A stretch of DNA of 52,679 bases from Emticicia agri (lineage in GTDB: Bacteria; Bacteroidota; Bacteroidia; Cytophagales; Spirosomataceae), in the NCBI RefSeq assembly GCF_004168285.1, contig NZ_SEWF01000046.1, positions 1-52,679 on the forward strand, read 5' to 3'. Below the pieces are notes generated by a model. The model did no database searches. It saw only the letters and a program-made list of their open reading frames with translations, and was not told the origin of the DNA. Shown here in pieces: positions 1 to 52,679 of the stretch. Position numbers and translations under genes: made by a program. The first letter of the stretch is position 1. Each line of letters begins with the position of its first letter.

Positions 1-1006
1 TAACGTGAATTCGATGTTTATTTAATGATGAAAGTAGCTGGTTTAGTCTCATAAAAGCAATATGCAATTAGTCCACCAAAAGTATGAGCCATAGCATTGA
101 TAGGATTTCTATGTCTGGTATGATCTATGTCAAAAACAGTCATTAGAATGTCATTGACAGATTCTATCAAAGCCCGTTTTTTTAGGTTGATTTTGTCTTT
201 TATTTTCATCAGTTTATTTTTCATATTTTTTCTGACTTTAGTAATCAATAAAAGCCCTCTGAGATAGTATTGTTCAAAGAGTTTAGTTAGATATCCTTTA
301 TCACCAAAGCATTGTCCTTTTAGACCATCAAACATATAATTCATAAGTCTGTCATCATTATCAGAGATATTGGCTGGTGTAAGGGCGAAATTAATAATTT
401 GACCTAATTCATTGATTATCAGGTGGGTTTTTAGTCCATAGAACCAACCAGTAGAAGATTTTCCACGACCAGCAAACCCTACAAAGACTTTATTTGAATG
501 AATTCGTCTATTATCACAAACGGGCATTTTCTTACTATCAATAAAATAATTACCCGTCCTAATAGAAAACAAAGAAAGGTATTTTAAGAACATTTGTAAT
601 CTCAGAGTCTGATAGGGAATTAATTCAATAAAACGATTATATGAAGGTATTTTAGGGAAATCTTTCACTAAAACATTCCTTACTAAATCTTGATAATAGT
701 ACTGAAAGCATTTATATCCTGAATAATGATAGAATATAATAAGTGTCAAAATTTCACTATCACTTAAGGTACTTAAGGGTTGGTTTTGGTTTGCAGGTAC
801 CCCCCTTTTTGCTAACCAATTATCAAATAATTGACAGAAATCATCGCATCTCACAAAGATTTCAATTAGCTTATTTTCATTATATTGCATAAGAATTGGG
901 GTGATTTTTGAGGTTTATGGACGGGAATTCATAAATTTCTCATTTTTACTCCAATTCTTATTATAACTAATTGAAATACAATATTTTAACCATCGAACTC
1001 ACGTTA
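1..1006 (-). mobile_element. IS982-family insertion sequence
   Basis: The element is bounded by 16-bp terminal inverted repeats with one mismatch: TAACGTGAATTCGATG at 1-16 and the complement of TAACGTGAGTTCGATG at 991-1006. It encloses one transposase gene on the minus strand. A length of about 1 kb with a single ORF is normal for IS982. The left end coincides with the window edge, so a target duplication cannot be checked. On the right it abuts a headless coding remnant that starts at 1007. Confidence 0.88.
18..890 (-). CDS. IS982-family transposase
   Basis: This 290-aa DDE transposase moves the surrounding element by cutting and joining at its inverted repeats. The catalytic core reads well: FIDSKKMPVC near residue 116 holds the first aspartate, the RGKSSTGWFYGLKTHL stretch typical of IS982 follows, CFGDKGYL holds the second aspartate, and KKRALIESVNDIL near the C-terminus holds the glutamate. 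The length matches intact IS982 transposases, and no stop or frameshift is visible, so the copy may be active. The ATG at 890 is followed by MQYNENKLIEIF, a normal IS982 N-terminus. It belongs to the IS982 element spanning 1-1006. Confidence 0.93.
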   Translation of the reverse strand: MQYNENKLIEIFVRCDDFCQLFDNWLAKRGVPANQNQPLSTLSDSEILTLIIFYHYSGYKCFQYYYQDLVRNVLVKDFPKIPSYNRFIELIPYQTLRLQMFLKYLSLFSIRTGNYFIDSKKMPVCDNRRIHSNKVFVGFAGRGKSSTGWFYGLKTHLIINELGQIINFALTPANISDNDDRLMNYMFDGLKGQCFGDKGYLTKLFEQYYLRGLLLITKVRKNMKNKLMKIKDKINLKKRALIESVNDILMTVFDIDHTRHRNPINAMAHTFGGLIAYCFYETKPATFIIK

Positions 1007-1228
1007 AGTAATAATATATTCGATTTTAGTGGCGATTTTGATACTTTTTCGAAATGGTTTGAGCTATGCACTAACTCACACAAAAAGGTAAGAGAAGGTT
1101 GGCAAGAAGTTATCAGAACCATTTTCATACATTTTGATGTAAAACAAGCGATTTACTTTTCAGAAAGGGGCTTTGATTATGAAGAGTGTCAGGATTTTGA
1201 TGAGTTATTAAATTCTATTCAAGAACAT
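1007..1228 (+). pseudogene. headless gene remnant between IS982 and a rearrangement junction
   Basis: An open frame continues out of the right inverted repeat of the IS and encodes about 74 residues, starting SNNIFDFSGDFDTFSKWFEL and ending near LLNSIQEH. The apparent start upstream lies inside the IS, so the original N-terminus is lost. At about 1228-1232 the frame runs into sequence that belongs to the antisense Ig/ELWK gene, so the C-terminus is lost too. Acidic and aromatic residues suggest a small soluble protein. I do not recognise the family. It is almost certainly non-functional. Confidence 0.5.
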
Positions 1229-3276
1229 CCCCCTACCCGAACCTTCTCCAATGGCTGTAAAAAATAAAGTACCATTCATATTGATAAGGATACTAGGTTC
1301 AGAACTGTTTACTCCGGGCATTATATCTTTTAGTAGTACAGTACCATTGGCTGTTCCGTAACTTTTCCATAATTCTTTCCCGACGGTTGTTTCATCGTTT
1401 ACTGTAAAATAGGCTATTCCGTTTACATCAGTGATGAAACCAATCTCGGTATTGGTAATGCCAGTAATTATATCTTTTACCATCACAGTTCCATCGGCTT
1501 CTCCATTACTAATCCATAATTCATTGCCATGTACACCATCACTTGCCGCAAAAACAAAAGATTACCCACCTTTTTAAGCGAGTTGGTATACGAAGGGTCT
1601 GGGCCGGGGTTAATATTCTTTACAAGCATCGTTCCTTCTAATGTCCCGTCAGTCTTCCATAATTCCCGTCCATACTCAGGGTTTTCAGTGGTAAAAAATA
1701 GCGTCCCATTTACATTGGTCAGTTCGTCCAGTTCTGAGGACGTCTCTCCCGGATTAATATTATCACTTACCATATAAGGCAACTGCGGCATACTAATCAC
1801 ACTCACGGCATTGGTGGCTACCCTAGTGGTTTCATAAATACCATTTCTGCAAGTAGCATAGAAAGTCATATTTTGGCTTGGGTAATATCCGACTGACGTA
1901 CCGACACCTATTTCGTTACCTCCGCTCTCCTGATTGTACCAAACTACTTGCCCACCGCTGCAAGTAGCGCTAAATATCACTTTTGCCCCACTCACAATAC
2001 TCGTTTTATTGACAGAAACAGCTGTCGGGTCGGTCAAAGTCGCAACTGTTACTTCACTGGTTGCCTCTCTGTTGCTCTCGCAAGACCCGTTCTTACAGCT
2101 GGCATAGTAGATGGTAGTAGTTGACGGTGCAATGCTTAACCCTGACCCTGTGCCTATTGCATCACCCCCTGTACCCTGATTGTACCAGGTAACTGTCCCC
2201 GAACTACAAGTAGCGGTTAAATAAACGGTTGTGCCGATAAAAGTACTGGTCTTATTTACCAAAACATCTGTTGGAATACCCGGCATAGCTGTAACATTTA
2301 CTTCTGTAGTAGCTACACGTACACTTTCGCAAAACTCACCTATACAAGCAGCATAGTATATAATATTTGTAGTCGGACTCTGGCTAAGGTCTGTTTCTAT
2401 GCCAATAGCCGATCCTCCGGTTGCCTGAGTATACCAAGTAAGCGTTCCGGTGCTACAATTAGCTGATAATGTGACAGCAGTGCCTGAACAAATATTTGTC
2501 TCGCTAACCGAAACGTCTGTCGGAAAATCCGGTAAAGGATTCACATTTACCCCATCTACAGCTACAAAATTACTTTCGCATGAGCCGTTTATACATTTAG
2601 CAAAATATCTCGTCTGCTCGTCGGTAGGACTTTGGATTAAACCTGACCCGGTTCCAATGGCAGTTGTTTCTCTATACCAGGTTACCGTTCCACTGCTACA
2701 ATTGGCAGTTAAAGTAACAGTCTCCCCCAGACAGATAGTCGTTTTATTAACCGAAACGCTTGTCGGATTGGCAGGTATGCCTGTAACAGTTACTGTTCCC
2801 GCAGATACTCTACTACTTTCACTATCACCTACCGCTATTCTTGCGGGTGCTCCACTAACAAAGCAGGAGGCGTAGTAGGTTGTTGTAACAGCAGGACTTG
2901 TTATTAATGGTGAGCCTGTACCAATAGCTGTTCCTCCGGTTTCCTGATTATACCAGGTTACTGTACCGGTTGCACAAGTGGCCGTCAAAGAAACATTACT
3001 CCCTGCGCAAATACTGGTGGGGCTGGCTGATACTGAAGTAGGGCTATCAGGTACAGGTTCTGAAACTTTGTAATTTATAAGGTTTTTAATTATGACCTCA
3101 TCGTTAACACTTTCATTCAGTGCAAGGTCAGGATAAGTAGTTTGAGTTGGTGCAGTAATGACTTGCTTTTTTTTAGCACTTTTGCCTGTTTGAGATAATT
3201 GAGCAAAAGTAATAGAGGACAGCAGTAAGCAAAAAATCAAACACAACAGTTTACCAGAGATGGAAAGGTGGTTCAT
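1208..3276 (-). pseudogene. exported Ig-like / ELWK-repeat surface protein, frameshifted and 3'-truncated
   Basis: The reading frame starts with a signal peptide (MNHLSISGKLLCLIFCLLLS, ending near SITFA) and then has five Ig-like units of about 82 residues. Each carries a TATCSSGTVTWYNQ-like strand and a YYASC strand, the style of CHU_C-associated Ig domains that bind or space surface proteins. They are followed by ELWK(T/S)DGT repeats of the hyalin-like kind. After residue ~575 the frame breaks: restoring one T in the T5 run (A5 on the plus strand at 1550-1554) gives LLFFAASDGVHGNELW and joins the downstream frame at 1208-1486. That frame ends in foreign sequence after GEGSGRG at about 1230, so the C-terminus, where a sorting domain would sit, is missing. 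Function: probable adhesin or matrix protein, now a pseudogene unless the one-base gap is a sequencing error. Confidence 0.8.
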
Positions 3277-3770
3277 TGGCAGTTGAGGAATAAATATTAT
3301 GTACGCCTGTTTAACAATTGTTGCTATAGATATAATCTCTTTTCCACAAAGAGCTTAAATATATTATTTTTCAATTGTACGTATATAAGTATTGCAATTT
3401 TGATACCACCCTCATTAGTATATGCTGTTATTCTGCATTAATTTTTTATTTGAGTATAAACATTTATTAAGCGGATACAAAGTTCTGTTTACTTTGAGAA
3501 CAGATTGATATTTGACCTATTCTCAAAAATCATTATTGTCAATTTTAATTGGCCGTTTTTAATATTTTTTCATTTAACATTCAAAGACAAACAGTCTCTT
3601 ATTGGCAACAGAATAGGGGGTTGATTAATAACCTGAAACAAACCGGCCAGTACAATCATTCTTTTTACTGGCCGGTTTGTTTCTGATTGGAAGGAAGGAG
3701 GAGTCTATTAAGATTCTGAAAAATCTATTGTTTGTTTTTTTGAAGGAAATTCGATAAACCTGTCAAAACT
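3277..3770. other. non-coding gap
   Basis: This 494-base gap lies upstream of the Ig/ELWK pseudogene and downstream of the 119-aa gene. Apart from the long hairpin at 3635-3683 it is AT-rich sequence with no open frame that looks coding. The promoter of the Ig/ELWK gene presumably lies in its first 150 bases, but I see no convincing box. Confidence 0.6.
3635..3683 (-). terminator. strong hairpin, probable terminator
   Basis: Perfect 18-bp arms (GAAACAAACCGGCCAGTA and its complement) enclose a 13-nt loop. The hairpin lies just downstream of the 119-aa gene that ends at 3771 on the minus strand. There is no long T-tract after the stem, so the termination assignment rests on stem strength and position. 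Confidence 0.7.
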
Positions 3771-4130
3771 TTATATTTTTTTAAATACCTTCCGCTCATA
3801 TACACTAAACCACTTCATCATGAGTTTTGAATGATTTTCATTATAAAGATAAGCTTCAATGGCTACTTTATTAGCTGTAAAATCAATGATGTCGCATTCA
3901 AAACTATAGAATCCTTTCTCTATTGTTTCTCTGAAAAAATAGTGAGTAGAATAGATGAGATTCATTTTTTTCCCTGATTTAAACTGTCTGAGAGATTGAA
4001 AAACATAATCTTTCAACAAGTTTAAAAGCTGATTGACGGATACCTCATGTTCGTTTGTTACTTCGTTTTCAATAATGACTTTATAATAGTAATTAAATTC
4101 TCGTTTGTTAATGCCTGAATTAAAAATCAT
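3771..4130 (-). CDS. hypothetical protein, 119 aa
   Basis: This is a short soluble protein with no signal peptide or membrane segment. It starts 14 bp after the stop of the TonB-dependent receptor gene on the same strand, so the two are probably co-transcribed and share the terminator at 3635-3683. The sequence has a helix around VSVNQLLNLLKDYVFQSL followed by alternating strand-like stretches (NLIYSTHYFF, YSFECDIIDF, VAIEAYLYN, MMKWFSVYER). That order is reminiscent of hotdog-fold thioesterases, but no family motif is clear, so this is only a guess. The start at 4130 is the only sensible ATG. A role linked to the receptor's substrate is possible from the context alone. Confidence 0.7.
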   Translation of the reverse strand: MIFNSGINKREFNYYYKVIIENEVTNEHEVSVNQLLNLLKDYVFQSLRQFKSGKKMNLIYSTHYFFRETIEKGFYSFECDIIDFTANKVAIEAYLYNENHSKLMMKWFSVYERKVFKKI

Positions 4131-4144
4131 ACATTTTAACAGGT

Positions 4145-6586
4145 TTAAAATTCTATAATAAATCCAACACTTGGGGTTGGTCTTCCTGATAGATTATCTA
4201 AAATAACCGGAATAGCATTTGACCCGTCAGACTTGATACCTTGGCCATCGGTCGTTTCAAAGTCAGAATTATCAGCTTTGCGTTTAAAGGTAAAATAAGG
4301 AATAGACGCATTTTTAAAGGCAAATACATTCTGTATATCTAAGAATAAATCCAATGTCCAGCGAGAATAATTCCATTTTTTATCCACACGTATATCCACC
4401 TGATTAAAGGCTTTCAGACGAACCGAATTTAATTGGGTATAATCAAAGATTCCTTGTCCAAGTGTCAGGTAATTTTGCTGAGAGGCAGCCAGGTCATAGG
4501 GTGTATATGGGCTACCCCCGGCAAAGCGATATTTTACTCCTAACTCCCATTGTTTATTTAGTTTAAGACCGTAAATCAGCGAAACCAGATGACGGACATC
4601 CCAGGCAGAGGGTCTTAAATCGGTATTCTGTCCACCAAATTTGCTTCGTACAAAGGTGTATGAAAGTGTCAGAAAGTTCCGTTTCACAAGTTTCTGTTGC
4701 ACAAAGAACTCAACTCCATAAGTCTGTCCTTTACCCACCGATTGCACGGCTTCATTGCCAATGGCTCCAAAATCGCCACCCAGGTTGGCTAAGGATAGAT
4801 TATTCAGGGTGGTAATCGGATAATTGCGGTAATCTTTATAAAAGCCTTCTACAGTAAATCTTAAATCCGGTTTAGGAAGATACTCCAAACCCAATGCGTA
4901 GTGTATGGTACTGATGTACTTATTATTTTGGTTGGTATAATTGCCTTGTGCATCTTTAAAACCTAACACCGTATAAATAGGTATTTTATAATAGCTTCCC
5001 CAAGCGGCATTAAGTCTGAAGTTACTGCTGAAAGGGACAGATACAGAAAGACGTGGTGAGAGCGTTTTGAGCGGATTCTGGCCTTCGTTGGTAAAGCTGT
5101 TCATATCAGTTCTTAACCCGGCAGACAAACTTACCTGATTAGAAAAGGTTTTTCCAACCTGCGCAAAAGCACCATACTTCCAGAAATTTAAGTCAGTCAT
5201 AAAACGATAAGCTACTTCCGGCTGAATGATATTGCCGTTTTCGTCAAGTACTTCATTTCTTATTTTCTGAAAGAAATCATTCCGGTAATTCACATATTGT
5301 ATCACACCGCCTACACTATAAGTAAAACCATTCTGAGATTTTTTGAGATATGCCCGCAGCTTGTTTTCAATTTCTTTCGATTGGGAAAACAGATTCTGCA
5401 ACTCAGGATTCGGATTATTATTATCTTCATACCTTTCTAATGAATTATTCAGATGATTACGGCTCAGGGCAATATTGATAAACCCTTTATTAATCAGATG
5501 TCTGATAGAGGCTCCTGCTGTATAATTCCATTGATTGATAAGCGAAGAATTGCGGAAGATATATATGTTTTCGGGGCTTGGGTCTTTGGGTAGCGCAAAT
5601 TTAAAATCATCAATTGCTCCTACACCTATCAGGTTTAATGTTGTTTTAGCGCCTAATTTATGGGTAATTTTGGTTTGAAAGTCCCAATAATTAGGTCTGA
5701 TAGGCAAGTCTATCAGCTTGAAGAGAAGTTGTAGGTACGAACGACGCCCCGAAAGTAAGAAATTGGTTTTATCACTGATTTTGCCGTCGAAAGTAGCCGC
5801 CAGTTCAGTAGCACTCAACCGGATATTACTTTGCAGACGCTCGGAATTACCCACTTTCTGGTTGATTTCAAAAACACCCGAAAGAGCATTGTCATATTGA
5901 GCATTAAAAGCTGAGGTACTCAATTTGATGTCTTCGACAAAGGCGGTATTGATGATACCGGCAGGACCTCCGGCACTACCTTGTGTAGAAAAGTGGTTGA
6001 GTACAGGAATTTCGATACCATCAAGGTAATAGATATTTTCGTTTGGCCCTCCACCTCTGAGCACAATATCGTTTCTAAATCCCCCACTTCCGGTAGTTCC
6101 GGCCACACCCGGCAGTGCCTGAATCACCTTTGATACATCAAAATTACCGCCCGGATTGCTTCTGATTTCTTCAACCGTAAGAGATTGTACAGAAAGCGGG
6201 GTAATAACATCTGATGCAATAGCCGATTTCTCTTTCTGATTTTTTACTGTTACTTCACTCAAAGCCGAAGTTTCAGCTTGTAACTCAAAGTTTACAGACT
6301 GCGCATTCCCTGAGGTCAGGTTAATATTGTATTTAACAAGGGTTTGATAACCCACACAAGTGACTTTCAGGTTGTAGCTGCCAACGGGGAGCGATAGACG
6401 AAAGTTGCCTTCAAGGTCGGTAGTAGTGCCTTGGGTAGATTGCTCAACGCTTACAGTAGCACCTATCAAGGGTTCCTGGGTATTTTTGTCAGTAACTTTT
6501 CCGTAAATATTTCCTGTATTCTGGGCAAAAGCGCAGAAACTAAATAATGTTAAGAAAAAAATAGAGTAGAATTTAGTGGTTTTCAT
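4145..6586 (-). CDS. TonB-dependent outer-membrane receptor with CarboxypepD_reg-like domain
   Basis: The 813-aa product is an outer-membrane, TonB-energised importer. In order it has a signal peptide (1-21, ending FCAFA), a carboxypeptidase-regulatory-like beta-sandwich (about 24-112; GNIYGKVTDKNTQEPLIGAT), a plug domain (about 125-240, with VSKVIQALPGVAG and the NDIVLRGGGPNENIYYLDGI stretch) and a 22-strand-type barrel ending SVGFIIEF with the terminal aromatic residue. The architecture is that of Bacteroidota TonB receptors, but no SusD-like partner is next to it, so a glycan role is not implied; siderophore, metal or peptide uptake is equally possible. A MarR regulator is encoded divergently 126 bp away, with an 18-bp-arm palindrome between the two genes, so substrate-dependent control by that regulator is likely. 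A small unknown gene follows at 4130. Confidence 0.92.
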   Translation of the reverse strand: MKTTKFYSIFFLTLFSFCAFAQNTGNIYGKVTDKNTQEPLIGATVSVEQSTQGTTTDLEGNFRLSLPVGSYNLKVTCVGYQTLVKYNINLTSGNAQSVNFELQAETSALSEVTVKNQKEKSAIASDVITPLSVQSLTVEEIRSNPGGNFDVSKVIQALPGVAGTTGSGGFRNDIVLRGGGPNENIYYLDGIEIPVLNHFSTQGSAGGPAGIINTAFVEDIKLSTSAFNAQYDNALSGVFEINQKVGNSERLQSNIRLSATELAATFDGKISDKTNFLLSGRRSYLQLLFKLIDLPIRPNYWDFQTKITHKLGAKTTLNLIGVGAIDDFKFALPKDPSPENIYIFRNSSLINQWNYTAGASIRHLINKGFINIALSRNHLNNSLERYEDNNNPNPELQNLFSQSKEIENKLRAYLKKSQNGFTYSVGGVIQYVNYRNDFFQKIRNEVLDENGNIIQPEVAYRFMTDLNFWKYGAFAQVGKTFSNQVSLSAGLRTDMNSFTNEGQNPLKTLSPRLSVSVPFSSNFRLNAAWGSYYKIPIYTVLGFKDAQGNYTNQNNKYISTIHYALGLEYLPKPDLRFTVEGFYKDYRNYPITTLNNLSLANLGGDFGAIGNEAVQSVGKGQTYGVEFFVQQKLVKRNFLTLSYTFVRSKFGGQNTDLRPSAWDVRHLVSLIYGLKLNKQWELGVKYRFAGGSPYTPYDLAASQQNYLTLGQGIFDYTQLNSVRLKAFNQVDIRVDKKWNYSRWTLDLFLDIQNVFAFKNASIPYFTFKRKADNSDFETTDGQGIKSDGSNAIPVILDNLSGRPTPSVGFIIEF

Positions 6587-6604
6587 ACCAAATGAATTAG
6601 ATTA

Positions 6605-6650
6605 GTTTTATATAGAACATTTATAAGAATAAAAATGTTTTATATAAGAC
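6605..6650. promoter_or_regulatory. inverted-repeat operator candidate for the MarR regulator
   Basis: Two 18-bp arms, GTTTTATATAGAACATTT at 6605-6622 and the complement of GTCTTATATAAAACATTT at 6633-6650, match at 16 of 18 positions around a 10-bp centre. The site sits between the divergent receptor and MarR genes, 19 bp from the receptor start. Dyad operators in such intergenic spaces are usual for MarR proteins. Autoregulation is inferred. Confidence 0.65.
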
Positions 6651-6712
6651 AAAAATATTTTTTATAGTATGATGTAAAACTATTTTTTTTTAAATTGCTA
6701 AAATTTCAAGCT

Positions 6713-7330
6713 ATGGACTATACTATTTTAAAGGAAATTATTGCTCTGGCTGAGGCATATCAGCAACAAACCCATGCACAACGCTGGCAAAAGGAGCAAT
6801 TTGTATCATGGATAATTAATCAAGCCAATCAATCGCAACAAGTGCCCAAAAACCCTGTTCCATCACAAGATGGCTTAATTTCAATGTTTTTGGGTATTGC
6901 TTATAAGTATGCACAGTTTTATGCCAGAAGGGTATTTCGTAATACAGAAGTATATTCACTCGACGACTTCGCCGTTCTGGTTTCTCTTTTTCCCAATAAG
7001 GAGTTTAAGAAAATAGATGTTCTGCGTATGTGTATTCAGGAGAAATCGTCAGGGAATGAAGTGCTGAAAAGATTGCTCCGTGATGGCATGCTACAAGAAA
7101 GAGACAATCCGGCAGATGCCCGCTCAAAACTTTTATCACTGACTGATAAAGGTCGCACACAGTATGGGCTGATTCAGAACGGAATTCAGAAAATGGCTGG
7201 CCATATTGTTGGCAACTTAAGTATTGAGGAGAAGAATCATTTACTACAGGTACTTATGAAACTCCACCAATATCATCATCCTTATTTTGAAGAGAATAAT
7301 GAAGAAACGCTGAAACAATTATTAAACTGA
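6713..7330 (+). CDS. MarR-family transcriptional regulator
   Basis: A DNA-binding regulator of about 205 aa. The winged-helix core lies at roughly residues 85-150 (FKKIDVLRMCIQEKSSGNEV, then VLKRLLRDGMLQERDNPADARSK), with the wing signature D.ADARSKLLSLTDKGR that is diagnostic for MarR. Flanking helices (residues 1-75 and 155-205) would form the dimer interface. I chose the ATG at 6713 (MDYTILKEI) over a TTG 18 bp upstream, because the upstream codons overlap a T-rich leader. It is transcribed away from the TonB receptor gene and probably represses that gene and itself through the palindrome at 6605-6650. The ligand cannot be deduced. Confidence 0.88.
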   Translation: MDYTILKEIIALAEAYQQQTHAQRWQKEQFVSWIINQANQSQQVPKNPVPSQDGLISMFLGIAYKYAQFYARRVFRNTEVYSLDDFAVLVSLFPNKEFKKIDVLRMCIQEKSSGNEVLKRLLRDGMLQERDNPADARSKLLSLTDKGRTQYGLIQNGIQKMAGHIVGNLSIEEKNHLLQVLMKLHQYHHPYFEENNEETLKQLLN

Positions 7331-7430
7331 TTGTGCCTGATGTAGATTACAAAATTTCAGGACATTTAACAACTACCAAACTTTATTGATGCCAGATACC
7401 TGAAGGTTTTCGTTTACTTATAAATTTTAT

Positions 7431-7915
7431 CTATAGTATTTTTGATGGTAACTCTTTAAATAAATTATTTTCTTTTGATGTAATAATACCCTTTATTTCT
7501 ATGCCTGATTCAGAAATGAAATCTTTAAAAAGTGTATAATTCAAAATTTTATTTATCTGCGTTTGAATATTTAATTCTGCCAAATTATATTGTTGTGCAA
7601 ATATTGCTGGCTTTGAAAGTAAGAAAAATAATATTCGATATATAGTTCTTCAATGACCTTCTCGCAGGTTAGCCCTGCTAACTTTTTTCTTTTAATAATA
7701 CTATTAATAAATCTGCATGAGGTATCATTTACTATATAAATTGTTTTTATTCTTTCTTTAAAAATAAGATGTTTTACACCTAAGTTATATACGAAATCGT
7801 GCGTCTCTAATACAGTACCTGCGTAAGTCAGAAAGAAAACTTCATTGCCATATTTTTTCCGTATAAAAGTTTCCAGACCTGAAAATGGACATACGATAAA
7901 TAGTTTATTAGCCAT
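7431..7915 (-). pseudogene. conserved-looking small protein interrupted by a one-base frameshift
   Basis: The first frame encodes 114 aa (MANKLFIVCPFSGLETFIRK ... IIWQN) and stops at 7571. A second frame on the same strand stays open past that stop to 7431 and reads coherently (AQQYNLAELNIQTQINKILN ... KELPSKIL). Adding one T in the short run at 7599-7601 joins them into a protein of about 160 aa. It contains VNDTSCRFINSIIKRKKL and alternating strand/helix segments resembling a small Rossmann-like fold. I do not know its function. Either the gene is a recent pseudogene or the base was missed in sequencing. The hairpin at 7955-7996 separates it from the icd operon upstream. Confidence 0.65.
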
Positions 7916-7954
7916 GATTATATATGTATGTGAATTTTCAAAACTATTTCATAA

Positions 7955-7996
7955 ATAGCAGGAGTGTGTAGGATATATCCTACACACTCCTGCTAT
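7955..7996 (-). terminator. 42-bp perfect palindrome, probable terminator of the icd operon
   Basis: Two 21-bp arms (left arm starting ATAGCAGGAGTGTG) are exactly complementary with no spacer. It lies 48 bp downstream of the 82-aa gene that follows icd and upstream of the gene starting at 7915. As RNA it would form a long hairpin with a small TATA-type loop. Perfect palindromes of this length are also cruciform candidates. Confidence 0.72.
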
Positions 7997-8043
7997 AAAG
8001 GAGATGAACATTAGAAATCAATAACAGCTTTCGCACTATTTTT

Positions 8044-8292
8044 TCAGGAATGCTCAATCGTAATAATAGCGTCCAATCTCAAGCCCGGTTCTTCTCTTCT
8101 AATGCTACTTCTAAAATCGAAGAGTTCTTTTTGTAATCTTTTTATTTTTGACTCTCTATATTTTATATCTTCTTCGTTGCTATTAGTAGCTATTTTATTT
8201 TCGTGATACTTTATTTTTATATGTATCAATTGAGTGATGAGTTCTAAAGCATCCTGAGAGCTGAACTCTCCTTGTATAAGTTGAATATTCAT
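8044..8292 (-). CDS. hypothetical protein, 82 aa, downstream of icd
   Basis: A small hydrophilic protein encoded 11 bp after the icd stop, so it is almost surely in the same transcript. It is mostly helical: MNIQLIQGEFSSQDALELIT leads into a charged coiled-coil-like stretch (about residues 28-65; IKYHENKIATNSNEED and KYRESKIKRLQKELFDFR), then a short C-terminal strand (LDAIITIEH). There is no signal peptide. I know no function for it. The coupling to icd and the size suggest a small accessory or regulatory protein, but that is inference. The ATG at 8292 sits next to the icd stop and needs no alternative. Confidence 0.72.
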   Translation of the reverse strand: MNIQLIQGEFSSQDALELITQLIHIKIKYHENKIATNSNEEDIKYRESKIKRLQKELFDFRSSIRREEPGLRLDAIITIEHS

Positions 8293-8303
8293 AATAGATA
8301 AGT

Positions 8304-9740
8304 TTATTGACCTTGCCCTAATGAGTAAGCGGGTTTTCCGTCAAATGAATAAAGGTTTTCTGTTTTGATAGTATCAATGTTTTCATTAAGGGCATTTTCT
8401 AAAAGCCTGATGATTGCTTTTTTGCTGATCTCAACTCCTTCAACGGGTTTAAAGCGACATCTCCAGTGATCAGTACAGAAGGTTTCTTTGAACCCATTAG
8501 GCCATACTTTTATACCTCTGTTGGTAATCATATTCAGATGGAGCGATTCACTTTCAATTCGCTTAATTTTGTTTGCTAATTCATCTGGATTTGTACCTGA
8601 CCAGTGAACAAACACGTCAACACCGACTAAATCTTTATTGGCAGAAGGTTTTCGTTTATATTTTGGCAGATTTAAATGAGAACTGTTGGCGTATGAGACG
8701 GCCTTTAGAAGCGTGGGCTTATTCCCCAGATTGGCAATCACCGCTTTAGCAAATTCTTTAGTACCCACTTTCTGTTTACTGATTCCTTCTTTGAAAATAT
8801 CATAGGTGTGAATACCATCTTCTAATGTTTTTAACCATGCGTTTTGCACATTTTCTGCAATAGCGGTTTGTCCGATATGGTTCAGCATCATAATCGACCC
8901 CTGTAATAAACCTGAAGGATTAGCTATATTTTGCCCGGCTCTTCTTGGTGCCGAACCATGTATGGCCTCAAACATAGCGCATTCTTCCCCTATATTAGCT
9001 GAGCCTGCCAGCCCTACTGACCCTGTTATCTGGGCAGCCACATCACTCAGCACATCTCCATATAAATTGGGCATCACAATTACATCAAATGCCTCCGGAG
9101 TATCAGCCATTTTAGCTGCGCCAATATCAATTATCCAATGCTCGTTTTCTATTTCCGGATATTCTTTGGCAATTTCATCGAATACCTGATGAAACAAACC
9201 GTCTGTTTGCTTCATGATATTGTCCTTGGTAAAACAGGTTACCTTTTTTCTGTTTTGCTGTCTGGCATATTCAAAAGCATAGCGAACAATTTTTTCACAT
9301 CCGGGTCTGCTGATTAATTTCAGGCATTGTACCACTTCGTCAGTTTGCTGATGTTCAATACCTGCATACAAATCTTCTTCATTTTCTCTGATAATAACAA
9401 GGTCCATTACCGGATGCTTGGTGCTCACAAATGGGTGTAAACTCATGCAAGGTCTTACATTTGAGTAAAGCCCGAGAAATTTTCTGGTTGTTACATTCAG
9501 GCTTTTGTAACCTCCGCCTTGTGGTGTAGTAATAGGAGCTTTCAGAATTATTTTATTTTTTCTGATAATGTCCCAGGCCTTTGGAGCAATACCCGAAGTA
9601 TTACCCGACAGATACACTTTCTCACCTACTTCTATTTCTTCGGTTTCAATTTTAGCGCCTGCTGCTAAAATTATTTCAAGTGTAGCGTCCATTATTTCAG
9701 GCCCTATTCCATCACCTTTGGCAATTGTTATTTTTGTCAT
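8304..9740 (-). CDS. icd: NADP-dependent isocitrate dehydrogenase (Thermus-type, long form)
   Basis: This 478-aa cytoplasmic TCA-cycle enzyme oxidatively decarboxylates isocitrate to 2-oxoglutarate. The N-terminal KGDGIGPEIM motif, the substrate-binding YSNVRP region (residues ~92-97), RENEEDLYAG, the metal-binding aspartates in VMPNLYGDVLSDVAAQ and the nucleotide-binding EAIHGSAP stretch are all present. The extra ~140 C-terminal residues (GVDVFVHWSGTNPDELA onward) mark the long Thermus-like class that Bacteroidota often carry instead of the E. coli type. Cofactor choice is inferred from that class. A LysR regulator is encoded divergently 93 bp away, and an 82-aa gene follows 11 bp downstream. 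The start at 9740 gives the canonical MTKITIAKGDGIGP N-terminus. Confidence 0.93.
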   Translation of the reverse strand: MTKITIAKGDGIGPEIMDATLEIILAAGAKIETEEIEVGEKVYLSGNTSGIAPKAWDIIRKNKIILKAPITTPQGGGYKSLNVTTRKFLGLYSNVRPCMSLHPFVSTKHPVMDLVIIRENEEDLYAGIEHQQTDEVVQCLKLISRPGCEKIVRYAFEYARQQNRKKVTCFTKDNIMKQTDGLFHQVFDEIAKEYPEIENEHWIIDIGAAKMADTPEAFDVIVMPNLYGDVLSDVAAQITGSVGLAGSANIGEECAMFEAIHGSAPRRAGQNIANPSGLLQGSIMMLNHIGQTAIAENVQNAWLKTLEDGIHTYDIFKEGISKQKVGTKEFAKAVIANLGNKPTLLKAVSYANSSHLNLPKYKRKPSANKDLVGVDVFVHWSGTNPDELANKIKRIESESLHLNMITNRGIKVWPNGFKETFCTDHWRCRFKPVEGVEISKKAIIRLLENALNENIDTIKTENLYSFDGKPAYSLGQGQ

Positions 9741-9801
9741 TTTGAATTGAGTTTATTTTTAACGGCACAAAGTTGAGTATTTCAATTAATAAATTTTTAT
9801 T

Positions 9802-9809
9802 TATATTTG
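9802..9809 (+). promoter_or_regulatory. Bacteroidota-type -7 box of the LysR gene
   Basis: TATATTTG matches the Bacteroidota TAnnTTTG consensus and lies 24 bp upstream of the LysR start at 9834. The nearest TTG for a -33 element is about 26 bp further upstream, longer than usual, so the call is tentative. Confidence 0.35.
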
Positions 9810-9833
9810 TAATAAAAATCATAAATATATCTT

Positions 9834-10757
9834 ATGAATTATACACTAAATCAGTTGCAAATTTTTTTAAAAGTTGTGCAGACACAAAGTGTAACCAAAG
9901 CTTCTGAAGATTTAAACCTGACTCAACCAGCCGTTTCTATTCAGTTAAAAAATTTTCAGGACCAGTTTGATATACCTCTGACAGAGGTAGTCGGTAGAAA
10001 AATTCATATAACCGATTTTGGACGAGAGATTGCAGAAGCGGCTGAAAATATTATTAATCAGGTGTATGCTATCAATTATAAAACTTTGGCATATAAAGGC
10101 CAGTTGACAGGCCGATTAAAGATTTCGGTAGTATCAACAGGAAAGTATGTTATGCCATACTTTCTTGCTGATTTTATGCATAAACATTCTGGAATAGAAT
10201 TAGTGATGGATGTAACTAATAAAAGTAAGGTTGTAGAAAGTCTTGAAAATAATGAAGTAGACTTCGCTCTTGTTTCTATTTTGCCAACTATATTAAACGT
10301 GGAGAAACTTGATTTACTTCAAAACAAATTATACCTGGTAGGAAATGCTCACATGAAGCCTGATAATGATAATCCCATAAAGGAAATCTTTGCGAATTTA
10401 CCTCTGATTTTTAGGGAAAAAGGTTCAGGTACCAGACAAACTATGGAAAAATTTATTGATAATAGTGATATTTCAGTCTTAAAAAAGATGGAACTTACTT
10501 CTAATGAAGCGGTAAAACAAGCAGTATTAGCTGGGTTAGGGTATTCAATTATGCCGCTCATAGGCATAAGAAATGAGCTATATAATAATGAGTTATACAT
10601 TATTCCAATTGATGGTCTGCCGATTAAAACTACCTGGAGTTTGATATGGCTAAAAGGTAAAAAACATTCTCCTGTTTCTTCGGCATTTCTTTCCTATTTG
10701 GCAGAAGAAAGAGCGCAAATTGTTCAGAAAAGGTTTAGCTGGTATGAGCACTATTAA
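9834..10757 (+). CDS. LysR-family transcriptional regulator
   Basis: A 307-aa regulator with an N-terminal winged HTH (residues ~4-62; NQLQIFLKVVQTQSVTKASE followed by LNLTQPAVSIQLKNF) and a two-lobed periplasmic-binding-like effector domain (about 90-300; RLKISVVSTGKYVMPYFLAD, with GSGTR near residue 200). The effector motifs are closest in style to the CbbR/CysB branch. It is transcribed divergently from icd with a 93-bp spacer, the classic arrangement in which a LysR protein controls its neighbour, so control of icd by a metabolite is likely but unproven. Length and motifs are complete. Confidence 0.92.
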   Translation: MNYTLNQLQIFLKVVQTQSVTKASEDLNLTQPAVSIQLKNFQDQFDIPLTEVVGRKIHITDFGREIAEAAENIINQVYAINYKTLAYKGQLTGRLKISVVSTGKYVMPYFLADFMHKHSGIELVMDVTNKSKVVESLENNEVDFALVSILPTILNVEKLDLLQNKLYLVGNAHMKPDNDNPIKEIFANLPLIFREKGSGTRQTMEKFIDNSDISVLKKMELTSNEAVKQAVLAGLGYSIMPLIGIRNELYNNELYIIPIDGLPIKTTWSLIWLKGKKHSPVSSAFLSYLAEERAQIVQKRFSWYEHY

Positions 10758-11092
10758 TAGCTCAAAGTCAAAAAATAAAAGGCTCTAAAAAACCAATAAT
10801 GCTTTACAAAATCAATACAAAGAATGCTATGCTTCTAATAATCTTCATTAGCATTAAAACTGTCATTTTGTCCATTAATTCTCACATGCCATATATTAGA
10901 AGCTGTTTGAGTTAATCTTATTGAATTAAAAAAGTCGTTTTTTGTTCAATACTGCGCTTTAAAAACCGTCATTTAGCTCTGCTAAACTCCGGTTTTTAAA
11001 TCTTGTCTTGAAGCAAAAACCGCTCTTTTTTACCTTCAAAATTTAACTCAAACAGCTTCTTACTTTCTCTGAAAGCAATAATATGCTCGTCA
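10758..11092. other. intergenic gap dominated by a palindromic repeat
   Basis: The 335 bases between the LysR gene and the convergent SDR gene contain no coding frame. Half of it is the 163-bp palindromic element at 10898-11060. The first 140 bases are plain AT-rich sequence. Confidence 0.6.
10898..11060. repeat. 163-bp imperfect palindrome with 18-bp perfect terminal inverted repeats
   Basis: The ends AGAAGCTGTTTGAGTTAA (10898-10915) and its exact complement (11043-11060) bound a sequence whose two halves can be aligned along nearly their whole length. Shared blocks include TAAAAAAG, TTTTTG..TCAA and TTTAAAAACCG, and a short centre sits around 10975-10982. A TTA trinucleotide flanks GAAGC...GCTTC on both sides and could be a target duplication. 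It has no ORF. It is probably a MITE-like or REP-like dispersed element able to form one long hairpin; it also lies between convergent genes, where it could terminate both. Confidence 0.65.
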
Positions 11093-11911
11093 TTACGTCG
11101 ATTGTGCCTGATGCCTGGTCATGTTGCCCATTACCTTATTCATGATAAGTACCTTTACCCGGCGGGGTACTGTCATTAGAGAGTAAACCAAAAACTTGGT
11201 TAATGTGCCAGGAAGAACCGTGGTTTTTCTGCCTAAGGCTTTTAAGATAGGAGCGCCAATTTGCTCCGGTGTCAGAGAAAAGCCCATTTTCATATCAGCT
11301 CTTTGCCCGAAACCACTTTTTACCGGCCCGGGAGCTGCGGCCAGTATATCAACTCCCAGTGGTTTTAGTTCTATCGCCAAAGCTTCTGCCAGCGATTGCA
11401 CATAGGCCTTGGTAGCGGCATAATTGGCTGCATGGGGTACTCCCTGAAATGCCACCATCGAACTCATCAGGATAATTCCACCTCGTTTATGCTGAACAAA
11501 CACCTTACTAAAATGATGAGTAAGTATCAGTAAGGCCTCACAATTGACCCTTAGCATTGATTTCTCGGCTTCTATAGAATTATTGATAAATTCACCGGAT
11601 GTTCCAAAACCTGCCGAAACAATCAAAAGACCCACCTCTAAATTTTTACTACTTTCAATAATGGTATTGATGGTATCTTCACTTGAAACATCTCCTGGTA
11701 CCGAAAGCACTTGTACAGCAAACCTTCGTTGAAAATCTTGTCTGATTTCTTCCAGTTTCAGCTCATTACGGGCGTTAATTAATAAGTTGATTCCGGCTTC
11801 AGCTAATCTTAGGGCTAATTCATAACCTATACCTGATGACGCACCTGTAACAACTGCCCAGGAGCCATATTTTTCTTTCATTCTGTTTTTCTCTTTCGCC
11901 GAAAATTTCAT
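11093..11911 (-). CDS. short-chain dehydrogenase/reductase (SDR) family oxidoreductase
   Basis: A cytoplasmic 272-aa NAD(P)-dependent oxidoreductase of the classical SDR fold. The cofactor motif TGASSGIG is at residues 22-29, SAGFG replaces the usual NNAG near 99-103, and the catalytic pieces are Ser150/151 (ILMSSMVAF) with Tyr164 and Lys168 in YAATK. The C-terminal extension with a VLPGTLTKFLVYSLMTVPRR stretch resembles membrane-associated SDRs of the DltE/YqjQ type. The substrate is unknown. A Crp-like regulator gene lies 93 bp upstream on the same strand. An internal start at residue 11 (MKEKYGSWAVV) would also leave the fold intact. Confidence 0.88.
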   Translation of the reverse strand: MKFSAKEKNRMKEKYGSWAVVTGASSGIGYELALRLAEAGINLLINARNELKLEEIRQDFQRRFAVQVLSVPGDVSSEDTINTIIESSKNLEVGLLIVSAGFGTSGEFINNSIEAEKSMLRVNCEALLILTHHFSKVFVQHKRGGIILMSSMVAFQGVPHAANYAATKAYVQSLAEALAIELKPLGVDILAAAPGPVKSGFGQRADMKMGFSLTPEQIGAPILKALGRKTTVLPGTLTKFLVYSLMTVPRRVKVLIMNKVMGNMTRHQAQST

Positions 11912-12004
11912 GGTTCTGTTTAAAATTTACAGCCACAAAATTATATCCGCTTTTTAGCTAAAAACGATAACAAATGTTTAGATTTTGAAGGTATTAATCA
12001 ATTT

Positions 12005-12574
12005 TCAGACGTAAGTACGTTTTAATCGGCTAAGGTGAACAGAAGTAATACCCAGATAAGAAGCTATCATGTGTTGTGGTGCACGGTTGTGTATATCCGG
12101 GAAAACCTGTGTGATAGTTTCGTAGCGTTGTTGGGGTGTTTCAAAATATTGCTTTCGTATCTGGTTATCATGATAAACAAAATAATATTCGGCAATGAGT
12201 CTGCCTAACCTGTCGCCTTGCTTCAGGTTATGGTATCCCCATTCTATCGCTTCTCTTGGCATCACTACGGCTTCAATCGATTCGAGTGCCTGAAGATAAT
12301 AGATAGAAGGCGTTTTCTGTAAGAAACTGGCGTAGTCAGCTATAAACTGATTTTCGATCGTAAAATTAGTCGTATGTTCTACGCCTTCATTGTCAATCAG
12401 AATATTACGACTGATGCCTTTCGTGATAAAAAAAACTTCATTGCATATTTTACCGGGGGTGCTGAGATAAGTTTTTCGGCTGAAACTTTTCAGGTAACAG
12501 TATCCGAGAAGGGAATCTGTTTCAGTGTCAGAAATACTTATCATTTGCCTGATGGCTCTGATGAACTGTTCCAT
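12005..12574 (-). CDS. Crp/Fnr-family transcriptional regulator
   Basis: A 189-aa protein with an N-terminal cyclic-nucleotide-binding-type beta-roll (about residues 20-115; KICNEVFFITKGISRNILID, EHTTNFTIENQFIADYASFL) and a short C-terminal HTH (APQHMIASYLGITSVHLSRL). It is the compact Bacteroidota form in which QQRYETITQVFP links the domains. No Fnr-type cysteine cluster and no obvious cAMP-contact arginine are seen, so the ligand is open. It lies 93 bp upstream of the SDR gene on the same strand, and many members of this group control a neighbouring oxidoreductase. The product is complete. Confidence 0.85.
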   Translation of the reverse strand: MEQFIRAIRQMISISDTETDSLLGYCYLKSFSRKTYLSTPGKICNEVFFITKGISRNILIDNEGVEHTTNFTIENQFIADYASFLQKTPSIYYLQALESIEAVVMPREAIEWGYHNLKQGDRLGRLIAEYYFVYHDNQIRKQYFETPQQRYETITQVFPDIHNRAPQHMIASYLGITSVHLSRLKRTYV

Positions 12575-12711
12575 AGACTATTCGAAAATTTCAATAATTT
12601 AAAGAAAATATTTCAAATTAATCATTCTATTTAAAAGTAAGCCTGTCGTCGAATGGAAAGATGGTATAAGATTCATTATTTTAATTACTTAAATTCCCCT
12701 TTAGGCGCGCA

Positions 12712-12748
12712 AAAAAACAGCCCTAAAGCAAATGCTTTAAGGCTGTTT
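12712..12748 (-). terminator. Rho-independent terminator of the DUF4394 gene
   Basis: The arms AAACAGCC and GGCTGTTT, extended by TAAAGC/GCTTTA across single mismatches, form a stem with a tiny loop. On the minus strand the stem is followed by a run of Ts (A-run at 12711-12717 on the plus strand). It lies 20 bp past the stop of the gene at 12768. Confidence 0.82.
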
Positions 12749-12767
12749 CTCAATTCTCACAAATTTA

Positions 12768-14273
12768 TCAAAACCCTAAACCGATAGTAAAGGCGCGCAT
12801 AGTAGTTGGCAAGTCGATGGTTTTAGTACTTGCTCCTGATGTTAGATTGATAGTGTAAATAGCAGATTTGTCTGCTACCCGCAACACGGCGTAGGCTGTT
12901 CCGCTACGGCTACCTATATCAAAACCTCCGGCCGCCTCAACATTAATTCCTAAATTGCCCACTTCTACCTGAGTCCCGTTATTAGGTGGGTCTTGTTTGG
13001 TCAGTTTGTCGGTCATATGGTCAATGTTGTAGAGGGCTGTTGTAGTAGTACCTGCAAAATTGTTGGTATAAGCCGACGATGTAACGCTTGGCGTGGCCGG
13101 ATTTAATGCGCCATCTACGGCCGCAATGGCTCCTGTCTCAGGGTGTAAACGCAGATTTTGCCCTGTATTACTGATACACCGGATTCTATCAACGGTAGGA
13201 TTAAAATCGAACCCGAAACTGGTTCCTGACAAAAGTGTGGCGAATGGTGCAGTACCTACCGCAGTAGCTGCCCCTGACGACATATTTAAGACATATATAC
13301 GACTTGTGCTACCCAAGGCATAGAGTTGTCCGGTAGCCGGGCGCATATCAATCCCTAAGATGGTTTCTCCGTTCTGCAAACCTGTGATGGTTTTGCTAAC
13401 AGGTGTACCTGCTTTCATGAAATTAAAAATCAGCAGGTTATTGGCATCATCAACACCATAGGCCACCGGAGCGGTAGGAATAGCCAGCCCTATGATATTG
13501 CCTGATGGTAAATTGCCTAATTTACTGAGTTTACCTGTGGTTAAATCTACCTGATGCAGTTCCCATTTTCCGCCTGTCATTACGGCTGCAAGGGCTATAT
13601 CTCCTTCCGGGCTAATATCAAAACCTGCCGCCATCGTTACATCTATACCCAAAGCACCGACTTCTACCAATGTGCCATTGTTAGGTGGGTCTTGTTTGTA
13701 TAATTTATCCGATTTCGGGTCAATATCATATAAAACAGTAGTAGTAACCCCTGCCATATTATTGGTATAAGCCACGGCTTCAATACCCGGACTTGAACCG
13801 CCGTTAATAGCGCCGTCAGTGGCGGCTACTGCGCCTGTTTCAGGGTGTAAACGCAGGTTTTGCCCGCTACTGGTTACGAGCCTGATTCTATCCACTGTCG
13901 GGTTAAAATCAAGCGCCACTGCCGAGCCACTCACTACAGGATTAAGCGCAGATGCACCGATTAAACGGGCAGAGCCATTTTCCTGATTAATGACATAAAT
14001 ACGATTTTGAGAACTTACGCCATAGAGTTCTCCGGTGGCAGGACGAAAATCAATAGCCGTTATGGCATCACTTGCCTGTAAGCCTGTAATGTTTGTGGTG
14101 GTCATGGCCGTTTCTGAACTCATGGCATTGATTTTCAGTAACTTATTGCCATCAACCAAGGTGAAAAACGTTACATCAGGCTTAATGATGTCGATAGTTT
14201 TGCTGTCATCTTCACAAGATGAGATAATAAGACCCAAAAGAAGAAATGCCGTATAGAATCTGATTGTTTTCAT
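12768..14273 (-). CDS. DUF4394 double-domain lipoprotein
   Basis: The 501-aa product starts with a lipoprotein signal (FLLLGLIISSC, acylated Cys20) and consists of two homologous halves of about 230 residues. Each half repeats the DUF4394 sequence blocks VALDFNPTVDRIRLVTSSGQ / GFDFNPTVDRIRCISNTGQ, NLRLHPETGA, YTNN.AG.TTT.LY.ID and QDPPNNGT. The family is predicted to fold as a beta-propeller, often exported and sometimes fused to calcium-binding or sorting domains; its function is not established. It stands alone between the Crp-like gene and the ABC exporter, with its own terminator. An internal duplication of one ancestral domain is clear from the sequence. Confidence 0.88.
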   Translation of the reverse strand: MKTIRFYTAFLLLGLIISSCEDDSKTIDIIKPDVTFFTLVDGNKLLKINAMSSETAMTTTNITGLQASDAITAIDFRPATGELYGVSSQNRIYVINQENGSARLIGASALNPVVSGSAVALDFNPTVDRIRLVTSSGQNLRLHPETGAVAATDGAINGGSSPGIEAVAYTNNMAGVTTTVLYDIDPKSDKLYKQDPPNNGTLVEVGALGIDVTMAAGFDISPEGDIALAAVMTGGKWELHQVDLTTGKLSKLGNLPSGNIIGLAIPTAPVAYGVDDANNLLIFNFMKAGTPVSKTITGLQNGETILGIDMRPATGQLYALGSTSRIYVLNMSSGAATAVGTAPFATLLSGTSFGFDFNPTVDRIRCISNTGQNLRLHPETGAIAAVDGALNPATPSVTSSAYTNNFAGTTTTALYNIDHMTDKLTKQDPPNNGTQVEVGNLGINVEAAGGFDIGSRSGTAYAVLRVADKSAIYTINLTSGASTKTIDLPTTMRAFTIGLGF

Positions 14274-14424
14274 AAATGTGTGATTATTGTAATAACTATT
14301 TTATTGGTAATTACGGAGAAAAGACTGCTTCGGTTTTAATTTTGTTTTAATTTGATTTTAATATGGAAAGAGTTATTGCAGATTCTCAGAATAAGACTTG
14401 TAGAAATAGACTGGAAAGAGGTAA

Positions 14425-14457
14425 TAAAAAAAGCCAACAGCAATGCGCTGATGGCTT
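14425..14457 (-). terminator. Rho-independent terminator of the ABC exporter operon
   Basis: AAGCCAACAGC and GCTGATGGCTT form an 11-bp stem with one mismatch around a 5-nt loop. An A-run at 14425-14432 reads as a T-run on the minus strand. It lies 20 bp after the stop of the permease-peptidase gene. Confidence 0.85.
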
Positions 14458-14476
14458 GAAATGATTAATAAATTAT

Positions 14477-17400
14477 TCACTTCACCCGATAAATTGTCCC
14501 CTCATCACCCTTTATCATTTTCTCATGAGGGTCTAAAACAAGTTTTACAGGCTTTTCAGTATGGGTTACTTTAATACTGGCTTTGTTATGATTAACAGGG
14601 AAACTCATTACCTGTTCCTTCCCATCTTTAAAAGAAAATCCCACTTCAATAGTACCCGAAAAATCTACCTTAGCCTGTTTGCCTTTACCATCTTCCTGGT
14701 ATTTATTAACAATCACTTCAAAAATGGTTTCATATTGATTATCAATTTGCCGTGCCTGGATAGATTGGGCAATGGGTTGGTAGATGATAATCTTTTTAAA
14801 CAAATCATCAATGGCAGGGTGTATAGAGGCATCAGTAAGTGCATATAACTCATTCAGAAAATCGGTAGTAATGGGTAGTGTATTACTACCTGCATATTTC
14901 TGATAGAGATTCCGCAAGGCGGTATTTACTTTGTCCTCGCCAATGAGTTCAGAGAGTTGATACATAGCTACCATGCCTTTTGAGTAAAACTGATGCAGAT
15001 TGCTGTAATCAGTTTTATAAAGTGGTTGCTCATCGCTGAAACCTCTGTCACTCAGGTAGATGTTTTTGTGCATCCGCACGTTTTCTAATACCCGTTTTTG
15101 TCCGTACATTTTTTTTACGAGCATCAGTTCGGTGTACATCGCAAGGGTTTCGCTCAGAAATCTTCCCCCTTCTCTTTCGTCGGGTACAAATCGGGTGCTT
15201 CCCCACCATATATGAGAAAGCTCATGGCCTGCCAGTTCATTAATCACATCCTGTTGCTTATCTCCTTTGATATTGGCATGAAAAACCATGTTTTCGGTCA
15301 TAAATATAGTGGCCGGATAGGCAGTAGCTGCAAAACCTTTGCTGAATGCCGAGATTTCGGCAAAGCGAATGGTGTTGAAAGGGTATTTCCCAAAATTAGT
15401 CTCGCAATAATCAAGCGTGTTTTTGGCATTGGCTATTAATCCGGCAACGTTTTCGTGGTGGGTAGGGTGGTAATATACTTCAATGTCAATACCCCGATGA
15501 CGGATTTTTCTGACAGCATAATTGGCAGAAGACACGCCAAACCTGAACCGGACAGGTACATCGGTTTTGTAATGAAAATAGTTGCGGTTATTGACAGTCC
15601 AATGGTTCACCAATTCGCCTATACCGATGGCTGTCTGATTGGCAGAAGTAGAAATTTGCATATCTATTGTCAACCATTCTGCTTCTTGTTGACGGGGTGC
15701 CTCCAGGTTTTTGTGTGGAGTTGCCTTGCCTAAATTACGTGCTTTTCGTTCTACTTCATTATCAATTTCGTTGCCGGACTGATAACCTAATTGCGGAAAA
15801 TAATTGCTGATACGCATAAATGCGCCGTTTTCTACGGGTGCATTGAAAGGACTCAGTTTTGTAAAAGCATTCCACGTATAGCTTAGTTCAAAATCTGCCT
15901 GAATACTATCCTGAGACTGTAAAGGTTTCGGCAGGTTAATCCAGTAATGTCCGAACTCCTCATCAGCAGTATTTACTTTTAGCCCAGCCACTTGCAGGCT
16001 TTTCAGCGAAATCTCAGGAGTGAGATAAAACAAAAGCTTCGTAATAGGTTGATTGGTACTGTTTTGCAAGGTATAAGTGGCTGAGACATTATACGCATTT
16101 TTTTCGGGAAATACATCAATTTTAGTTTGTACCGCCCTTATAGTCGGCTTGGGTAGATTTTGAAATTGTCGGTATTTTTTCTCATAATTGGCCTGCCATT
16201 CAAGTGTGCTTTCCTGGTCTGTTAAGTCTAACTGACTATTGATATAAATACCCGAGGCAGTAGCCATTATTACTAATACCAGAAGAGTTATTCCGATAGG
16301 CAAATTCCATGATTTCCTACCTCTTTGTTGGAATTGAACAGCCAATAGCATGATAATAAAAGTAGTACAAACCCCAAACAACATTCGCCAGCTAAATGCA
16401 ATGAGATGAGCCCCGAAACCACTCATAGTACTGTATTCTCCGCCAAAAGCATTTCCTATCCTAAGCAGAGGATGTGTAATGTGTATCGCAGTGCCGATAC
16501 TGGTGGTAGTGAGCAGTACAAAAATGGTGGACAATACCAGCCCAACGTATCTGTTTTTGCTCAATTGTTGAATGGCTATTACAATACCTGCACTTAATAT
16601 GAGTGGTAGTCCTGCTAAATAACTTATACTTATATACGTAAACCATTCGATGTGCGGATAATGATACACTAACTGAAAAACGATACCTGTCAGCACCACA
16701 CCTGTAATCAGCAGAAGAATGATACAAACCATTGAAAACCACTTGGCAAAAAACTGTATATACAGGCTCACAGGTGTAGTGTTTTCTATCAGATGAAAGT
16801 TCGACGAGCGGCTTCGCCAGAGCAGTTCGTTGCTATAAAACAAAATCACTAAACTACAAAGCGCAGGGAAAGTCTCTAAAATAGTATTGACTATTAAAGC
16901 GGTGCTTACATAGTTTTCGGGAATGCGAATACCCTGTTCAATTTCTCCATACATTTCCATCGAAACAAAGAAAACCATACCTATCAGAATCAGCAGGAAA
17001 GGAATACTTTTCAGTACAAATGTCAGGTCAATTTTTACCAGACTGAGCAGTGATTTAAACGAATGTGGTACACTGAAAGCCTGGGGGAGAACTGCACGAT
17101 AAGCCGGAATAAAACCTTTTGTCTGGGCTTTTTCCTTTACCTTTCTGCTTTTACTATCAACCGAAAAACTGAATAATTGATGCGATACCAACAGTAGTAT
17201 AAAAGATACTATCCCATAAAATAACCTGTTGAACAACATTGTGCCTGTAAGAGCAGTCAGTGTGGTATTGCGTTGAATAGCAGACCATTGAAGGGTGTGA
17301 TGCAAAAAGGCTGACAAGCCAAAAGGGTCAAATCGGGCAGCCATTTGCATAGATTCCTCGGTAGGAGGTAAGGCTCCTGCAATCAGGGGTGAACCTGAAA

Positions 17401-17989
17401 AAATGAGCGATACCTGATAGGCAATGAAAATAAATAAGCCCGATATATAGACAAGTAACTTGTTTTTTGTGAGTAAGCCTATACTACACACCACAGCAGA
17501 ACAGAAAAAAGCATTGGGTAGGGTAAGCAACAAAAAAGGTTGATAATAATACCAGAGATGAAAAGGCCCCATCTCGCTGGCATCAAAGCGGGACATGGTT
17601 TGCCCTACGGCAAAGCCTGTTACTAACAGAAAAAAAGTGAAGCTATTGATACCAAAAACAATGAGAAATCTGCTCAGAAAGAAGTTGATTTTCTTTAAAG
17701 GAGTGGCATACAACACCATAGAAAAATGATGCTCCTGCTCACGGAACAATACCTGTGCAGCTAAGATACTTGACGAAAATATGCAGATGAGCGATAAATA
17801 CCCTAAAATATAGGTAATAGCAAAAGGTGAATTGCGGAAAGTATTTTCAGTAGTGAATGCTGAAAATGAAGAACCGCCTACAAAACCCAGCCCTAAAAAC
17901 GCCAATAAAACGACATATATCCAGACTCTTTTGAAAAAGAGACTCAACTCAAATGCGAGAAGATATTTAAACTGTGTTGTGGTTTTCAT
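14477..17989 (-). CDS. ABC transporter permease fused to an M1-family metallopeptidase
   Basis: This 1170-aa protein has two parts. Residues 1-590 carry many hydrophobic segments in two permease-like sets (for example WIYVVLLAFLGLGFVGGSSF near the start and IPFLLILIGMVFFVSMEMYG midway). Residues ~620-1170 are an M1 aminopeptidase-like domain with the zinc motif HELSH (His922, Glu923, His926) and a downstream ETLAMYTELM helix with Glu947 as the probable third ligand. Fusions of this kind occur in Bacteroidota next to an ABC ATPase. The peptidase would face the periplasm and might process an exported peptide, or be regulatory. The gene overlaps the upstream ATPase gene by 4 bp, so the two are translationally coupled. 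The substrate is unknown. Confidence 0.88.
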   Translation of the reverse strand: MKTTTQFKYLLAFELSLFFKRVWIYVVLLAFLGLGFVGGSSFSAFTTENTFRNSPFAITYILGYLSLICIFSSSILAAQVLFREQEHHFSMVLYATPLKKINFFLSRFLIVFGINSFTFFLLVTGFAVGQTMSRFDASEMGPFHLWYYYQPFLLLTLPNAFFCSAVVCSIGLLTKNKLLVYISGLFIFIAYQVSLIFSGSPLIAGALPPTEESMQMAARFDPFGLSAFLHHTLQWSAIQRNTTLTALTGTMLFNRLFYGIVSFILLLVSHQLFSFSVDSKSRKVKEKAQTKGFIPAYRAVLPQAFSVPHSFKSLLSLVKIDLTFVLKSIPFLLILIGMVFFVSMEMYGEIEQGIRIPENYVSTALIVNTILETFPALCSLVILFYSNELLWRSRSSNFHLIENTTPVSLYIQFFAKWFSMVCIILLLITGVVLTGIVFQLVYHYPHIEWFTYISISYLAGLPLILSAGIVIAIQQLSKNRYVGLVLSTIFVLLTTTSIGTAIHITHPLLRIGNAFGGEYSTMSGFGAHLIAFSWRMLFGVCTTFIIMLLAVQFQQRGRKSWNLPIGITLLVLVIMATASGIYINSQLDLTDQESTLEWQANYEKKYRQFQNLPKPTIRAVQTKIDVFPEKNAYNVSATYTLQNSTNQPITKLLFYLTPEISLKSLQVAGLKVNTADEEFGHYWINLPKPLQSQDSIQADFELSYTWNAFTKLSPFNAPVENGAFMRISNYFPQLGYQSGNEIDNEVERKARNLGKATPHKNLEAPRQQEAEWLTIDMQISTSANQTAIGIGELVNHWTVNNRNYFHYKTDVPVRFRFGVSSANYAVRKIRHRGIDIEVYYHPTHHENVAGLIANAKNTLDYCETNFGKYPFNTIRFAEISAFSKGFAATAYPATIFMTENMVFHANIKGDKQQDVINELAGHELSHIWWGSTRFVPDEREGGRFLSETLAMYTELMLVKKMYGQKRVLENVRMHKNIYLSDRGFSDEQPLYKTDYSNLHQFYSKGMVAMYQLSELIGEDKVNTALRNLYQKYAGSNTLPITTDFLNELYALTDASIHPAIDDLFKKIIIYQPIAQSIQARQIDNQYETIFEVIVNKYQEDGKGKQAKVDFSGTIEVGFSFKDGKEQVMSFPVNHNKASIKVTHTEKPVKLVLDPHEKMIKGDEGTIYRVK

Positions 17990-18870
17990 GCGGCCTGTTT
18001 TTGTTGGTTCATCATAAAGAAATAGTAATCTTCCAGCGTAGGTGAGAGCAGCTCAAAATGGCTGTCGGGTTGAGTTTCAGCATAGACATGAATACTCAGC
18101 TTACCCTCGGTGAGTTGGGTAGAAATAATGCTGAAATGTTGCTCGTATGCACCTCTTTCTTTCTTATCAATGGTTTTTTTCCAGATGGCACCTGCCAGCG
18201 AATTAATAAAATGAGAGGGTTTGCCCTGAGCAATGACTTTGCCCTGATGCATCACAGCCATGTTAGGACAGAGGTTTTTTACATCCTCTACCAGATGGGT
18301 TGAAAGGATAATAATCATATCTTCGCCTATTTCGCTTAACAGGTTGTTGAAGCGGTTGCGTTCTTCGGGGTCAAGTCCGGCAGTAGGCTCATCAACAATA
18401 ATCACTTGCGGATTACCCAGTAAAGCCTGAGCAATACCAAAACGCTGGCGCATACCACCCGAAAAAGTATGAACTTCTTTATGGCGATGCTGATACAGAT
18501 TAACTTTATCTAACAGTGCCAATACCTGTTCTTTCCGGGCTGTTTTATTCACAACCCCTTTCAGCGTTGCCAGATGATTCAGTAAATCGTAGGCTGATAT
18601 TTTGGGATACACGCCAAAATCCTGCGGCAGGAAACCCAACTGCTGTTTAATGAAATCGGTGTCGGTTACTATATCAATCCCATTCAGTGTAATGCTGCCA
18701 CTATCAGGCCTTTGCAGGCCGACAATAGTTTTCATTAATGAAGATTTTCCGGCACCGTTAGGACCTAATAAGCCAAACATGCCATTGCTGAGTTCGAGGG
18801 TTACTTCTTCAATGGCTCTGACCCCGTTGCCATAGGTTTTGTTGATGTTTTTGAGTGATAGCTGATTCAT
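17986..18870 (-). CDS. ABC transporter ATP-binding protein
   Basis: A 294-aa ATPase that powers the exporter whose permease-peptidase is encoded next. It has Walker A (GPNGAGKSS), Q-loop region (LGFLPQDFGVYP), signature (FSGGMRQRFG), Walker B (VIIVDEPTAGLDPEER) and the H-loop (ILSTHLVED). The C-terminal ~70 residues form the extra domain common in drug/peptide exporters of the BcrA/CcmA class. I start it at the ATG at 18870 (MNQLSLKNINKTYG) because the standard fold begins there; an ATG 21 bp upstream adds only seven residues. The stop overlaps the permease start by 4 bp. Repeated AT-rich blocks upstream (18983-19013) are operator candidates. Confidence 0.93.
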   Translation of the reverse strand: MNQLSLKNINKTYGNGVRAIEEVTLELSNGMFGLLGPNGAGKSSLMKTIVGLQRPDSGSITLNGIDIVTDTDFIKQQLGFLPQDFGVYPKISAYDLLNHLATLKGVVNKTARKEQVLALLDKVNLYQHRHKEVHTFSGGMRQRFGIAQALLGNPQVIIVDEPTAGLDPEERNRFNNLLSEIGEDMIIILSTHLVEDVKNLCPNMAVMHQGKVIAQGKPSHFINSLAGAIWKKTIDKKERGAYEQHFSIISTQLTEGKLSIHVYAETQPDSHFELLSPTLEDYYFFMMNQQKQAA

Positions 18871-18982
18871 AATTTTATAGATTTTAAACAATACAATTCC
18901 GTGCTCCTTTTTGAGGGGCTTCTGAAAAGATAAAAACCGTTCTGATTGATAATGATTGAACGAAATTTGATGTAAATATATA

Positions 18983-19013
18983 ATTAATTAATGTAAAACA
19001 ATAATTAATTAAT
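18983..19013 (-). promoter_or_regulatory. duplicated ATTAATTAAT block upstream of the ABC exporter
   Basis: ATTAATTAAT occurs at 18983-18992 and again at 19004-19013, exactly 21 bp (two helical turns) apart, and each copy is itself a palindrome. The pair lies 113-143 bp upstream of the ATPase start. This phasing is typical of sites for a dimer pair, but the AT-rich context makes chance possible. Confidence 0.4.
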
Positions 19014-19048
19014 AAAAAAATGATATTGGGGTCGCCAATATCATTTTT
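19014..19048 (-). terminator. Rho-independent terminator (bidirectional)
   Basis: TGATATTGG (19021-19029) pairs with CCAATATCA (19035-19043) around a 5-nt loop. An A7 run precedes it and a T5 run follows, so it can work in both directions. It lies just past the stop of the 145-aa gene on the minus strand. Confidence 0.85.
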
Positions 19049-19085
19049 GGGTTCTTATAGTTTGCTTCTTTTCTATAGGGCAGTT

Positions 19086-19508
19086 TTATTTCTTTTCTTT
19101 AAAAGTATCAATCGTAACCTTAATTACTCTGTCAGCCATTTCGGCTATTTCCATGGTAAAAGTTACTTTTCCATCTTTTCCCTCAAGGGTCATAGTAGCA
19201 TGGCGTGTATTACCTGATGGGTCATCAAAATCGGCTTTGATTACGCTTTTGCCTTCTTTGTAAGCCGTAGGCCATTCGCAGGTATAAGAAGTAATAGTTG
19301 CGGTCATGATATTGCCACTATTTCCGGGGTTAATCAATACCTGTTTTTTGATGATTTCAATAGTACTGCTTTCATCAACTGAACGTTGCAGGGCGCCTGA
19401 GCCATCGAAGTATTCGGTTTTGTTGGAAGTCAACGATAAATCAAGGTTGCATTGGGCAAAACCTGAAATACAGGTAAGTAGGAGGGCGAATAAAAGAAAG
19501 TTTTTCAT
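19086..19508 (-). CDS. exported hypothetical protein, about 140 aa
   Basis: The product begins with a clear signal peptide (MKNFLLFALLLTCISGFAQ), so I start at 19508 rather than at an ATG 33 bp upstream, which would bury the signal. The mature part is rich in beta-strand sequence (SLTSNKTEYFDGSG, ATITSYTCEWPTAYK, ATMTLEGKDGKVTFTMEI) with two cysteines (one in QCNLDL, one in YTCEW) that could form a disulphide. It is a monocistronic gene ended by the terminator at 19014-19048. I recognise no family; location in the periplasm or outside the cell is inferred from the signal. Confidence 0.78.
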   Translation of the reverse strand: MKNFLLFALLLTCISGFAQCNLDLSLTSNKTEYFDGSGALQRSVDESSTIEIIKKQVLINPGNSGNIMTATITSYTCEWPTAYKEGKSVIKADFDDPSGNTRHATMTLEGKDGKVTFTMEIAEMADRVIKVTIDTFKEKK

Positions 19509-19737
19509 AATCTGTAAATGTTTAAAGTAAATAATATTCAAATATACAAGCTACTATGTAAAAAAAGGTAGCTTGTATAATAAATATTTTTAAATTTTTA
19601 TGATTTACCTGAATTAAATGCTCTATTACTTCCTTAAAAAGATAGTTTTCACCACATTTTATGACATTTCAGGACAAATTCTTATGACACTCCAACTGTT
19701 TTGCTATAAAAAGTATCTTATATAAAAACTCACTCCT

Positions 19738-20157
19738 ATGACTAAGAATATACGCTATATTGTTGCTTTGCTCTTTGCCGGACTGCTGTTGGGCTGTAGG
19801 GAAAAATATGACCCTGAAAACCCGATTATAGGGACATGGGTTTTAGATAAATATGAATCTATTGAAAATAAATCACTGATTAGTTTTCATCGGGCATCTC
19901 AATTTGAGCAGGATAAACCCGGATACGGATTTAAAGCCAATGGGTTACTTATCACCCGACAGAATGCCGGTTGGTGTGGCACCCCTCCGATTACTTATAA
20001 TGAAACAAAAGGCAGTTGGGATAAGGCTAATAACAAGATAAATATTAATGGGATATTTTGGGGCGGGACTTTCAACGCCACGTATGAAATCCATCTACTC
20101 AACGGTACTCAATTACAGCTAACAGAGGTATCGAGTAAATATAATATGGATAGATGA
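19738..20157 (+). CDS. lipocalin-like lipoprotein, 139 aa
   Basis: A lipoprotein signal (ALLFAGLLLGC, acylated Cys21) is followed by a short spacer and NPIIGTWVLDKYES, the typical opening strand of Bacteroidota lipocalin-like domains. Later strands (GSWDKANNKININGIFWGG, QLQLTEVSSKY) complete a small barrel. Such proteins sit on the periplasmic face of a membrane; ligands are generally unknown. The gene is followed 13 bp later by a second lipoprotein gene on the same strand, so they form a transcription unit, now broken by the IS5-family element inside the second gene. The ATG at 19738 is the first in frame. Confidence 0.75.
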   Translation: MTKNIRYIVALLFAGLLLGCREKYDPENPIIGTWVLDKYESIENKSLISFHRASQFEQDKPGYGFKANGLLITRQNAGWCGTPPITYNETKGSWDKANNKININGIFWGGTFNATYEIHLLNGTQLQLTEVSSKYNMDR

Positions 20158-20170
20158 AATCTGGTGAACT

Positions 20171-20542
20171 ATGAAAGCTATAACATTTCTGTTGCTACTA
20201 TTTGCTATAGCCGCTTGTAATAAGCCTGCTGAGTATATAGACCCTGAGTGGGATAAATTATTTCCCATTGAAAATCCGGCGTTTTCTTTACGATTTCCTA
20301 CTCAGGACTGGAAATTAGTACCCTTACAAGGAATAGACAGCTATGTAGGTTATTTTGAAAGAGGCTCTGATAAAATCTATTTTGACCACGGCTGGTATAA
20401 TGGTGATATTAACAAAGACGGTAATCCCAAACCGCTTTCTTATGAAGAAACCAGTATTAATGGCAAGAGAGCGGTGATTGCTAAAGAAAAACAAGATAAT
20501 ACCATTAAAGATTATTACGAAAAAAAAGCTAATTTAAAACGT
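20171..20542 (+). pseudogene. lipoprotein gene, 5' part, split by IS5-family element
   Basis: The first 124 codons encode a lipoprotein (signal FLLLLFAIAAC, acylated Cys16) with the mature start NKPAEYIDPEWDKLFPIENP and a mixed strand/helix domain of unknown family. The frame runs into the IS at 20543 after ANLKR. If the element and one copy of the ACGT duplication are removed (20543-21503), the frame continues in phase at 21504 (YKTYLFV...) for 48 more codons, giving a protein of about 172 aa. It probably had the same job as, or a partner role with, the lipoprotein at 19738, since they are 13 bp apart. It is interrupted and presumably inactive. Confidence 0.75.
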
Positions 20543-21499
20543 GTGCGTGCGTAACTTTGCATTGATGGCACTAACTTACGAAGATACACATACTAATGAG
20601 AAGCGATTTTTATCGCTAACAAGCCTAAAAGTTATTGAATTCGACTTTTTATTAAGGCATTTTGAGCCAATTAGTGAAAACTACTTTCGCTGGCATACCT
20701 TACAAGGTCAATTACGAGTAATTCCAAAATATGAAATTCGTAGTAACGAAAGATTAGGTTCTCACAGAGATAAACTATTTTTTTTAATGGTTTATTTAAA
20801 AAATGCTCCCCTGCAAGAATTTCAGGGAGCTAATTTTGGGATTTCACAAGGCAAAGTAAGTCGGATAGTCAAAATTTTAAATAATTTGCTTTTAGAAACC
20901 TTATCGAAATCAAAATTAACTCCTTGCCGCAGTAATGAGGAGTTACAAACTGTCTTGGAAAAGCATCCGGATAATACTTTTTCAATGGATGCCACAGAGC
21001 GTCCGGTAGCTCGAAATGTGGATTATGAATCACAAAAAGAATTGTTCAGCGGTAAAAAAAAGACCACACCATAAAGAACAATATTATCTTTGACGACGGT
21101 TCAGAAGTCTTGTTTTTAAGTCAGACTTATGAAGGGAAAATTCACGACAAAGCTATTTGCGATCAGGAAAACTATCATTTTCCGGAAAATACCAGTTTAA
21201 GGGTTGATTTAGGGTATTTAGCTTATAATCCAATAAATGTTACAATAATCATCCCTAAAAAGAAACAAAAAAAGGGTGAGTTGTCACAAGAATCCAAAGA
21301 TACCAACAAAGCAAAATCTAAGGAAAGAGTGATTGCTGAACATGGTAATGCAGGTATTAAAAGACTTCGTTCTTTAACTGATAGATTGAAACTAAAGCTA
21401 TTCCAATATCAGGATTCGCTAATGGTTATTGGCTGTGCATTGCACAATCTCAGAGTTCGCAGCCCAATCAGAAAATATGCCTCACGCACTGGTGAGCTC
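20543..21499 (+). mobile_element. IS5-family insertion sequence (IS427-like, with -1 frameshift)
   Basis: This ~0.96-kb element carries one transposase split across two frames. Ends are proposed from the 4-bp direct repeat ACGT at 20539-20542 and 21500-21503, whose removal restores the host gene in frame. Terminal inverted repeats are poor at exactly these ends. A 9-bp match (GTGCGTGCG at 20543 against GTGCGTGAG as the complement of 21481-21489) is near but not flush, so the exact right end could differ by some bases. Confidence 0.72.
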
Positions 21500-21508
21500 A
21501 CGTTATAA
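20565..21508 (+). CDS. IS5-family transposase made by -1 ribosomal frameshifting
   Basis: The first frame (from the ATG at 20565, MALTYEDTHTNEKRFLSL) runs to a stop at 21074. The second, -1 frame opens inside an A8 run at 21054-21061 and continues to 21508. Slipping there gives SGKKKDHTIKNNIIFD, the expected DDE_Tnp_4 sequence. The -1 frame has a stop immediately before the A-run, so the slip has to happen on it. Catalytic residues are DATERP (first D), RVDLGY (second D) and the RVIAEHGNAGIKRLR helix (E). A frameshift window on an A-run is the known expression mode of many IS427-group elements. The last codons and the stop lie in or past the proposed right end. The element disrupts a lipoprotein gene. 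Confidence 0.88.
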
Positions 21509-21650
21509 AACATATTTATTCGTAATAATCTTTATTATACTGAGGGCAATTATTTACAAAGACGAAATGAATTCCACGGCTCTTTCGATACAAAATCCAG
21601 GCAATGAGCAGGAAATTATCCGGATATTCAGAACGCATCAGTTTAAGTAG
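21504..21650 (+). pseudogene. lipoprotein gene, 3' part, split by IS5-family element
   Basis: These 48 codons (YKTYLFVIIFIILRAIIYKD ... IIRIFRTHQF) are in phase with the 5' fragment at 20171-20542 once the IS and one ACGT copy are removed. The ending, with PGNEQEIIRIFRTHQF, looks like a natural C-terminal helix of a small Bacteroidota lipoprotein. There is no start codon or ribosome-binding site of its own. It is followed by the convergent terminator at 21672-21715. Confidence 0.65.
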
Positions 21651-21671
21651 TTGATGAAGAAACCTATCAAG

Positions 21672-21715
21672 CACCTTACTTACCCTATATGGCTAAGTAA
21701 GGTGTTTTATTTTTA
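21672..21715. terminator. terminator between convergent genes
   Basis: CACCTTACTTA (21672-21682) pairs with TAAGTAAGGTG (21694-21704) around an 11-nt loop and is followed by TTTTATTTTT on the plus strand. It serves the split lipoprotein gene and also sits just past the stop of the PhyH gene on the minus strand. Confidence 0.85.
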
Positions 21716-21718
21716 GCC

Positions 21719-22504
21719 TTACCTTTTATGTAAGCCCAATCTGATGGCTTGCTCAACAGGGCTATATTCTCCATTCTTATCCTCAATTACTAAAGCGTTT
21801 CTGAGTAAAAGGGGAGGTTGCGCCAGAAAACGAGGTTCGGTACCCTGATGTGCCTGCGCTGCATGGGCTATAAATGGATGACATAGGTACACAGTCCCTG
21901 CTTTTCCGGTGGCTGACACTTCTTCTCTTTCAGACATTTCTGTTAGTTTCGTTGCCAGTTCCATAAATGAAAGTCCCCGTTCACCATACGATTGTAATAG
22001 GCGTGCTACATCAATATGAGACCCCACACGAATACGGGTAGGGGCATCTTTTTCACTGACATCAGAAAAAAGAAAGAGCATCAATAAAGCCCGACCCTTT
22101 GAGTGAACATTTACACGCCATTCAAAAAAGTCAGCAGGGTCATCACCTGCAAAACTGGCATCTATATGCCACCCGGTATCATTCGGTTCTTCTGCCGACG
22201 GAAAACGTACCGGAAATGTACCCATGCTCATACAAGGTATCCAGTTGCCTTGCCCAACCAACTGATTGAAAGCCTGATGTAGCGCAGGTGTATTGGCAGC
22301 CTTAATAAATGGCTCTTGGGTGTACATGCCCAAACGAACCACAGGTTTTGTCCAGGTGCTTTTATCGTTGGGGTCGCAGCCAGTATCTTTCCAGAGAATA
22401 TTTCTTGCTTCTTGTGCTATATCTGCCGAAAAAGCATTATCAATTCTGATGAATCCCTGCTGAATGAATTGTTGAATTTGGTTTATATCTAAGATTTCTT
22501 GCAT
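21719..22504 (-). CDS. phytanoyl-CoA dioxygenase (PhyH) family protein
   Basis: A 261-aa Fe(II)/2-oxoglutarate-dependent oxygenase. The iron-binding facial triad is visible: HxD in GWHIDASF near residue 125, and the distal histidine in YLCHPFIAHAAQ near residue 210, followed by the RFLAQPPLLLR stretch whose arginine would hold 2-oxoglutarate. I use the ATG at 22504 (MQEILDINQIQQFIQQGFIR), where the family's usual N-terminal helix begins; the frame is open 120 bp further upstream but that part is hydrophobic and unlike the family. The substrate is unknown; bacterial members act on lipids, amino acids or secondary metabolites. It stands alone, convergent with the IS-split lipoprotein. Confidence 0.87.
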   Translation of the reverse strand: MQEILDINQIQQFIQQGFIRIDNAFSADIAQEARNILWKDTGCDPNDKSTWTKPVVRLGMYTQEPFIKAANTPALHQAFNQLVGQGNWIPCMSMGTFPVRFPSAEEPNDTGWHIDASFAGDDPADFFEWRVNVHSKGRALLMLFLFSDVSEKDAPTRIRVGSHIDVARLLQSYGERGLSFMELATKLTEMSEREEVSATGKAGTVYLCHPFIAHAAQAHQGTEPRFLAQPPLLLRNALVIEDKNGEYSPVEQAIRLGLHKR

Positions 22505-22683
22505 GACAATTGAGAGATAAAAATGAATTATCAACACAACATCAGATGAGTCTGATGAAATGCCAATGAATATATTTTGAAATGAAAGACAATGAAAAAA
22601 CAGGCCTTTGTAAAAAGGCAGCAAATGTCAGAAAGACATCGGGAAGATATTAGAGCATCGGAGCCATTCTCATAAGCTCAAAA

Positions 22684-23421
22684 TTAAGAAAAGTAATGGT
22701 TAGATCGTAATAGTTTTTGCAAATACAAGGCATTTTTTATGGCAGCAGTTCCCCAGGTATTATTAAAAAACACAAAAGCATTTTTATTACTTGCTATAAT
22801 TTTTTCAGCTAAAATCTGTAATTCCTCTTCACTATATTCAGATTTAAACAGAATGGGTGTTCCATGAAGCCGATAATATAAGGTATCAGGATGATTAATA
22901 ATTACATCATCAGGCACATCTTTAGGAATACTTACCCCACAAAAAATAATGCCTTGTTCTTTTAGAAATTCATAAATTCCCTCGTTCCACCAGGACTTGT
23001 GTCTGAACTCAACTACATTTAAAAACCTTGGATTGAGCCCATTCAGTACGTTGCTCATGTTTTCTTTATCACAGACAAAAGAAGGTGGAAACTGAAACAG
23101 GAAACCTCCCAATTTTTCTTTTAAATTGGTGCTCATGTGTTTACAAAACTCGTTCACTTCCTGACGCACATTTTTCAGTTGATTGATATGTGTGATAGTT
23201 TGTGGAATTTTAATAAAAAAAAGAAAATCAGCAGGGGTTTGTTCGTACCAGTTTAAAAGCGTTTTACTGGTGGGTTTGCGATAGAATGTAGAATTAATTT
23301 CTACAGCATTGAAATTCTCTGAGTAAAAAGTCAGATAATCTTTTGACGAGAGATTATCAGGGTAAAAAAAACCTTTCCAGTCTTTGTTAGAAAAGCCTGA
23401 ACAACCAATATAATGATTCAT
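22684..23421 (-). CDS. DUF72 domain protein (YecE-like)
   Basis: A 245-aa cytoplasmic protein with a TIM-barrel-like DUF72 fold. Family blocks are present: IGCSGFSNKDWKGFFYP at the start, FNAVEINSTFYRKPTSKTL, DFLFFIKIPQTITH, LGGFLFQFPPSF, VVEFRHKSWW, and YYRLHGTP before the C-terminal NTWGTAAIKNAL. DUF72 proteins are widespread with no agreed activity; a nuclease or sugar-isomerase-like relationship has been suggested from fold only. The length fits the family. It has no close operon partner: the PhyH gene is 180 bp downstream on the same strand, and the Gln-rich gene is divergent upstream. Confidence 0.9.
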   Translation of the reverse strand: MNHYIGCSGFSNKDWKGFFYPDNLSSKDYLTFYSENFNAVEINSTFYRKPTSKTLLNWYEQTPADFLFFIKIPQTITHINQLKNVRQEVNEFCKHMSTNLKEKLGGFLFQFPPSFVCDKENMSNVLNGLNPRFLNVVEFRHKSWWNEGIYEFLKEQGIIFCGVSIPKDVPDDVIINHPDTLYYRLHGTPILFKSEYSEEELQILAEKIIASNKNAFVFFNNTWGTAAIKNALYLQKLLRSNHYFS

Positions 23422-23559
23422 ATAATTGTCTCCTATAGAAAAATCAGTATGTCACCCTCTGATATTATAAAAATACAAGCCAGTAAGCAGGAGATTTACG
23501 TATAATACAGGCATACGTTTTTTGCCTAAATTTTTACCCAGTCTAAATAAAATTTGAGG

Positions 23560-23627
23560 ATTCTATGCCACGCCAAAATAGAATGACCCTTTTGGATAAT
23601 AATCTGAGAGGTGGCATAGAATTTTTT
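23560..23627 (+). promoter_or_regulatory. structured leader upstream of the Gln-rich gene
   Basis: ATTCTATGCCAC (23560-23571) pairs with GTGGCATAGAAT (23611-23622), enclosing a smaller CCAAAA/TTTTGG hairpin, and is followed by TTTTTT. A second small hairpin (GAGAAAA/TTTTCTC plus TTTT) lies at 23641-23662, just before the ATG at 23691. The pair looks like a terminator-type or mRNA-stabilising leader, or the end of a small RNA. Confidence 0.5.
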
Positions 23628-23690
23628 GTAGAATAAATAGGAGAAAAACGATTTTCTCTTTTATCTATTAACCTCAAAAAACTTAAAATT

Positions 23691-24200
23691 ATGGCAACGC
23701 AAGAAAATAAGCCAAGGGAAGACGAAAAAAATACGTCAACTCAACAATCAGGAAATAGAAACACAGGTCAACAAGGCCAACAATCAAGTAGTGATAAAGA
23801 CCAACAAGGGCAACAAAACTGGAATCAAGGCCAACAAGGACAGTCTGGCAGCCAACAACAAGGCGACAGAAATGCCAGCCAACAAGGTCAACAATCAAAT
23901 ATGAATAAAGGCCAGCAAGGGCAAGAAAACTGGAACCAAGGGCAACAAGACCAACAGTCAGGTAGCCAGCAAAGTGGTAACAGAGATATGCCAAACCAAG
24001 GCCAACAAAGTAATACTAACACAGGCCAACAAGGTCAGTCAGACCAATGGAACTCAAGCCAACAAGGCAGAGACCGGGATCGTGACCGTGGCGACAGAGA
24101 AGGTATGAACAGAAACGCCGATGCAGATTATTCAGAAACTGAAGAAATCGACGAAGATGCTGACAGAAGAAACCGTGATACAGATACAAACCGTTTCTAA
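23691..24200 (+). CDS. Gln/Gly-rich, intrinsically disordered repeat protein
   Basis: A 169-aa protein with almost no hydrophobic residues. Residues ~15-125 are built from repeats such as GNRNTGQQGQQS and NWNQGQQGQ, where the GQQGQ core recurs more than ten times. The C-terminus switches to charged DRDRDRGDREG and an acidic ETEEIDEDADRR patch. It has no signal peptide, so it is expected in the cytoplasm. The composition is that of hydrophilin-like stress proteins or prion-like phase-separating proteins; neither is proven. The antisense frame that looks open here is only the shadow of the repeat. Hairpins lie in its leader (23560-23662), and a strong terminator follows at 24263-24333. The start at 23691 gives MATQENKPRED. 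Confidence 0.8.
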   Translation: MATQENKPREDEKNTSTQQSGNRNTGQQGQQSSSDKDQQGQQNWNQGQQGQSGSQQQGDRNASQQGQQSNMNKGQQGQENWNQGQQDQQSGSQQSGNRDMPNQGQQSNTNTGQQGQSDQWNSSQQGRDRDRDRGDREGMNRNADADYSETEEIDEDADRRNRDTDTNRF

Positions 24201-24262
24201 TCAGGTTACAAAATTAATAGCGGATTATTGCCAATAGGCTTTAATTATACATAAAAAGGGTA

Positions 24263-24338
24263 GTGAAACACACAACGAGGGAGTTAATACATACTCCACA
24301 AGCAAAAGCTAACATTGTGTTTCACCACCTTTTTTTTT
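24263..24338 (+). terminator. Rho-independent terminator of the Gln-rich gene
   Basis: GTGAAACACA (24263-24272) pairs with TGTGTTTCAC (24316-24325). A nested GGAGT/ACTCC hairpin sits in the loop and a T-run (24329-24338) follows. The loop is long, so the folding is less certain than for a simple stem, but the T-tract is convincing. Confidence 0.75.
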
Positions 24339-24345
24339 GCCCCGA

Positions 24346-24410
24346 CCCCTAAAGGGGAGTAAAAAACAGTATTCGAACTTTTTCGCTGTAATGAAGCACC
24401 CCTTTAGGGG
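24346..24410. repeat. CCCCTAAAGGGG palindromic pair
   Basis: The self-complementary CCCCTAAAGGGG at 24346-24357 is followed by its complement CCCCTTTAGGGG at 24399-24410, each next to a C- or G-rich tract. The right copy overlaps the last codons of the DJ-1-like gene and supplies its PPRP tail and stop. It looks like a small dispersed REP-type repeat common in Bacteroidota intergenic DNA; other copies are not seen intact in this window. Confidence 0.5.
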
Positions 24411-25180
24411 CGGGGGGGTATTATTAGACCCTGCTCAGGTACCCATTTATCATACTCCATATAAGTTGCTACTCTTTTAGCTGCTTCTTTTCCTCCCAGC
24501 TTTTCTACCAGATGCAAGGCTCCATCAATACCTGCTGAAATTCCGGCGGTAGTGATAATGGTACCATTATCTACAAAACGTGCGTTGGATAACACTTTGG
24601 CACTTGGTACGGCTTTTTGTAGCCTGTCTATGCTTTCATGAAAAGTAGTTACGGTCAGGTTATCTAAAAGACCTGCTTTTCCTAAGATAAAAGCACCTGT
24701 ACAAACCGAGAAATAATATTGTGTAGTAGGTTTTCGGGCTTTTATCCAGGCTATAACTTCGGGGTCTTCAGAGGCAACGCCCGAATTACCACCAAAAACA
24801 GCCAGTATATCAAAAGGTGGAGCATCGGTAATAGCATAATCGGGCGTTACCTTCAGAATCCCCTGCGATTTGATAGGGCTTCTGGTTTTAGAAACAGTAA
24901 ATATTTTAGCTCCTGCATAAGAGAATACCTCCATAGGCCCGGCAAAATCAAGAACTTCTACGCCATCCTGCAAATAAAAACAGATTGTCATTTTTTTCTT
25001 GGGGAGTTTACTTTTCTGAATTAATTCCATGCCGCAATGAGGGCATCTGCCTGCTTCATTGAAAGTAAGTTTATCGCAATCATTATCGCAGGGTGGACAA
25101 ACGAAAGGGTCAGTACTTGCTGTCTGTGCAAAACTCAGCACCGACACAAAAAGGAGAATGTAAGTGAGAATAGCTTTCAT
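24404..25180 (-). CDS. exported DJ-1/PfpI-family protein with N-terminal metal-binding motif
   Basis: The 258-aa product has a signal peptide (ILTYILLFVSVLSFAQ), then a short cysteine-rich segment, CPPCDNDCDKL...CPHCGMEL (residues ~28-52), like the heavy-metal-binding domain of exported Bacteroidota proteins. Residues ~68-245 are a DJ-1/PfpI (GATase1-like) fold: FYLQDGVEVLDFAGP opens it and the nucleophile elbow is YYFSVCTGAFILGKAG. Isonitrile-hydratase-like members share this sequence type, but the reaction here is unknown. Its last four residues come from a palindromic repeat, so the natural C-terminus may have been altered. It lies 65 bp downstream of a GlxA-type regulator with the same fold, suggesting duplication or a sensor/effector pair. 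Confidence 0.85.
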   Translation of the reverse strand: MKAILTYILLFVSVLSFAQTASTDPFVCPPCDNDCDKLTFNEAGRCPHCGMELIQKSKLPKKKMTICFYLQDGVEVLDFAGPMEVFSYAGAKIFTVSKTRSPIKSQGILKVTPDYAITDAPPFDILAVFGGNSGVASEDPEVIAWIKARKPTTQYYFSVCTGAFILGKAGLLDNLTVTTFHESIDRLQKAVPSAKVLSNARFVDNGTIITTAGISAGIDGALHLVEKLGGKEAAKRVATYMEYDKWVPEQGLIIPPRP

Positions 25181-25245
25181 TATTTTGTTTTTTCTACAAA
25201 ATTAGGCTATTGTAACAGGTAACGAAAGGACAATAATAGTCAGAA

Positions 25246-26187
25246 TCAGGACAGCTTTTTGAGTTCTTTAGGAATGTACCCTGTATGCTTTTTGAGAATG
25301 GTAGCTAATTGGTGCGGATGGTTAATGCCACACTCCTGCGAGATAGTGGTCATTTTTTCGTTTCTTTTTAAGAGTTGCAATGCCTTTTCTACCCTTAACT
25401 TTTCAACATATTCGCCTATGGTAATTCCGGTTTTAGCCTTGAACAGACGGGTCAGGTTTCTCGGGCTCATATTTACTTTTTCGGCTAAGGCTTCAATAGA
25501 GGTTTTCTGATGTAAGTGATGAATAAGCCACTCCTGTACTGAATGAACCTGGTAATTGATATGCTGGCGGTATTGTACATAGATACTCTCCTGACCGTCG
25601 GCACTATCACGGCGTAGGTACATCACCAGTTCTTTGGCTAACTGATAGGCAAAATTTGCCCCGTGTCTTTCTTCTATCAGAAATAACGCCAGGTCAATAC
25701 CGGTCGTAATTCCTGCACTTGTGTAAATAGTATCATTTTTTACGAATAAGCGGTTTTTCATCACCTTTACCTTCGGGTATTGCCTTTGCAGGGCTTCAAT
25801 GTATTTCCAGTGTGTAGTACATTCAAGGCCGTTTAAGATGCCTGCCCTTGCCAGCGCAAAAACACCTGTGCAAACCGAGCAGATAGTTATTTTGTTTTCA
25901 AAGGCTTTTCTCAGCCAGTCGTCAAAACTTTTGTTTGGCTCCAGATTGGATTGAATACTGAAACCCGGAATCATCAGAATATCGTCTTTGTCGAATTCAA
26001 TAGCAGCAAAATCGGTAAGCTTATCTGAAAATAAACCCGCTGAAAATTGTTTCTTGTTCTGGTCGGAAACGAAGCGTATTTCATAAGGAATACCATACTC
26101 ACCTGATTCATAAAAGACCTGCAAAGGGCCTGCTAAATCAAGAATATGTACATCGTTTGAGAGGTAAAAGATAATGCGGTTTTTCAA
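25246..26187 (-). CDS. GlxA-family transcriptional regulator (DJ-1/PfpI-AraC fusion)
   Basis: A 313-aa regulator with a DJ-1/PfpI-like sensing domain (about residues 3-170; FYLSNDVHILDLAGPLQVF, nucleophile-elbow-like CSVCTGVFALARAG) and a C-terminal AraC/XylS HTH pair (about 210-313; TSIEALAEKVNMSPRNLTRL then the second helix pair ending TGYIPKELKKL). This is the GlxA domain order. It probably controls its neighbour, the exported DJ-1-like gene 65 bp downstream, and perhaps itself. It starts 29 bp after the stop of the histidine-kinase gene, so it may be read through from the stressosome operon. The inducer is unknown. Confidence 0.9.
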   Translation of the reverse strand: MKNRIIFYLSNDVHILDLAGPLQVFYESGEYGIPYEIRFVSDQNKKQFSAGLFSDKLTDFAAIEFDKDDILMIPGFSIQSNLEPNKSFDDWLRKAFENKITICSVCTGVFALARAGILNGLECTTHWKYIEALQRQYPKVKVMKNRLFVKNDTIYTSAGITTGIDLALFLIEERHGANFAYQLAKELVMYLRRDSADGQESIYVQYRQHINYQVHSVQEWLIHHLHQKTSIEALAEKVNMSPRNLTRLFKAKTGITIGEYVEKLRVEKALQLLKRNEKMTTISQECGINHPHQLATILKKHTGYIPKELKKLS

Positions 26188-26216
26188 GGAGACAGTAGCT
26201 ATTAAGAGAACAGATA

Positions 26217-28259
26217 TTACTCAGCAGGTAAATATACATGAAATGTTGCTCCTTCGCCTAATTCGCTGGTGGCAGTTATATAGCCGTTATGATTTTCAAC
26301 AATTTTTTTGCAGAGAGCCAGCCCTATACCTGTACCGGCATACGATTGCTTATCATTCAATCTTTGGAAAATAGTAAAAATCTGTCGGGCATATTGTTGC
26401 TCAAAACCAATGCCATTATCCTGAAACTCTATCAGGTAGTAATTTTTGTTGGCATCTAAGTCAATGATACTATTTATCTCATCAAAATTCAGCTTCCGGC
26501 TTTTAATAGTTATCACAGGTTGTTTTTTGGAGAATTTGAGCGCATTGCTCAATAAATTAAAGAATAGCTGGGTGAGTTGTAACTGAATACCTGGTACAAC
26601 AGGAAGTGTATCGCTATGAATAACAGCACTTTTTTCTTCAATCAATAATTCAAAGTCAACTTTCACCAAATTTAATACTTCATTCAAATCAACAGCAACA
26701 AATTGTTCATCAGTTATTGATAATCGCGAAAAATCTAATACGTCTTTAATCAGATTAGACATTCGGTTCGACGAATTGATGATTCTATTGAAATAATCTT
26801 TTTGCTTATCATTCAATTCCAAAGACTCATGAAGCAACTTGGAGAATGTTTTGATTTTGCGCAAAGGCTCCTGTAAATCGTGACTGGCTATATAAGCAAA
26901 CTGTTCGAGCTCATTGTTCCGGAGCAACAACTCTTCATTCATGGCTTTCAGCTTCTGCTCGTGTTGCATATGGTCGGTAATATCTCTGCCTAATACAACA
27001 GCCCCATAAATTTCGTCTGTATCATCTGATAGCGGAATATAAAATACTTCGTAGAATCTATAAGATATTACAGATTGATAGACTGGCGTATGATTAGGTA
27101 CTCCGGCAAGTGCTGCCTGAATTAATTCATAAGTACCGTTATCTTTAAGCACCGGAAAAACATCTGTGAGTTTTTCGCCTAATACTTCTTCTCTTTTTTT
27201 GCTGGTGAGTACCTCATAGTTATGATTAAAAGTGATAATTCTGAAATCAGAATCCACCGCCAATATGTAATCGACTGAAGAATCGAGTACAGTTTCTATG
27301 AAATCATTTTGCCTTGAAAGCGTCGTATTTTTTACTTCGAGTTCTTTCTGGTGAGACAACAACTCCTGCTGAATCATTTTTAATGCCTTATTGTCTCGCA
27401 GCGTTTCTTCAACAACTTTCTGCGCATGTATATCTACAAAAAAACCAATCCAGTTGGTTACTAAATCATTGTCGTTTTTTACAGGCATCATCGAAATCAG
27501 GTGCCATATCAGATTTTCTCTTTGTTTTAACCTGCCTTGTGCTTTAAAAATCGTTTTGGTAAGAATGGCCTTTTCCCAATCGGCATAAAACCCCCGGTAA
27601 TCGGGCAGATGCAATAAAGAAAACCATGTAATATTCGTAAGCGTTAGCCCCTGTCCTTCTATGAATTCTTTCAGCCACTTATTAGCATAACTTATTTTTC
27701 CATCGTTATTAATCACAAACATCATCAGTGGCAAATTATCGCTCAACATCCGGTATCGGTTTTCGCTTTCAGCCACTTTGTCAATTAATTCTAATAACTG
27801 AATATTCTTCTTCCGTATTTCATCGTAAGCCGAAATAGAAGGCTCATTTTTGAAGTATTCTCTGAATGACTCAATTTTAGCTTTGGAAATAATACCCCCG
27901 AACTGAACACGGTACTTTAGTGTAGTTACATGATAATAATCCTTATATTCAGTCTGAATATCTCCAAGCAGACGACGGGCATAAGCAAAAGCCTCTGAGT
28001 TGATAGCTTTCAGGTCAACTTTATCAAAGATAGTAGCCACTATTTCTTTCTGATTCAACCGAAGCGAATGAATGCTTAATATGATATAAGATTTATCTCC
28101 ATAGCTGATAGCCAATCGGGCAACCTCTGATACGGCAGTTGCGAAAGTAGTTTGAGAAGCAATAGAAAGTCCACACAGTTCGGCCAGTCTCATCGTTCGT
28201 TTATGAACAATGATTAAATCCATTTCGTTGTCCAGATTGATTCTTATGATTTCTTCCAT
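26217..28259 (-). CDS. PAS-domain sensor histidine kinase with RsbT-like N-terminus
   Basis: A 680-aa soluble kinase with no membrane segment. Residues ~1-140 look like an anti-sigma-type HATPase (TTFATAVSEVARLAISYGD and the following strands), partly degenerate. Two PAS regions follow (about 166-290, ENRYRMLSDNLPLMMFVINN; about 325-435, ETVLDSSVDYILAVDSDF) with a short coiled coil between. The kinase core has H460 in ASHDLQEPLR, N-box FFNLLSNALKF, G1 FQDNGIGFE and G2 GTGIGLALCKK. It is the last gene of the RsbRST operon, starting 8 bp after the phosphatase gene. In stressosome operons without a sigma-B this position is where the output component sits, so it probably receives the RsbT signal and passes it by phosphotransfer. 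The response regulator at the head of the operon is the obvious partner. Confidence 0.9.
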   Translation of the reverse strand: MEEIIRINLDNEMDLIIVHKRTMRLAELCGLSIASQTTFATAVSEVARLAISYGDKSYIILSIHSLRLNQKEIVATIFDKVDLKAINSEAFAYARRLLGDIQTEYKDYYHVTTLKYRVQFGGIISKAKIESFREYFKNEPSISAYDEIRKKNIQLLELIDKVAESENRYRMLSDNLPLMMFVINNDGKISYANKWLKEFIEGQGLTLTNITWFSLLHLPDYRGFYADWEKAILTKTIFKAQGRLKQRENLIWHLISMMPVKNDNDLVTNWIGFFVDIHAQKVVEETLRDNKALKMIQQELLSHQKELEVKNTTLSRQNDFIETVLDSSVDYILAVDSDFRIITFNHNYEVLTSKKREEVLGEKLTDVFPVLKDNGTYELIQAALAGVPNHTPVYQSVISYRFYEVFYIPLSDDTDEIYGAVVLGRDITDHMQHEQKLKAMNEELLLRNNELEQFAYIASHDLQEPLRKIKTFSKLLHESLELNDKQKDYFNRIINSSNRMSNLIKDVLDFSRLSITDEQFVAVDLNEVLNLVKVDFELLIEEKSAVIHSDTLPVVPGIQLQLTQLFFNLLSNALKFSKKQPVITIKSRKLNFDEINSIIDLDANKNYYLIEFQDNGIGFEQQYARQIFTIFQRLNDKQSYAGTGIGLALCKKIVENHNGYITATSELGEGATFHVYLPAE

Positions 28260-28267
28260 CGGGTTAC

Positions 28268-29290
28268 TTAATTTACTTTTCCTACCAACAGCGTCATGTC
28301 ATCGTTTCGCCGGGCATTATCTTTAAAAATGGCAGCGGCAATAATAGGAGGAGCATATTTCAGGATTGTCGGATACTGATGTAAATCCCAGTGATTTCTG
28401 ATACCATCTGAATACATAAAGATATGTTGATAATCTATATTGGTTAGCACGTGAGCATTCATAAAAGATGGTATATTGAGCCCGATAATCCCGTTGTGAG
28501 ACATTACCTTTTTACTGATTAATCCTTCATATAATCTTGTTGTAATGTTGCCTACTCCACATATTTTCCACTCTTTTTTTGTATAGTTATAACTGGCTAT
28601 AGTACCAACTAAACCTCTCGTTTTTTTTACTTTCTGGTGCATAAACCTTAGTATATCTGTCGGCTCAGTTTCGGCACACTGATTAAACGCCTCAATAGCA
28701 GTTTGTACTGCCTCATGTGCATTGGGTCCATGCCCTAAACCATCACCTAAAAAAATCTGAATTTCATCGTTGATTTTTCTCAGCTGATACCCATCACCAC
28801 AAACCTCTTCGCCCGGCATACATACCTGTAATGTTTCTAACTGAATTTCATTTTTGGTTTGAACAATCTTTTTCTGAGCCTGGTCCATTAATATTTTTGC
28901 ATAGGCCACTGTTCCCCAGCCGGCCACCGAATAAATCTGAAAAAAATTACTCAAACGATCAATAGCTCCTAAACCATGCCCTAATGTATTAGATGAAGAC
29001 GCTCCATCTTTCATCATTTTACCCATATTATTATTGCCGGGGCCGCTATCTATACAATAAATCTCAAAAACCTTTGAATTGTTTTCGTCTTTACTCAATT
29101 TATAAAATATTTCGCCACCACCTGCATGTTTAATCAGGTTAGACAGTAGTTCTGATACTACTATGTCTAACTCTCCTGCACGCATCGACGAGAATTCTGT
29201 TTTGCTAATCAGGCTATGTATTTCTCTTTTAATAAAAGAGAGATAGCTACGGTCTTCAACCTTCTGGCTAAAGAAAAAATTGTTATCCAT
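28268..29290 (-). CDS. HATPase-SpoIIE/RsbX-type phosphatase fusion
   Basis: The 340-aa protein has an anti-sigma-type HATPase (residues ~25-140; LDIVVSELLSNLIKHAGGGE, CIDSGPGNN, GHGLGAIDR) followed by a PP2C-like phosphatase domain (about 150-340) with CGDGYQL, FLGDGLGHGPNAHEAV, MYSDGIRNHWD and RNDDMTLLV, which carry the metal-binding aspartates. The architecture is that of RsbX-type feedback phosphatases that dephosphorylate RsbR and RsbS to reset the stressosome, here with an extra kinase-like N-terminus seen also in phage- and TorS-like homologues. The start overlaps the RsbT stop by 8 bp, so translation is coupled. It is followed by the histidine kinase 8 bp later. Confidence 0.88.
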   Translation of the reverse strand: MDNNFFFSQKVEDRSYLSFIKREIHSLISKTEFSSMRAGELDIVVSELLSNLIKHAGGGEIFYKLSKDENNSKVFEIYCIDSGPGNNNMGKMMKDGASSSNTLGHGLGAIDRLSNFFQIYSVAGWGTVAYAKILMDQAQKKIVQTKNEIQLETLQVCMPGEEVCGDGYQLRKINDEIQIFLGDGLGHGPNAHEAVQTAIEAFNQCAETEPTDILRFMHQKVKKTRGLVGTIASYNYTKKEWKICGVGNITTRLYEGLISKKVMSHNGIIGLNIPSFMNAHVLTNIDYQHIFMYSDGIRNHWDLHQYPTILKYAPPIIAAAIFKDNARRNDDMTLLVGKVN

Positions 29291-29696
29291 TTTTCCATTT
29301 GATTATGCTGATGGTTGTTCCCTCATCGACTACCGATTGAATATCAAATTCACTCACCAATCTTCGGGTTCCCGGCAGTCCTAATCCTAAACTTTTACCT
29401 GTAGTATAGCCATCTCGCATAGCCAGATTAATATCTTTAATGCCCGGCCCTTTATCTCTAAAAACCAATTTTACGCCGTTTTCACGTCCTTTACTTACAA
29501 TTTCAATATCAACAGTGCCGCCTCCGGCATATTTCAGCATATTACGTACCAGTTCGCTGGCAGCTGTAATGAGTTTGGTCTGGTTTACTAAGCCCATACC
29601 AATTTTAGTAGCCCATTCCTTTACCCGGTTGCGTAAAAAAATTGTGTCCTGTTCTCTGGCTATCCTGATACTGTCTTTACTCAGGGTTACTATCAT
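29283..29696 (-). CDS. rsbT: RsbT-like serine/threonine kinase (stressosome)
   Basis: A 137-aa HATPase-fold switch kinase. Motifs: N-box TAASELVRNMLKYAGGG, G1 FRDKGPGI, G2 GKSLGLGLPGTRRLV, then DIQSVVDEGTTISI. It should phosphorylate the STAS proteins RsbR and RsbS and, on release, activate the downstream effector. I use the ATG at 29696 (MIVTLSKDSIRIAREQD), the normal RsbT N-terminus; an upstream start 66 bp earlier adds residues unlike the family. The start lies 20 bp inside the end of rsbS and the stop overlaps the phosphatase gene, a tightly coupled block. The target of freed RsbT here is probably the histidine kinase rather than RsbU, since no RsbU or sigma-B is in the cluster. Confidence 0.9.
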   Translation of the reverse strand: MIVTLSKDSIRIAREQDTIFLRNRVKEWATKIGMGLVNQTKLITAASELVRNMLKYAGGGTVDIEIVSKGRENGVKLVFRDKGPGIKDINLAMRDGYTTGKSLGLGLPGTRRLVSEFDIQSVVDEGTTISIIKWKNG

Positions 29697-30075
29697 CTTC
29701 GTCGTCTTCTGGCGTGTCGAGTATAACTTTAGAACGTAATAATTCCATTCCTCTTTCGACATTCAGAGCGCAATGTATGCCTTTCAGAGGTAAGCCCAGC
29801 TCGACTAAGGTAATAGCCACAGCAGGTTGCATCCCTACTACTACGGTTTCAGCGTCCATGATTTTCGACATATTGGAGATATTCCCAAGAATACGCCCCA
29901 TAAAAGAATCAATGATTGATACAGCAGAGATATCTATCAGTACTCCTTTAGAGCTGTACTTTTTTACCATCTGTGCTAAATCTGATTCAAGTGTTTCGGC
30001 TAACTGATCATATAAATCAACCTGAATGGTGACCAACAAAAAATCACCCATCTTAAGAATAGGAATTCTATCCAT
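29677..30075 (-). CDS. rsbS: RsbS-like STAS protein (stressosome scaffold)
   Basis: A 132-aa single STAS-domain protein. The key phosphorylation site is kept: Ser57 in VSIIDSFMGRI, equivalent to Ser59 of B. subtilis RsbS. The second conserved block, VVVGMQPAVAITLVELGL, is also typical. A short acidic tail (DTPEDDEDD) follows the fold. RsbS forms the core of the stressosome with RsbR and holds RsbT until it is phosphorylated. The gene lies 27 bp after rsbR and overlaps rsbT by 20 bp. Confidence 0.93.
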   Translation of the reverse strand: MDRIPILKMGDFLLVTIQVDLYDQLAETLESDLAQMVKKYSSKGVLIDISAVSIIDSFMGRILGNISNMSKIMDAETVVVGMQPAVAITLVELGLPLKGIHCALNVERGMELLRSKVILDTPEDDEDDSNPE

Positions 30076-30102
30076 ACAAATTTATGTGTACTGCAAGGTG
30101 TA

Positions 30103-30963
30103 TTATATAGTTTTAGGAACGGCCTTTTTTCTTACTTCTAATTCTAACATACCAAAAGCTGTTTTTAAGGCACTGGCTAAACTGGCTTTGGTAATGATTT
30201 CAGATAAATCAATGCCTAAGTGTACAACCGTTTGTGCAATTTCAGGACGAATACCGCTAATGATACATTCTGCCCCCATCAGGCGTGTCGCACTTACCGT
30301 TTTAATTAAGTGTTGAGCCACTAACGTATCTATGGCTGGTACCCCCGAAATATCAAGAATAGCAATAGAACTACCTGTTTCAACAATTTCCTGTAAAAGG
30401 TTTTCCATTACTATCTGGGTACGAGAACTGTCAAGTGTACCGATAATCGGTAAAGCCAGAATACCATCCCATACCTTAATAACAGGTGTAGATATTTCAG
30501 TAATCTCATCTGTCTGGCGAAGAATCACATCTTCCCGGCCTTTGATGAAAGTTTCGAAAGTAACGATACTGAAATTATCTAAAAGGCTATTGATACGCAT
30601 ACTCTCGGTATATAATACCTTAGCGTCTGAAATCTCTTCTGATAATGTTTTTAAGATAGCCGATTTTAAGCTAAAAACATAAGCACCGGTTTCACGTGGT
30701 GAAAAACCTCTTCTGGCTCTGGCAATAGCAATGCCTGATAAGATTTCTTCCACTTTCTCAAAATCTCTCGACTGAGCATTATCAAAGTTAGACTCACTGA
30801 GACTGGCAGCGAATGAATTCAGTAATTCTTCTGATTGGATACGTTGGTCTTCATTGGTAATTAAATCTTCTCGTAAACCATCATTTTCTACCTGATTCTG
30901 AAACCATTGTTCGAGAATAAATTTTTTCTTGGCTTTTATAATTTTTACGGCTTCATTTTTCAT
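30103..30963 (-). CDS. rsbR: RsbR-like STAS protein with sensor N-domain (stressosome)
   Basis: A 286-aa protein with a helical, RsbRD-type N-terminal sensor region (residues ~8-145; FILEQWFQNQVENDGL, RRGFSPRETGAYVFSLKSAI) and a C-terminal STAS domain (about 160-275). The two regulatory phospho-threonine positions are present: Thr213 in GVPAIDTLVAQ and Thr245 in IRPEIAQTVVHL, equivalent to Thr171 and Thr205 of B. subtilis RsbR. The N-domain is the part that senses stress or a ligand; no haem or flavin motif is obvious, so the signal is unknown. It follows the response-regulator gene by 28 bp and precedes rsbS by 27 bp. Confidence 0.92.
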   Translation of the reverse strand: MKNEAVKIIKAKKKFILEQWFQNQVENDGLREDLITNEDQRIQSEELLNSFAASLSESNFDNAQSRDFEKVEEILSGIAIARARRGFSPRETGAYVFSLKSAILKTLSEEISDAKVLYTESMRINSLLDNFSIVTFETFIKGREDVILRQTDEITEISTPVIKVWDGILALPIIGTLDSSRTQIVMENLLQEIVETGSSIAILDISGVPAIDTLVAQHLIKTVSATRLMGAECIISGIRPEIAQTVVHLGIDLSEIITKASLASALKTAFGMLELEVRKKAVPKTI

Positions 30964-30991
30964 AGTCTGAGTGCCCTGTGTTTAGCGCTTA

Positions 30992-31399
30992 TTAGTAAGC
31001 AGGTTGTACATGTGTTTGAAACAAATCTTTTAGTATCTGCGAAAGTTCTTTAATGCCTGATGGCTTGGTAATAAAAGCAGCCGCCCCCAGTTTTTGGGTA
31101 ACTTCTTTGTCTTTAGGGTGTGCAGAGGTAGAGTAAATAACGACAGGAATGTGTTTGAGGCGAGAATTTTTCTTTATTTCGGTGAGTAATTGTATGCCAT
31201 TGATACGTGGCATATTCAAATCAAGAAAAATATAATTGGGTAAAAAAGTGTCGTCTTCAATGAGTTTTTGTAGGGCATCGCTGGCATTATGGCTAATGAC
31301 ACACTGCATATTCAGACCTGAGTCTTCTAAAGCCAGTATAAAGATTTCCTGATCATCCTGATCATCGTCTATCAACAAACAAATTAACGGGTTAGGCAT
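30992..31399 (-). CDS. single-domain response regulator
   Basis: A 135-aa CheY-like receiver without an output domain. The acidic pocket is at Asp11-Asp13 (LLIDDDQDDQE), the phospho-acceptor is Asp60 in YIFLDLNMPRINGI, and the conserved Thr/Ser (YSTSA) and Lys (FITKPSG) are in place. It belongs to the group often paired with PAS-type soluble histidine kinases. It is the first gene of the operon that continues with rsbR-rsbS-rsbT, the phosphatase and the kinase, so it is the natural phospho-partner of the kinase encoded at its end, giving the stressosome a two-component output. The ATG at 31399 is 21 bp downstream of a -7-like box. Confidence 0.93.
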   Translation of the reverse strand: MPNPLICLLIDDDQDDQEIFILALEDSGLNMQCVISHNASDALQKLIEDDTFLPNYIFLDLNMPRINGIQLLTEIKKNSRLKHIPVVIYSTSAHPKDKEVTQKLGAAAFITKPSGIKELSQILKDLFQTHVQPAY

Positions 31400-31419
31400 A
31401 AGAAGAGAAAGTTAAGAAG

Positions 31420-31427
31420 CAAATATA
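31420..31427 (-). promoter_or_regulatory. Bacteroidota-type -7 box of the stressosome operon
   Basis: On the minus strand this reads TATATTTG, a match to the TAnnTTTG consensus, 20 bp upstream of the response-regulator start. A TTG lies about 13 bp further upstream, closer than the usual spacing, so the -33 part is uncertain. Confidence 0.45.
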
Positions 31428-31600
31428 ACATTTGTTTTAACAATAAAATATTTATTTAATTGCTCATTGCTAAAAAGTAGTAATGGTACACATATTAAAA
31501 AAAATAAAACGCTTTAGCCTATATTTATGCCTGATTTTCGGGTGAATTGTCCTTAAATTCAGCTTTCCTGATACGCACGAATTAACACCCCAAAAATTGT

Positions 31601-32083
31601 ATGACCTTACACCGGGAGTTGAAAAAACTCTCTAATAAACAAAAGTTTACCGGGCTTGAACACATCTGCTTGCATTGGCCATTTTCTCTGTTTTTATTGC
31701 CATTACAGCCTCATGTTTCCAAGCCCTCACTGGCTTTATCTGATAAGTAAATCGGGCTTTCATTTAATCCGCCTTGAATATGAGTGATGGCAGCGATTAG
31801 CCCGAAAGTATTTTTATATAGGTTCTCCTCAAAAATTACTTCTCATATTGCGGCCTTATCTTATGCACTTTACCTGACACATAAAGTTGTAGTGCATGTT
31901 TCGCAAGAACAACTGGCCAAATTAAGTATAGCTAAAGAGAGTGTATGGATGTTTGTACTGTGTATGATTACTTCGGTATTGGCGGCATTGCTGCTGAATA
32001 AACTGGTTGAGAAACCATTTTTGAAGCTGAGAGACCGGGTATTAAAAAGAGAGCCAAAAAAGGTATGGCAAACTATGAGATGA
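31601..32083 (+). pseudogene. degraded membrane acyltransferase (OafA/YrhL type)
   Basis: Only the two ends of the gene remain. The beginning (KKLSNKQKFTGLEHI) matches the usual N-terminus NKxFxGLDHLRALAI and continues across several frames: LAIFSVFIAITASCFQALTG in one, PHWLYLISKSG in another. The C-terminus (31784-32083) is in frame and typical: HIAALSYALYLTHKVVVHVS, then a transmembrane helix and LVEKPFLKLRDR. The intact family is about 370 aa with ten membrane helices that transfer acyl groups to sugars or glycolipids; here the middle two-thirds are deleted and several frameshifts are present. It is convergent with the GlsB-like gene. Confidence 0.75.
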
Positions 32084-32095
32084 TTGCACTTGGAT

Positions 32096-32126
32096 AGGAT
32101 TAGTACCGAAGCACGGTACTAATCCT
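32096..32126. terminator. bidirectional hairpin terminator
   Basis: AGGATTAGTACCG (32096-32108) pairs perfectly with CGGTACTAATCCT (32114-32126) around a 5-nt loop. It lies between the convergent acyltransferase pseudogene and the GlsB-like gene, so it can serve both. Confidence 0.82.
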
Positions 32127-32136
32127 TGTAAGCGTA

Positions 32137-32400
32137 TCACGCTTTTTTTGAATATCTTCTATACAGCATGACCAGTAATAAAATTACCGATGCACCCACA
32201 AATGCTTCGGCGATTCGGCTTAGTATGTCGGGTAAACCAAGCATGGTGTGTAGCTCTCCGTCTAATAGCCAATGGCCTACAAGCGCTCCGGCAATGCCTA
32301 AGAGTATCTGATACACAAGAGATAAACTGAAACTTTTAAAGGCGAGGTCAGCCAGCCAACCTGCAATGGCGCCAACAATGATGGTAACAATAAGGCTCAT
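32137..32400 (-). CDS. GlsB/YeaQ/YmgE-family stress-associated membrane protein
   Basis: A small 87-aa inner-membrane protein with three hydrophobic helices. The first carries the family glycine pattern (MSLIVTIIVGAIAGWLADLA), the second is IVYQILLGIAGALVGHW-like, and the third is EAFVGASVILLLVMLYRRY. Members are widespread and often induced by stress, and the glycine-rich helices suggest oligomers in the membrane, but no biochemical activity is settled. It is a monocistronic gene with the hairpin at 32096-32126 after it. Its position some 1 kb from the stressosome operon is suggestive only. Confidence 0.88.
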   Translation of the reverse strand: MSLIVTIIVGAIAGWLADLAFKSFSLSLVYQILLGIAGALVGHWLLDGELHTMLGLPDILSRIAEAFVGASVILLLVMLYRRYSKKA

Positions 32401-32528
32401 TTTCTGATGGGTTTATGGTTGTAAAAGGGACAGATAATATTGAGACTCAAAATTTACCATAAATTTCAATTTTCAGAAAATATTTATAAAATTTCTTTAA
32501 AAATTTACATTAATAAATCTGATGTATG

Positions 32529-33512
32529 CTAATTTATCTTAAATCCGCTGAAAACGGTAGTATCAAACAACTCCCCGCTTAAACCAATGTCATACCCGGA
32601 GTTTTGTTGAACTACTAACTGAATCTTATCATTGGCATTCAAATAAATAGTGGTTGTAAAATATTGTTTTAATGGTTGGTCATTTCCGGGAAAATCTGCT
32701 CTACCTTTGATGTAATCGGTATAATTTTTCAGAAGAAATAAAGCTCTGTGCCCGTTTCCACGACCTCCCCAGGATAATTTTACTGTAAAATGATATAAAC
32801 CATTAGAAGGAGCTGTAAACTGATTTGGATTGTTGCTCCAGGCATTACCAACATTATATTCAATTTCATTACCACCAATATAAATATAAGTGTTGTTGCC
32901 CGGAATTGTAATAGGCGCAGAGGCAGCAATAGAAAACCCAACTGTGCCGGCACTTGGCGCAGCTAATGCCACCAGATTACCATTAGCATCTGCCCCAACA
33001 TTACGGGTACCGGTACCTGCCAGATTCGGAATATTCACTACACCAGCATCACTTAAGCTGAAACGCCAGTTATTACCGATATAAATACCTGTCTGGGTAT
33101 CGTTCAGATTGCCAAAAAAGGCACCTTCATTTACATGGTTATTTGATTTACTAAACCAGATTCCGGCTGTCTGGTTACTGGTTCTTATTCTTGCTCTGTG
33201 GGTCAGGTCTAATAAGTACTGAGGGCTATCTGTGCCTATACCAAAATAGCCATTTGTTTTTAAAATCAATTGCGCACCCGTATTGTTTGTGCTGAATGCA
33301 AGCGGATGATTGGTATGGGTCTGGATATAACCTTCTTCGGCACTGGCATAAGTCCCCACACCTACCGAGCCAATAGCATTACGATGGTCTAAGCCTATGG
33401 CATTTTTTCGGATTTGTAATGGACTATCAGCAGAAGTAGGCAGAATAGTAACCGATTGCCCGGCTAATTTTGCCGATACAAGTAGTAATAAAAGAAGTAG
33501 CGTGTTTTTCAT
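32529..33512 (-). CDS. exported protein with C1q/TNF-like C-terminal domain
   Basis: A 327-aa exported protein (signal LLLLLLLVSAKLAGQ). Residues ~20-185 look like the repetitive beta-structured head-spike regions of Bacteroidota proteins (GIGTDSPQYLLDLTHRARIR, GAFFGNLNDTQTGIYIG). Residues ~195-327 have the order of a C1q/TNF-like jelly roll: VGFSIAASAPITIPGNNT, NPNQFTAPSNGLYHFTVKLS, then HRALFLLKNYT and IYLNANDKIQLVVQ. In bacteria such domains form surface trimers that bind sugars or proteins. The next gene is a lipase on the same strand, 92 bp upstream, so a shared transcript is possible. Confidence 0.8.
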   Translation of the reverse strand: MKNTLLLLLLLVSAKLAGQSVTILPTSADSPLQIRKNAIGLDHRNAIGSVGVGTYASAEEGYIQTHTNHPLAFSTNNTGAQLILKTNGYFGIGTDSPQYLLDLTHRARIRTSNQTAGIWFSKSNNHVNEGAFFGNLNDTQTGIYIGNNWRFSLSDAGVVNIPNLAGTGTRNVGADANGNLVALAAPSAGTVGFSIAASAPITIPGNNTYIYIGGNEIEYNVGNAWSNNPNQFTAPSNGLYHFTVKLSWGGRGNGHRALFLLKNYTDYIKGRADFPGNDQPLKQYFTTTIYLNANDKIQLVVQQNSGYDIGLSGELFDTTVFSGFKIN

Positions 33513-33604
33513 GGCAGAATATTTTTAATGTAAAATTACTGTGTTCCCTGAAGAGTATCAATAACGGAAATACGCCATAGGCTAACCCGCATAGAAAAAC
33601 CTCC

Positions 33605-34720
33605 CTACTTCATTTTCTCTATTAGATACAGATACTGTTTTGGCAAATGGTGTTGCCATATATTCTGATTATTAGGGTCGTTACTGTATAATTTAAAATA
33701 TTCGTCGTCGGCATATAGCACAATGGTATTTCCGGTTCTTACATAATAATTACTATTGTAATATTGAGGGGTAATAAAATCAGGGATTTGTTTTTTTACT
33801 GCCATCGAAACCATCTTCCCCAAGTATTTCTGATAGTTTTTCTGGGCTTTAAAGCTGGGCTTGCTCATTTGCTTATATACGTGCTTCAGAGCTATATTTT
33901 TTGGAAACTTCTGTTTTTTTATCAAGGCTTTTGCGCCATAAAATGGGTTGACAGCCGTAAAATCATCAACGGTCTGCACAGTAAAAGGTACATCAGGCAC
34001 CCAGTCGGCTGTATTTACTACATTATAAGCCCAACCGCCTTGAGTCATGTTTTCGTAATCATACGCAAAGAATAAATTACCCGGTTTCGGGCCCGCACTG
34101 CAATAAGTTTTAAACCGGATATCTTGTGGGAGTTTCTTGGCTGTTTTCAGATTTTCGAGATAAGCATTCAGTAGAAAAGTAATGCCTCCACCCTGGCTAT
34201 GGCCTGTCAGAATAAAATCTTTGATTCCCGCTTGATAACAAGAGTCTATTTTATGTTCAATGGTTTTTGACAAATAAGCCATTGCCACAAACCAACCCAC
34301 ATGCACCGCCGCTTTGGGATTGTTTGAAAGGGTATAGATAAACCTGAAGTCTTTATCTAACTGTAATTCTCCTTTGGCAGGAATCATGGCAGCATAAAGA
34401 TTGGCTAAAAAACTGGCTTCGGTCTGAATACTGCCTTGTACCGAAACAACTGCCAATGGCTTGGTTTTATGTACCCATAAGTCCCATATATTGTCAAAAG
34501 CTACTACCGGAGAGCGATAGAGAAAATTATACTCCTGTGGGTCTGGCACATCGCTGGGGTTTGTCCATTTGCTCAGGGCAATATGTACTTTCTGATTAAT
34601 CTTCAGGGTTTCAATATATTCTGCTTTATCAAATCCGGGTTTGAGTATTTGCCCGAAAATGCTTTGAGAAATGAATAGACAGCACAGGAAAAGTGGGGAG
34701 AGATGGTTTTTTAAAGGCAT
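33605..34720 (-). CDS. exported lipase (class 3-like)
   Basis: A 371-aa exported serine hydrolase (signal LFLCCLFISQSIFG). The nucleophile elbow is GHSQGG at residues 173-178 (Ser175), preceded by the ILT strand, and the lid/oxyanion region around VVSVQGSIQTEASF matches class 3 lipases. A candidate aspartate is in NTADWVPDVPF, and the histidine is in KHVYKQM. It should hydrolyse an ester such as a triacylglycerol or phospholipid outside the cytoplasm; substrate specificity is not visible. It may be co-transcribed with the C1q-like gene downstream. The gene at 34960 is divergent. Confidence 0.85.
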   Translation of the reverse strand: MPLKNHLSPLFLCCLFISQSIFGQILKPGFDKAEYIETLKINQKVHIALSKWTNPSDVPDPQEYNFLYRSPVVAFDNIWDLWVHKTKPLAVVSVQGSIQTEASFLANLYAAMIPAKGELQLDKDFRFIYTLSNNPKAAVHVGWFVAMAYLSKTIEHKIDSCYQAGIKDFILTGHSQGGGITFLLNAYLENLKTAKKLPQDIRFKTYCSAGPKPGNLFFAYDYENMTQGGWAYNVVNTADWVPDVPFTVQTVDDFTAVNPFYGAKALIKKQKFPKNIALKHVYKQMSKPSFKAQKNYQKYLGKMVSMAVKKQIPDFITPQYYNSNYYVRTGNTIVLYADDEYFKLYSNDPNNQNIWQHHLPKQYLYLIEKMK

Positions 34721-34959
34721 GACAAAATTTTTTAAGGTAATCAGGTTATAAAATAGCTAACACATAAAGCCAAAAGCTCTAAATAAAACTGGTAAAAGTG
34801 AAATTTGTTTAATGTTTATAGCAAAATGCACTAACCTCTGTTGTAATAACAAGAAATATACCCTCCAGAGGGGATTGCCTCAAGTATTCTCTACTCATTA
34901 TTTTTAGCCTGTATATAGAAACCCTTTCTTGCTTTATTATTTATTTAATAGCTAATTGT

Positions 34960-36291
34960 ATGAAAACACCCTTTTGGACCTTGTGTATCATTGGTACTCT
35001 GTCTTTACAAATCAGTATAGCGCAAACCTCATTGAGCGGCACATGGTATATTAACGGAAAAACTGACCAGAGAGCCAGTATTTCACAAAATGGCAATTCT
35101 ATAGTTTTCGCCATTAGCGGCTCCAGTAGTAATGGGTATTTTACCAACAATTATACTTTATATGCCAAAGAATGGAATACCTCTGCAGTACTTACCACCG
35201 ATGGACAGGCCATTTTATGGAATAATCAACTCTGGACAAAAAGCCCTTTTTCGGGGTTTCCGAATATCAGCGGGAGTTGGTCAGTGAATGGACAAGGAGC
35301 CTATACCATTGAGCAGGATAATATCTTTTTCTTTATCAATTTTCAGGGTAAAAAAGTAAGTGGCTATTTTACAGGGGCAACTTCTATTTTAGTGCCTGAA
35401 TGGAATAATACTACTGCCACCCTCTCAGCAAACGGAAGCCAGCTTACATGGAATAATCAGGTATGGACCAAGACAGGCACAAGCGGCCCTGTAGTGGCTG
35501 GAGGAATAACAAAAAAACTTTGCAGAGGCGAGCTATCTACTTTTTATTATGCTTCCCAGTCGTTAGGTACTGTATGGGGCAGAGCAGCTACCGAACCAGG
35601 ACGGTTATCTGCAGAAGCCATTGCCGCTTGTGATGCTGCCCTTGTTCTGCTTAATGCTACTTTAGAAATGATGGGCTGTATTGTGTTTGACAGAAACCGT
35701 ATTACAGGCCTGAGAAGTATGCTTCCCTCGGCATCTTCTCAGCAGATTGTTCAGCAAACCGAGGGTATTATACGAGACTTACAGGCTGTTGTGCAAAGCC
35801 TGCGCCTGAGTTGCGACAATGGGGTCAGTATGCTTTCCTTGTATGTAGGAGGCGTGCATTTAGGGGCTGCACAGGCCTGGGCAAGTAGTCAGCAATGTAG
35901 GGCAGTACCCATGCCTGCCAATATTCAGTCGGTAATAGCCAATCATTTAACTACTGCCAGTAATGCTTTAGCTCCTTATGCCCGATGTATCCCGCAATTC
36001 AACTTTGGTGGATTTTCTATGGTAACACTGGGGAGTATGAATTCTATATTACCTCATACCCAGATTACAGGTATCGAAACGCAATTGTTATGGGCCATTG
36101 CTTTGAGCGATTGTTGTTGTACCTGTTCGCCGGGCCAAACAGTAACTGATGTAGGTCAAGGGTCAGCCTGTGATGCAGAATGTCAGAAATATTGCCAGAG
36201 TATAGGTAAACGTTCAGGTAGATATATTGGAAGTGCCCCATGTCTGATGGGCGTTGTAAGCACACCAAGTACTAATTGTAATTGTCAGTAA
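34960..36291 (+). CDS. exported protein: two beta-repeats plus Cys-rich C-terminus
   Basis: A 443-aa exported protein (signal ending SIAQT). Residues ~24-90 and ~103-170 are two copies of a small beta-domain with shared blocks (LSGTWYINGK / ISGSWSVNGQ; the strand pairs ending ILWNNQLWTK and LTWNNQVWTK). A helical region (about 185-365; ACDAALVLLNATLEMMGC, QIVQQTEGIIRDLQAVVQ) follows, then a cysteine-rich tail with CCCTCSPGQ, CDAECQKYCQ and a final CNCQ. I know no family. The cysteines and the duplication suggest a disulphide-stabilised secreted protein, perhaps a carbohydrate-binding or toxin-like product. A hairpin begins at the stop codon (36289-36324). Confidence 0.75.
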   Translation: MKTPFWTLCIIGTLSLQISIAQTSLSGTWYINGKTDQRASISQNGNSIVFAISGSSSNGYFTNNYTLYAKEWNTSAVLTTDGQAILWNNQLWTKSPFSGFPNISGSWSVNGQGAYTIEQDNIFFFINFQGKKVSGYFTGATSILVPEWNNTTATLSANGSQLTWNNQVWTKTGTSGPVVAGGITKKLCRGELSTFYYASQSLGTVWGRAATEPGRLSAEAIAACDAALVLLNATLEMMGCIVFDRNRITGLRSMLPSASSQQIVQQTEGIIRDLQAVVQSLRLSCDNGVSMLSLYVGGVHLGAAQAWASSQQCRAVPMPANIQSVIANHLTTASNALAPYARCIPQFNFGGFSMVTLGSMNSILPHTQITGIETQLLWAIALSDCCCTCSPGQTVTDVGQGSACDAECQKYCQSIGKRSGRYIGSAPCLMGVVSTPSTNCNCQ

Positions 36292-36324
36292 TGATTTAAA
36301 AAATATGTGTTTTTCAAATCATTA
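36289..36324 (+). terminator. terminator overlapping the stop codon
   Basis: TAATGATTT and AAATCATTA, extended by an A/T stem, form a hairpin that starts at the stop codon of the 443-aa gene. The loop is TATGTG. It has no clean T-tract, but the position makes termination likely. Confidence 0.65.
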
Positions 36325-36432
36325 GTATAGGTAGAGGTTTGTTAATATGCCTATGCTAATGAAAGACTGATATTTTTAATAATTATTGCGTTTAATGGGC
36401 GATGATTTGAAAAATCGTGATACAAAAAAGAC

Positions 36433-37641
36433 CTATTTTTTGGTTAACTCTTCTAATTTCTTTCTGATGTCTGGGTGGTCTTTGAGCGTCAGCGTTTTCT
36501 TAAATTGTATGATGGCATTAGCGGTATCTTTTTTGGCTACAAAATAATCGCCATAAGAATCATATACATTGAAACTTTCGGGATAATTAGCCACATTCAG
36601 CTTGAATAACCCTTCGGCTTTTTTAAACTGGTTTGAACCAAGCGCCTGATATGCCATATTATTGATAGATTCCTCATCGGGCTTTACCTGATAGCCAAAT
36701 TGCTTAGAAATCAGCTCATAATGTTTCTGGTATTTATCTGCTAAAAGAGGGTTATCATCATAGTCTTTCGTTGTGAGTTTTACGGGATAATAGCTAAAAA
36801 TAAAACGAAGTGCGTCATACTCAGTTATTAGTGGTACCGAACTATGGTCGTCGGTGTGGTAATATTTACTTTTATAGTTTAGCTGGTTTTGTTTATTGGC
36901 TTTCAGATGATTGTTTAATTCGAAAATCGCACGAATATGATTATTATCCGGTAATTTGTCTTTGGCGAGTCTGGCAAGAGTCATTCCGTCAGACATGGTG
37001 TTGGCTATGCCTAAGTAAAGAGATACTCCTGCGTATTTGTTAGCGGTCAATGCTTTTTTTGTAGTTTTTAAAAAACGCATCTGAGCCCACCACATACTCG
37101 GGTCTATAGCTACATAAGCATTGAATAAATGGGTATGATTAATCAGGGCATTCATTACAGTCAAACCGCCAAAAGAATGCCCAATCAGCATTTTATAAGG
37201 TTGGGTAGGATACACCGAATCAATATGTGGTATAAGTTCTTTTTCAATAAATGCCATGAAATTTTCACCCCCACCTGTTGGCTTTGAGGAAGTATTATCC
37301 TGTATGGGGGTCAGGTCTCTTCTCCTGTCAGTATTCGGAATCCCAACCACAATCATTTCCGGACAAATGGTATTGCCATTGACACTACTTAGTTGGTGAA
37401 TCATACCCACAACCGAATAAAAATGTGCATCACCATCTAATAAATAGACAACAGGATACTTTTTTTTGGTAAAAATGTCCGTGTCTTTAGTGGGGGTATA
37501 AATCAGAATAGACCGTTCTTCATGCAGTATTTTTGAGTATACCTTATCAATTTTCCCCAAAACGATTTGATTATCTGTCTGGGCATAATTGTCGTTTGAG
37601 AACAAACCAATAGTGAGCAGTAAAAGGAATAGTTTTTTCAT
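36433..37641 (-). CDS. exported alpha/beta-hydrolase esterase with C-terminal TPR-like tail
   Basis: A 402-aa exported serine esterase of the IroE/Fes (esterase D-like) type. The signal peptide ends at NYAQ; the nucleophile elbow is GHSFGG at 154-159 (Ser156); the strand YPVVYLLDGDAHF precedes it, and VAIDPSMWW follows. The histidine is probably in YHTDDHSSVPL near residue 265. After residue ~320 come helical repeats of TPR character (FKKAEGLFKLNVANYP, DTANAIIQFKKTLTLKD), a common Bacteroidota fusion. Substrates may be siderophore or phenolic esters. The gene is convergent with the 443-aa gene and divergent from the next alpha/beta hydrolase. Confidence 0.88.
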   Translation of the reverse strand: MKKLFLLLLTIGLFSNDNYAQTDNQIVLGKIDKVYSKILHEERSILIYTPTKDTDIFTKKKYPVVYLLDGDAHFYSVVGMIHQLSSVNGNTICPEMIVVGIPNTDRRRDLTPIQDNTSSKPTGGGENFMAFIEKELIPHIDSVYPTQPYKMLIGHSFGGLTVMNALINHTHLFNAYVAIDPSMWWAQMRFLKTTKKALTANKYAGVSLYLGIANTMSDGMTLARLAKDKLPDNNHIRAIFELNNHLKANKQNQLNYKSKYYHTDDHSSVPLITEYDALRFIFSYYPVKLTTKDYDDNPLLADKYQKHYELISKQFGYQVKPDEESINNMAYQALGSNQFKKAEGLFKLNVANYPESFNVYDSYGDYFVAKKDTANAIIQFKKTLTLKDHPDIRKKLEELTKK

Positions 37642-37785
37642 AAAGGGTCATTAGAGTAAGAAATGTCTGTACTGTAATCAATAAAACCTGTACAACTAAT
37701 TTTTTAGGTGAAAATTAGGGTATTAAGTTCAGTTTTTAATATCTTTCCAAAGATAAACAGTTTCTCATTCAGCTAAACTCAAAAA

Positions 37786-38685
37786 ATGAAAAACATCCTC
37801 AACTTCTTCCTGTTTCTACTCGTATTTACTTCTGATGCTCAGGAAAAATCAGTGAATGTAAACGGAAAGAACTTCGCCGTTTTTACCAAAGGGCTTGAAA
37901 CCAGAAAACCTAATAGCCCCGTGCTTGTTTTTGAAAATGGTATGGGTGTAGGCATAGGTAGCTGGAATACAGTCATTGACGAATTAGCAAAATCAGCGCC
38001 CGTATTTGCTTATAACAGGCAGGGCGTAGAGAAATCGGACAAGATTTATCAGATGCCCACACCCAAGCAAACGGCTGAAAACCTGAAAGCCTTATTAAAG
38101 ACCATGAATATACCCCCTCCGTATGTAGTAGTAGGTCATTCAATGGGGGGGCTTTATGCCAGAAGTTTTGCAGGGTATTATCCGGATGAAATAGCAGGGC
38201 TGGTTTTTGTTGACCCGGCAGATTTTACTGAATCTAAAGACGACTGGAATCAGATTTTCAGAGAAATAGGCGTGCCTGAAAAGCGAATCGATGAAATGAT
38301 GTATAACCGCCTGTATCAACCTAAACAGGTAGCTTCCCGTTCAGATTCTTTGAATTTCGGACCCTGGAGTGAAAGACAGGAATTAGCCGAATTAAGACGC
38401 ACAGATTTTGCAGTAATCAAGAATTTGCCTTTACCCAATGTGCCTGTTTACTTTTTTGTGGGTGGGAAATTTGAAGTACCTGTAGCTAACCGTAGCACAG
38501 ACTATGACCATGAGCGATTTTTTCATGTAAAAAACTCAAAGAATATACAGCGATGGTTGCAATTGATACATTCTTCATCTAAAGGAGGCGCATTAATTTA
38601 TCTGGCTAATAGCGGGCATTACATTCACCGGGACGATGCCAAGGCAGTGATTGCCAATATCAGGCTATTACTGGAAGGTCTATAA
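37786..38685 (+). CDS. exported alpha/beta hydrolase
   Basis: A 299-aa hydrolase with a short signal peptide (FFLFLLVFTSDAQ). The elbow is GHSMGG (Ser119), preceded by YVVVGHSM; the oxyanion strand is LVFENGMGVGIGSW (residues ~48-60), the aspartate is likely in NVPVYFFVGGKFEVP, and the histidine is in LANSGHYIHRDD near the C-terminus. A typical hydrolase of the AB_hydrolase_1 family; the substrate is unknown. It is transcribed divergently from the esterase gene across 144 bp, so the two may share control. Confidence 0.87.
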   Translation: MKNILNFFLFLLVFTSDAQEKSVNVNGKNFAVFTKGLETRKPNSPVLVFENGMGVGIGSWNTVIDELAKSAPVFAYNRQGVEKSDKIYQMPTPKQTAENLKALLKTMNIPPPYVVVGHSMGGLYARSFAGYYPDEIAGLVFVDPADFTESKDDWNQIFREIGVPEKRIDEMMYNRLYQPKQVASRSDSLNFGPWSERQELAELRRTDFAVIKNLPLPNVPVYFFVGGKFEVPVANRSTDYDHERFFHVKNSKNIQRWLQLIHSSSKGGALIYLANSGHYIHRDDAKAVIANIRLLLEGL

Positions 38686-38909
38686 AAAAAGAGGTATCTG
38701 AAAAAACATCAAATACCTTTTAATCAATGGTTATTCACTCAATAGTACCAAACCCTTATAAATTTTTTACTTAATAGTAGTTTATGGGTTGAAAATAGTG
38801 CTCGTTCAGATAGTCTGAGGAAAGAGAGGAACCCATAATAAGCTTATGAATTCACTCTCTGTAATCCCATTCTTTCTACCACGAAAGCTCTTTATACCGA
38901 ATAATCAGG

Positions 38910-39224
38910 TTAAATTCTTCTGAGAAACTGTTTGGTTCGTCTTCTTGAAATACTGATGAGTTCGTCGTTCTCCATTTTAATGGTGAAAGACTCTTTCTGA
39001 AAACTTGCTATATAATTGAGATTAATAATAACAGAGCGGTTTGGTCTGAAAAACGAATAGCTATATAACCGTTTTTCGAATATACCCAATGTTCTGGAAG
39101 AGAGAATCGTGCTTCCATCATCCATCAGAATATTGGTATAGTTAATGTCTGCCTTGAGCATTAATATTTGACTCGATCTGATGGTTGTGCCTTTGTCAAT
39201 AGTAATAAGCAAATCGTTGTTCAT
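38910..39224 (-). CDS. stand-alone LytTR DNA-binding protein
   Basis: A ~104-aa protein consisting only of a LytTR domain: ILMLKADINYTNILMDDGST, then RLYSYSFFRPNRSVIINLNY and the DNA-contacting strand ELISISRRRTKQFLRRI. I start at the ATG at 39224 because the domain begins directly after it; another ATG 21 bp upstream is possible. There is no receiver or membrane domain, so it depends on another sensor or acts by level. A second such protein is encoded at 45503. Its target is unknown. It has no close operon partner. Confidence 0.85.
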   Translation of the reverse strand: MNNDLLITIDKGTTIRSSQILMLKADINYTNILMDDGSTILSSRTLGIFEKRLYSYSFFRPNRSVIINLNYIASFQKESFTIKMENDELISISRRRTKQFLRRI

Positions 39225-39405
39225 AGCTTTGCATGTAATATTCAATAGATAATTGATGTTACAAAGCTATGGTATGAGCCAACACAGGGGTTATCTCATT
39301 TTCGACTTTCTTTAACTCATTTTGAACATTTTAACTATTAAAACAGGCTGGAAAAGCATAAAAGCAGAAAGTAAGGAAGTTTAGAAGATAAATTCTTTGC
39401 GTGAA

Positions 39406-40608
39406 TTACTTTTTTTCCTTTATAGTTAAGCTCCACCGCAATTGTACCCCAATGGTACTGTAATGTAGTTTTTCGGCAGTAAATGCACCGATAGGATATT
39501 TGAAAAAAGGCTCAACCGATAATTGGTTTTTACCTAAAGGATAGTGAATACCCAACGAGAAATTAAGGGCTGTGCCTAAACTTATTCTTTGGGCATTACT
39601 GCTATTGTTTTTTACTTCTTTGTCAATCACAGTAGTTTTTACTTCCTGCACCTGGCCATTCTCGCTTACTGAAACCAATACAACTGTCCGCTGATTTTCA
39701 TAGAAAAGCTGAGAGGTCTGGTTAAATGCTCCCATCATAGAAACTCCTGCCTGTGTACTGAAGGCTAATGAACCTTTTTGCCATACACGATAGCGTACAT
39801 TAAGTGGTACTTCTACATTAAGCCAATGATAATTGGCCTGATTCAACCGAGGCATACCCATAGGAGACGACATAGGAACAGTAGTATTGAGTAAATTAAG
39901 ATTTTCACGACCTATATAGATACCTGTACTTAACTCTGTTTTGTTACTTAAAGCAATTTCAGTAGTTCCTCTCAATCCGAAATTCTGCTGAGTTACTATA
40001 TTGGCAGCCTGATTGGCCAGGCCGGCAATGGCAATACTTAGTTGTAGAGGATTGGCTTTCTTTTCGGTGTTTTCTTCTGATTCTTGCTTCGTATAAGGAC
40101 GCATAAAAGGTCTTTTGGGTCTTATTAAAACTCCCGTAAAAATGTGTGGTTGCAGCAAGTCAGGCTGAAAACGCTTTTCTTCTGTCAAATTATTCAGGCT
40201 TAAATTTTCGTCTTTCTTGCCCATATTTAATGCGCTATTTGCTTCAATATTTTTCACAGCATCCGATTTTTCAGTAAGCTGATTCTGTGAATTGACCGGT
40301 TTCTGGCTGATAGTTATACTTTCAGTTAAGGTATTTTTGTTGGTTTTAGAATCTTCAATTTTAGACTTATTGTGGGGTTGTTGCCTTGCTCTTACAGTCA
40401 TATGCTCACCATCTGATTGATTGATTGTATATATTCCCCAACCAAGAGTGAGACTTATGGCTATTCCGGCGGCCATTCTCCAGAAAATAATCACTGGTCT
40501 TTTTTTCTTTTTCTTTCTGAATCGCTCAAACTCTTCCCATGCTTCCTCTTGATAAGAAGTTTCATACGCCCTCAGTTTCTCAATGGTTTGTTTATCAATA
40601 GGTTCCAT
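39406..40608 (-). CDS. single-pass membrane protein with beta-barrel-like C-domain, probable anti-sigma partner
   Basis: A 400-aa protein with a cytoplasmic N-terminal helix (residues 1-38, KLRAYETSYQEEAWEEFERF), one membrane segment (about 43-62, VIIFWRMAAGIAISLTLGWG), a long low-complexity linker, and a strand-rich C-domain from ~185 (LQLSIAIAGLANQAANIVTQ, then alternating strands ending STIGVQLRWSLTIKE) that resembles an outer-membrane PorT-like barrel. The start is 1 bp beyond the stop of the ECF sigma gene, so the pair is coupled. The arrangement points to an anti-sigma role for the N-terminus with a sensor outside, in the way of Bacteroidota sigma/anti-sigma pairs. That is inference; no classical zinc-finger anti-sigma motif is seen. 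Confidence 0.78.
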   Translation of the reverse strand: MEPIDKQTIEKLRAYETSYQEEAWEEFERFRKKKKKRPVIIFWRMAAGIAISLTLGWGIYTINQSDGEHMTVRARQQPHNKSKIEDSKTNKNTLTESITISQKPVNSQNQLTEKSDAVKNIEANSALNMGKKDENLSLNNLTEEKRFQPDLLQPHIFTGVLIRPKRPFMRPYTKQESEENTEKKANPLQLSIAIAGLANQAANIVTQQNFGLRGTTEIALSNKTELSTGIYIGRENLNLLNTTVPMSSPMGMPRLNQANYHWLNVEVPLNVRYRVWQKGSLAFSTQAGVSMMGAFNQTSQLFYENQRTVVLVSVSENGQVQEVKTTVIDKEVKNNSSNAQRISLGTALNFSLGIHYPLGKNQLSVEPFFKYPIGAFTAEKLHYSTIGVQLRWSLTIKEKK

Positions 40609-40609
40609 T

Positions 40610-41170
40610 TTACTGCATTGTTCGGTTATGAGTGTTAATCAATACCCTTAATTGTTGTTTGGCGCGTGTCAGATAGGTTCTGCAAGACGAAGCCGGAATG
40701 TGCATCATCTGCGCAATTTCATCATGACTATAGCCTTCTATTTCGTATAAGTTAAAAACTACTTTCCACAAAGGAGGTAGCTGATTCAGCAACCGGATAA
40801 TTTCTTCGGCTGATTCTCTGTCAAAAAAGTTTTCCTGTTGGGAAGACTCTTCAAGGTCGTGGTCGTTATGGTAAAAATGTTTCTTTTCTTTTCTGAAATA
40901 ATCAATGGCCGTATGAATGATAATTCTTCTTGCCCATGCCCTGAACGACGATAGTTTTTTGTATTCGTAAGGTAACAGATTGAAGATTTTAAGAAAAGCA
41001 TCGTTGAGTGCTTCTTGCGCCAGGGCTTTGTCGGGCAGATATCTCAGACAAATACCCATAGCAAAACCGAAGAAATGTTTGAATAGCTTTTCCTGCGAAA
41101 CAGCATTGTGTTGGGCACAGCCCTCAATCCAGGTTTTCTCTTGTGCGGTACAATCAGACAAGCATTCCAC
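40610..41170 (-). CDS. ECF-type RNA polymerase sigma factor
   Basis: A 186-aa sigma-70-family factor. Region 2 is around residues 25-95 (EKLFKHFFGFAMGICLRYLP, ALNDAFLKIFNLLPYEY, FRAWARRIIIHTAIDYFRK) and region 4 around 120-180 (LPPLWKVVFNLYEIEGYSHD, then IAQMMHIPASSCRTYLTRAK). It directs RNA polymerase to a small regulon, most likely including its own operon. The next gene, 1 bp away, encodes a membrane partner. Upstream on the same strand is a lipoprotein gene, separated by a terminator hairpin at 41187-41214. Confidence 0.93.
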   Translation of the reverse strand: MECLSDCTAQEKTWIEGCAQHNAVSQEKLFKHFFGFAMGICLRYLPDKALAQEALNDAFLKIFNLLPYEYKKLSSFRAWARRIIIHTAIDYFRKEKKHFYHNDHDLEESSQQENFFDRESAEEIIRLLNQLPPLWKVVFNLYEIEGYSHDEIAQMMHIPASSCRTYLTRAKQQLRVLINTHNRTMQ

Positions 41171-41186
41171 AGGTATATGAATAAAA

Positions 41187-41214
41187 GCTGGTCTTTGTTT
41201 GATGAAAGACCAGC
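41187..41214 (-). terminator. terminator between lipoprotein and sigma genes
   Basis: GCTGGTCTTT (41187-41196) pairs with AAAGACCAGC (41205-41214) over an 8-nt loop. On the minus strand the stem is followed by TTTTAT. It lies 35 bp past the lipoprotein stop and 17 bp before the sigma start, so it may also attenuate the sigma gene. Confidence 0.75.
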
Positions 41215-41248
41215 AGAAGTAGAAAATTGAACTTTGAAGTTTGATAAA

Positions 41249-41731
41249 TTATCTGTCGCTGACCGAACCATCAGGGTCAACCGAAATATCTTTTACTTTT
41301 GAGCCGTTGGCTACATGTACAATTATATCGGTAGTACCAAAGAGTTTCAGCATATCAACTTCTAAAGTAAATTTCTTGGGGTCGGTGCAGGTTTCACCGG
41401 GTTTGTCTTCATAGTTTACTACTATTCCTGTCTGCATAGGGTAAGACATCAAAGCAATTCCATTCCATACAATCTTGTAATTGGCTTCGGTACAACCCCC
41501 TTCTACTTCAATCTTCATTACATTTCCCTCTCTTGTTACTTTGGTAATTTCAAAAGTAGTTCCGCTGTAAGTTGAGCGGGTACTAAGAATCCGGTTATAT
41601 TCCTGCTCATTGGTTTGTAGCTTACTATTCTTATCCGGTTCAATTTTGTTATCCTGGCTGCAAGAAAAAGCCAAAACAGCGCATAATAGGGTTACGAGTA
41701 ACAGGCGGATTTGAAATTTCATCATTTTCAT
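41249..41731 (-). CDS. hypothetical lipoprotein, 160 aa
   Basis: The signal peptide (LLLVTLLCAVLAFSC) ends in a lipobox cysteine (near residue 24). The mature part has strand-rich stretches (TTFEITKVTREGNVMKIEVE, CTEANYKIVWNGIALMSYP, KKFTLEVDMLKLFG) and two further cysteines (GGCTEAN, ETCTDP). This looks like a small beta-sandwich on the periplasmic side. I recognise no family. It sits upstream of the ECF sigma gene and could be an input or a target of that system, but a terminator separates them. A start 9 bp downstream (MKFQIRL) would keep the signal. Confidence 0.72.
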   Translation of the reverse strand: MKMMKFQIRLLLVTLLCAVLAFSCSQDNKIEPDKNSKLQTNEQEYNRILSTRSTYSGTTFEITKVTREGNVMKIEVEGGCTEANYKIVWNGIALMSYPMQTGIVVNYEDKPGETCTDPKKFTLEVDMLKLFGTTDIIVHVANGSKVKDISVDPDGSVSDR

Positions 41732-42110
41732 TGTTTTGTGAATGTTTAATGGTTTTTTGATGATAAGTCGTACTGTAATTCTGAAATGCTACAAAGGTTC
41801 TGAAAAAACTGATGAATCTTTAAGAAGATACGTATAAAGGTAGAATGGTTGGGAAAGGAGAGGGGGAATTGTGGGAAATCAGGGATATAATAGCAAAGTG
41901 CTTGGTACTAATAAGCCGTTTGGGTATAATACATTGAAAAAAATCTATCCTGACATACTGATAGCCAATTGTTGCAAAAAAAATATCCTGTTTCTTGTGA
42001 CTTTTTAATAGTTATGTAGTCTAAAAAGGTTTTGAGTATTTATATAGTTGAATAAACACAAAAGGCAAAGACCTTTCGACCTTTGCCCTTCTTTCCACTC
42101 ACACATCCGA
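41732..42110. other. non-coding gap
   Basis: The 379-base gap between the DUF3244-like gene and the lipoprotein gene holds no coding frame. The only structure I see is the terminator at 42061-42090. The lipoprotein promoter should be in the first 100 bases, but no clear TAnnTTTG box is seen. Confidence 0.55.
42061..42090 (-). terminator. Rho-independent-like terminator
   Basis: AAAGGCAAAG pairs with CTTTGCCCTT (9 of 10) over a 10-nt loop, 20 bp after the stop of the 123-aa gene on the minus strand. No T-tract of note. Confidence 0.65.
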
Positions 42111-42482
42111 TTATTTGCTTTTCAATACTGCTACACGGGTTACCTGACTTTCGATATTGAAATCGTAAGATAATTTATCGCTACCTGAAACAACTGCTAA
42201 GGTATAGGTGCCATCATCTAAATGCGAAAGGTTTAATACCAATGGTTTATCGGTTTCGCTCAAGTCCTGATAGAAAACATCGCCTTTGGAATTATAAATC
42301 TGAACACTTGCGGTACTTTTTTCAACATTGGCGAAAAGAACTTTCAGCCTTAAATTGCTGATATCCTGAACTGAAATTTTTGGATCTGATTTTTTTGCTA
42401 CAATAGCAGGTGTTTCTGCAGAGGCAAAACTAAAACTAACTGCGAATAAGCTAAGAGCTAAAATTAAGAATGACTTTTTCAT
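42111..42482 (-). CDS. exported DUF3244-like small protein
   Basis: A 123-aa exported protein (signal ILALSLFAVSFSFASAE). The mature domain has the strand pattern of DUF3244/type-A sorting-like Ig folds: LRLKVLFANVEKSTASVQIY, NSKGDVFYQDLSE, LVLNLSHLDDGTYTLAVVSG. Such single-domain proteins are common in Bacteroidota, with unknown roles. The C-terminal VAVLKSK does not match a T9SS sorting end well, so I do not call it a secreted cargo. It is monocistronic, with its own terminator. Confidence 0.78.
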   Translation of the reverse strand: MKKSFLILALSLFAVSFSFASAETPAIVAKKSDPKISVQDISNLRLKVLFANVEKSTASVQIYNSKGDVFYQDLSETDKPLVLNLSHLDDGTYTLAVVSGSDKLSYDFNIESQVTRVAVLKSK

Positions 42483-42763
42483 TGTTTTATTATTTTAAAT
42501 GAATGATGATTTTGATTTGTTGAGTCAAAGGTATATGGTATTTTTTTAAGAAAATTACGATGTAGATTAAATCAGGCAGTTTATATGATAAAAGTAGCAA
42601 TAGTATTGATTTAGCCTTTTGTCGACAAAAAACCGGATAATAATACGAGTTTTTGAAAATATCTCCCTAACTGTTTGACTTATCGACTAAGAAAGGAGAT
42701 TCATCATAAGAATAGTATTTAACTAATATTAGCTTTGTGAATTTTATAGCTTTTAACCTGTAC

Positions 42764-43948
42764 TCACAGATACTGATTAATTACTTTAATCTTTCGTAAT
42801 AAAATACTCAATCCCCAACTTAAAGTCAGAGAAATGATGAAAGTTATCAGAAATTTCACAAAAGCAGGCATGTCATAAGTCAATAAAAGAAACTGGATTG
42901 AGGTAATAAAAATATAATGGGTCAGATAAATGAGATAAGCGTTTTCGGTCAACGAGTTCCACCATGAAAACGATGTTTGTACGAATTTTCTGAAAGTTGT
43001 TAAGAATGCAATGCTACTGAGTGTACATGAAGCAGTATAGATACTAAAATAAATCATCCACCCACTTAAACTGCCTAATTGATTGGTCTTTACCATGTTG
43101 GCTAATATTTCTTTTTGTTCAACAATAGTTAGTAAAGTATATGCAGATAAGGCAAGTAAGAGCCAAAGCCACCATTGCCTGATAATAGGTGAAGTAAGCG
43201 CAAATAATTGCTGATTAAAATTGGTAGTGCCTATGGAAACCCCAAGCATAAAATAGCCAAAGTAAAGCAGAACTCTACTTAACTGAAAATCAAATGGCCC
43301 AAAGCCTGTCCATGTTCCTGCACCTATGTTATAGGCTATTGGTACATAGAGCAACCAGGTGATTACCCACCAGAATATAAAAAACAACACGGGTTTATTC
43401 TGAAGCAAAGTAATAAAATGAGCGATGTTTCTACTATTTTTCCTGATGGTAGAGTGTAATAAGGCAAGTAATATATTAAAAACAAACAGCACCCATATAA
43501 ACCACGGCGGGCCTACAGGCCATTGCTCAACTACAAAGAAATCTTTCACATACGCAATCAGATGAGTATTCTCTTTGGCAAGATAATAAGACGGGAAATA
43601 GGCTATTAGCATCAGTAAAGTGCCTAAGCTGATAAAAGGTAAAAACAGGCGGAAAAACCGGTCTTTAATAAAAACAGCTATGCCCTTTTTGTCAATACTT
43701 TTAATTAGAAACAGACCTCCTATCAGAAACATCAACGACATAAAGAAGACATCATTGAAATTCTCAAAAATATCAAGCCCTATCCATCTTTTTTTATCTA
43801 CAACGGCATGCGTTGACCTGATATAAGCTACTTTATCAAATCGGGCAAAGGTAGTGTAGGCCAAACTGGCATGATGTGCCACTACCAATACGGTAAGTGC
43901 CGAGCGTAAATAATCAACCCAAAGATTCCGGTTCAGGGCTTTTGCCAT
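42764..43948 (-). CDS. membrane acyltransferase family protein
   Basis: A 394-aa polytopic inner-membrane protein of the acyltransferase-3 family. The N-terminus carries the diagnostic WVDYLRSALTVLVVAHHASL with the catalytic His. About ten hydrophobic segments follow (FFMSLMFLIGGLFLIKSID, PWFIWVLFVFNILLALLHS, LITFIISLTLSWGLSILLRK at the end). It transfers acyl groups to a periplasmic glycan or lipid. The style is closer to the MdoC/OpgC branch than to the degraded OafA-like gene at 31601. It is monocistronic. Confidence 0.9.
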   Translation of the reverse strand: MAKALNRNLWVDYLRSALTVLVVAHHASLAYTTFARFDKVAYIRSTHAVVDKKRWIGLDIFENFNDVFFMSLMFLIGGLFLIKSIDKKGIAVFIKDRFFRLFLPFISLGTLLMLIAYFPSYYLAKENTHLIAYVKDFFVVEQWPVGPPWFIWVLFVFNILLALLHSTIRKNSRNIAHFITLLQNKPVLFFIFWWVITWLLYVPIAYNIGAGTWTGFGPFDFQLSRVLLYFGYFMLGVSIGTTNFNQQLFALTSPIIRQWWLWLLLALSAYTLLTIVEQKEILANMVKTNQLGSLSGWMIYFSIYTASCTLSSIAFLTTFRKFVQTSFSWWNSLTENAYLIYLTHYIFITSIQFLLLTYDMPAFVKFLITFIISLTLSWGLSILLRKIKVINQYL

Positions 43949-44071
43949 ACAAAAGGTTATGTTCTTTCATTAATGACACGGTTTTATTAAATGAGTTGCA
44001 TGAATGGAGCAATAATTGTCCTCATACGTGCTTTTACTACAAAATATCAGCAAGAATTTACCCGTGAATTA

Positions 44072-44125
44072 ATAGAAGAAAAGGGTTATCTCAAAAGCAT
44101 AGTTTAGATAACCCTTTTCTTCTAT
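44072..44125 (-). terminator. strong terminator of the alkaline phosphatase gene
   Basis: Perfect 20-bp arms (ATAGAAGAAAAGGGTTATCT at 44072-44091 and its complement at 44106-44125) enclose a 14-nt loop. It starts 20 bp past the stop of the phosphatase gene. Confidence 0.88.
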
Positions 44126-44145
44126 CAGTTTAGCCAAACTATTCT

Positions 44146-45216
44146 TTATTTGAACTTAAACGCCTTTTTCATTTTATGAAAAATATCATTGTTGAAATAG
44201 ATGCCCGAAAATAGTTCGGCACCCTTGCCATAAGCAAAAACCGGAATCATTACTCCCGTATGACCTTTGGTAGTAAACTTACCGTCTATTATGCCATCTT
44301 TAGCCCCATTAATAGAAAAACCGCCTGTTTCATGGTCGGCTGTTACAATTACTAAAGTATTACCATCTTTATCGGCAAAGTCGAAGGCCGCACCAATGGC
44401 TTTGTCAAAATCAAGCATTTCGTTCACAATGTACTGTGTCTCATTGGCGTGTCCGCCCCAGTCTATCTGTGAGCCTTCAACCATCAGAAAAAAGCCTTTC
44501 TTGTTTTGTTTCAGTATGTTCAGGGCTGTTTGTGCTGAAACTAAAAGCTGGTCTCCTCTGCCTTCTGATATTTTTACCGGATTTTCATCTGCAAGAAAAC
44601 CCGCCAGTTTGCCAGATGTAACTTTTTGTACCTCTTCAATCGAATTGGCAATCTGATAATTCTTTGCGCGCAACTCTTCAACAAGATTTTTACCATCTTT
44701 ACGCTGTGCAAAGTGTTTCCGGCCACCACCAATAAAAACATCTATATCTGTTTTAAGAAAATCGGCGGCAATTTCGTCCATCATGGCTCTTGCAGGCTGA
44801 TGGGCAATAAACGATGAAGGAGTGGCATCGGTAATATTGCAGGTAGCAACCAGTCCGGTGGCCAGCCCTTTTTGCTCGGCAATTTCCAGAATCGTAGTCA
44901 GGCTTTTCTTGTCTTTGTCTACACCAATGGCACCATTGTAGGTTTTTTCTCCGGTGGCAAAAGCAGTAGCACCTGCTGCCGAATCTGTGATAAAATTGTT
45001 GGTAGCCTGGTTTTTATGAAAGCCTATCACCTTGCTCCGTTCGATATTGAGCGGGAGTTTACTGGCGGCGATTCCGGCAAAGATTTGAGACGTGCCCATA
45101 CCGTCGCCTATTAATAAAATAATATTTCTGGGGTATTGTATTTTCTTTTGTTTTTGCGCAAAACCAACGATTGAAACGAATAATAGAAGATAAATGAATG
45201 ATACTGATTTTTTCAT
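44146..45216 (-). CDS. exported alkaline phosphatase
   Basis: A 356-aa periplasmic or secreted phosphomonoesterase (signal LLLFVSIVGFAQ). Active-site parts: LLIGDGMG with metal ligand Asp38, nucleophile Ser79 in TDSAAGATAFATGEK, MVEGSQIDWGGHANE with the metal-binding glutamate/aspartate/histidine, and VTADHETGG with the last metal ligands. The sequence is shorter than E. coli PhoA but complete for the Bacteroidota class. It releases phosphate from organic esters. Monocistronic, with a 20-bp-stem terminator. A phosphate-regulated promoter was not identified. Confidence 0.93.
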   Translation of the reverse strand: MKKSVSFIYLLLFVSIVGFAQKQKKIQYPRNIILLIGDGMGTSQIFAGIAASKLPLNIERSKVIGFHKNQATNNFITDSAAGATAFATGEKTYNGAIGVDKDKKSLTTILEIAEQKGLATGLVATCNITDATPSSFIAHQPARAMMDEIAADFLKTDIDVFIGGGRKHFAQRKDGKNLVEELRAKNYQIANSIEEVQKVTSGKLAGFLADENPVKISEGRGDQLLVSAQTALNILKQNKKGFFLMVEGSQIDWGGHANETQYIVNEMLDFDKAIGAAFDFADKDGNTLVIVTADHETGGFSINGAKDGIIDGKFTTKGHTGVMIPVFAYGKGAELFSGIYFNNDIFHKMKKAFKFK

Positions 45217-45457
45217 TGATTAACATTTTAGATGATGGATTAGATATGAAACATCAGATGATTTCGACTTTACACATTGAAAACTCTTCTGCACAATACC
45301 TTAACAAAATTTGTAACCTGTAATGGTTAGAGCCGTAAAAGACGGAAACTAATGCCGCAATAGATAAGAAGTACTGTTATATTTTTATTAAGAAATAGGT
45401 AGATGCTGAAAGGGGGAGGGCTACAAATAAGGTTTCAGGGATGGGGAAAACGATAAA

Positions 45458-45489
45458 AAAGCCACCAGTTAACGAGTACTGATGGCTTT
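45458..45489 (-). terminator. terminator after the LytTR gene
   Basis: AAAGCCACCAGT pairs with ACTGATGGCTTT (11 of 12) over an 8-nt loop, and the A-run at 45455-45460 reads as Ts on the minus strand. It lies just past the stop at 45503 and would end the CHAT-LytTR transcript. Confidence 0.82.
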
Positions 45490-45502
45490 ATAAAATATTT
45501 AA

Positions 45503-45823
45503 TCAGGCAATAAGGAATTGCTGTTTTTTCAGGTGTTTGATTATCGGTTTTTTTCTGCGAGAAACCAAAACTTCTTTACCGTTTACCATCTGGATGCTTA
45601 CTTTTTTGCCTTCTTTACGCATGCCAATAATATAATCGGGGTTGAGTAAGAAAGAACGATGTACCCGCAGAAAGTGCCTCAGATTTTCTTTTGCTTCATG
45701 GCGTTTAAGGGTGGTAGGTAATATGATTTTTTTTCCGTTAAAAAAATGGTAGATAGTATAATTAACATCGGCTTCCAGATATACTATCTGCATGATGTCT
45801 TCAGAGCAGTCAAAATATGTCAT
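45503..45823 (-). CDS. stand-alone LytTR DNA-binding protein, downstream of CHAT gene
   Basis: A 106-aa LytTR-only protein: IMQIVYLEADVNYTIYHFFN, then LRHFLRVHRSFLLNPDYIIG and the DNA-contacting end GKEVLVSRRKKPIIKHLKK. It is encoded 87 bp after the CHAT gene with no terminator between, so it may be the last member of that operon. It lacks a receiver, as does the LytTR protein at 38910. A role as a local regulator of the CHAT module is possible; the targets are unknown. The start ATG at 45823 fits the domain start. Confidence 0.85.
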   Translation of the reverse strand: MTYFDCSEDIMQIVYLEADVNYTIYHFFNGKKIILPTTLKRHEAKENLRHFLRVHRSFLLNPDYIIGMRKEGKKVSIQMVNGKEVLVSRRKKPIIKHLKKQQFLIA

Positions 45824-45910
45824 TGGGCGTAAAGGTTAATGTTCAGTTAATGAACATTAGTCGTTGAACCCTCTCTTACGTAAACAAAAATGTTTGTTTT
45901 TATTACCATA

Positions 45911-48637
45911 TCATTTCCTGTATCTCTTGTGTAAAAATAAGCCAACCCCTATAAGCAAAACACCTGTTAGAATTATAAGCCCTGTATCCGGTTTTTCAAC
46001 AGGAGTAGTATCTCCTATCAGAATAGAAGATGCCCATAAGGTTGGCAATAAATTACGGTTGTTTGCCTGCATAAATGCTTGCTTTGCTTTTTGCAGAGCA
46101 ACATCTTTGGGTAGGCCGTCTTTCAGGTACGAATAAAAAAATTCTGTCAGGCTATAGGTTGATTTCTCATCAACACTCCATAAAGTAGTAATCAATGAGG
46201 GAATACCTAAAGCAGAAAAACTCCTTGACAAACTAAAAACTCCTTCTCCTTTAATATTTTTCCCCAATCCGGTTTTACAGGCTGATAAAACAATCATTTC
46301 GGTCTTGATAGTCTGGGCATGATTAATCTCTGAAACAAATACAGGAGTATCCTGCATATAAAAAACAGGCCCTTTATGGGTGGTATCGGCGTGAGTATAT
46401 AGTTGCACCAGCCGATAATCAGGAAACTGAGTCATAAATGCATGCTTGGATGCTTCTTTTCCCAGAAGTAAATGGCCACTGAATGTTTTTTCAATATTGG
46501 TTAAAGAAGTGGCCGATAGAGGCAGTTTATCAACTGAAAGTGTTCTGGCAAAATTAACGGGAGCTACACCCAGAAAAGATGTCCGATTAAACCATGAGGT
46601 TTGTTGATTTTTAGCTTCAATACTCTTTAAAAGAAAATTTGCTGAATAAGCATAGCTGATGGCAAAGGATTGTATCAGGAAGTCTGCTTTCTTTGCTGTA
46701 CGGCTGAATGCCTCAAAGGGCAAAAAATGGTCGTCGTAAGAAATAATGATTCTCCCTTCCGTTAATGCAAGCGGTTGAATCAGGTGAGTGTATAACTGGT
46801 TTGAGAGGATTAAAAAATCAGGGAAAGATTTATTAAGTGAGTCGATATTACTGCAAAAGTTCATAAACCGACTGCTAAGATTTTGTTGGTCTTTGGCTAT
46901 CTTAATCAGTTTAGTTGTTTCGGGGCTTATTTTCATGGCGTATGTAGCACTATCGCCTACAAAGTAAGTGATAAAAGCCTGATGCTGACTTGTCTGAAGC
47001 CATTGCTGCAAGGTGCTTAAATCTTTGAAGTCTTCGTTATATTTGGCTGCATAATAAGCAGGAAATCGTTTTTCTAAATCTTTCTTGAACCCGGTAAACT
47101 GGTCTTTAACTTCCGATAGTTTTTTGTAAGTTTCTTTGTAGAGTGCCGAATTTTCGGTTTGTTTTTCGAGTTGGGTCTGCAATTCAAAAATCTGGTCCTG
47201 ATAATTTTTTTCTTTTAATTTTTCTTGTGTCGATAAAAATTGACGGGCATTATTCTCTTTTAAATCATCTAACAGCAAAATAGCTCTCGATTTTTCCAGA
47301 AAATAAAAAGCTTTTTGAGAATCATTGGCTAAACGACAAGCCTCAATGGCTGATTCGTAAAGGCTACGGGAGTGTTCCCGCCAGAAACTCTTGGATTGTT
47401 GCCCCTGATGTTCTTGTCGCATCAGGTTCAGTAACTGATCAGCATAAGAGAGGTATTGAATCGAGCGGCTCAATACTTCCGGTTTTTTGTTTTTCTGATA
47501 AGCTATCAACAGGCTTTTGCCATAATCTCTCAATATATAAAAAAGCGTTCTTTTACTTCTGATTATACCGAAATTCTGTTTCTTAATATCTAATAAAGGA
47601 AACGCCATCAGGGCTTTTTCTAAGGTTTTGATAGCAGAATCTACTTTGTTTTCTTCACGCAGGTTAGTGGCATAATTCAGATAAACTCTACTAAGTTCTA
47701 CGCTTTTTTTTCCTTGAAGGGCAGTAATGGCTTTGTTGAAAACCCTATCTGCTTCTTTGTATTTATGAAACTCGGTATATAAAATCCCCAGATTATTGTG
47801 AATCCGCATGGGGATTAAATAATTAAATCTGAGTTGAATAAAAACCTGCTCCGCTCTCTTCAGATTGGTCTCGGCTAGTTTAAAGTCTTTCAGGTTATAA
47901 TAGCTGATACCCATATTGGCATAGATATTCCCTTTTAGTTCGCCATCATCATTTTTCGAAATCTGAAAAGATTTCTGGTAAAAGTTCTGTGCTATCTGAA
48001 GACTTTCAATCGCTTTTTTCTCATTTTCTAACCTACTGTAAGCGATACCTTTGCTATTATAAATCTGACTCATGAGCTGCAGCAAATGGCTTTGATTAGA
48101 GTTTTCGGCAAAACGCTCTGCTTTATTTAAAGAATTGAGCATACTCTCATAATCACCTAATTCTAATTCCAGATCTGAAATTAGTTTCAATGAATAGCCT
48201 TTCCAATAGGGGTCAGTAGCATATTGAATGGTTAGTTTATAATATTTAATGGCTTCCAGGTAATTCTGGAAGAGATGATGGTAAGCCCCTGCACCATAGG
48301 CGGCATAAGTAAGGCCTAACGGTTTCTGCTTAGCGTAACTTTCCCATTGTTTAAGACTCAACTTAATGTAAGGTAGGGCTTTATGTGCATCATTTTTTAA
48401 GTAATAATGGTAGGTGAGATTGCTACAAATATTCCCTCTGGTAGAATCCTGAATTGTTGCACAAGTCAGTGAAGTTTTATATAGGCGCTCTAACTGAGCG
48501 ATATTCTGATCAAGTGGGAGAGAGGCTGATTTTTTTATAGCTGCCTTGACGCTACTGTCTGATGGACATTGGGCAGATGACTTGTCAGTTAGGCTAAAAA
48601 CAATAAAAAATAAAAAGAGTATTAAAGTTTTATTCAT
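45911..48637 (-). CDS. exported, membrane-anchored TPR-CHAT protease
   Basis: The 908-aa protein starts with a signal peptide (ILFLFFIVFSLTDKSSA). Residues ~40-420 are TPR repeats (YYLKNDAHKALPYIKLSLKQ, GNIYANMGISYYNLKDFKLA, HNNLGILYTEFHKYKEADRV), residues ~455-530 a coiled coil (EKNYQDQIFELQTQLEKQ). A CHAT domain occupies ~590-880 with the caspase-like dyad His749 (LVQLYTHADTTHKGP) and Cys787 (VLSACKTGLG), then TLWSVDEKSTYSLTEFFY. A membrane helix (886-903) and a short basic tail (HKRYRK) close it, so the protease should face the periplasm. CHAT proteases are clan-CD peptidases often activated through TPR sensing. It is encoded downstream of the 208-aa gene, with a hairpin between, and upstream of the LytTR gene. 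The target is unknown. Confidence 0.9.
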   Translation of the reverse strand: MNKTLILFLFFIVFSLTDKSSAQCPSDSSVKAAIKKSASLPLDQNIAQLERLYKTSLTCATIQDSTRGNICSNLTYHYYLKNDAHKALPYIKLSLKQWESYAKQKPLGLTYAAYGAGAYHHLFQNYLEAIKYYKLTIQYATDPYWKGYSLKLISDLELELGDYESMLNSLNKAERFAENSNQSHLLQLMSQIYNSKGIAYSRLENEKKAIESLQIAQNFYQKSFQISKNDDGELKGNIYANMGISYYNLKDFKLAETNLKRAEQVFIQLRFNYLIPMRIHNNLGILYTEFHKYKEADRVFNKAITALQGKKSVELSRVYLNYATNLREENKVDSAIKTLEKALMAFPLLDIKKQNFGIIRSKRTLFYILRDYGKSLLIAYQKNKKPEVLSRSIQYLSYADQLLNLMRQEHQGQQSKSFWREHSRSLYESAIEACRLANDSQKAFYFLEKSRAILLLDDLKENNARQFLSTQEKLKEKNYQDQIFELQTQLEKQTENSALYKETYKKLSEVKDQFTGFKKDLEKRFPAYYAAKYNEDFKDLSTLQQWLQTSQHQAFITYFVGDSATYAMKISPETTKLIKIAKDQQNLSSRFMNFCSNIDSLNKSFPDFLILSNQLYTHLIQPLALTEGRIIISYDDHFLPFEAFSRTAKKADFLIQSFAISYAYSANFLLKSIEAKNQQTSWFNRTSFLGVAPVNFARTLSVDKLPLSATSLTNIEKTFSGHLLLGKEASKHAFMTQFPDYRLVQLYTHADTTHKGPVFYMQDTPVFVSEINHAQTIKTEMIVLSACKTGLGKNIKGEGVFSLSRSFSALGIPSLITTLWSVDEKSTYSLTEFFYSYLKDGLPKDVALQKAKQAFMQANNRNLLPTLWASSILIGDTTPVEKPDTGLIILTGVLLIGVGLFLHKRYRK

Positions 48638-48656
48638 AAGTAATGAGCTAAGGATA

Positions 48657-48679
48657 GGTGCTTAACCAGGTTAAGCACC
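48657..48679 (-). promoter_or_regulatory. intercistronic hairpin before the CHAT gene
   Basis: GGTGCTTAACC pairs with GGTTAAGCACC across a single central base; the real loop would be about 5 nt. It lies between the stop of the 208-aa gene and the CHAT start, 20 bp upstream of the CHAT ATG, and has no T-tract, so it is more likely an mRNA-processing or attenuating structure than a full terminator. Confidence 0.6.
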
Positions 48680-48717
48680 CATTAATTTATTCTATTTTTT
48701 TAAAACTACCAAGCATT

Positions 48718-49344
48718 TTATCTGATTGGTGGTGGAGGTATTTTTGGCCCACCCGTACCAGGATCTGGCTCTCCCTCTAATGCTTCTAAAGCAGAGATCG
48801 GTTGTCCCATGATTTTCAGGTTTCTGACCTCGAAATAAGACTTTTGGGGCGGAGTCATAGTATGGTCTATCACTAATCTCAGTTTAAGCTGAGTAACTGC
48901 GCCTAAAATATCATAATCGCTGTTGGCCTGCGGCTTAAGTACTACCTGCACATCTGTGCTTTCATTGCTGTCGTAAGTAAGCACGGGCACAATAATGTCA
49001 TAAAGATTCTTACTGTTAGGCGTGCTGCTTACAAGCGTTGAGTCTCCGAAAACCTGATAATTCAACCAGAAATCATTGTGTGCGTTGTGGATACAAATGA
49101 AGGCGTTGTCGCCTTGATTGATGAATAGTTTTACATTGGCCACAATAGCAATATCAGTAAAACCATCAGTATAAGTCAGATTATCTAAGGCATTGATGAG
49201 TGGCGAAGTAAGTGTATAACTTACCATTGGGTTTTCCTGATCAGAAATTTTGATGGTATCGCCGTCTAACGAAACAGCATCTTTAAATAGCTCCTGGCCT
49301 TCTATTTTCCAGTCTGCAAAATTGGCACTCCAGATTTCTTCCAT
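48718..49344 (-). CDS. hypothetical beta-rich protein with proline-rich tail, partner of CHAT gene
   Basis: A 208-aa protein without signal peptide or membrane helix. It is strand-rich throughout (FADWKIEGQELFKDAVSLDG, AIVANVKLFINQGDNAFICI, DVQVVLKPQANSDYDILGAV, VTQLKLRLVIDH), with the look of a jelly-roll or LamG-like sandwich, and ends in a flexible tail, EGEPDPGTGGPKIPPPPIR. I know no family. It lies 80 bp upstream of the CHAT protease gene and is probably on the same mRNA, so it could be a substrate, an activator or an inhibitor. Since the CHAT protein is exported and this one has no signal, their meeting place is unclear. The ATG at 49344 is the first in frame and follows a long non-coding region. 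Confidence 0.72.
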   Translation of the reverse strand: MEEIWSANFADWKIEGQELFKDAVSLDGDTIKISDQENPMVSYTLTSPLINALDNLTYTDGFTDIAIVANVKLFINQGDNAFICIHNAHNDFWLNYQVFGDSTLVSSTPNSKNLYDIIVPVLTYDSNESTDVQVVLKPQANSDYDILGAVTQLKLRLVIDHTMTPPQKSYFEVRNLKIMGQPISALEALEGEPDPGTGGPKIPPPPIR

Positions 49345-50467
49345 TTTTTACGAAATTTTGGGTTTTTTGATTAATATTTGAGGTAATTAGTCACATATCC
49401 CTTCGAAAAGGGCAAAAGCATAGCCTTAGCTGGCTTATGGGCAGCTATCAGATTTTAACAGGTGTAGTACATCAAAGGGAATTTTTAGTACACAGCTTTT
49501 TACCGGAGATTTGATTACTGTTTCATTGTGCGAGATTTGGTTTTATGATTAATAATTGATTGAAAACTTCATAGAATCCTTATGAAAAGACATAGCACGG
49601 CCTTGTCTGAAAAATAAATGCTTATCAGATTTCAAATTGGTATTCACATGAAAGTAACTTTTAGTACAAAGCGTTTGCGGGTTTTAACTCATACTTATGA
49701 GGTATTTGATTCTGGTTATTATGTTGTGTGAAATTCTCTGTAAATGCAAAGCAATAGCCCCATCTGATTTAATCAGCTGTCATATATGCTTATTGATAAG
49801 GCGTATTTATTAAAAAAATGACAATAGGGCTTTGTTTGTCAGGAATACTATTCCTGACAAAACAATTGTTTTTATAACCCTTTAATCTTAGAAATAAGAA
49901 TTGATAAGGCAATGCCCTGTTTGATTTTCACAGAGGGAAAAGACAGCTATACTCCTCTCTGGAATAGAATTTAGTCACAGCAATATATCTATTGGGATAT
50001 ACGAATCAGTCTATACGCAAAATATACGATTGCCTTAATGAACAGGTACTTTTAAGAGACTCTAATAGGTAAACAGCATCTTTTCAGGTTAATCCGCAAA
50101 TTTTAAGTTTATAAAAATAGCGTTACAAATAATTGTATTTTTAATATGGTTTTTAGTCACAGCTACGCAGTTGTTTCTGTTTGAGCAACGCAATAACCCT
50201 TCAAACGCTTTTTCTAAAGCATCAGTCCGGATTATTACGAAACCAATTTTGTTTGGTTATAGAAATTATCGCAAAAGCTGTTAAGGAGTCTTTTTTACGA
50301 CCCAGAGGTTTAATTTTAATAATTCAGCAATCTGGTTAAGGCTTTTCTGCCTGTTTGATTTAGTCAATTTAGCAAATAGTCATTTAAGGATTCATGAGAA
50401 CTTATTTTCCTATTTTAACTGTTAGTCGCTGTTTAATAAAATAGGTAAACAAAAAATCTGATTTTTT
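49345..50467. repeat. 1.1-kb non-coding region with degenerate repeats upstream of the CHAT operon
   Basis: No coding frame is visible. Two diverged copies about 176 bp apart share CATAGC (49419; 49591), TATCAGATTT (49446; 49623) and TTTTAGTACAnAGC (49483-49496; 49659-49672). A weaker third copy begins GCAATAGCCC at 49751. The 9-mer TTAGTCACA occurs at 49387, 49971 and 50153. A 12-bp perfect hairpin is at 49835-49861. It may be a decayed gene, a set of binding sites or an unrecognised RNA. Confidence 0.5.
49835..49861. terminator. 12-bp perfect hairpin in the non-coding region
   Basis: TTTGTCAGGAAT (49835-49846) pairs with ATTCCTGACAAA (49850-49861) around ACT. On the plus strand it is followed shortly by a T-rich stretch (GTTTTTAT), on the minus strand by CAAAGCCC. 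It could end a small transcript coming from the left or a long 3' tail of the sigma/TPR operon. Confidence 0.6.
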
Positions 50468-51175
50468 TTATAAGCTCCATTTTTCTATTTCCTGCCAGCC
50501 TTCTGTTTTTTCGTTACGTACTTTTTCAAGGAGTTTTTTTGCTTCGGTGAGGTCATTATTCTGATTGCGTTGCAGAAGGGTAAGGGCATAATAAAACGTA
50601 CCCGGATTTGATTGTAGATTCTGTTTCTGTAGTGTTGCAAAGTGTTCAAGTGCCAGCGAATATTTTTGTAGACGTAAGTAGGAGATACCAGCATATTTCA
50701 GGGCTTCAGGATTATTGTACTCTGCCAGGCTATCAAAAATAGCCGCCGCTTTTGTTAATTGCCCCTCGTTGAAAAGCGAAATAGCCTTTTTAAAAGTATC
50801 TTTATCTGCCGACATGGTGGTACTTAAAGTCGAAAAATTTTCTTTTATGTATGCATCGGCCAATTCTGTGAGTTTCGGTTCTGACAAGTACCACCAACTC
50901 AGTATAGTAATACAAATAACTATGATGGCTGCAATAGAGTATTTTACAGCAGCAGTAGCCATTACCGGCATTTTATGTTTTTTTCTTAATTCTTCAAATT
51001 CTGCTTTGCGTTTGGCTCGTTGTAGTTGTGTAAAACCATATTTAGTTTTTACATAGAGTGCAACAGTTTCGGCAAAAGCCTGATTGGTTTTACACCTTGT
51101 TTCAAACGCCTGACGCTCAGGTTCAGAAAGTTCATTATTAAAAAAGCTTTCAATTAAAGCTAATTCATTTTCCAT
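50468..51175 (-). CDS. single-pass membrane TPR protein, probable anti-sigma factor
   Basis: A 235-aa protein with a cytoplasmic N-terminal segment (residues 1-72; IESFFNNELSEPERQAFETR resembles the N-terminal helices of Bacteroidota anti-sigma factors), one membrane helix (about 77-97, VKYSIAAIIVICITILSWWY) and periplasmic TPR-like repeats (about 130-225; KKAISLFNEGQLTKAAAIFD, GISYLRLQKYSLALEHFATL). It starts 2 bp after the stop of the sigma-factor gene, so the two are coupled. The layout suggests that a signal sensed by the external TPRs releases the sigma factor. The exported TPR-CHAT protein downstream could be the binding partner or the protease that cuts it. Confidence 0.82.
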   Translation of the reverse strand: MENELALIESFFNNELSEPERQAFETRCKTNQAFAETVALYVKTKYGFTQLQRAKRKAEFEELRKKHKMPVMATAAVKYSIAAIIVICITILSWWYLSEPKLTELADAYIKENFSTLSTTMSADKDTFKKAISLFNEGQLTKAAAIFDSLAEYNNPEALKYAGISYLRLQKYSLALEHFATLQKQNLQSNPGTFYYALTLLQRNQNNDLTEAKKLLEKVRNEKTEGWQEIEKWSL

Positions 51176-51177
51176 GA

Positions 51178-51759
51178 CTAATAAGTTTTTCTAAGTTTAT
51201 CAATGCATCTCATACGACTCACCTTTACTACATCAACAGAGCTATAAGTGAGCATATCAAGAATTTCCTTATCAGAGTACCCGTTGGCCCATAATAATAA
51301 TAATTCTTTGCATTTTTTACCTACGGCATCAAGCCTTTGTAACAAAGTTGTTTCCTCTTCCTGTTCAATTATTTGCTGAATAATACTTTGGGTATCATCG
51401 CCCATTAAATACATTATTTCAGAAAGTAAAACGGTGTCAAAAGTTGGCGCTGCCCTGTTTGTCGCTTTTTTTCTGATAAGGGAAACACATTGGTTTGAAA
51501 AAATTTGATAAATATAAGTTTTTAAAGAAGCACGCCCTTCAAACCGACGACCGAGAATGTGGTCAATGACACTTAATATGGTGTCTGAATAAACAGAAGC
51601 AGATTCATGTTCTTCAATTTGATGTTTCCTGACACCCTCTTTGATAAAGTACAGATACTTTTCGTAGAGTATATTTTCGCATTTTTGTCTTTCTCTTCCA
51701 CCTTTTAAAATCCCCTCAATTATTTCAGAGTCAGCATCATTGTGTAAAAATTGAAACAT
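51178..51759 (-). CDS. sigma-70-family (ECF-like) RNA polymerase sigma factor
   Basis: A 193-aa sigma factor with region 2 at about 20-95 (CENILYEKYLYFIKEGVRKH, SVYSDTILSVIDHILGRRFE, FEGRASLKTYIYQIFSNQCV) and region 4 at about 140-190 (RLDAVGKKCKELLLLWANGY, then SDKEILDMLTYSSVDVVKVS). Region 2 is divergent from standard ECF factors, and region 4 shows the ...GYSDKEI.... helix. It is followed 2 bp later by the membrane TPR gene, the usual sigma/anti-sigma order. It heads a block that continues with the CHAT module on the same strand, so that module is a good candidate for its regulon. Confidence 0.88.
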   Translation of the reverse strand: MFQFLHNDADSEIIEGILKGGRERQKCENILYEKYLYFIKEGVRKHQIEEHESASVYSDTILSVIDHILGRRFEGRASLKTYIYQIFSNQCVSLIRKKATNRAAPTFDTVLLSEIMYLMGDDTQSIIQQIIEQEEETTLLQRLDAVGKKCKELLLLWANGYSDKEILDMLTYSSVDVVKVSRMRCIDKLRKTY

Positions 51760-51963
51760 AATGTCGGGTATTTAATGCTTATAAAATGGCTAAACGTGAT
51801 TTTTTCGGTCTAAACTAAGCGATAATTGCCGATAAATCCAATCAGTTTCTAATATTTAAAGGCTTGGGTACTTATAGGCTTGATACCTAAATAGCAGTTT
51901 TTTTAACTAACTGTTTTCTGAACGAATAGTTTAATGGGCAAAATTATATCTACATATATACTA

Positions 51964-52679
51964 CTATACAATTTGGATTATTGAATATTTTTTTTTCTTA
52001 ATAAAGGACAAATATTTGTTCAAATCAAACCAGCTAATTATACAATTACTAATAGCTTGCAATCCATTTCTAAAAATAGAGACGGCAGGATATTTATCTC
52101 CATTTTTGTATTTTATTGTTCTAATTTTTTGCACTTTTTGTTGAATAATTCCTTCCCTTATTGCTAAAATATAGGCGACAACTACTAAGCTAATCATCAA
52201 ACGGATTTTTTTCAAATCAGTTAATGACATATCCTCTAAGTTAAATCCATTAGTCTTCATATGCTTAAATCGGACCGCCGAAGCGGCAATATTCAATTTT
52301 CCAACGTTTTGCATACTGTTTTCCGATTCTTTTTTTATTTAAAACATTGGTAATCAAATAGATAATAGGCTCACCTTTATTATCAGAACGCCACATCTCA
52401 ATTCTGTATTTTTGTCCACAAACAGTAAAAATAGCCTGAGAATAGCCTTTTCTTGTTGCTTTCATCTCTAATTCCTCATAACTGTAGCCACTATCTTCGA
52501 TTGGTTTACGATACATCCCCTTACGTAAGCGGATAACAAAATTTAACTCAAAGGCAAGCAAATGGCTAAACCATTCTTTTCCTATAAACTCTCTATCGGC
52601 TATCAATAGTTTGCCATGCAAATCTATGAGTACAAATGCCTTACGAATGAAATTGATACGATCCTTTTCTGATAATACA
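51964..52679 (-). pseudogene. IS4-family transposase, disrupted by a 16-nt insertion and cut by the window edge
   Basis: The 3' two-thirds of an IS4-type DDE transposase. The frame is open to the window edge (VLSEKDRINFIRKAF before LHGKLLIADREFIGKEW, with the second catalytic Asp). It stops shortly after KRWKIEYC; the next frame resumes at FKHMKTNGFNLEDM. Removing 16 nt (52270-52285 on the plus strand) joins them as YAKRWKIEYCFKHMK, an exact Y-(2)-R-(3)-E-(6)-K IS4 signature. The insertion is G+C-rich in an A+T-rich gene. The final segment (51964 on) is also complete to its stop. The element's terminal repeats were not identified. Confidence 0.82.
52270..52285. other. 16-nt GC-rich insertion in the IS4-family transposase
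   Basis: The bases (TCGGACCGCCGAAGCG on the plus strand) have 12 G/C of 16 and break the reading frame inside the Y-R-E-K motif. On the coding strand they contain CCGC-TTCG-GCGG, a four-base-pair stem with the very stable UUCG tetraloop in RNA. No duplication of flanking sequence is seen. Confidence 0.65.

Follow-up and report, generated by a model that had tools for sequence, protein, structure and literature searches.

Control of sigma factors of the DegS/RseA type and of the RsiV type makes use of a membrane anti-sigma factor with an external part, an envelope protease being the likely trigger, and the locus described here would resemble both in this respect. It differs from them in that its protease is a co-encoded CHAT enzyme with a TPR solenoid of its own. 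Csx30, which inhibits an ECF-like sigma factor, is the target of cleavage by Csx29 in type III-E CRISPR systems (PMC10028731). DdvS of Myxococcus is an ECF sigma factor that is active once its anti-sigma factor has been inactivated (PMC4374960) and that controls an antiphage island (PMC12288465). The locus is similar to Craspase/CASP (Csx29, Csx30 and CASP-sigma) in that a TPR-CHAT protease is encoded with an ECF-like sigma factor and its presumed inhibitor, but that presumed inhibitor is here a single-pass TPR protein. No description of a sigma/TPR/CHAT or a sigma/subtilase/CHAT cluster was found among the open-access papers searched.

The window analysed is a 52,679-nucleotide stretch of the genome of Emticicia agri (contig NZ_SEWF01000046.1). 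Reading of its ORFs verified the five same-strand genes reported by a first-pass annotation (Table 1). A gap of approximately 1.1 kb (49345-50467) without an ORF of at least 60 aa was found to separate the TPR gene from the 208-aa gene, and the five genes therefore do not constitute one tight operon. An Rfam scan of positions 42000-52679 at gathering thresholds gave no match.

Table 1. Features of the sigma/TPR/CHAT locus in the window.
Feature	Position	Strand	Length and evidence
ECF-like sigma factor	51178..51759	-	193 aa; Pfam, NCBIfam, family matches
Membrane TPR protein, probable anti-sigma factor	50468..51175	-	235 aa; alignment, hydropathy, linkage
Candidate sigma-dependent promoter, copy 1 (TGTTTAC-N16-CGACTAA)	50422..50451	-	Genome motif search
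Decayed remnant of the 5' part of a 300-aa gene	50026..50147	-	tblastn, DNA identity
208-aa lineage-specific protein	48718..49344	-	Family searches, model
TPR-CHAT protease, apparently exported	45911..48637	-	908 aa; Pfam, dyad, model, Foldseek
Candidate sigma-dependent promoter, copy 2	45857..45886	-	Genome motif search
Single-domain LytTR DNA-binding protein	45503..45823	-	106 aa; Pfam

The sigma factor was matched by region 2 of Pfam (Sigma70_r2; 9.2e-5, 22.6 bits, below the curated cut-off of 24) and, over residues 30-191, by the NCBIfam model sigma70-ECF (9e-11, 41.7 bits against a cut-off of 42.9). Among 15 aligned members, region 2 was seen in all at E<=0.1 and region 4 in one. Its score with the sigma model for type III-E CRISPR is far too low for membership (NF041236 CAS_III-E_sigma, 27 bits against a cut-off of 100), a further difference from the Craspase/CASP system, and a search of the PDB by sequence with the sigma profile returned no match at E<=0.01. 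The protein encoded beside it was found by alignment and hydropathy to consist of a cytoplasmic N-terminus of about 75 aa, one transmembrane helix and external TPRs, the best Pfam match of the latter (4.1e-6, 27.6 bits) being under the cut-off of 32.7. By hydropathy, a transmembrane-like segment was present in 98 of 106 relatives, with the best segment beginning at residue 60-115 in 102 of the 106. No Pfam anti-sigma domain was detected in the N-terminus of the window protein, and no anti-sigma family occurred among the 25 of 59 families listed for 16 aligned members. Its topology, its adjacency to the sigma gene and the fusion of both proteins as one ORF at locus L105 are consistent with a probable anti-sigma factor.

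The CHAT domain (PF12770) of the 908-aa protein was identified with Pfam at 4.3e-41 (141.7 bits against a cut-off of 24), with TPR repeats N-terminal to it. The dyad His749/Cys787, described in the first-pass annotation as intact, is so, and was invariant in all 18 aligned sequences (the window protein and 17 relatives). A crude hydropathy test was applied to 107 CHAT proteins with distinct C-terminal 60-residue sequences. It detected an N-terminal hydrophobic segment in 84 of them, so that by this measure the signal peptide described in the first-pass annotation holds for most homologues; 95 carried a C-terminal segment, 78 carried both, and the tail was positively charged in 104. These counts fit an exported and anchored topology for most relatives, and the window protein likewise looks exported with a C-terminal transmembrane anchor, a location that sets it apart from Craspase/CASP.

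A structure model of the CHAT protein (pLDDT 83.6, pTM 0.81) was compared with solved structures using Foldseek, and the best match was Csx29 (8eey_B, E 7.7e-14), a further likeness to Craspase/CASP. By sequence, the CHAT-domain profile reached Csx29 chains only at E 0.02-0.06. PADLOC gave no match to the CHAT protein at E<=0.01 and NCBIfam gave two TPR-type matches far under cut-off, though either library may lack a Csx29 model. The second-ranked Foldseek match was the DdvA anti-sigma structure 8rw5 (titled dimeric, transmembrane); however, DdvA was missed by the CHAT-domain profile at E<=1, and the fold match may involve the TPR solenoid alone. The idea of DdvA as a fused anti-sigma/CHAT protein was unsupported on the same grounds.

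Comparison across 150 genomes of the family revealed sigma relatives (E<=1e-27) in 68 genomes and CHAT in 66, the latter accompanied by the sigma factor in 64 and by the TPR protein in 65. Of the 80 named CHAT loci, 66 had both a sigma and a TPR gene nearby, in agreement with the neighbourhood expected from the first-pass annotation; a subtilase was also present in 52 of these 66 loci and missing from 14. Sequence comparison thus established the sigma factor, the predicted single-pass TPR protein and the predicted exported TPR-CHAT protease as a conserved unit of Bacteroidota, usually with a subtilase between. The subtilase is the usual middle gene (61 of 80), with Peptidase S8 (PF00082) matched in all eight members scanned out of 16 aligned. 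D202, H244 and S423, the presumed Asp/His/Ser triad, and N329 were invariant in 16/16, their catalytic roles being assigned from familiar subtilase motifs. In relatives, sigma is followed on its own strand by CHAT and the subtilase. In Arcicella-type genomes, CHAT with S8 was often found apart from sigma and TPR (5/7 S8-only loci). For a paralogous CHAT group, 34 of 77 matches lay no more than 6 kb from a relative of the sigma or the TPR gene, the linkage being mostly convergent.

The window locus and its CHAT clade lack the subtilase. Relocation elsewhere in the genome was ruled out, as the best candidate scored 76 bits against 327 in G094, with no orthologue of the module subfamily. In this lineage the slot is filled by an unrelated protein of predicted beta structure, the 208-aa protein, which has a Gly/Pro-rich tail and ends in PPPPIR. 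It was found in 2/150 genomes of the family and 2/11 of the genus, which ruled out its role as a regular, conserved partner as put forward in the first-pass annotation. No Pfam family was matched by it, and for its low-confidence model (pLDDT 50.7) Foldseek found nothing at E<=0.001, its weak matches being of lectin/CBM type; it is probably a beta-sandwich, with a hint of lectin/CBM-like character. With very shallow profiles, no homology was detected between the 208-aa protein and either the subtilase or a 257-aa slot protein, nor between the latter and the subtilase.

The gap contains the decayed beginning of a 300-aa gene that is uninterrupted in the nearest relative (L036). Pieces found with tblastn span residues 1-41 of the protein with changing frames (best 1.1e-4, two others 0.58), and DNA identity is 73% over the initial 441 bases of the gap. 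The 300-aa gene of G085 had no Pfam match and one weak, unrelated NCBIfam match; a motif in it hints at a papain-like protein.

The LytTR domain (PF04397) of the 106-aa protein was identified with Pfam (5.7e-16, 59 bits against a cut-off of 22.6). An element, TGTTT(A/C)C-N16-CGACTAA, new here as a candidate promoter beside the module genes, had five matches in the 6.65-Mb genome, two of them at the module locus (chance approximately 9e-6 for a region fixed beforehand); a spacing of N19 between TGTT and CGACTAA was found in 5/5 sites, 18-21 being allowed. One module copy lies 34 bases upstream of the LytTR start codon. The other, just after the TPR gene and 1.08 kb before the 208-aa start, heads the unit of gap, 208-aa and CHAT genes, and a copy at the corresponding place in G085 lies 288 bases upstream of the 300-aa ORF. 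One further site lies before a lipoprotein-like gene, and another before large genes from which a small ORF separates it. One of the five falls inside a 293-aa ORF. By eye, those large genes look YD-repeat (RHS-like).

The element was found in 36 of 68 genomes with the sigma module against 6 of 82 others, and still in 29/68 against 6/82 when sites at the module locus were excluded; a reversed-pattern control gave 29/68 and 30/82. The associated p-values overstate independence, since the motif was itself discovered in the family's upstream sequences and the genomes are related. Among the regions upstream of 90 sigma genes, TGTT-N19/20-CGACTAA was identified in 24, always oriented away from sigma; the window and G085 are not among the 24. 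Autoregulation of sigma through the element was not supported, as it faced sigma in 0/90 regions.

Single-domain LytTR genes are preceded by the element in four genera, with examples in Arcicella-type and Flectobacillus-type genomes and in G011. Of all 55 sites, 11 precede a LytTR gene (nine by script; L211 and L218 by inspection) and 44 do not, and 20 were flagged within an ORF of at least 120 aa, some through over-long start calls. LytTR was divergent to sigma in 8/90 loci against 23/1760 background ORFs. G085 has no LytTR beside its module, and a second copy of the element lies within its sigma gene. The repeated position before LytTR genes would also suit a LytTR binding site serving autoregulation rather than a sigma promoter. 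This is improbable, as the two boxes at fixed spacing look like -35/-10, the element also precedes genes in Larkinella- and Runella-type loci that showed no neighbouring LytTR, and it tracks sigma across genomes (a comparison by sigma only). The element is thus regarded as a candidate sigma-dependent promoter and LytTR as probably a sigma target, tied to the module through it as the first-pass annotation had grouped it.

With somewhat better than even confidence, the locus is best explained as a cell-envelope signalling module in which sigma is held by the TPR anti-sigma factor and freed through a cut by CHAT. The cytoplasmic N-terminus of the TPR protein would keep sigma at the membrane until a signal outside the inner membrane acted on the TPR-CHAT protease. 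We infer that the latter would then contact the external TPRs of the anti-sigma factor through its own and cleave it, either without an intermediary or, perhaps, in other species via the subtilase. Freed sigma would turn on a gene for a small DNA-binding regulator, which is LytTR in this genome and a LuxR-type HTH protein at Siphonobacter-type loci; elsewhere, the product would be a small exported protein. In this lineage, sigma would also raise production of the 208-aa protein and CHAT, giving positive feedback.

CHAT, and the subtilase elsewhere, might instead be outputs, with sigma and anti-sigma sensing envelope stress by way of other proteases and inducing envelope proteases as effectors. 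The element heading the gap/208-aa/CHAT unit, the gene order of relatives, in which CHAT and subtilase follow sigma on its strand, and the two further sites, before lipoprotein-like and, by eye, YD-repeat-looking genes, all suit such an arrangement, which nevertheless appears rather doubtful given the TPRs on both membrane partners, the precedent of Csx29/Csx30/CASP-sigma and the retention of CHAT with sigma and TPR where the subtilase is missing (14/80), none of which is decisive. An unlikely alternative places the middle slot as the CHAT substrate, with CHAT cutting the subtilase zymogen at a Gly/Pro-rich linker, or a replacement such as the 208-aa protein in its tail, in a two-protease cascade apart from sigma control. 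Of 80 subtilases, 59 have their highest Gly+Pro content in a stretch 5-110 residues N-terminal to the catalytic Asp, against 18 expected if evenly placed (84 read, four dropped where the pattern missed the Asp), and PPPx(R/K) ends only 9 of 2313 ORFs of at least 100 aa, each a slot protein belonging to one of two unrelated kinds (two families counted repeatedly, duplicate records included). However, many prodomains may be joined to their catalytic domains by Gly/Pro linkers, no homology was detected among the 208-aa protein, the 257-aa slot protein and the subtilase, and a clear hydrophobic N-terminus was present in only 39/83 subtilases, so that many may sit across the membrane from CHAT.

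Returning to the signalling module, by analogy it may work like Craspase, and it has the look of a protease-sigma system like the one linked to CRISPR, but located in the envelope. More tentatively, it could be an extracytoplasmic, CRISPR-free Craspase counterpart, in which the anchored TPR-CHAT enzyme would act as site-1 protease for the TPR anti-sigma factor, the ECF sigma factor would drive an orphan regulator and a swappable slot gene product would be cut at its Gly/Pro-rich linker. Csx29 of type III-E CRISPR is the bacterial CHAT protease found in print with a worked-out sigma link (PMC10028731). A conserved exported CHAT protein with its own sigma factor, membrane TPR protein and predicted promoter would make this design general. 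The module is directly testable in Bacteroidota, with the promoter element in a reporter and the dyad in a dead mutant. If the proposal is true, CHAT control of sigma factors would be an old and widespread bacterial design, on which type III-E CRISPR may have drawn.

All five ORFs that the first-pass annotation had proposed as a signalling cascade were found to be present, and their coordinates were confirmed (see table). The claimed domains were borne out with Pfam, these being LytTR, TPR-CHAT (His749/Cys787), TPRs in a protein that has a single membrane segment, and sigma-70 region 2, whose match lies slightly below the Pfam cut-off. The 208-aa protein gave no match in Pfam, NCBIfam or PADLOC. 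A stretch of approximately 1.1 kb separating the TPR and 208-aa genes, which went unmentioned in that annotation, is devoid of ORFs reaching 60 aa. In the nearest relative (G085), a 300-aa ORF occupies the corresponding region. For 441 bases from its start, the gap aligns to this region with 73% DNA identity, the frame being interrupted, and it thus holds a decayed gene. Upstream of the sigma gene, a DDE transposase fragment (Pfam DDE_Tnp_1; 52265-52678) was identified at the contig edge.

Features of the module in the window, and proteins occupying the slot just before the CHAT gene in the window and its relatives
Feature	Position	Remark
LytTR gene	45503-45823	- strand
Candidate promoter copy	45857-45886	34 bases before LytTR
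CHAT gene	45911-48637	- strand
Slot protein, window	48718-49344	208 aa; - strand
Candidate promoter copy	50422-50451	head of gap/208-aa/CHAT unit, 1.08 kb before 208-aa start
TPR protein gene	50468-51175	- strand
Sigma gene	51178-51759	- strand
Slot protein, Flectobacillus-type loci		257 aa
Slot protein, L099		297 aa
Slot protein, L108		167 aa
Slot protein, L109		166 aa

Across the family (150 genomes), the sigma factor was identified in 68 (E<=1e-27), the TPR protein in 69 (E<=1e-18) and the CHAT protein in 66 (E<=1e-90), with cut-offs chosen post hoc at breaks in the match lists. CHAT was co-present with sigma in 64 genomes and with TPR in 65, so that these three form a conserved unit within the proposed five-gene module, whereas the 208-aa protein, found only in the window genome and G085 (2/150 in the family, 2/11 in the genus), is not a regular partner. 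Named loci, the best 80 of 348 relatives, were assigned to what we take from organism names to be Spirosomataceae, Sphingobacteriaceae, Chitinophagaceae, Cyclobacteriaceae and a Flavobacterium. CHAT was accompanied by sigma, TPR and subtilase in 52 of these and by sigma and TPR without subtilase in 14; the remainder had subtilase only (7), TPR and subtilase (1), sigma and subtilase (1) or none (5, three of them with at most 1316 bases upstream of CHAT). Larkinella-type loci (L038, L058-L061, L068) carry one sigma gene followed by two tandem TPR anti-sigma-like genes. At L105:6358-7665 (genome G048), sigma and the TPR anti-sigma-like protein are fused as a single 435-aa ORF, with no window-type CHAT in that genome among the matches listed.

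In 16 of the first 20 loci retrieved (L036-L055), the TPR gene and CHAT are separated by an ORF of 454-601 aa, and all eight scanned were subtilases (PF00082). Residues corresponding by subtilase motifs to the catalytic Asp, His and Ser and the oxyanion Asn were invariant in 16/16 aligned sequences. In a midpoint-rooted FastTree phylogeny of 105 CHAT proteins, that of the window grouped with L115, L099, L109, L108 and L173/L182/L186 (support 0.904; internal branching weak, 0.142), and none of the eight clade members had a subtilase within the stretch read. Relocation of the subtilase within the genome was rejected, since neither the window genome nor G085 has an orthologue (their best matches scored 76 and 77 bits; that of G094 scored 327). 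A second subtilase-less group, of Chitinophagaceae type, has short slot ORFs, several of which, judged by eye, begin like lipoproteins or contain a membrane segment. The slot at L076:8787-9371 holds a 194-aa ORF without Pfam match, resembling by eye a protease prodomain lacking its catalytic domain.

Topology was examined by crude hydropathy. Hydrophobic segments were found at the N-terminus of 84 of 107 CHAT proteins, at the C-terminus of 95 and at both in 78, with a positive C-terminal tail in 104; the suggested signal-peptide-like N-terminus therefore holds in most homologues. Among 106 TPR proteins, 98 had a membrane-like segment, the best segment started at 60-115 in 102, and positive charge was greater before it than after in 95. 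Of 83 subtilases, 39 had a hydrophobic N-terminus and 14 were lipobox-like. Their predicted location is variable, which counts against any single model in which the subtilase always meets an exported CHAT.

The CHAT structure model, built from 18 sequences, was good (pLDDT 83.6, pTM 0.81). Foldseek gave Csx29 as the best solved match (8eey_B, 7.7e-14), followed by the transmembrane anti-sigma DdvA (8rw5, 1.8e-11), then further Craspase chains and separase; by sequence, the only matches to the CHAT-domain profile at E<=1 were Craspase CHAT chains (0.022-0.056). A paralogous set comprised 77 weaker family-list matches (E 9.8e-54 to 7.2e-21), leaving out three rows in this range that were apparent pieces of the main group. 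At least 34 of the 77 have a sigma or TPR relative within 6 kb (at least 28 a sigma), and the sigma/TPR/CHAT link therefore has a second arrangement, with at least 29 on opposite strands, mostly convergent.

Upstream of 90 non-identical sigma genes, TTAGTCG was enriched (24/90) and, read with a partner box on the opposite strand, gave TGTT-N19/20-CGACTAA in 24 regions, always directed away from sigma (0 toward). A search for a promoter motif common to the regions upstream of 49344 and 51759 had been suggested; the element does precede the 208-aa gene, but the sigma upstream regions of the window and G085 are outside the 24. In the window genome, TGTT-N18..21-CGACTAA had five matches, each N19 and TGTTT(A/C)C, against 37 for a reversed-pattern control; the probability that two of five would fall by chance within a fixed region of 6.3 kb is 9e-6. 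One of the three other sites falls within a 293-aa ORF. The copy at L202:2738-2767 (contig C59) is followed by an 89-aa exported-looking ORF and two large genes of YD-repeat (RHS-like) look by eye, and that of L201 (C4:210100-210129) is followed after 145 bases by a lipoprotein-like gene of 243 aa. Across the 150 genomes, the strict element occurred in 36/68 with sigma and 6/82 without (Fisher 3e-10), or 29/68 and 6/82 excluding module-locus sites (4.5e-7), compared to 29/68 and 30/82 for the reversed control (0.5); these p-values are optimistic as the genomes are related.

Downstream of the 24 sites, LytTR genes were found in seven (profile), an 86-aa LuxR-type HTH protein in two (by eye), small exported proteins in eight (by eye), doubtful ORFs in two and no ORF in five. 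The targets that recur are therefore probably small, being either DNA-binding regulators or exported proteins. The HTH protein (L073, L085; Siphonobacter-type) stands where LytTR does elsewhere. Of 55 element sites, nine precede a LytTR gene by script, plus L211 and L218 by inspection, masked by an over-long start call, and 20 were flagged within an ORF of at least 120 aa. Independently of the motif, LytTR was divergent to sigma in 8/90 loci against 23/1760 background ORFs.

The open-access literature searched yielded no published description of the cluster. In type III-E CRISPR, PMC10028731 describes Csx29 as cutting Csx30, which binds and inhibits CASP-sigma; the window sigma is outside that family (NCBIfam model, 27 bits against 100). 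Comparison of sequences established a conserved unit, its predicted topology in most members, an intact dyad and a shared promoter-like element, while anti-sigma function, contact, cleavage and signal are steps that we infer. In the favoured reading, an external signal would act on TPR-CHAT, which would cut the anti-sigma, freeing sigma to switch on LytTR. In the main rival reading, CHAT would be the output of the pathway and not its trigger. Another proposal makes the slot protein the substrate of CHAT, on the basis of Gly/Pro-rich linkers in 59/80 subtilases (18 expected) and of a rare PPPx(R/K) C-terminus common to two unrelated slot proteins. The module may resemble in its working the protease-sigma arm of Craspase, and also DegS/RseA control; in the favoured reading, there would be positive feedback onto CHAT in the window lineage.
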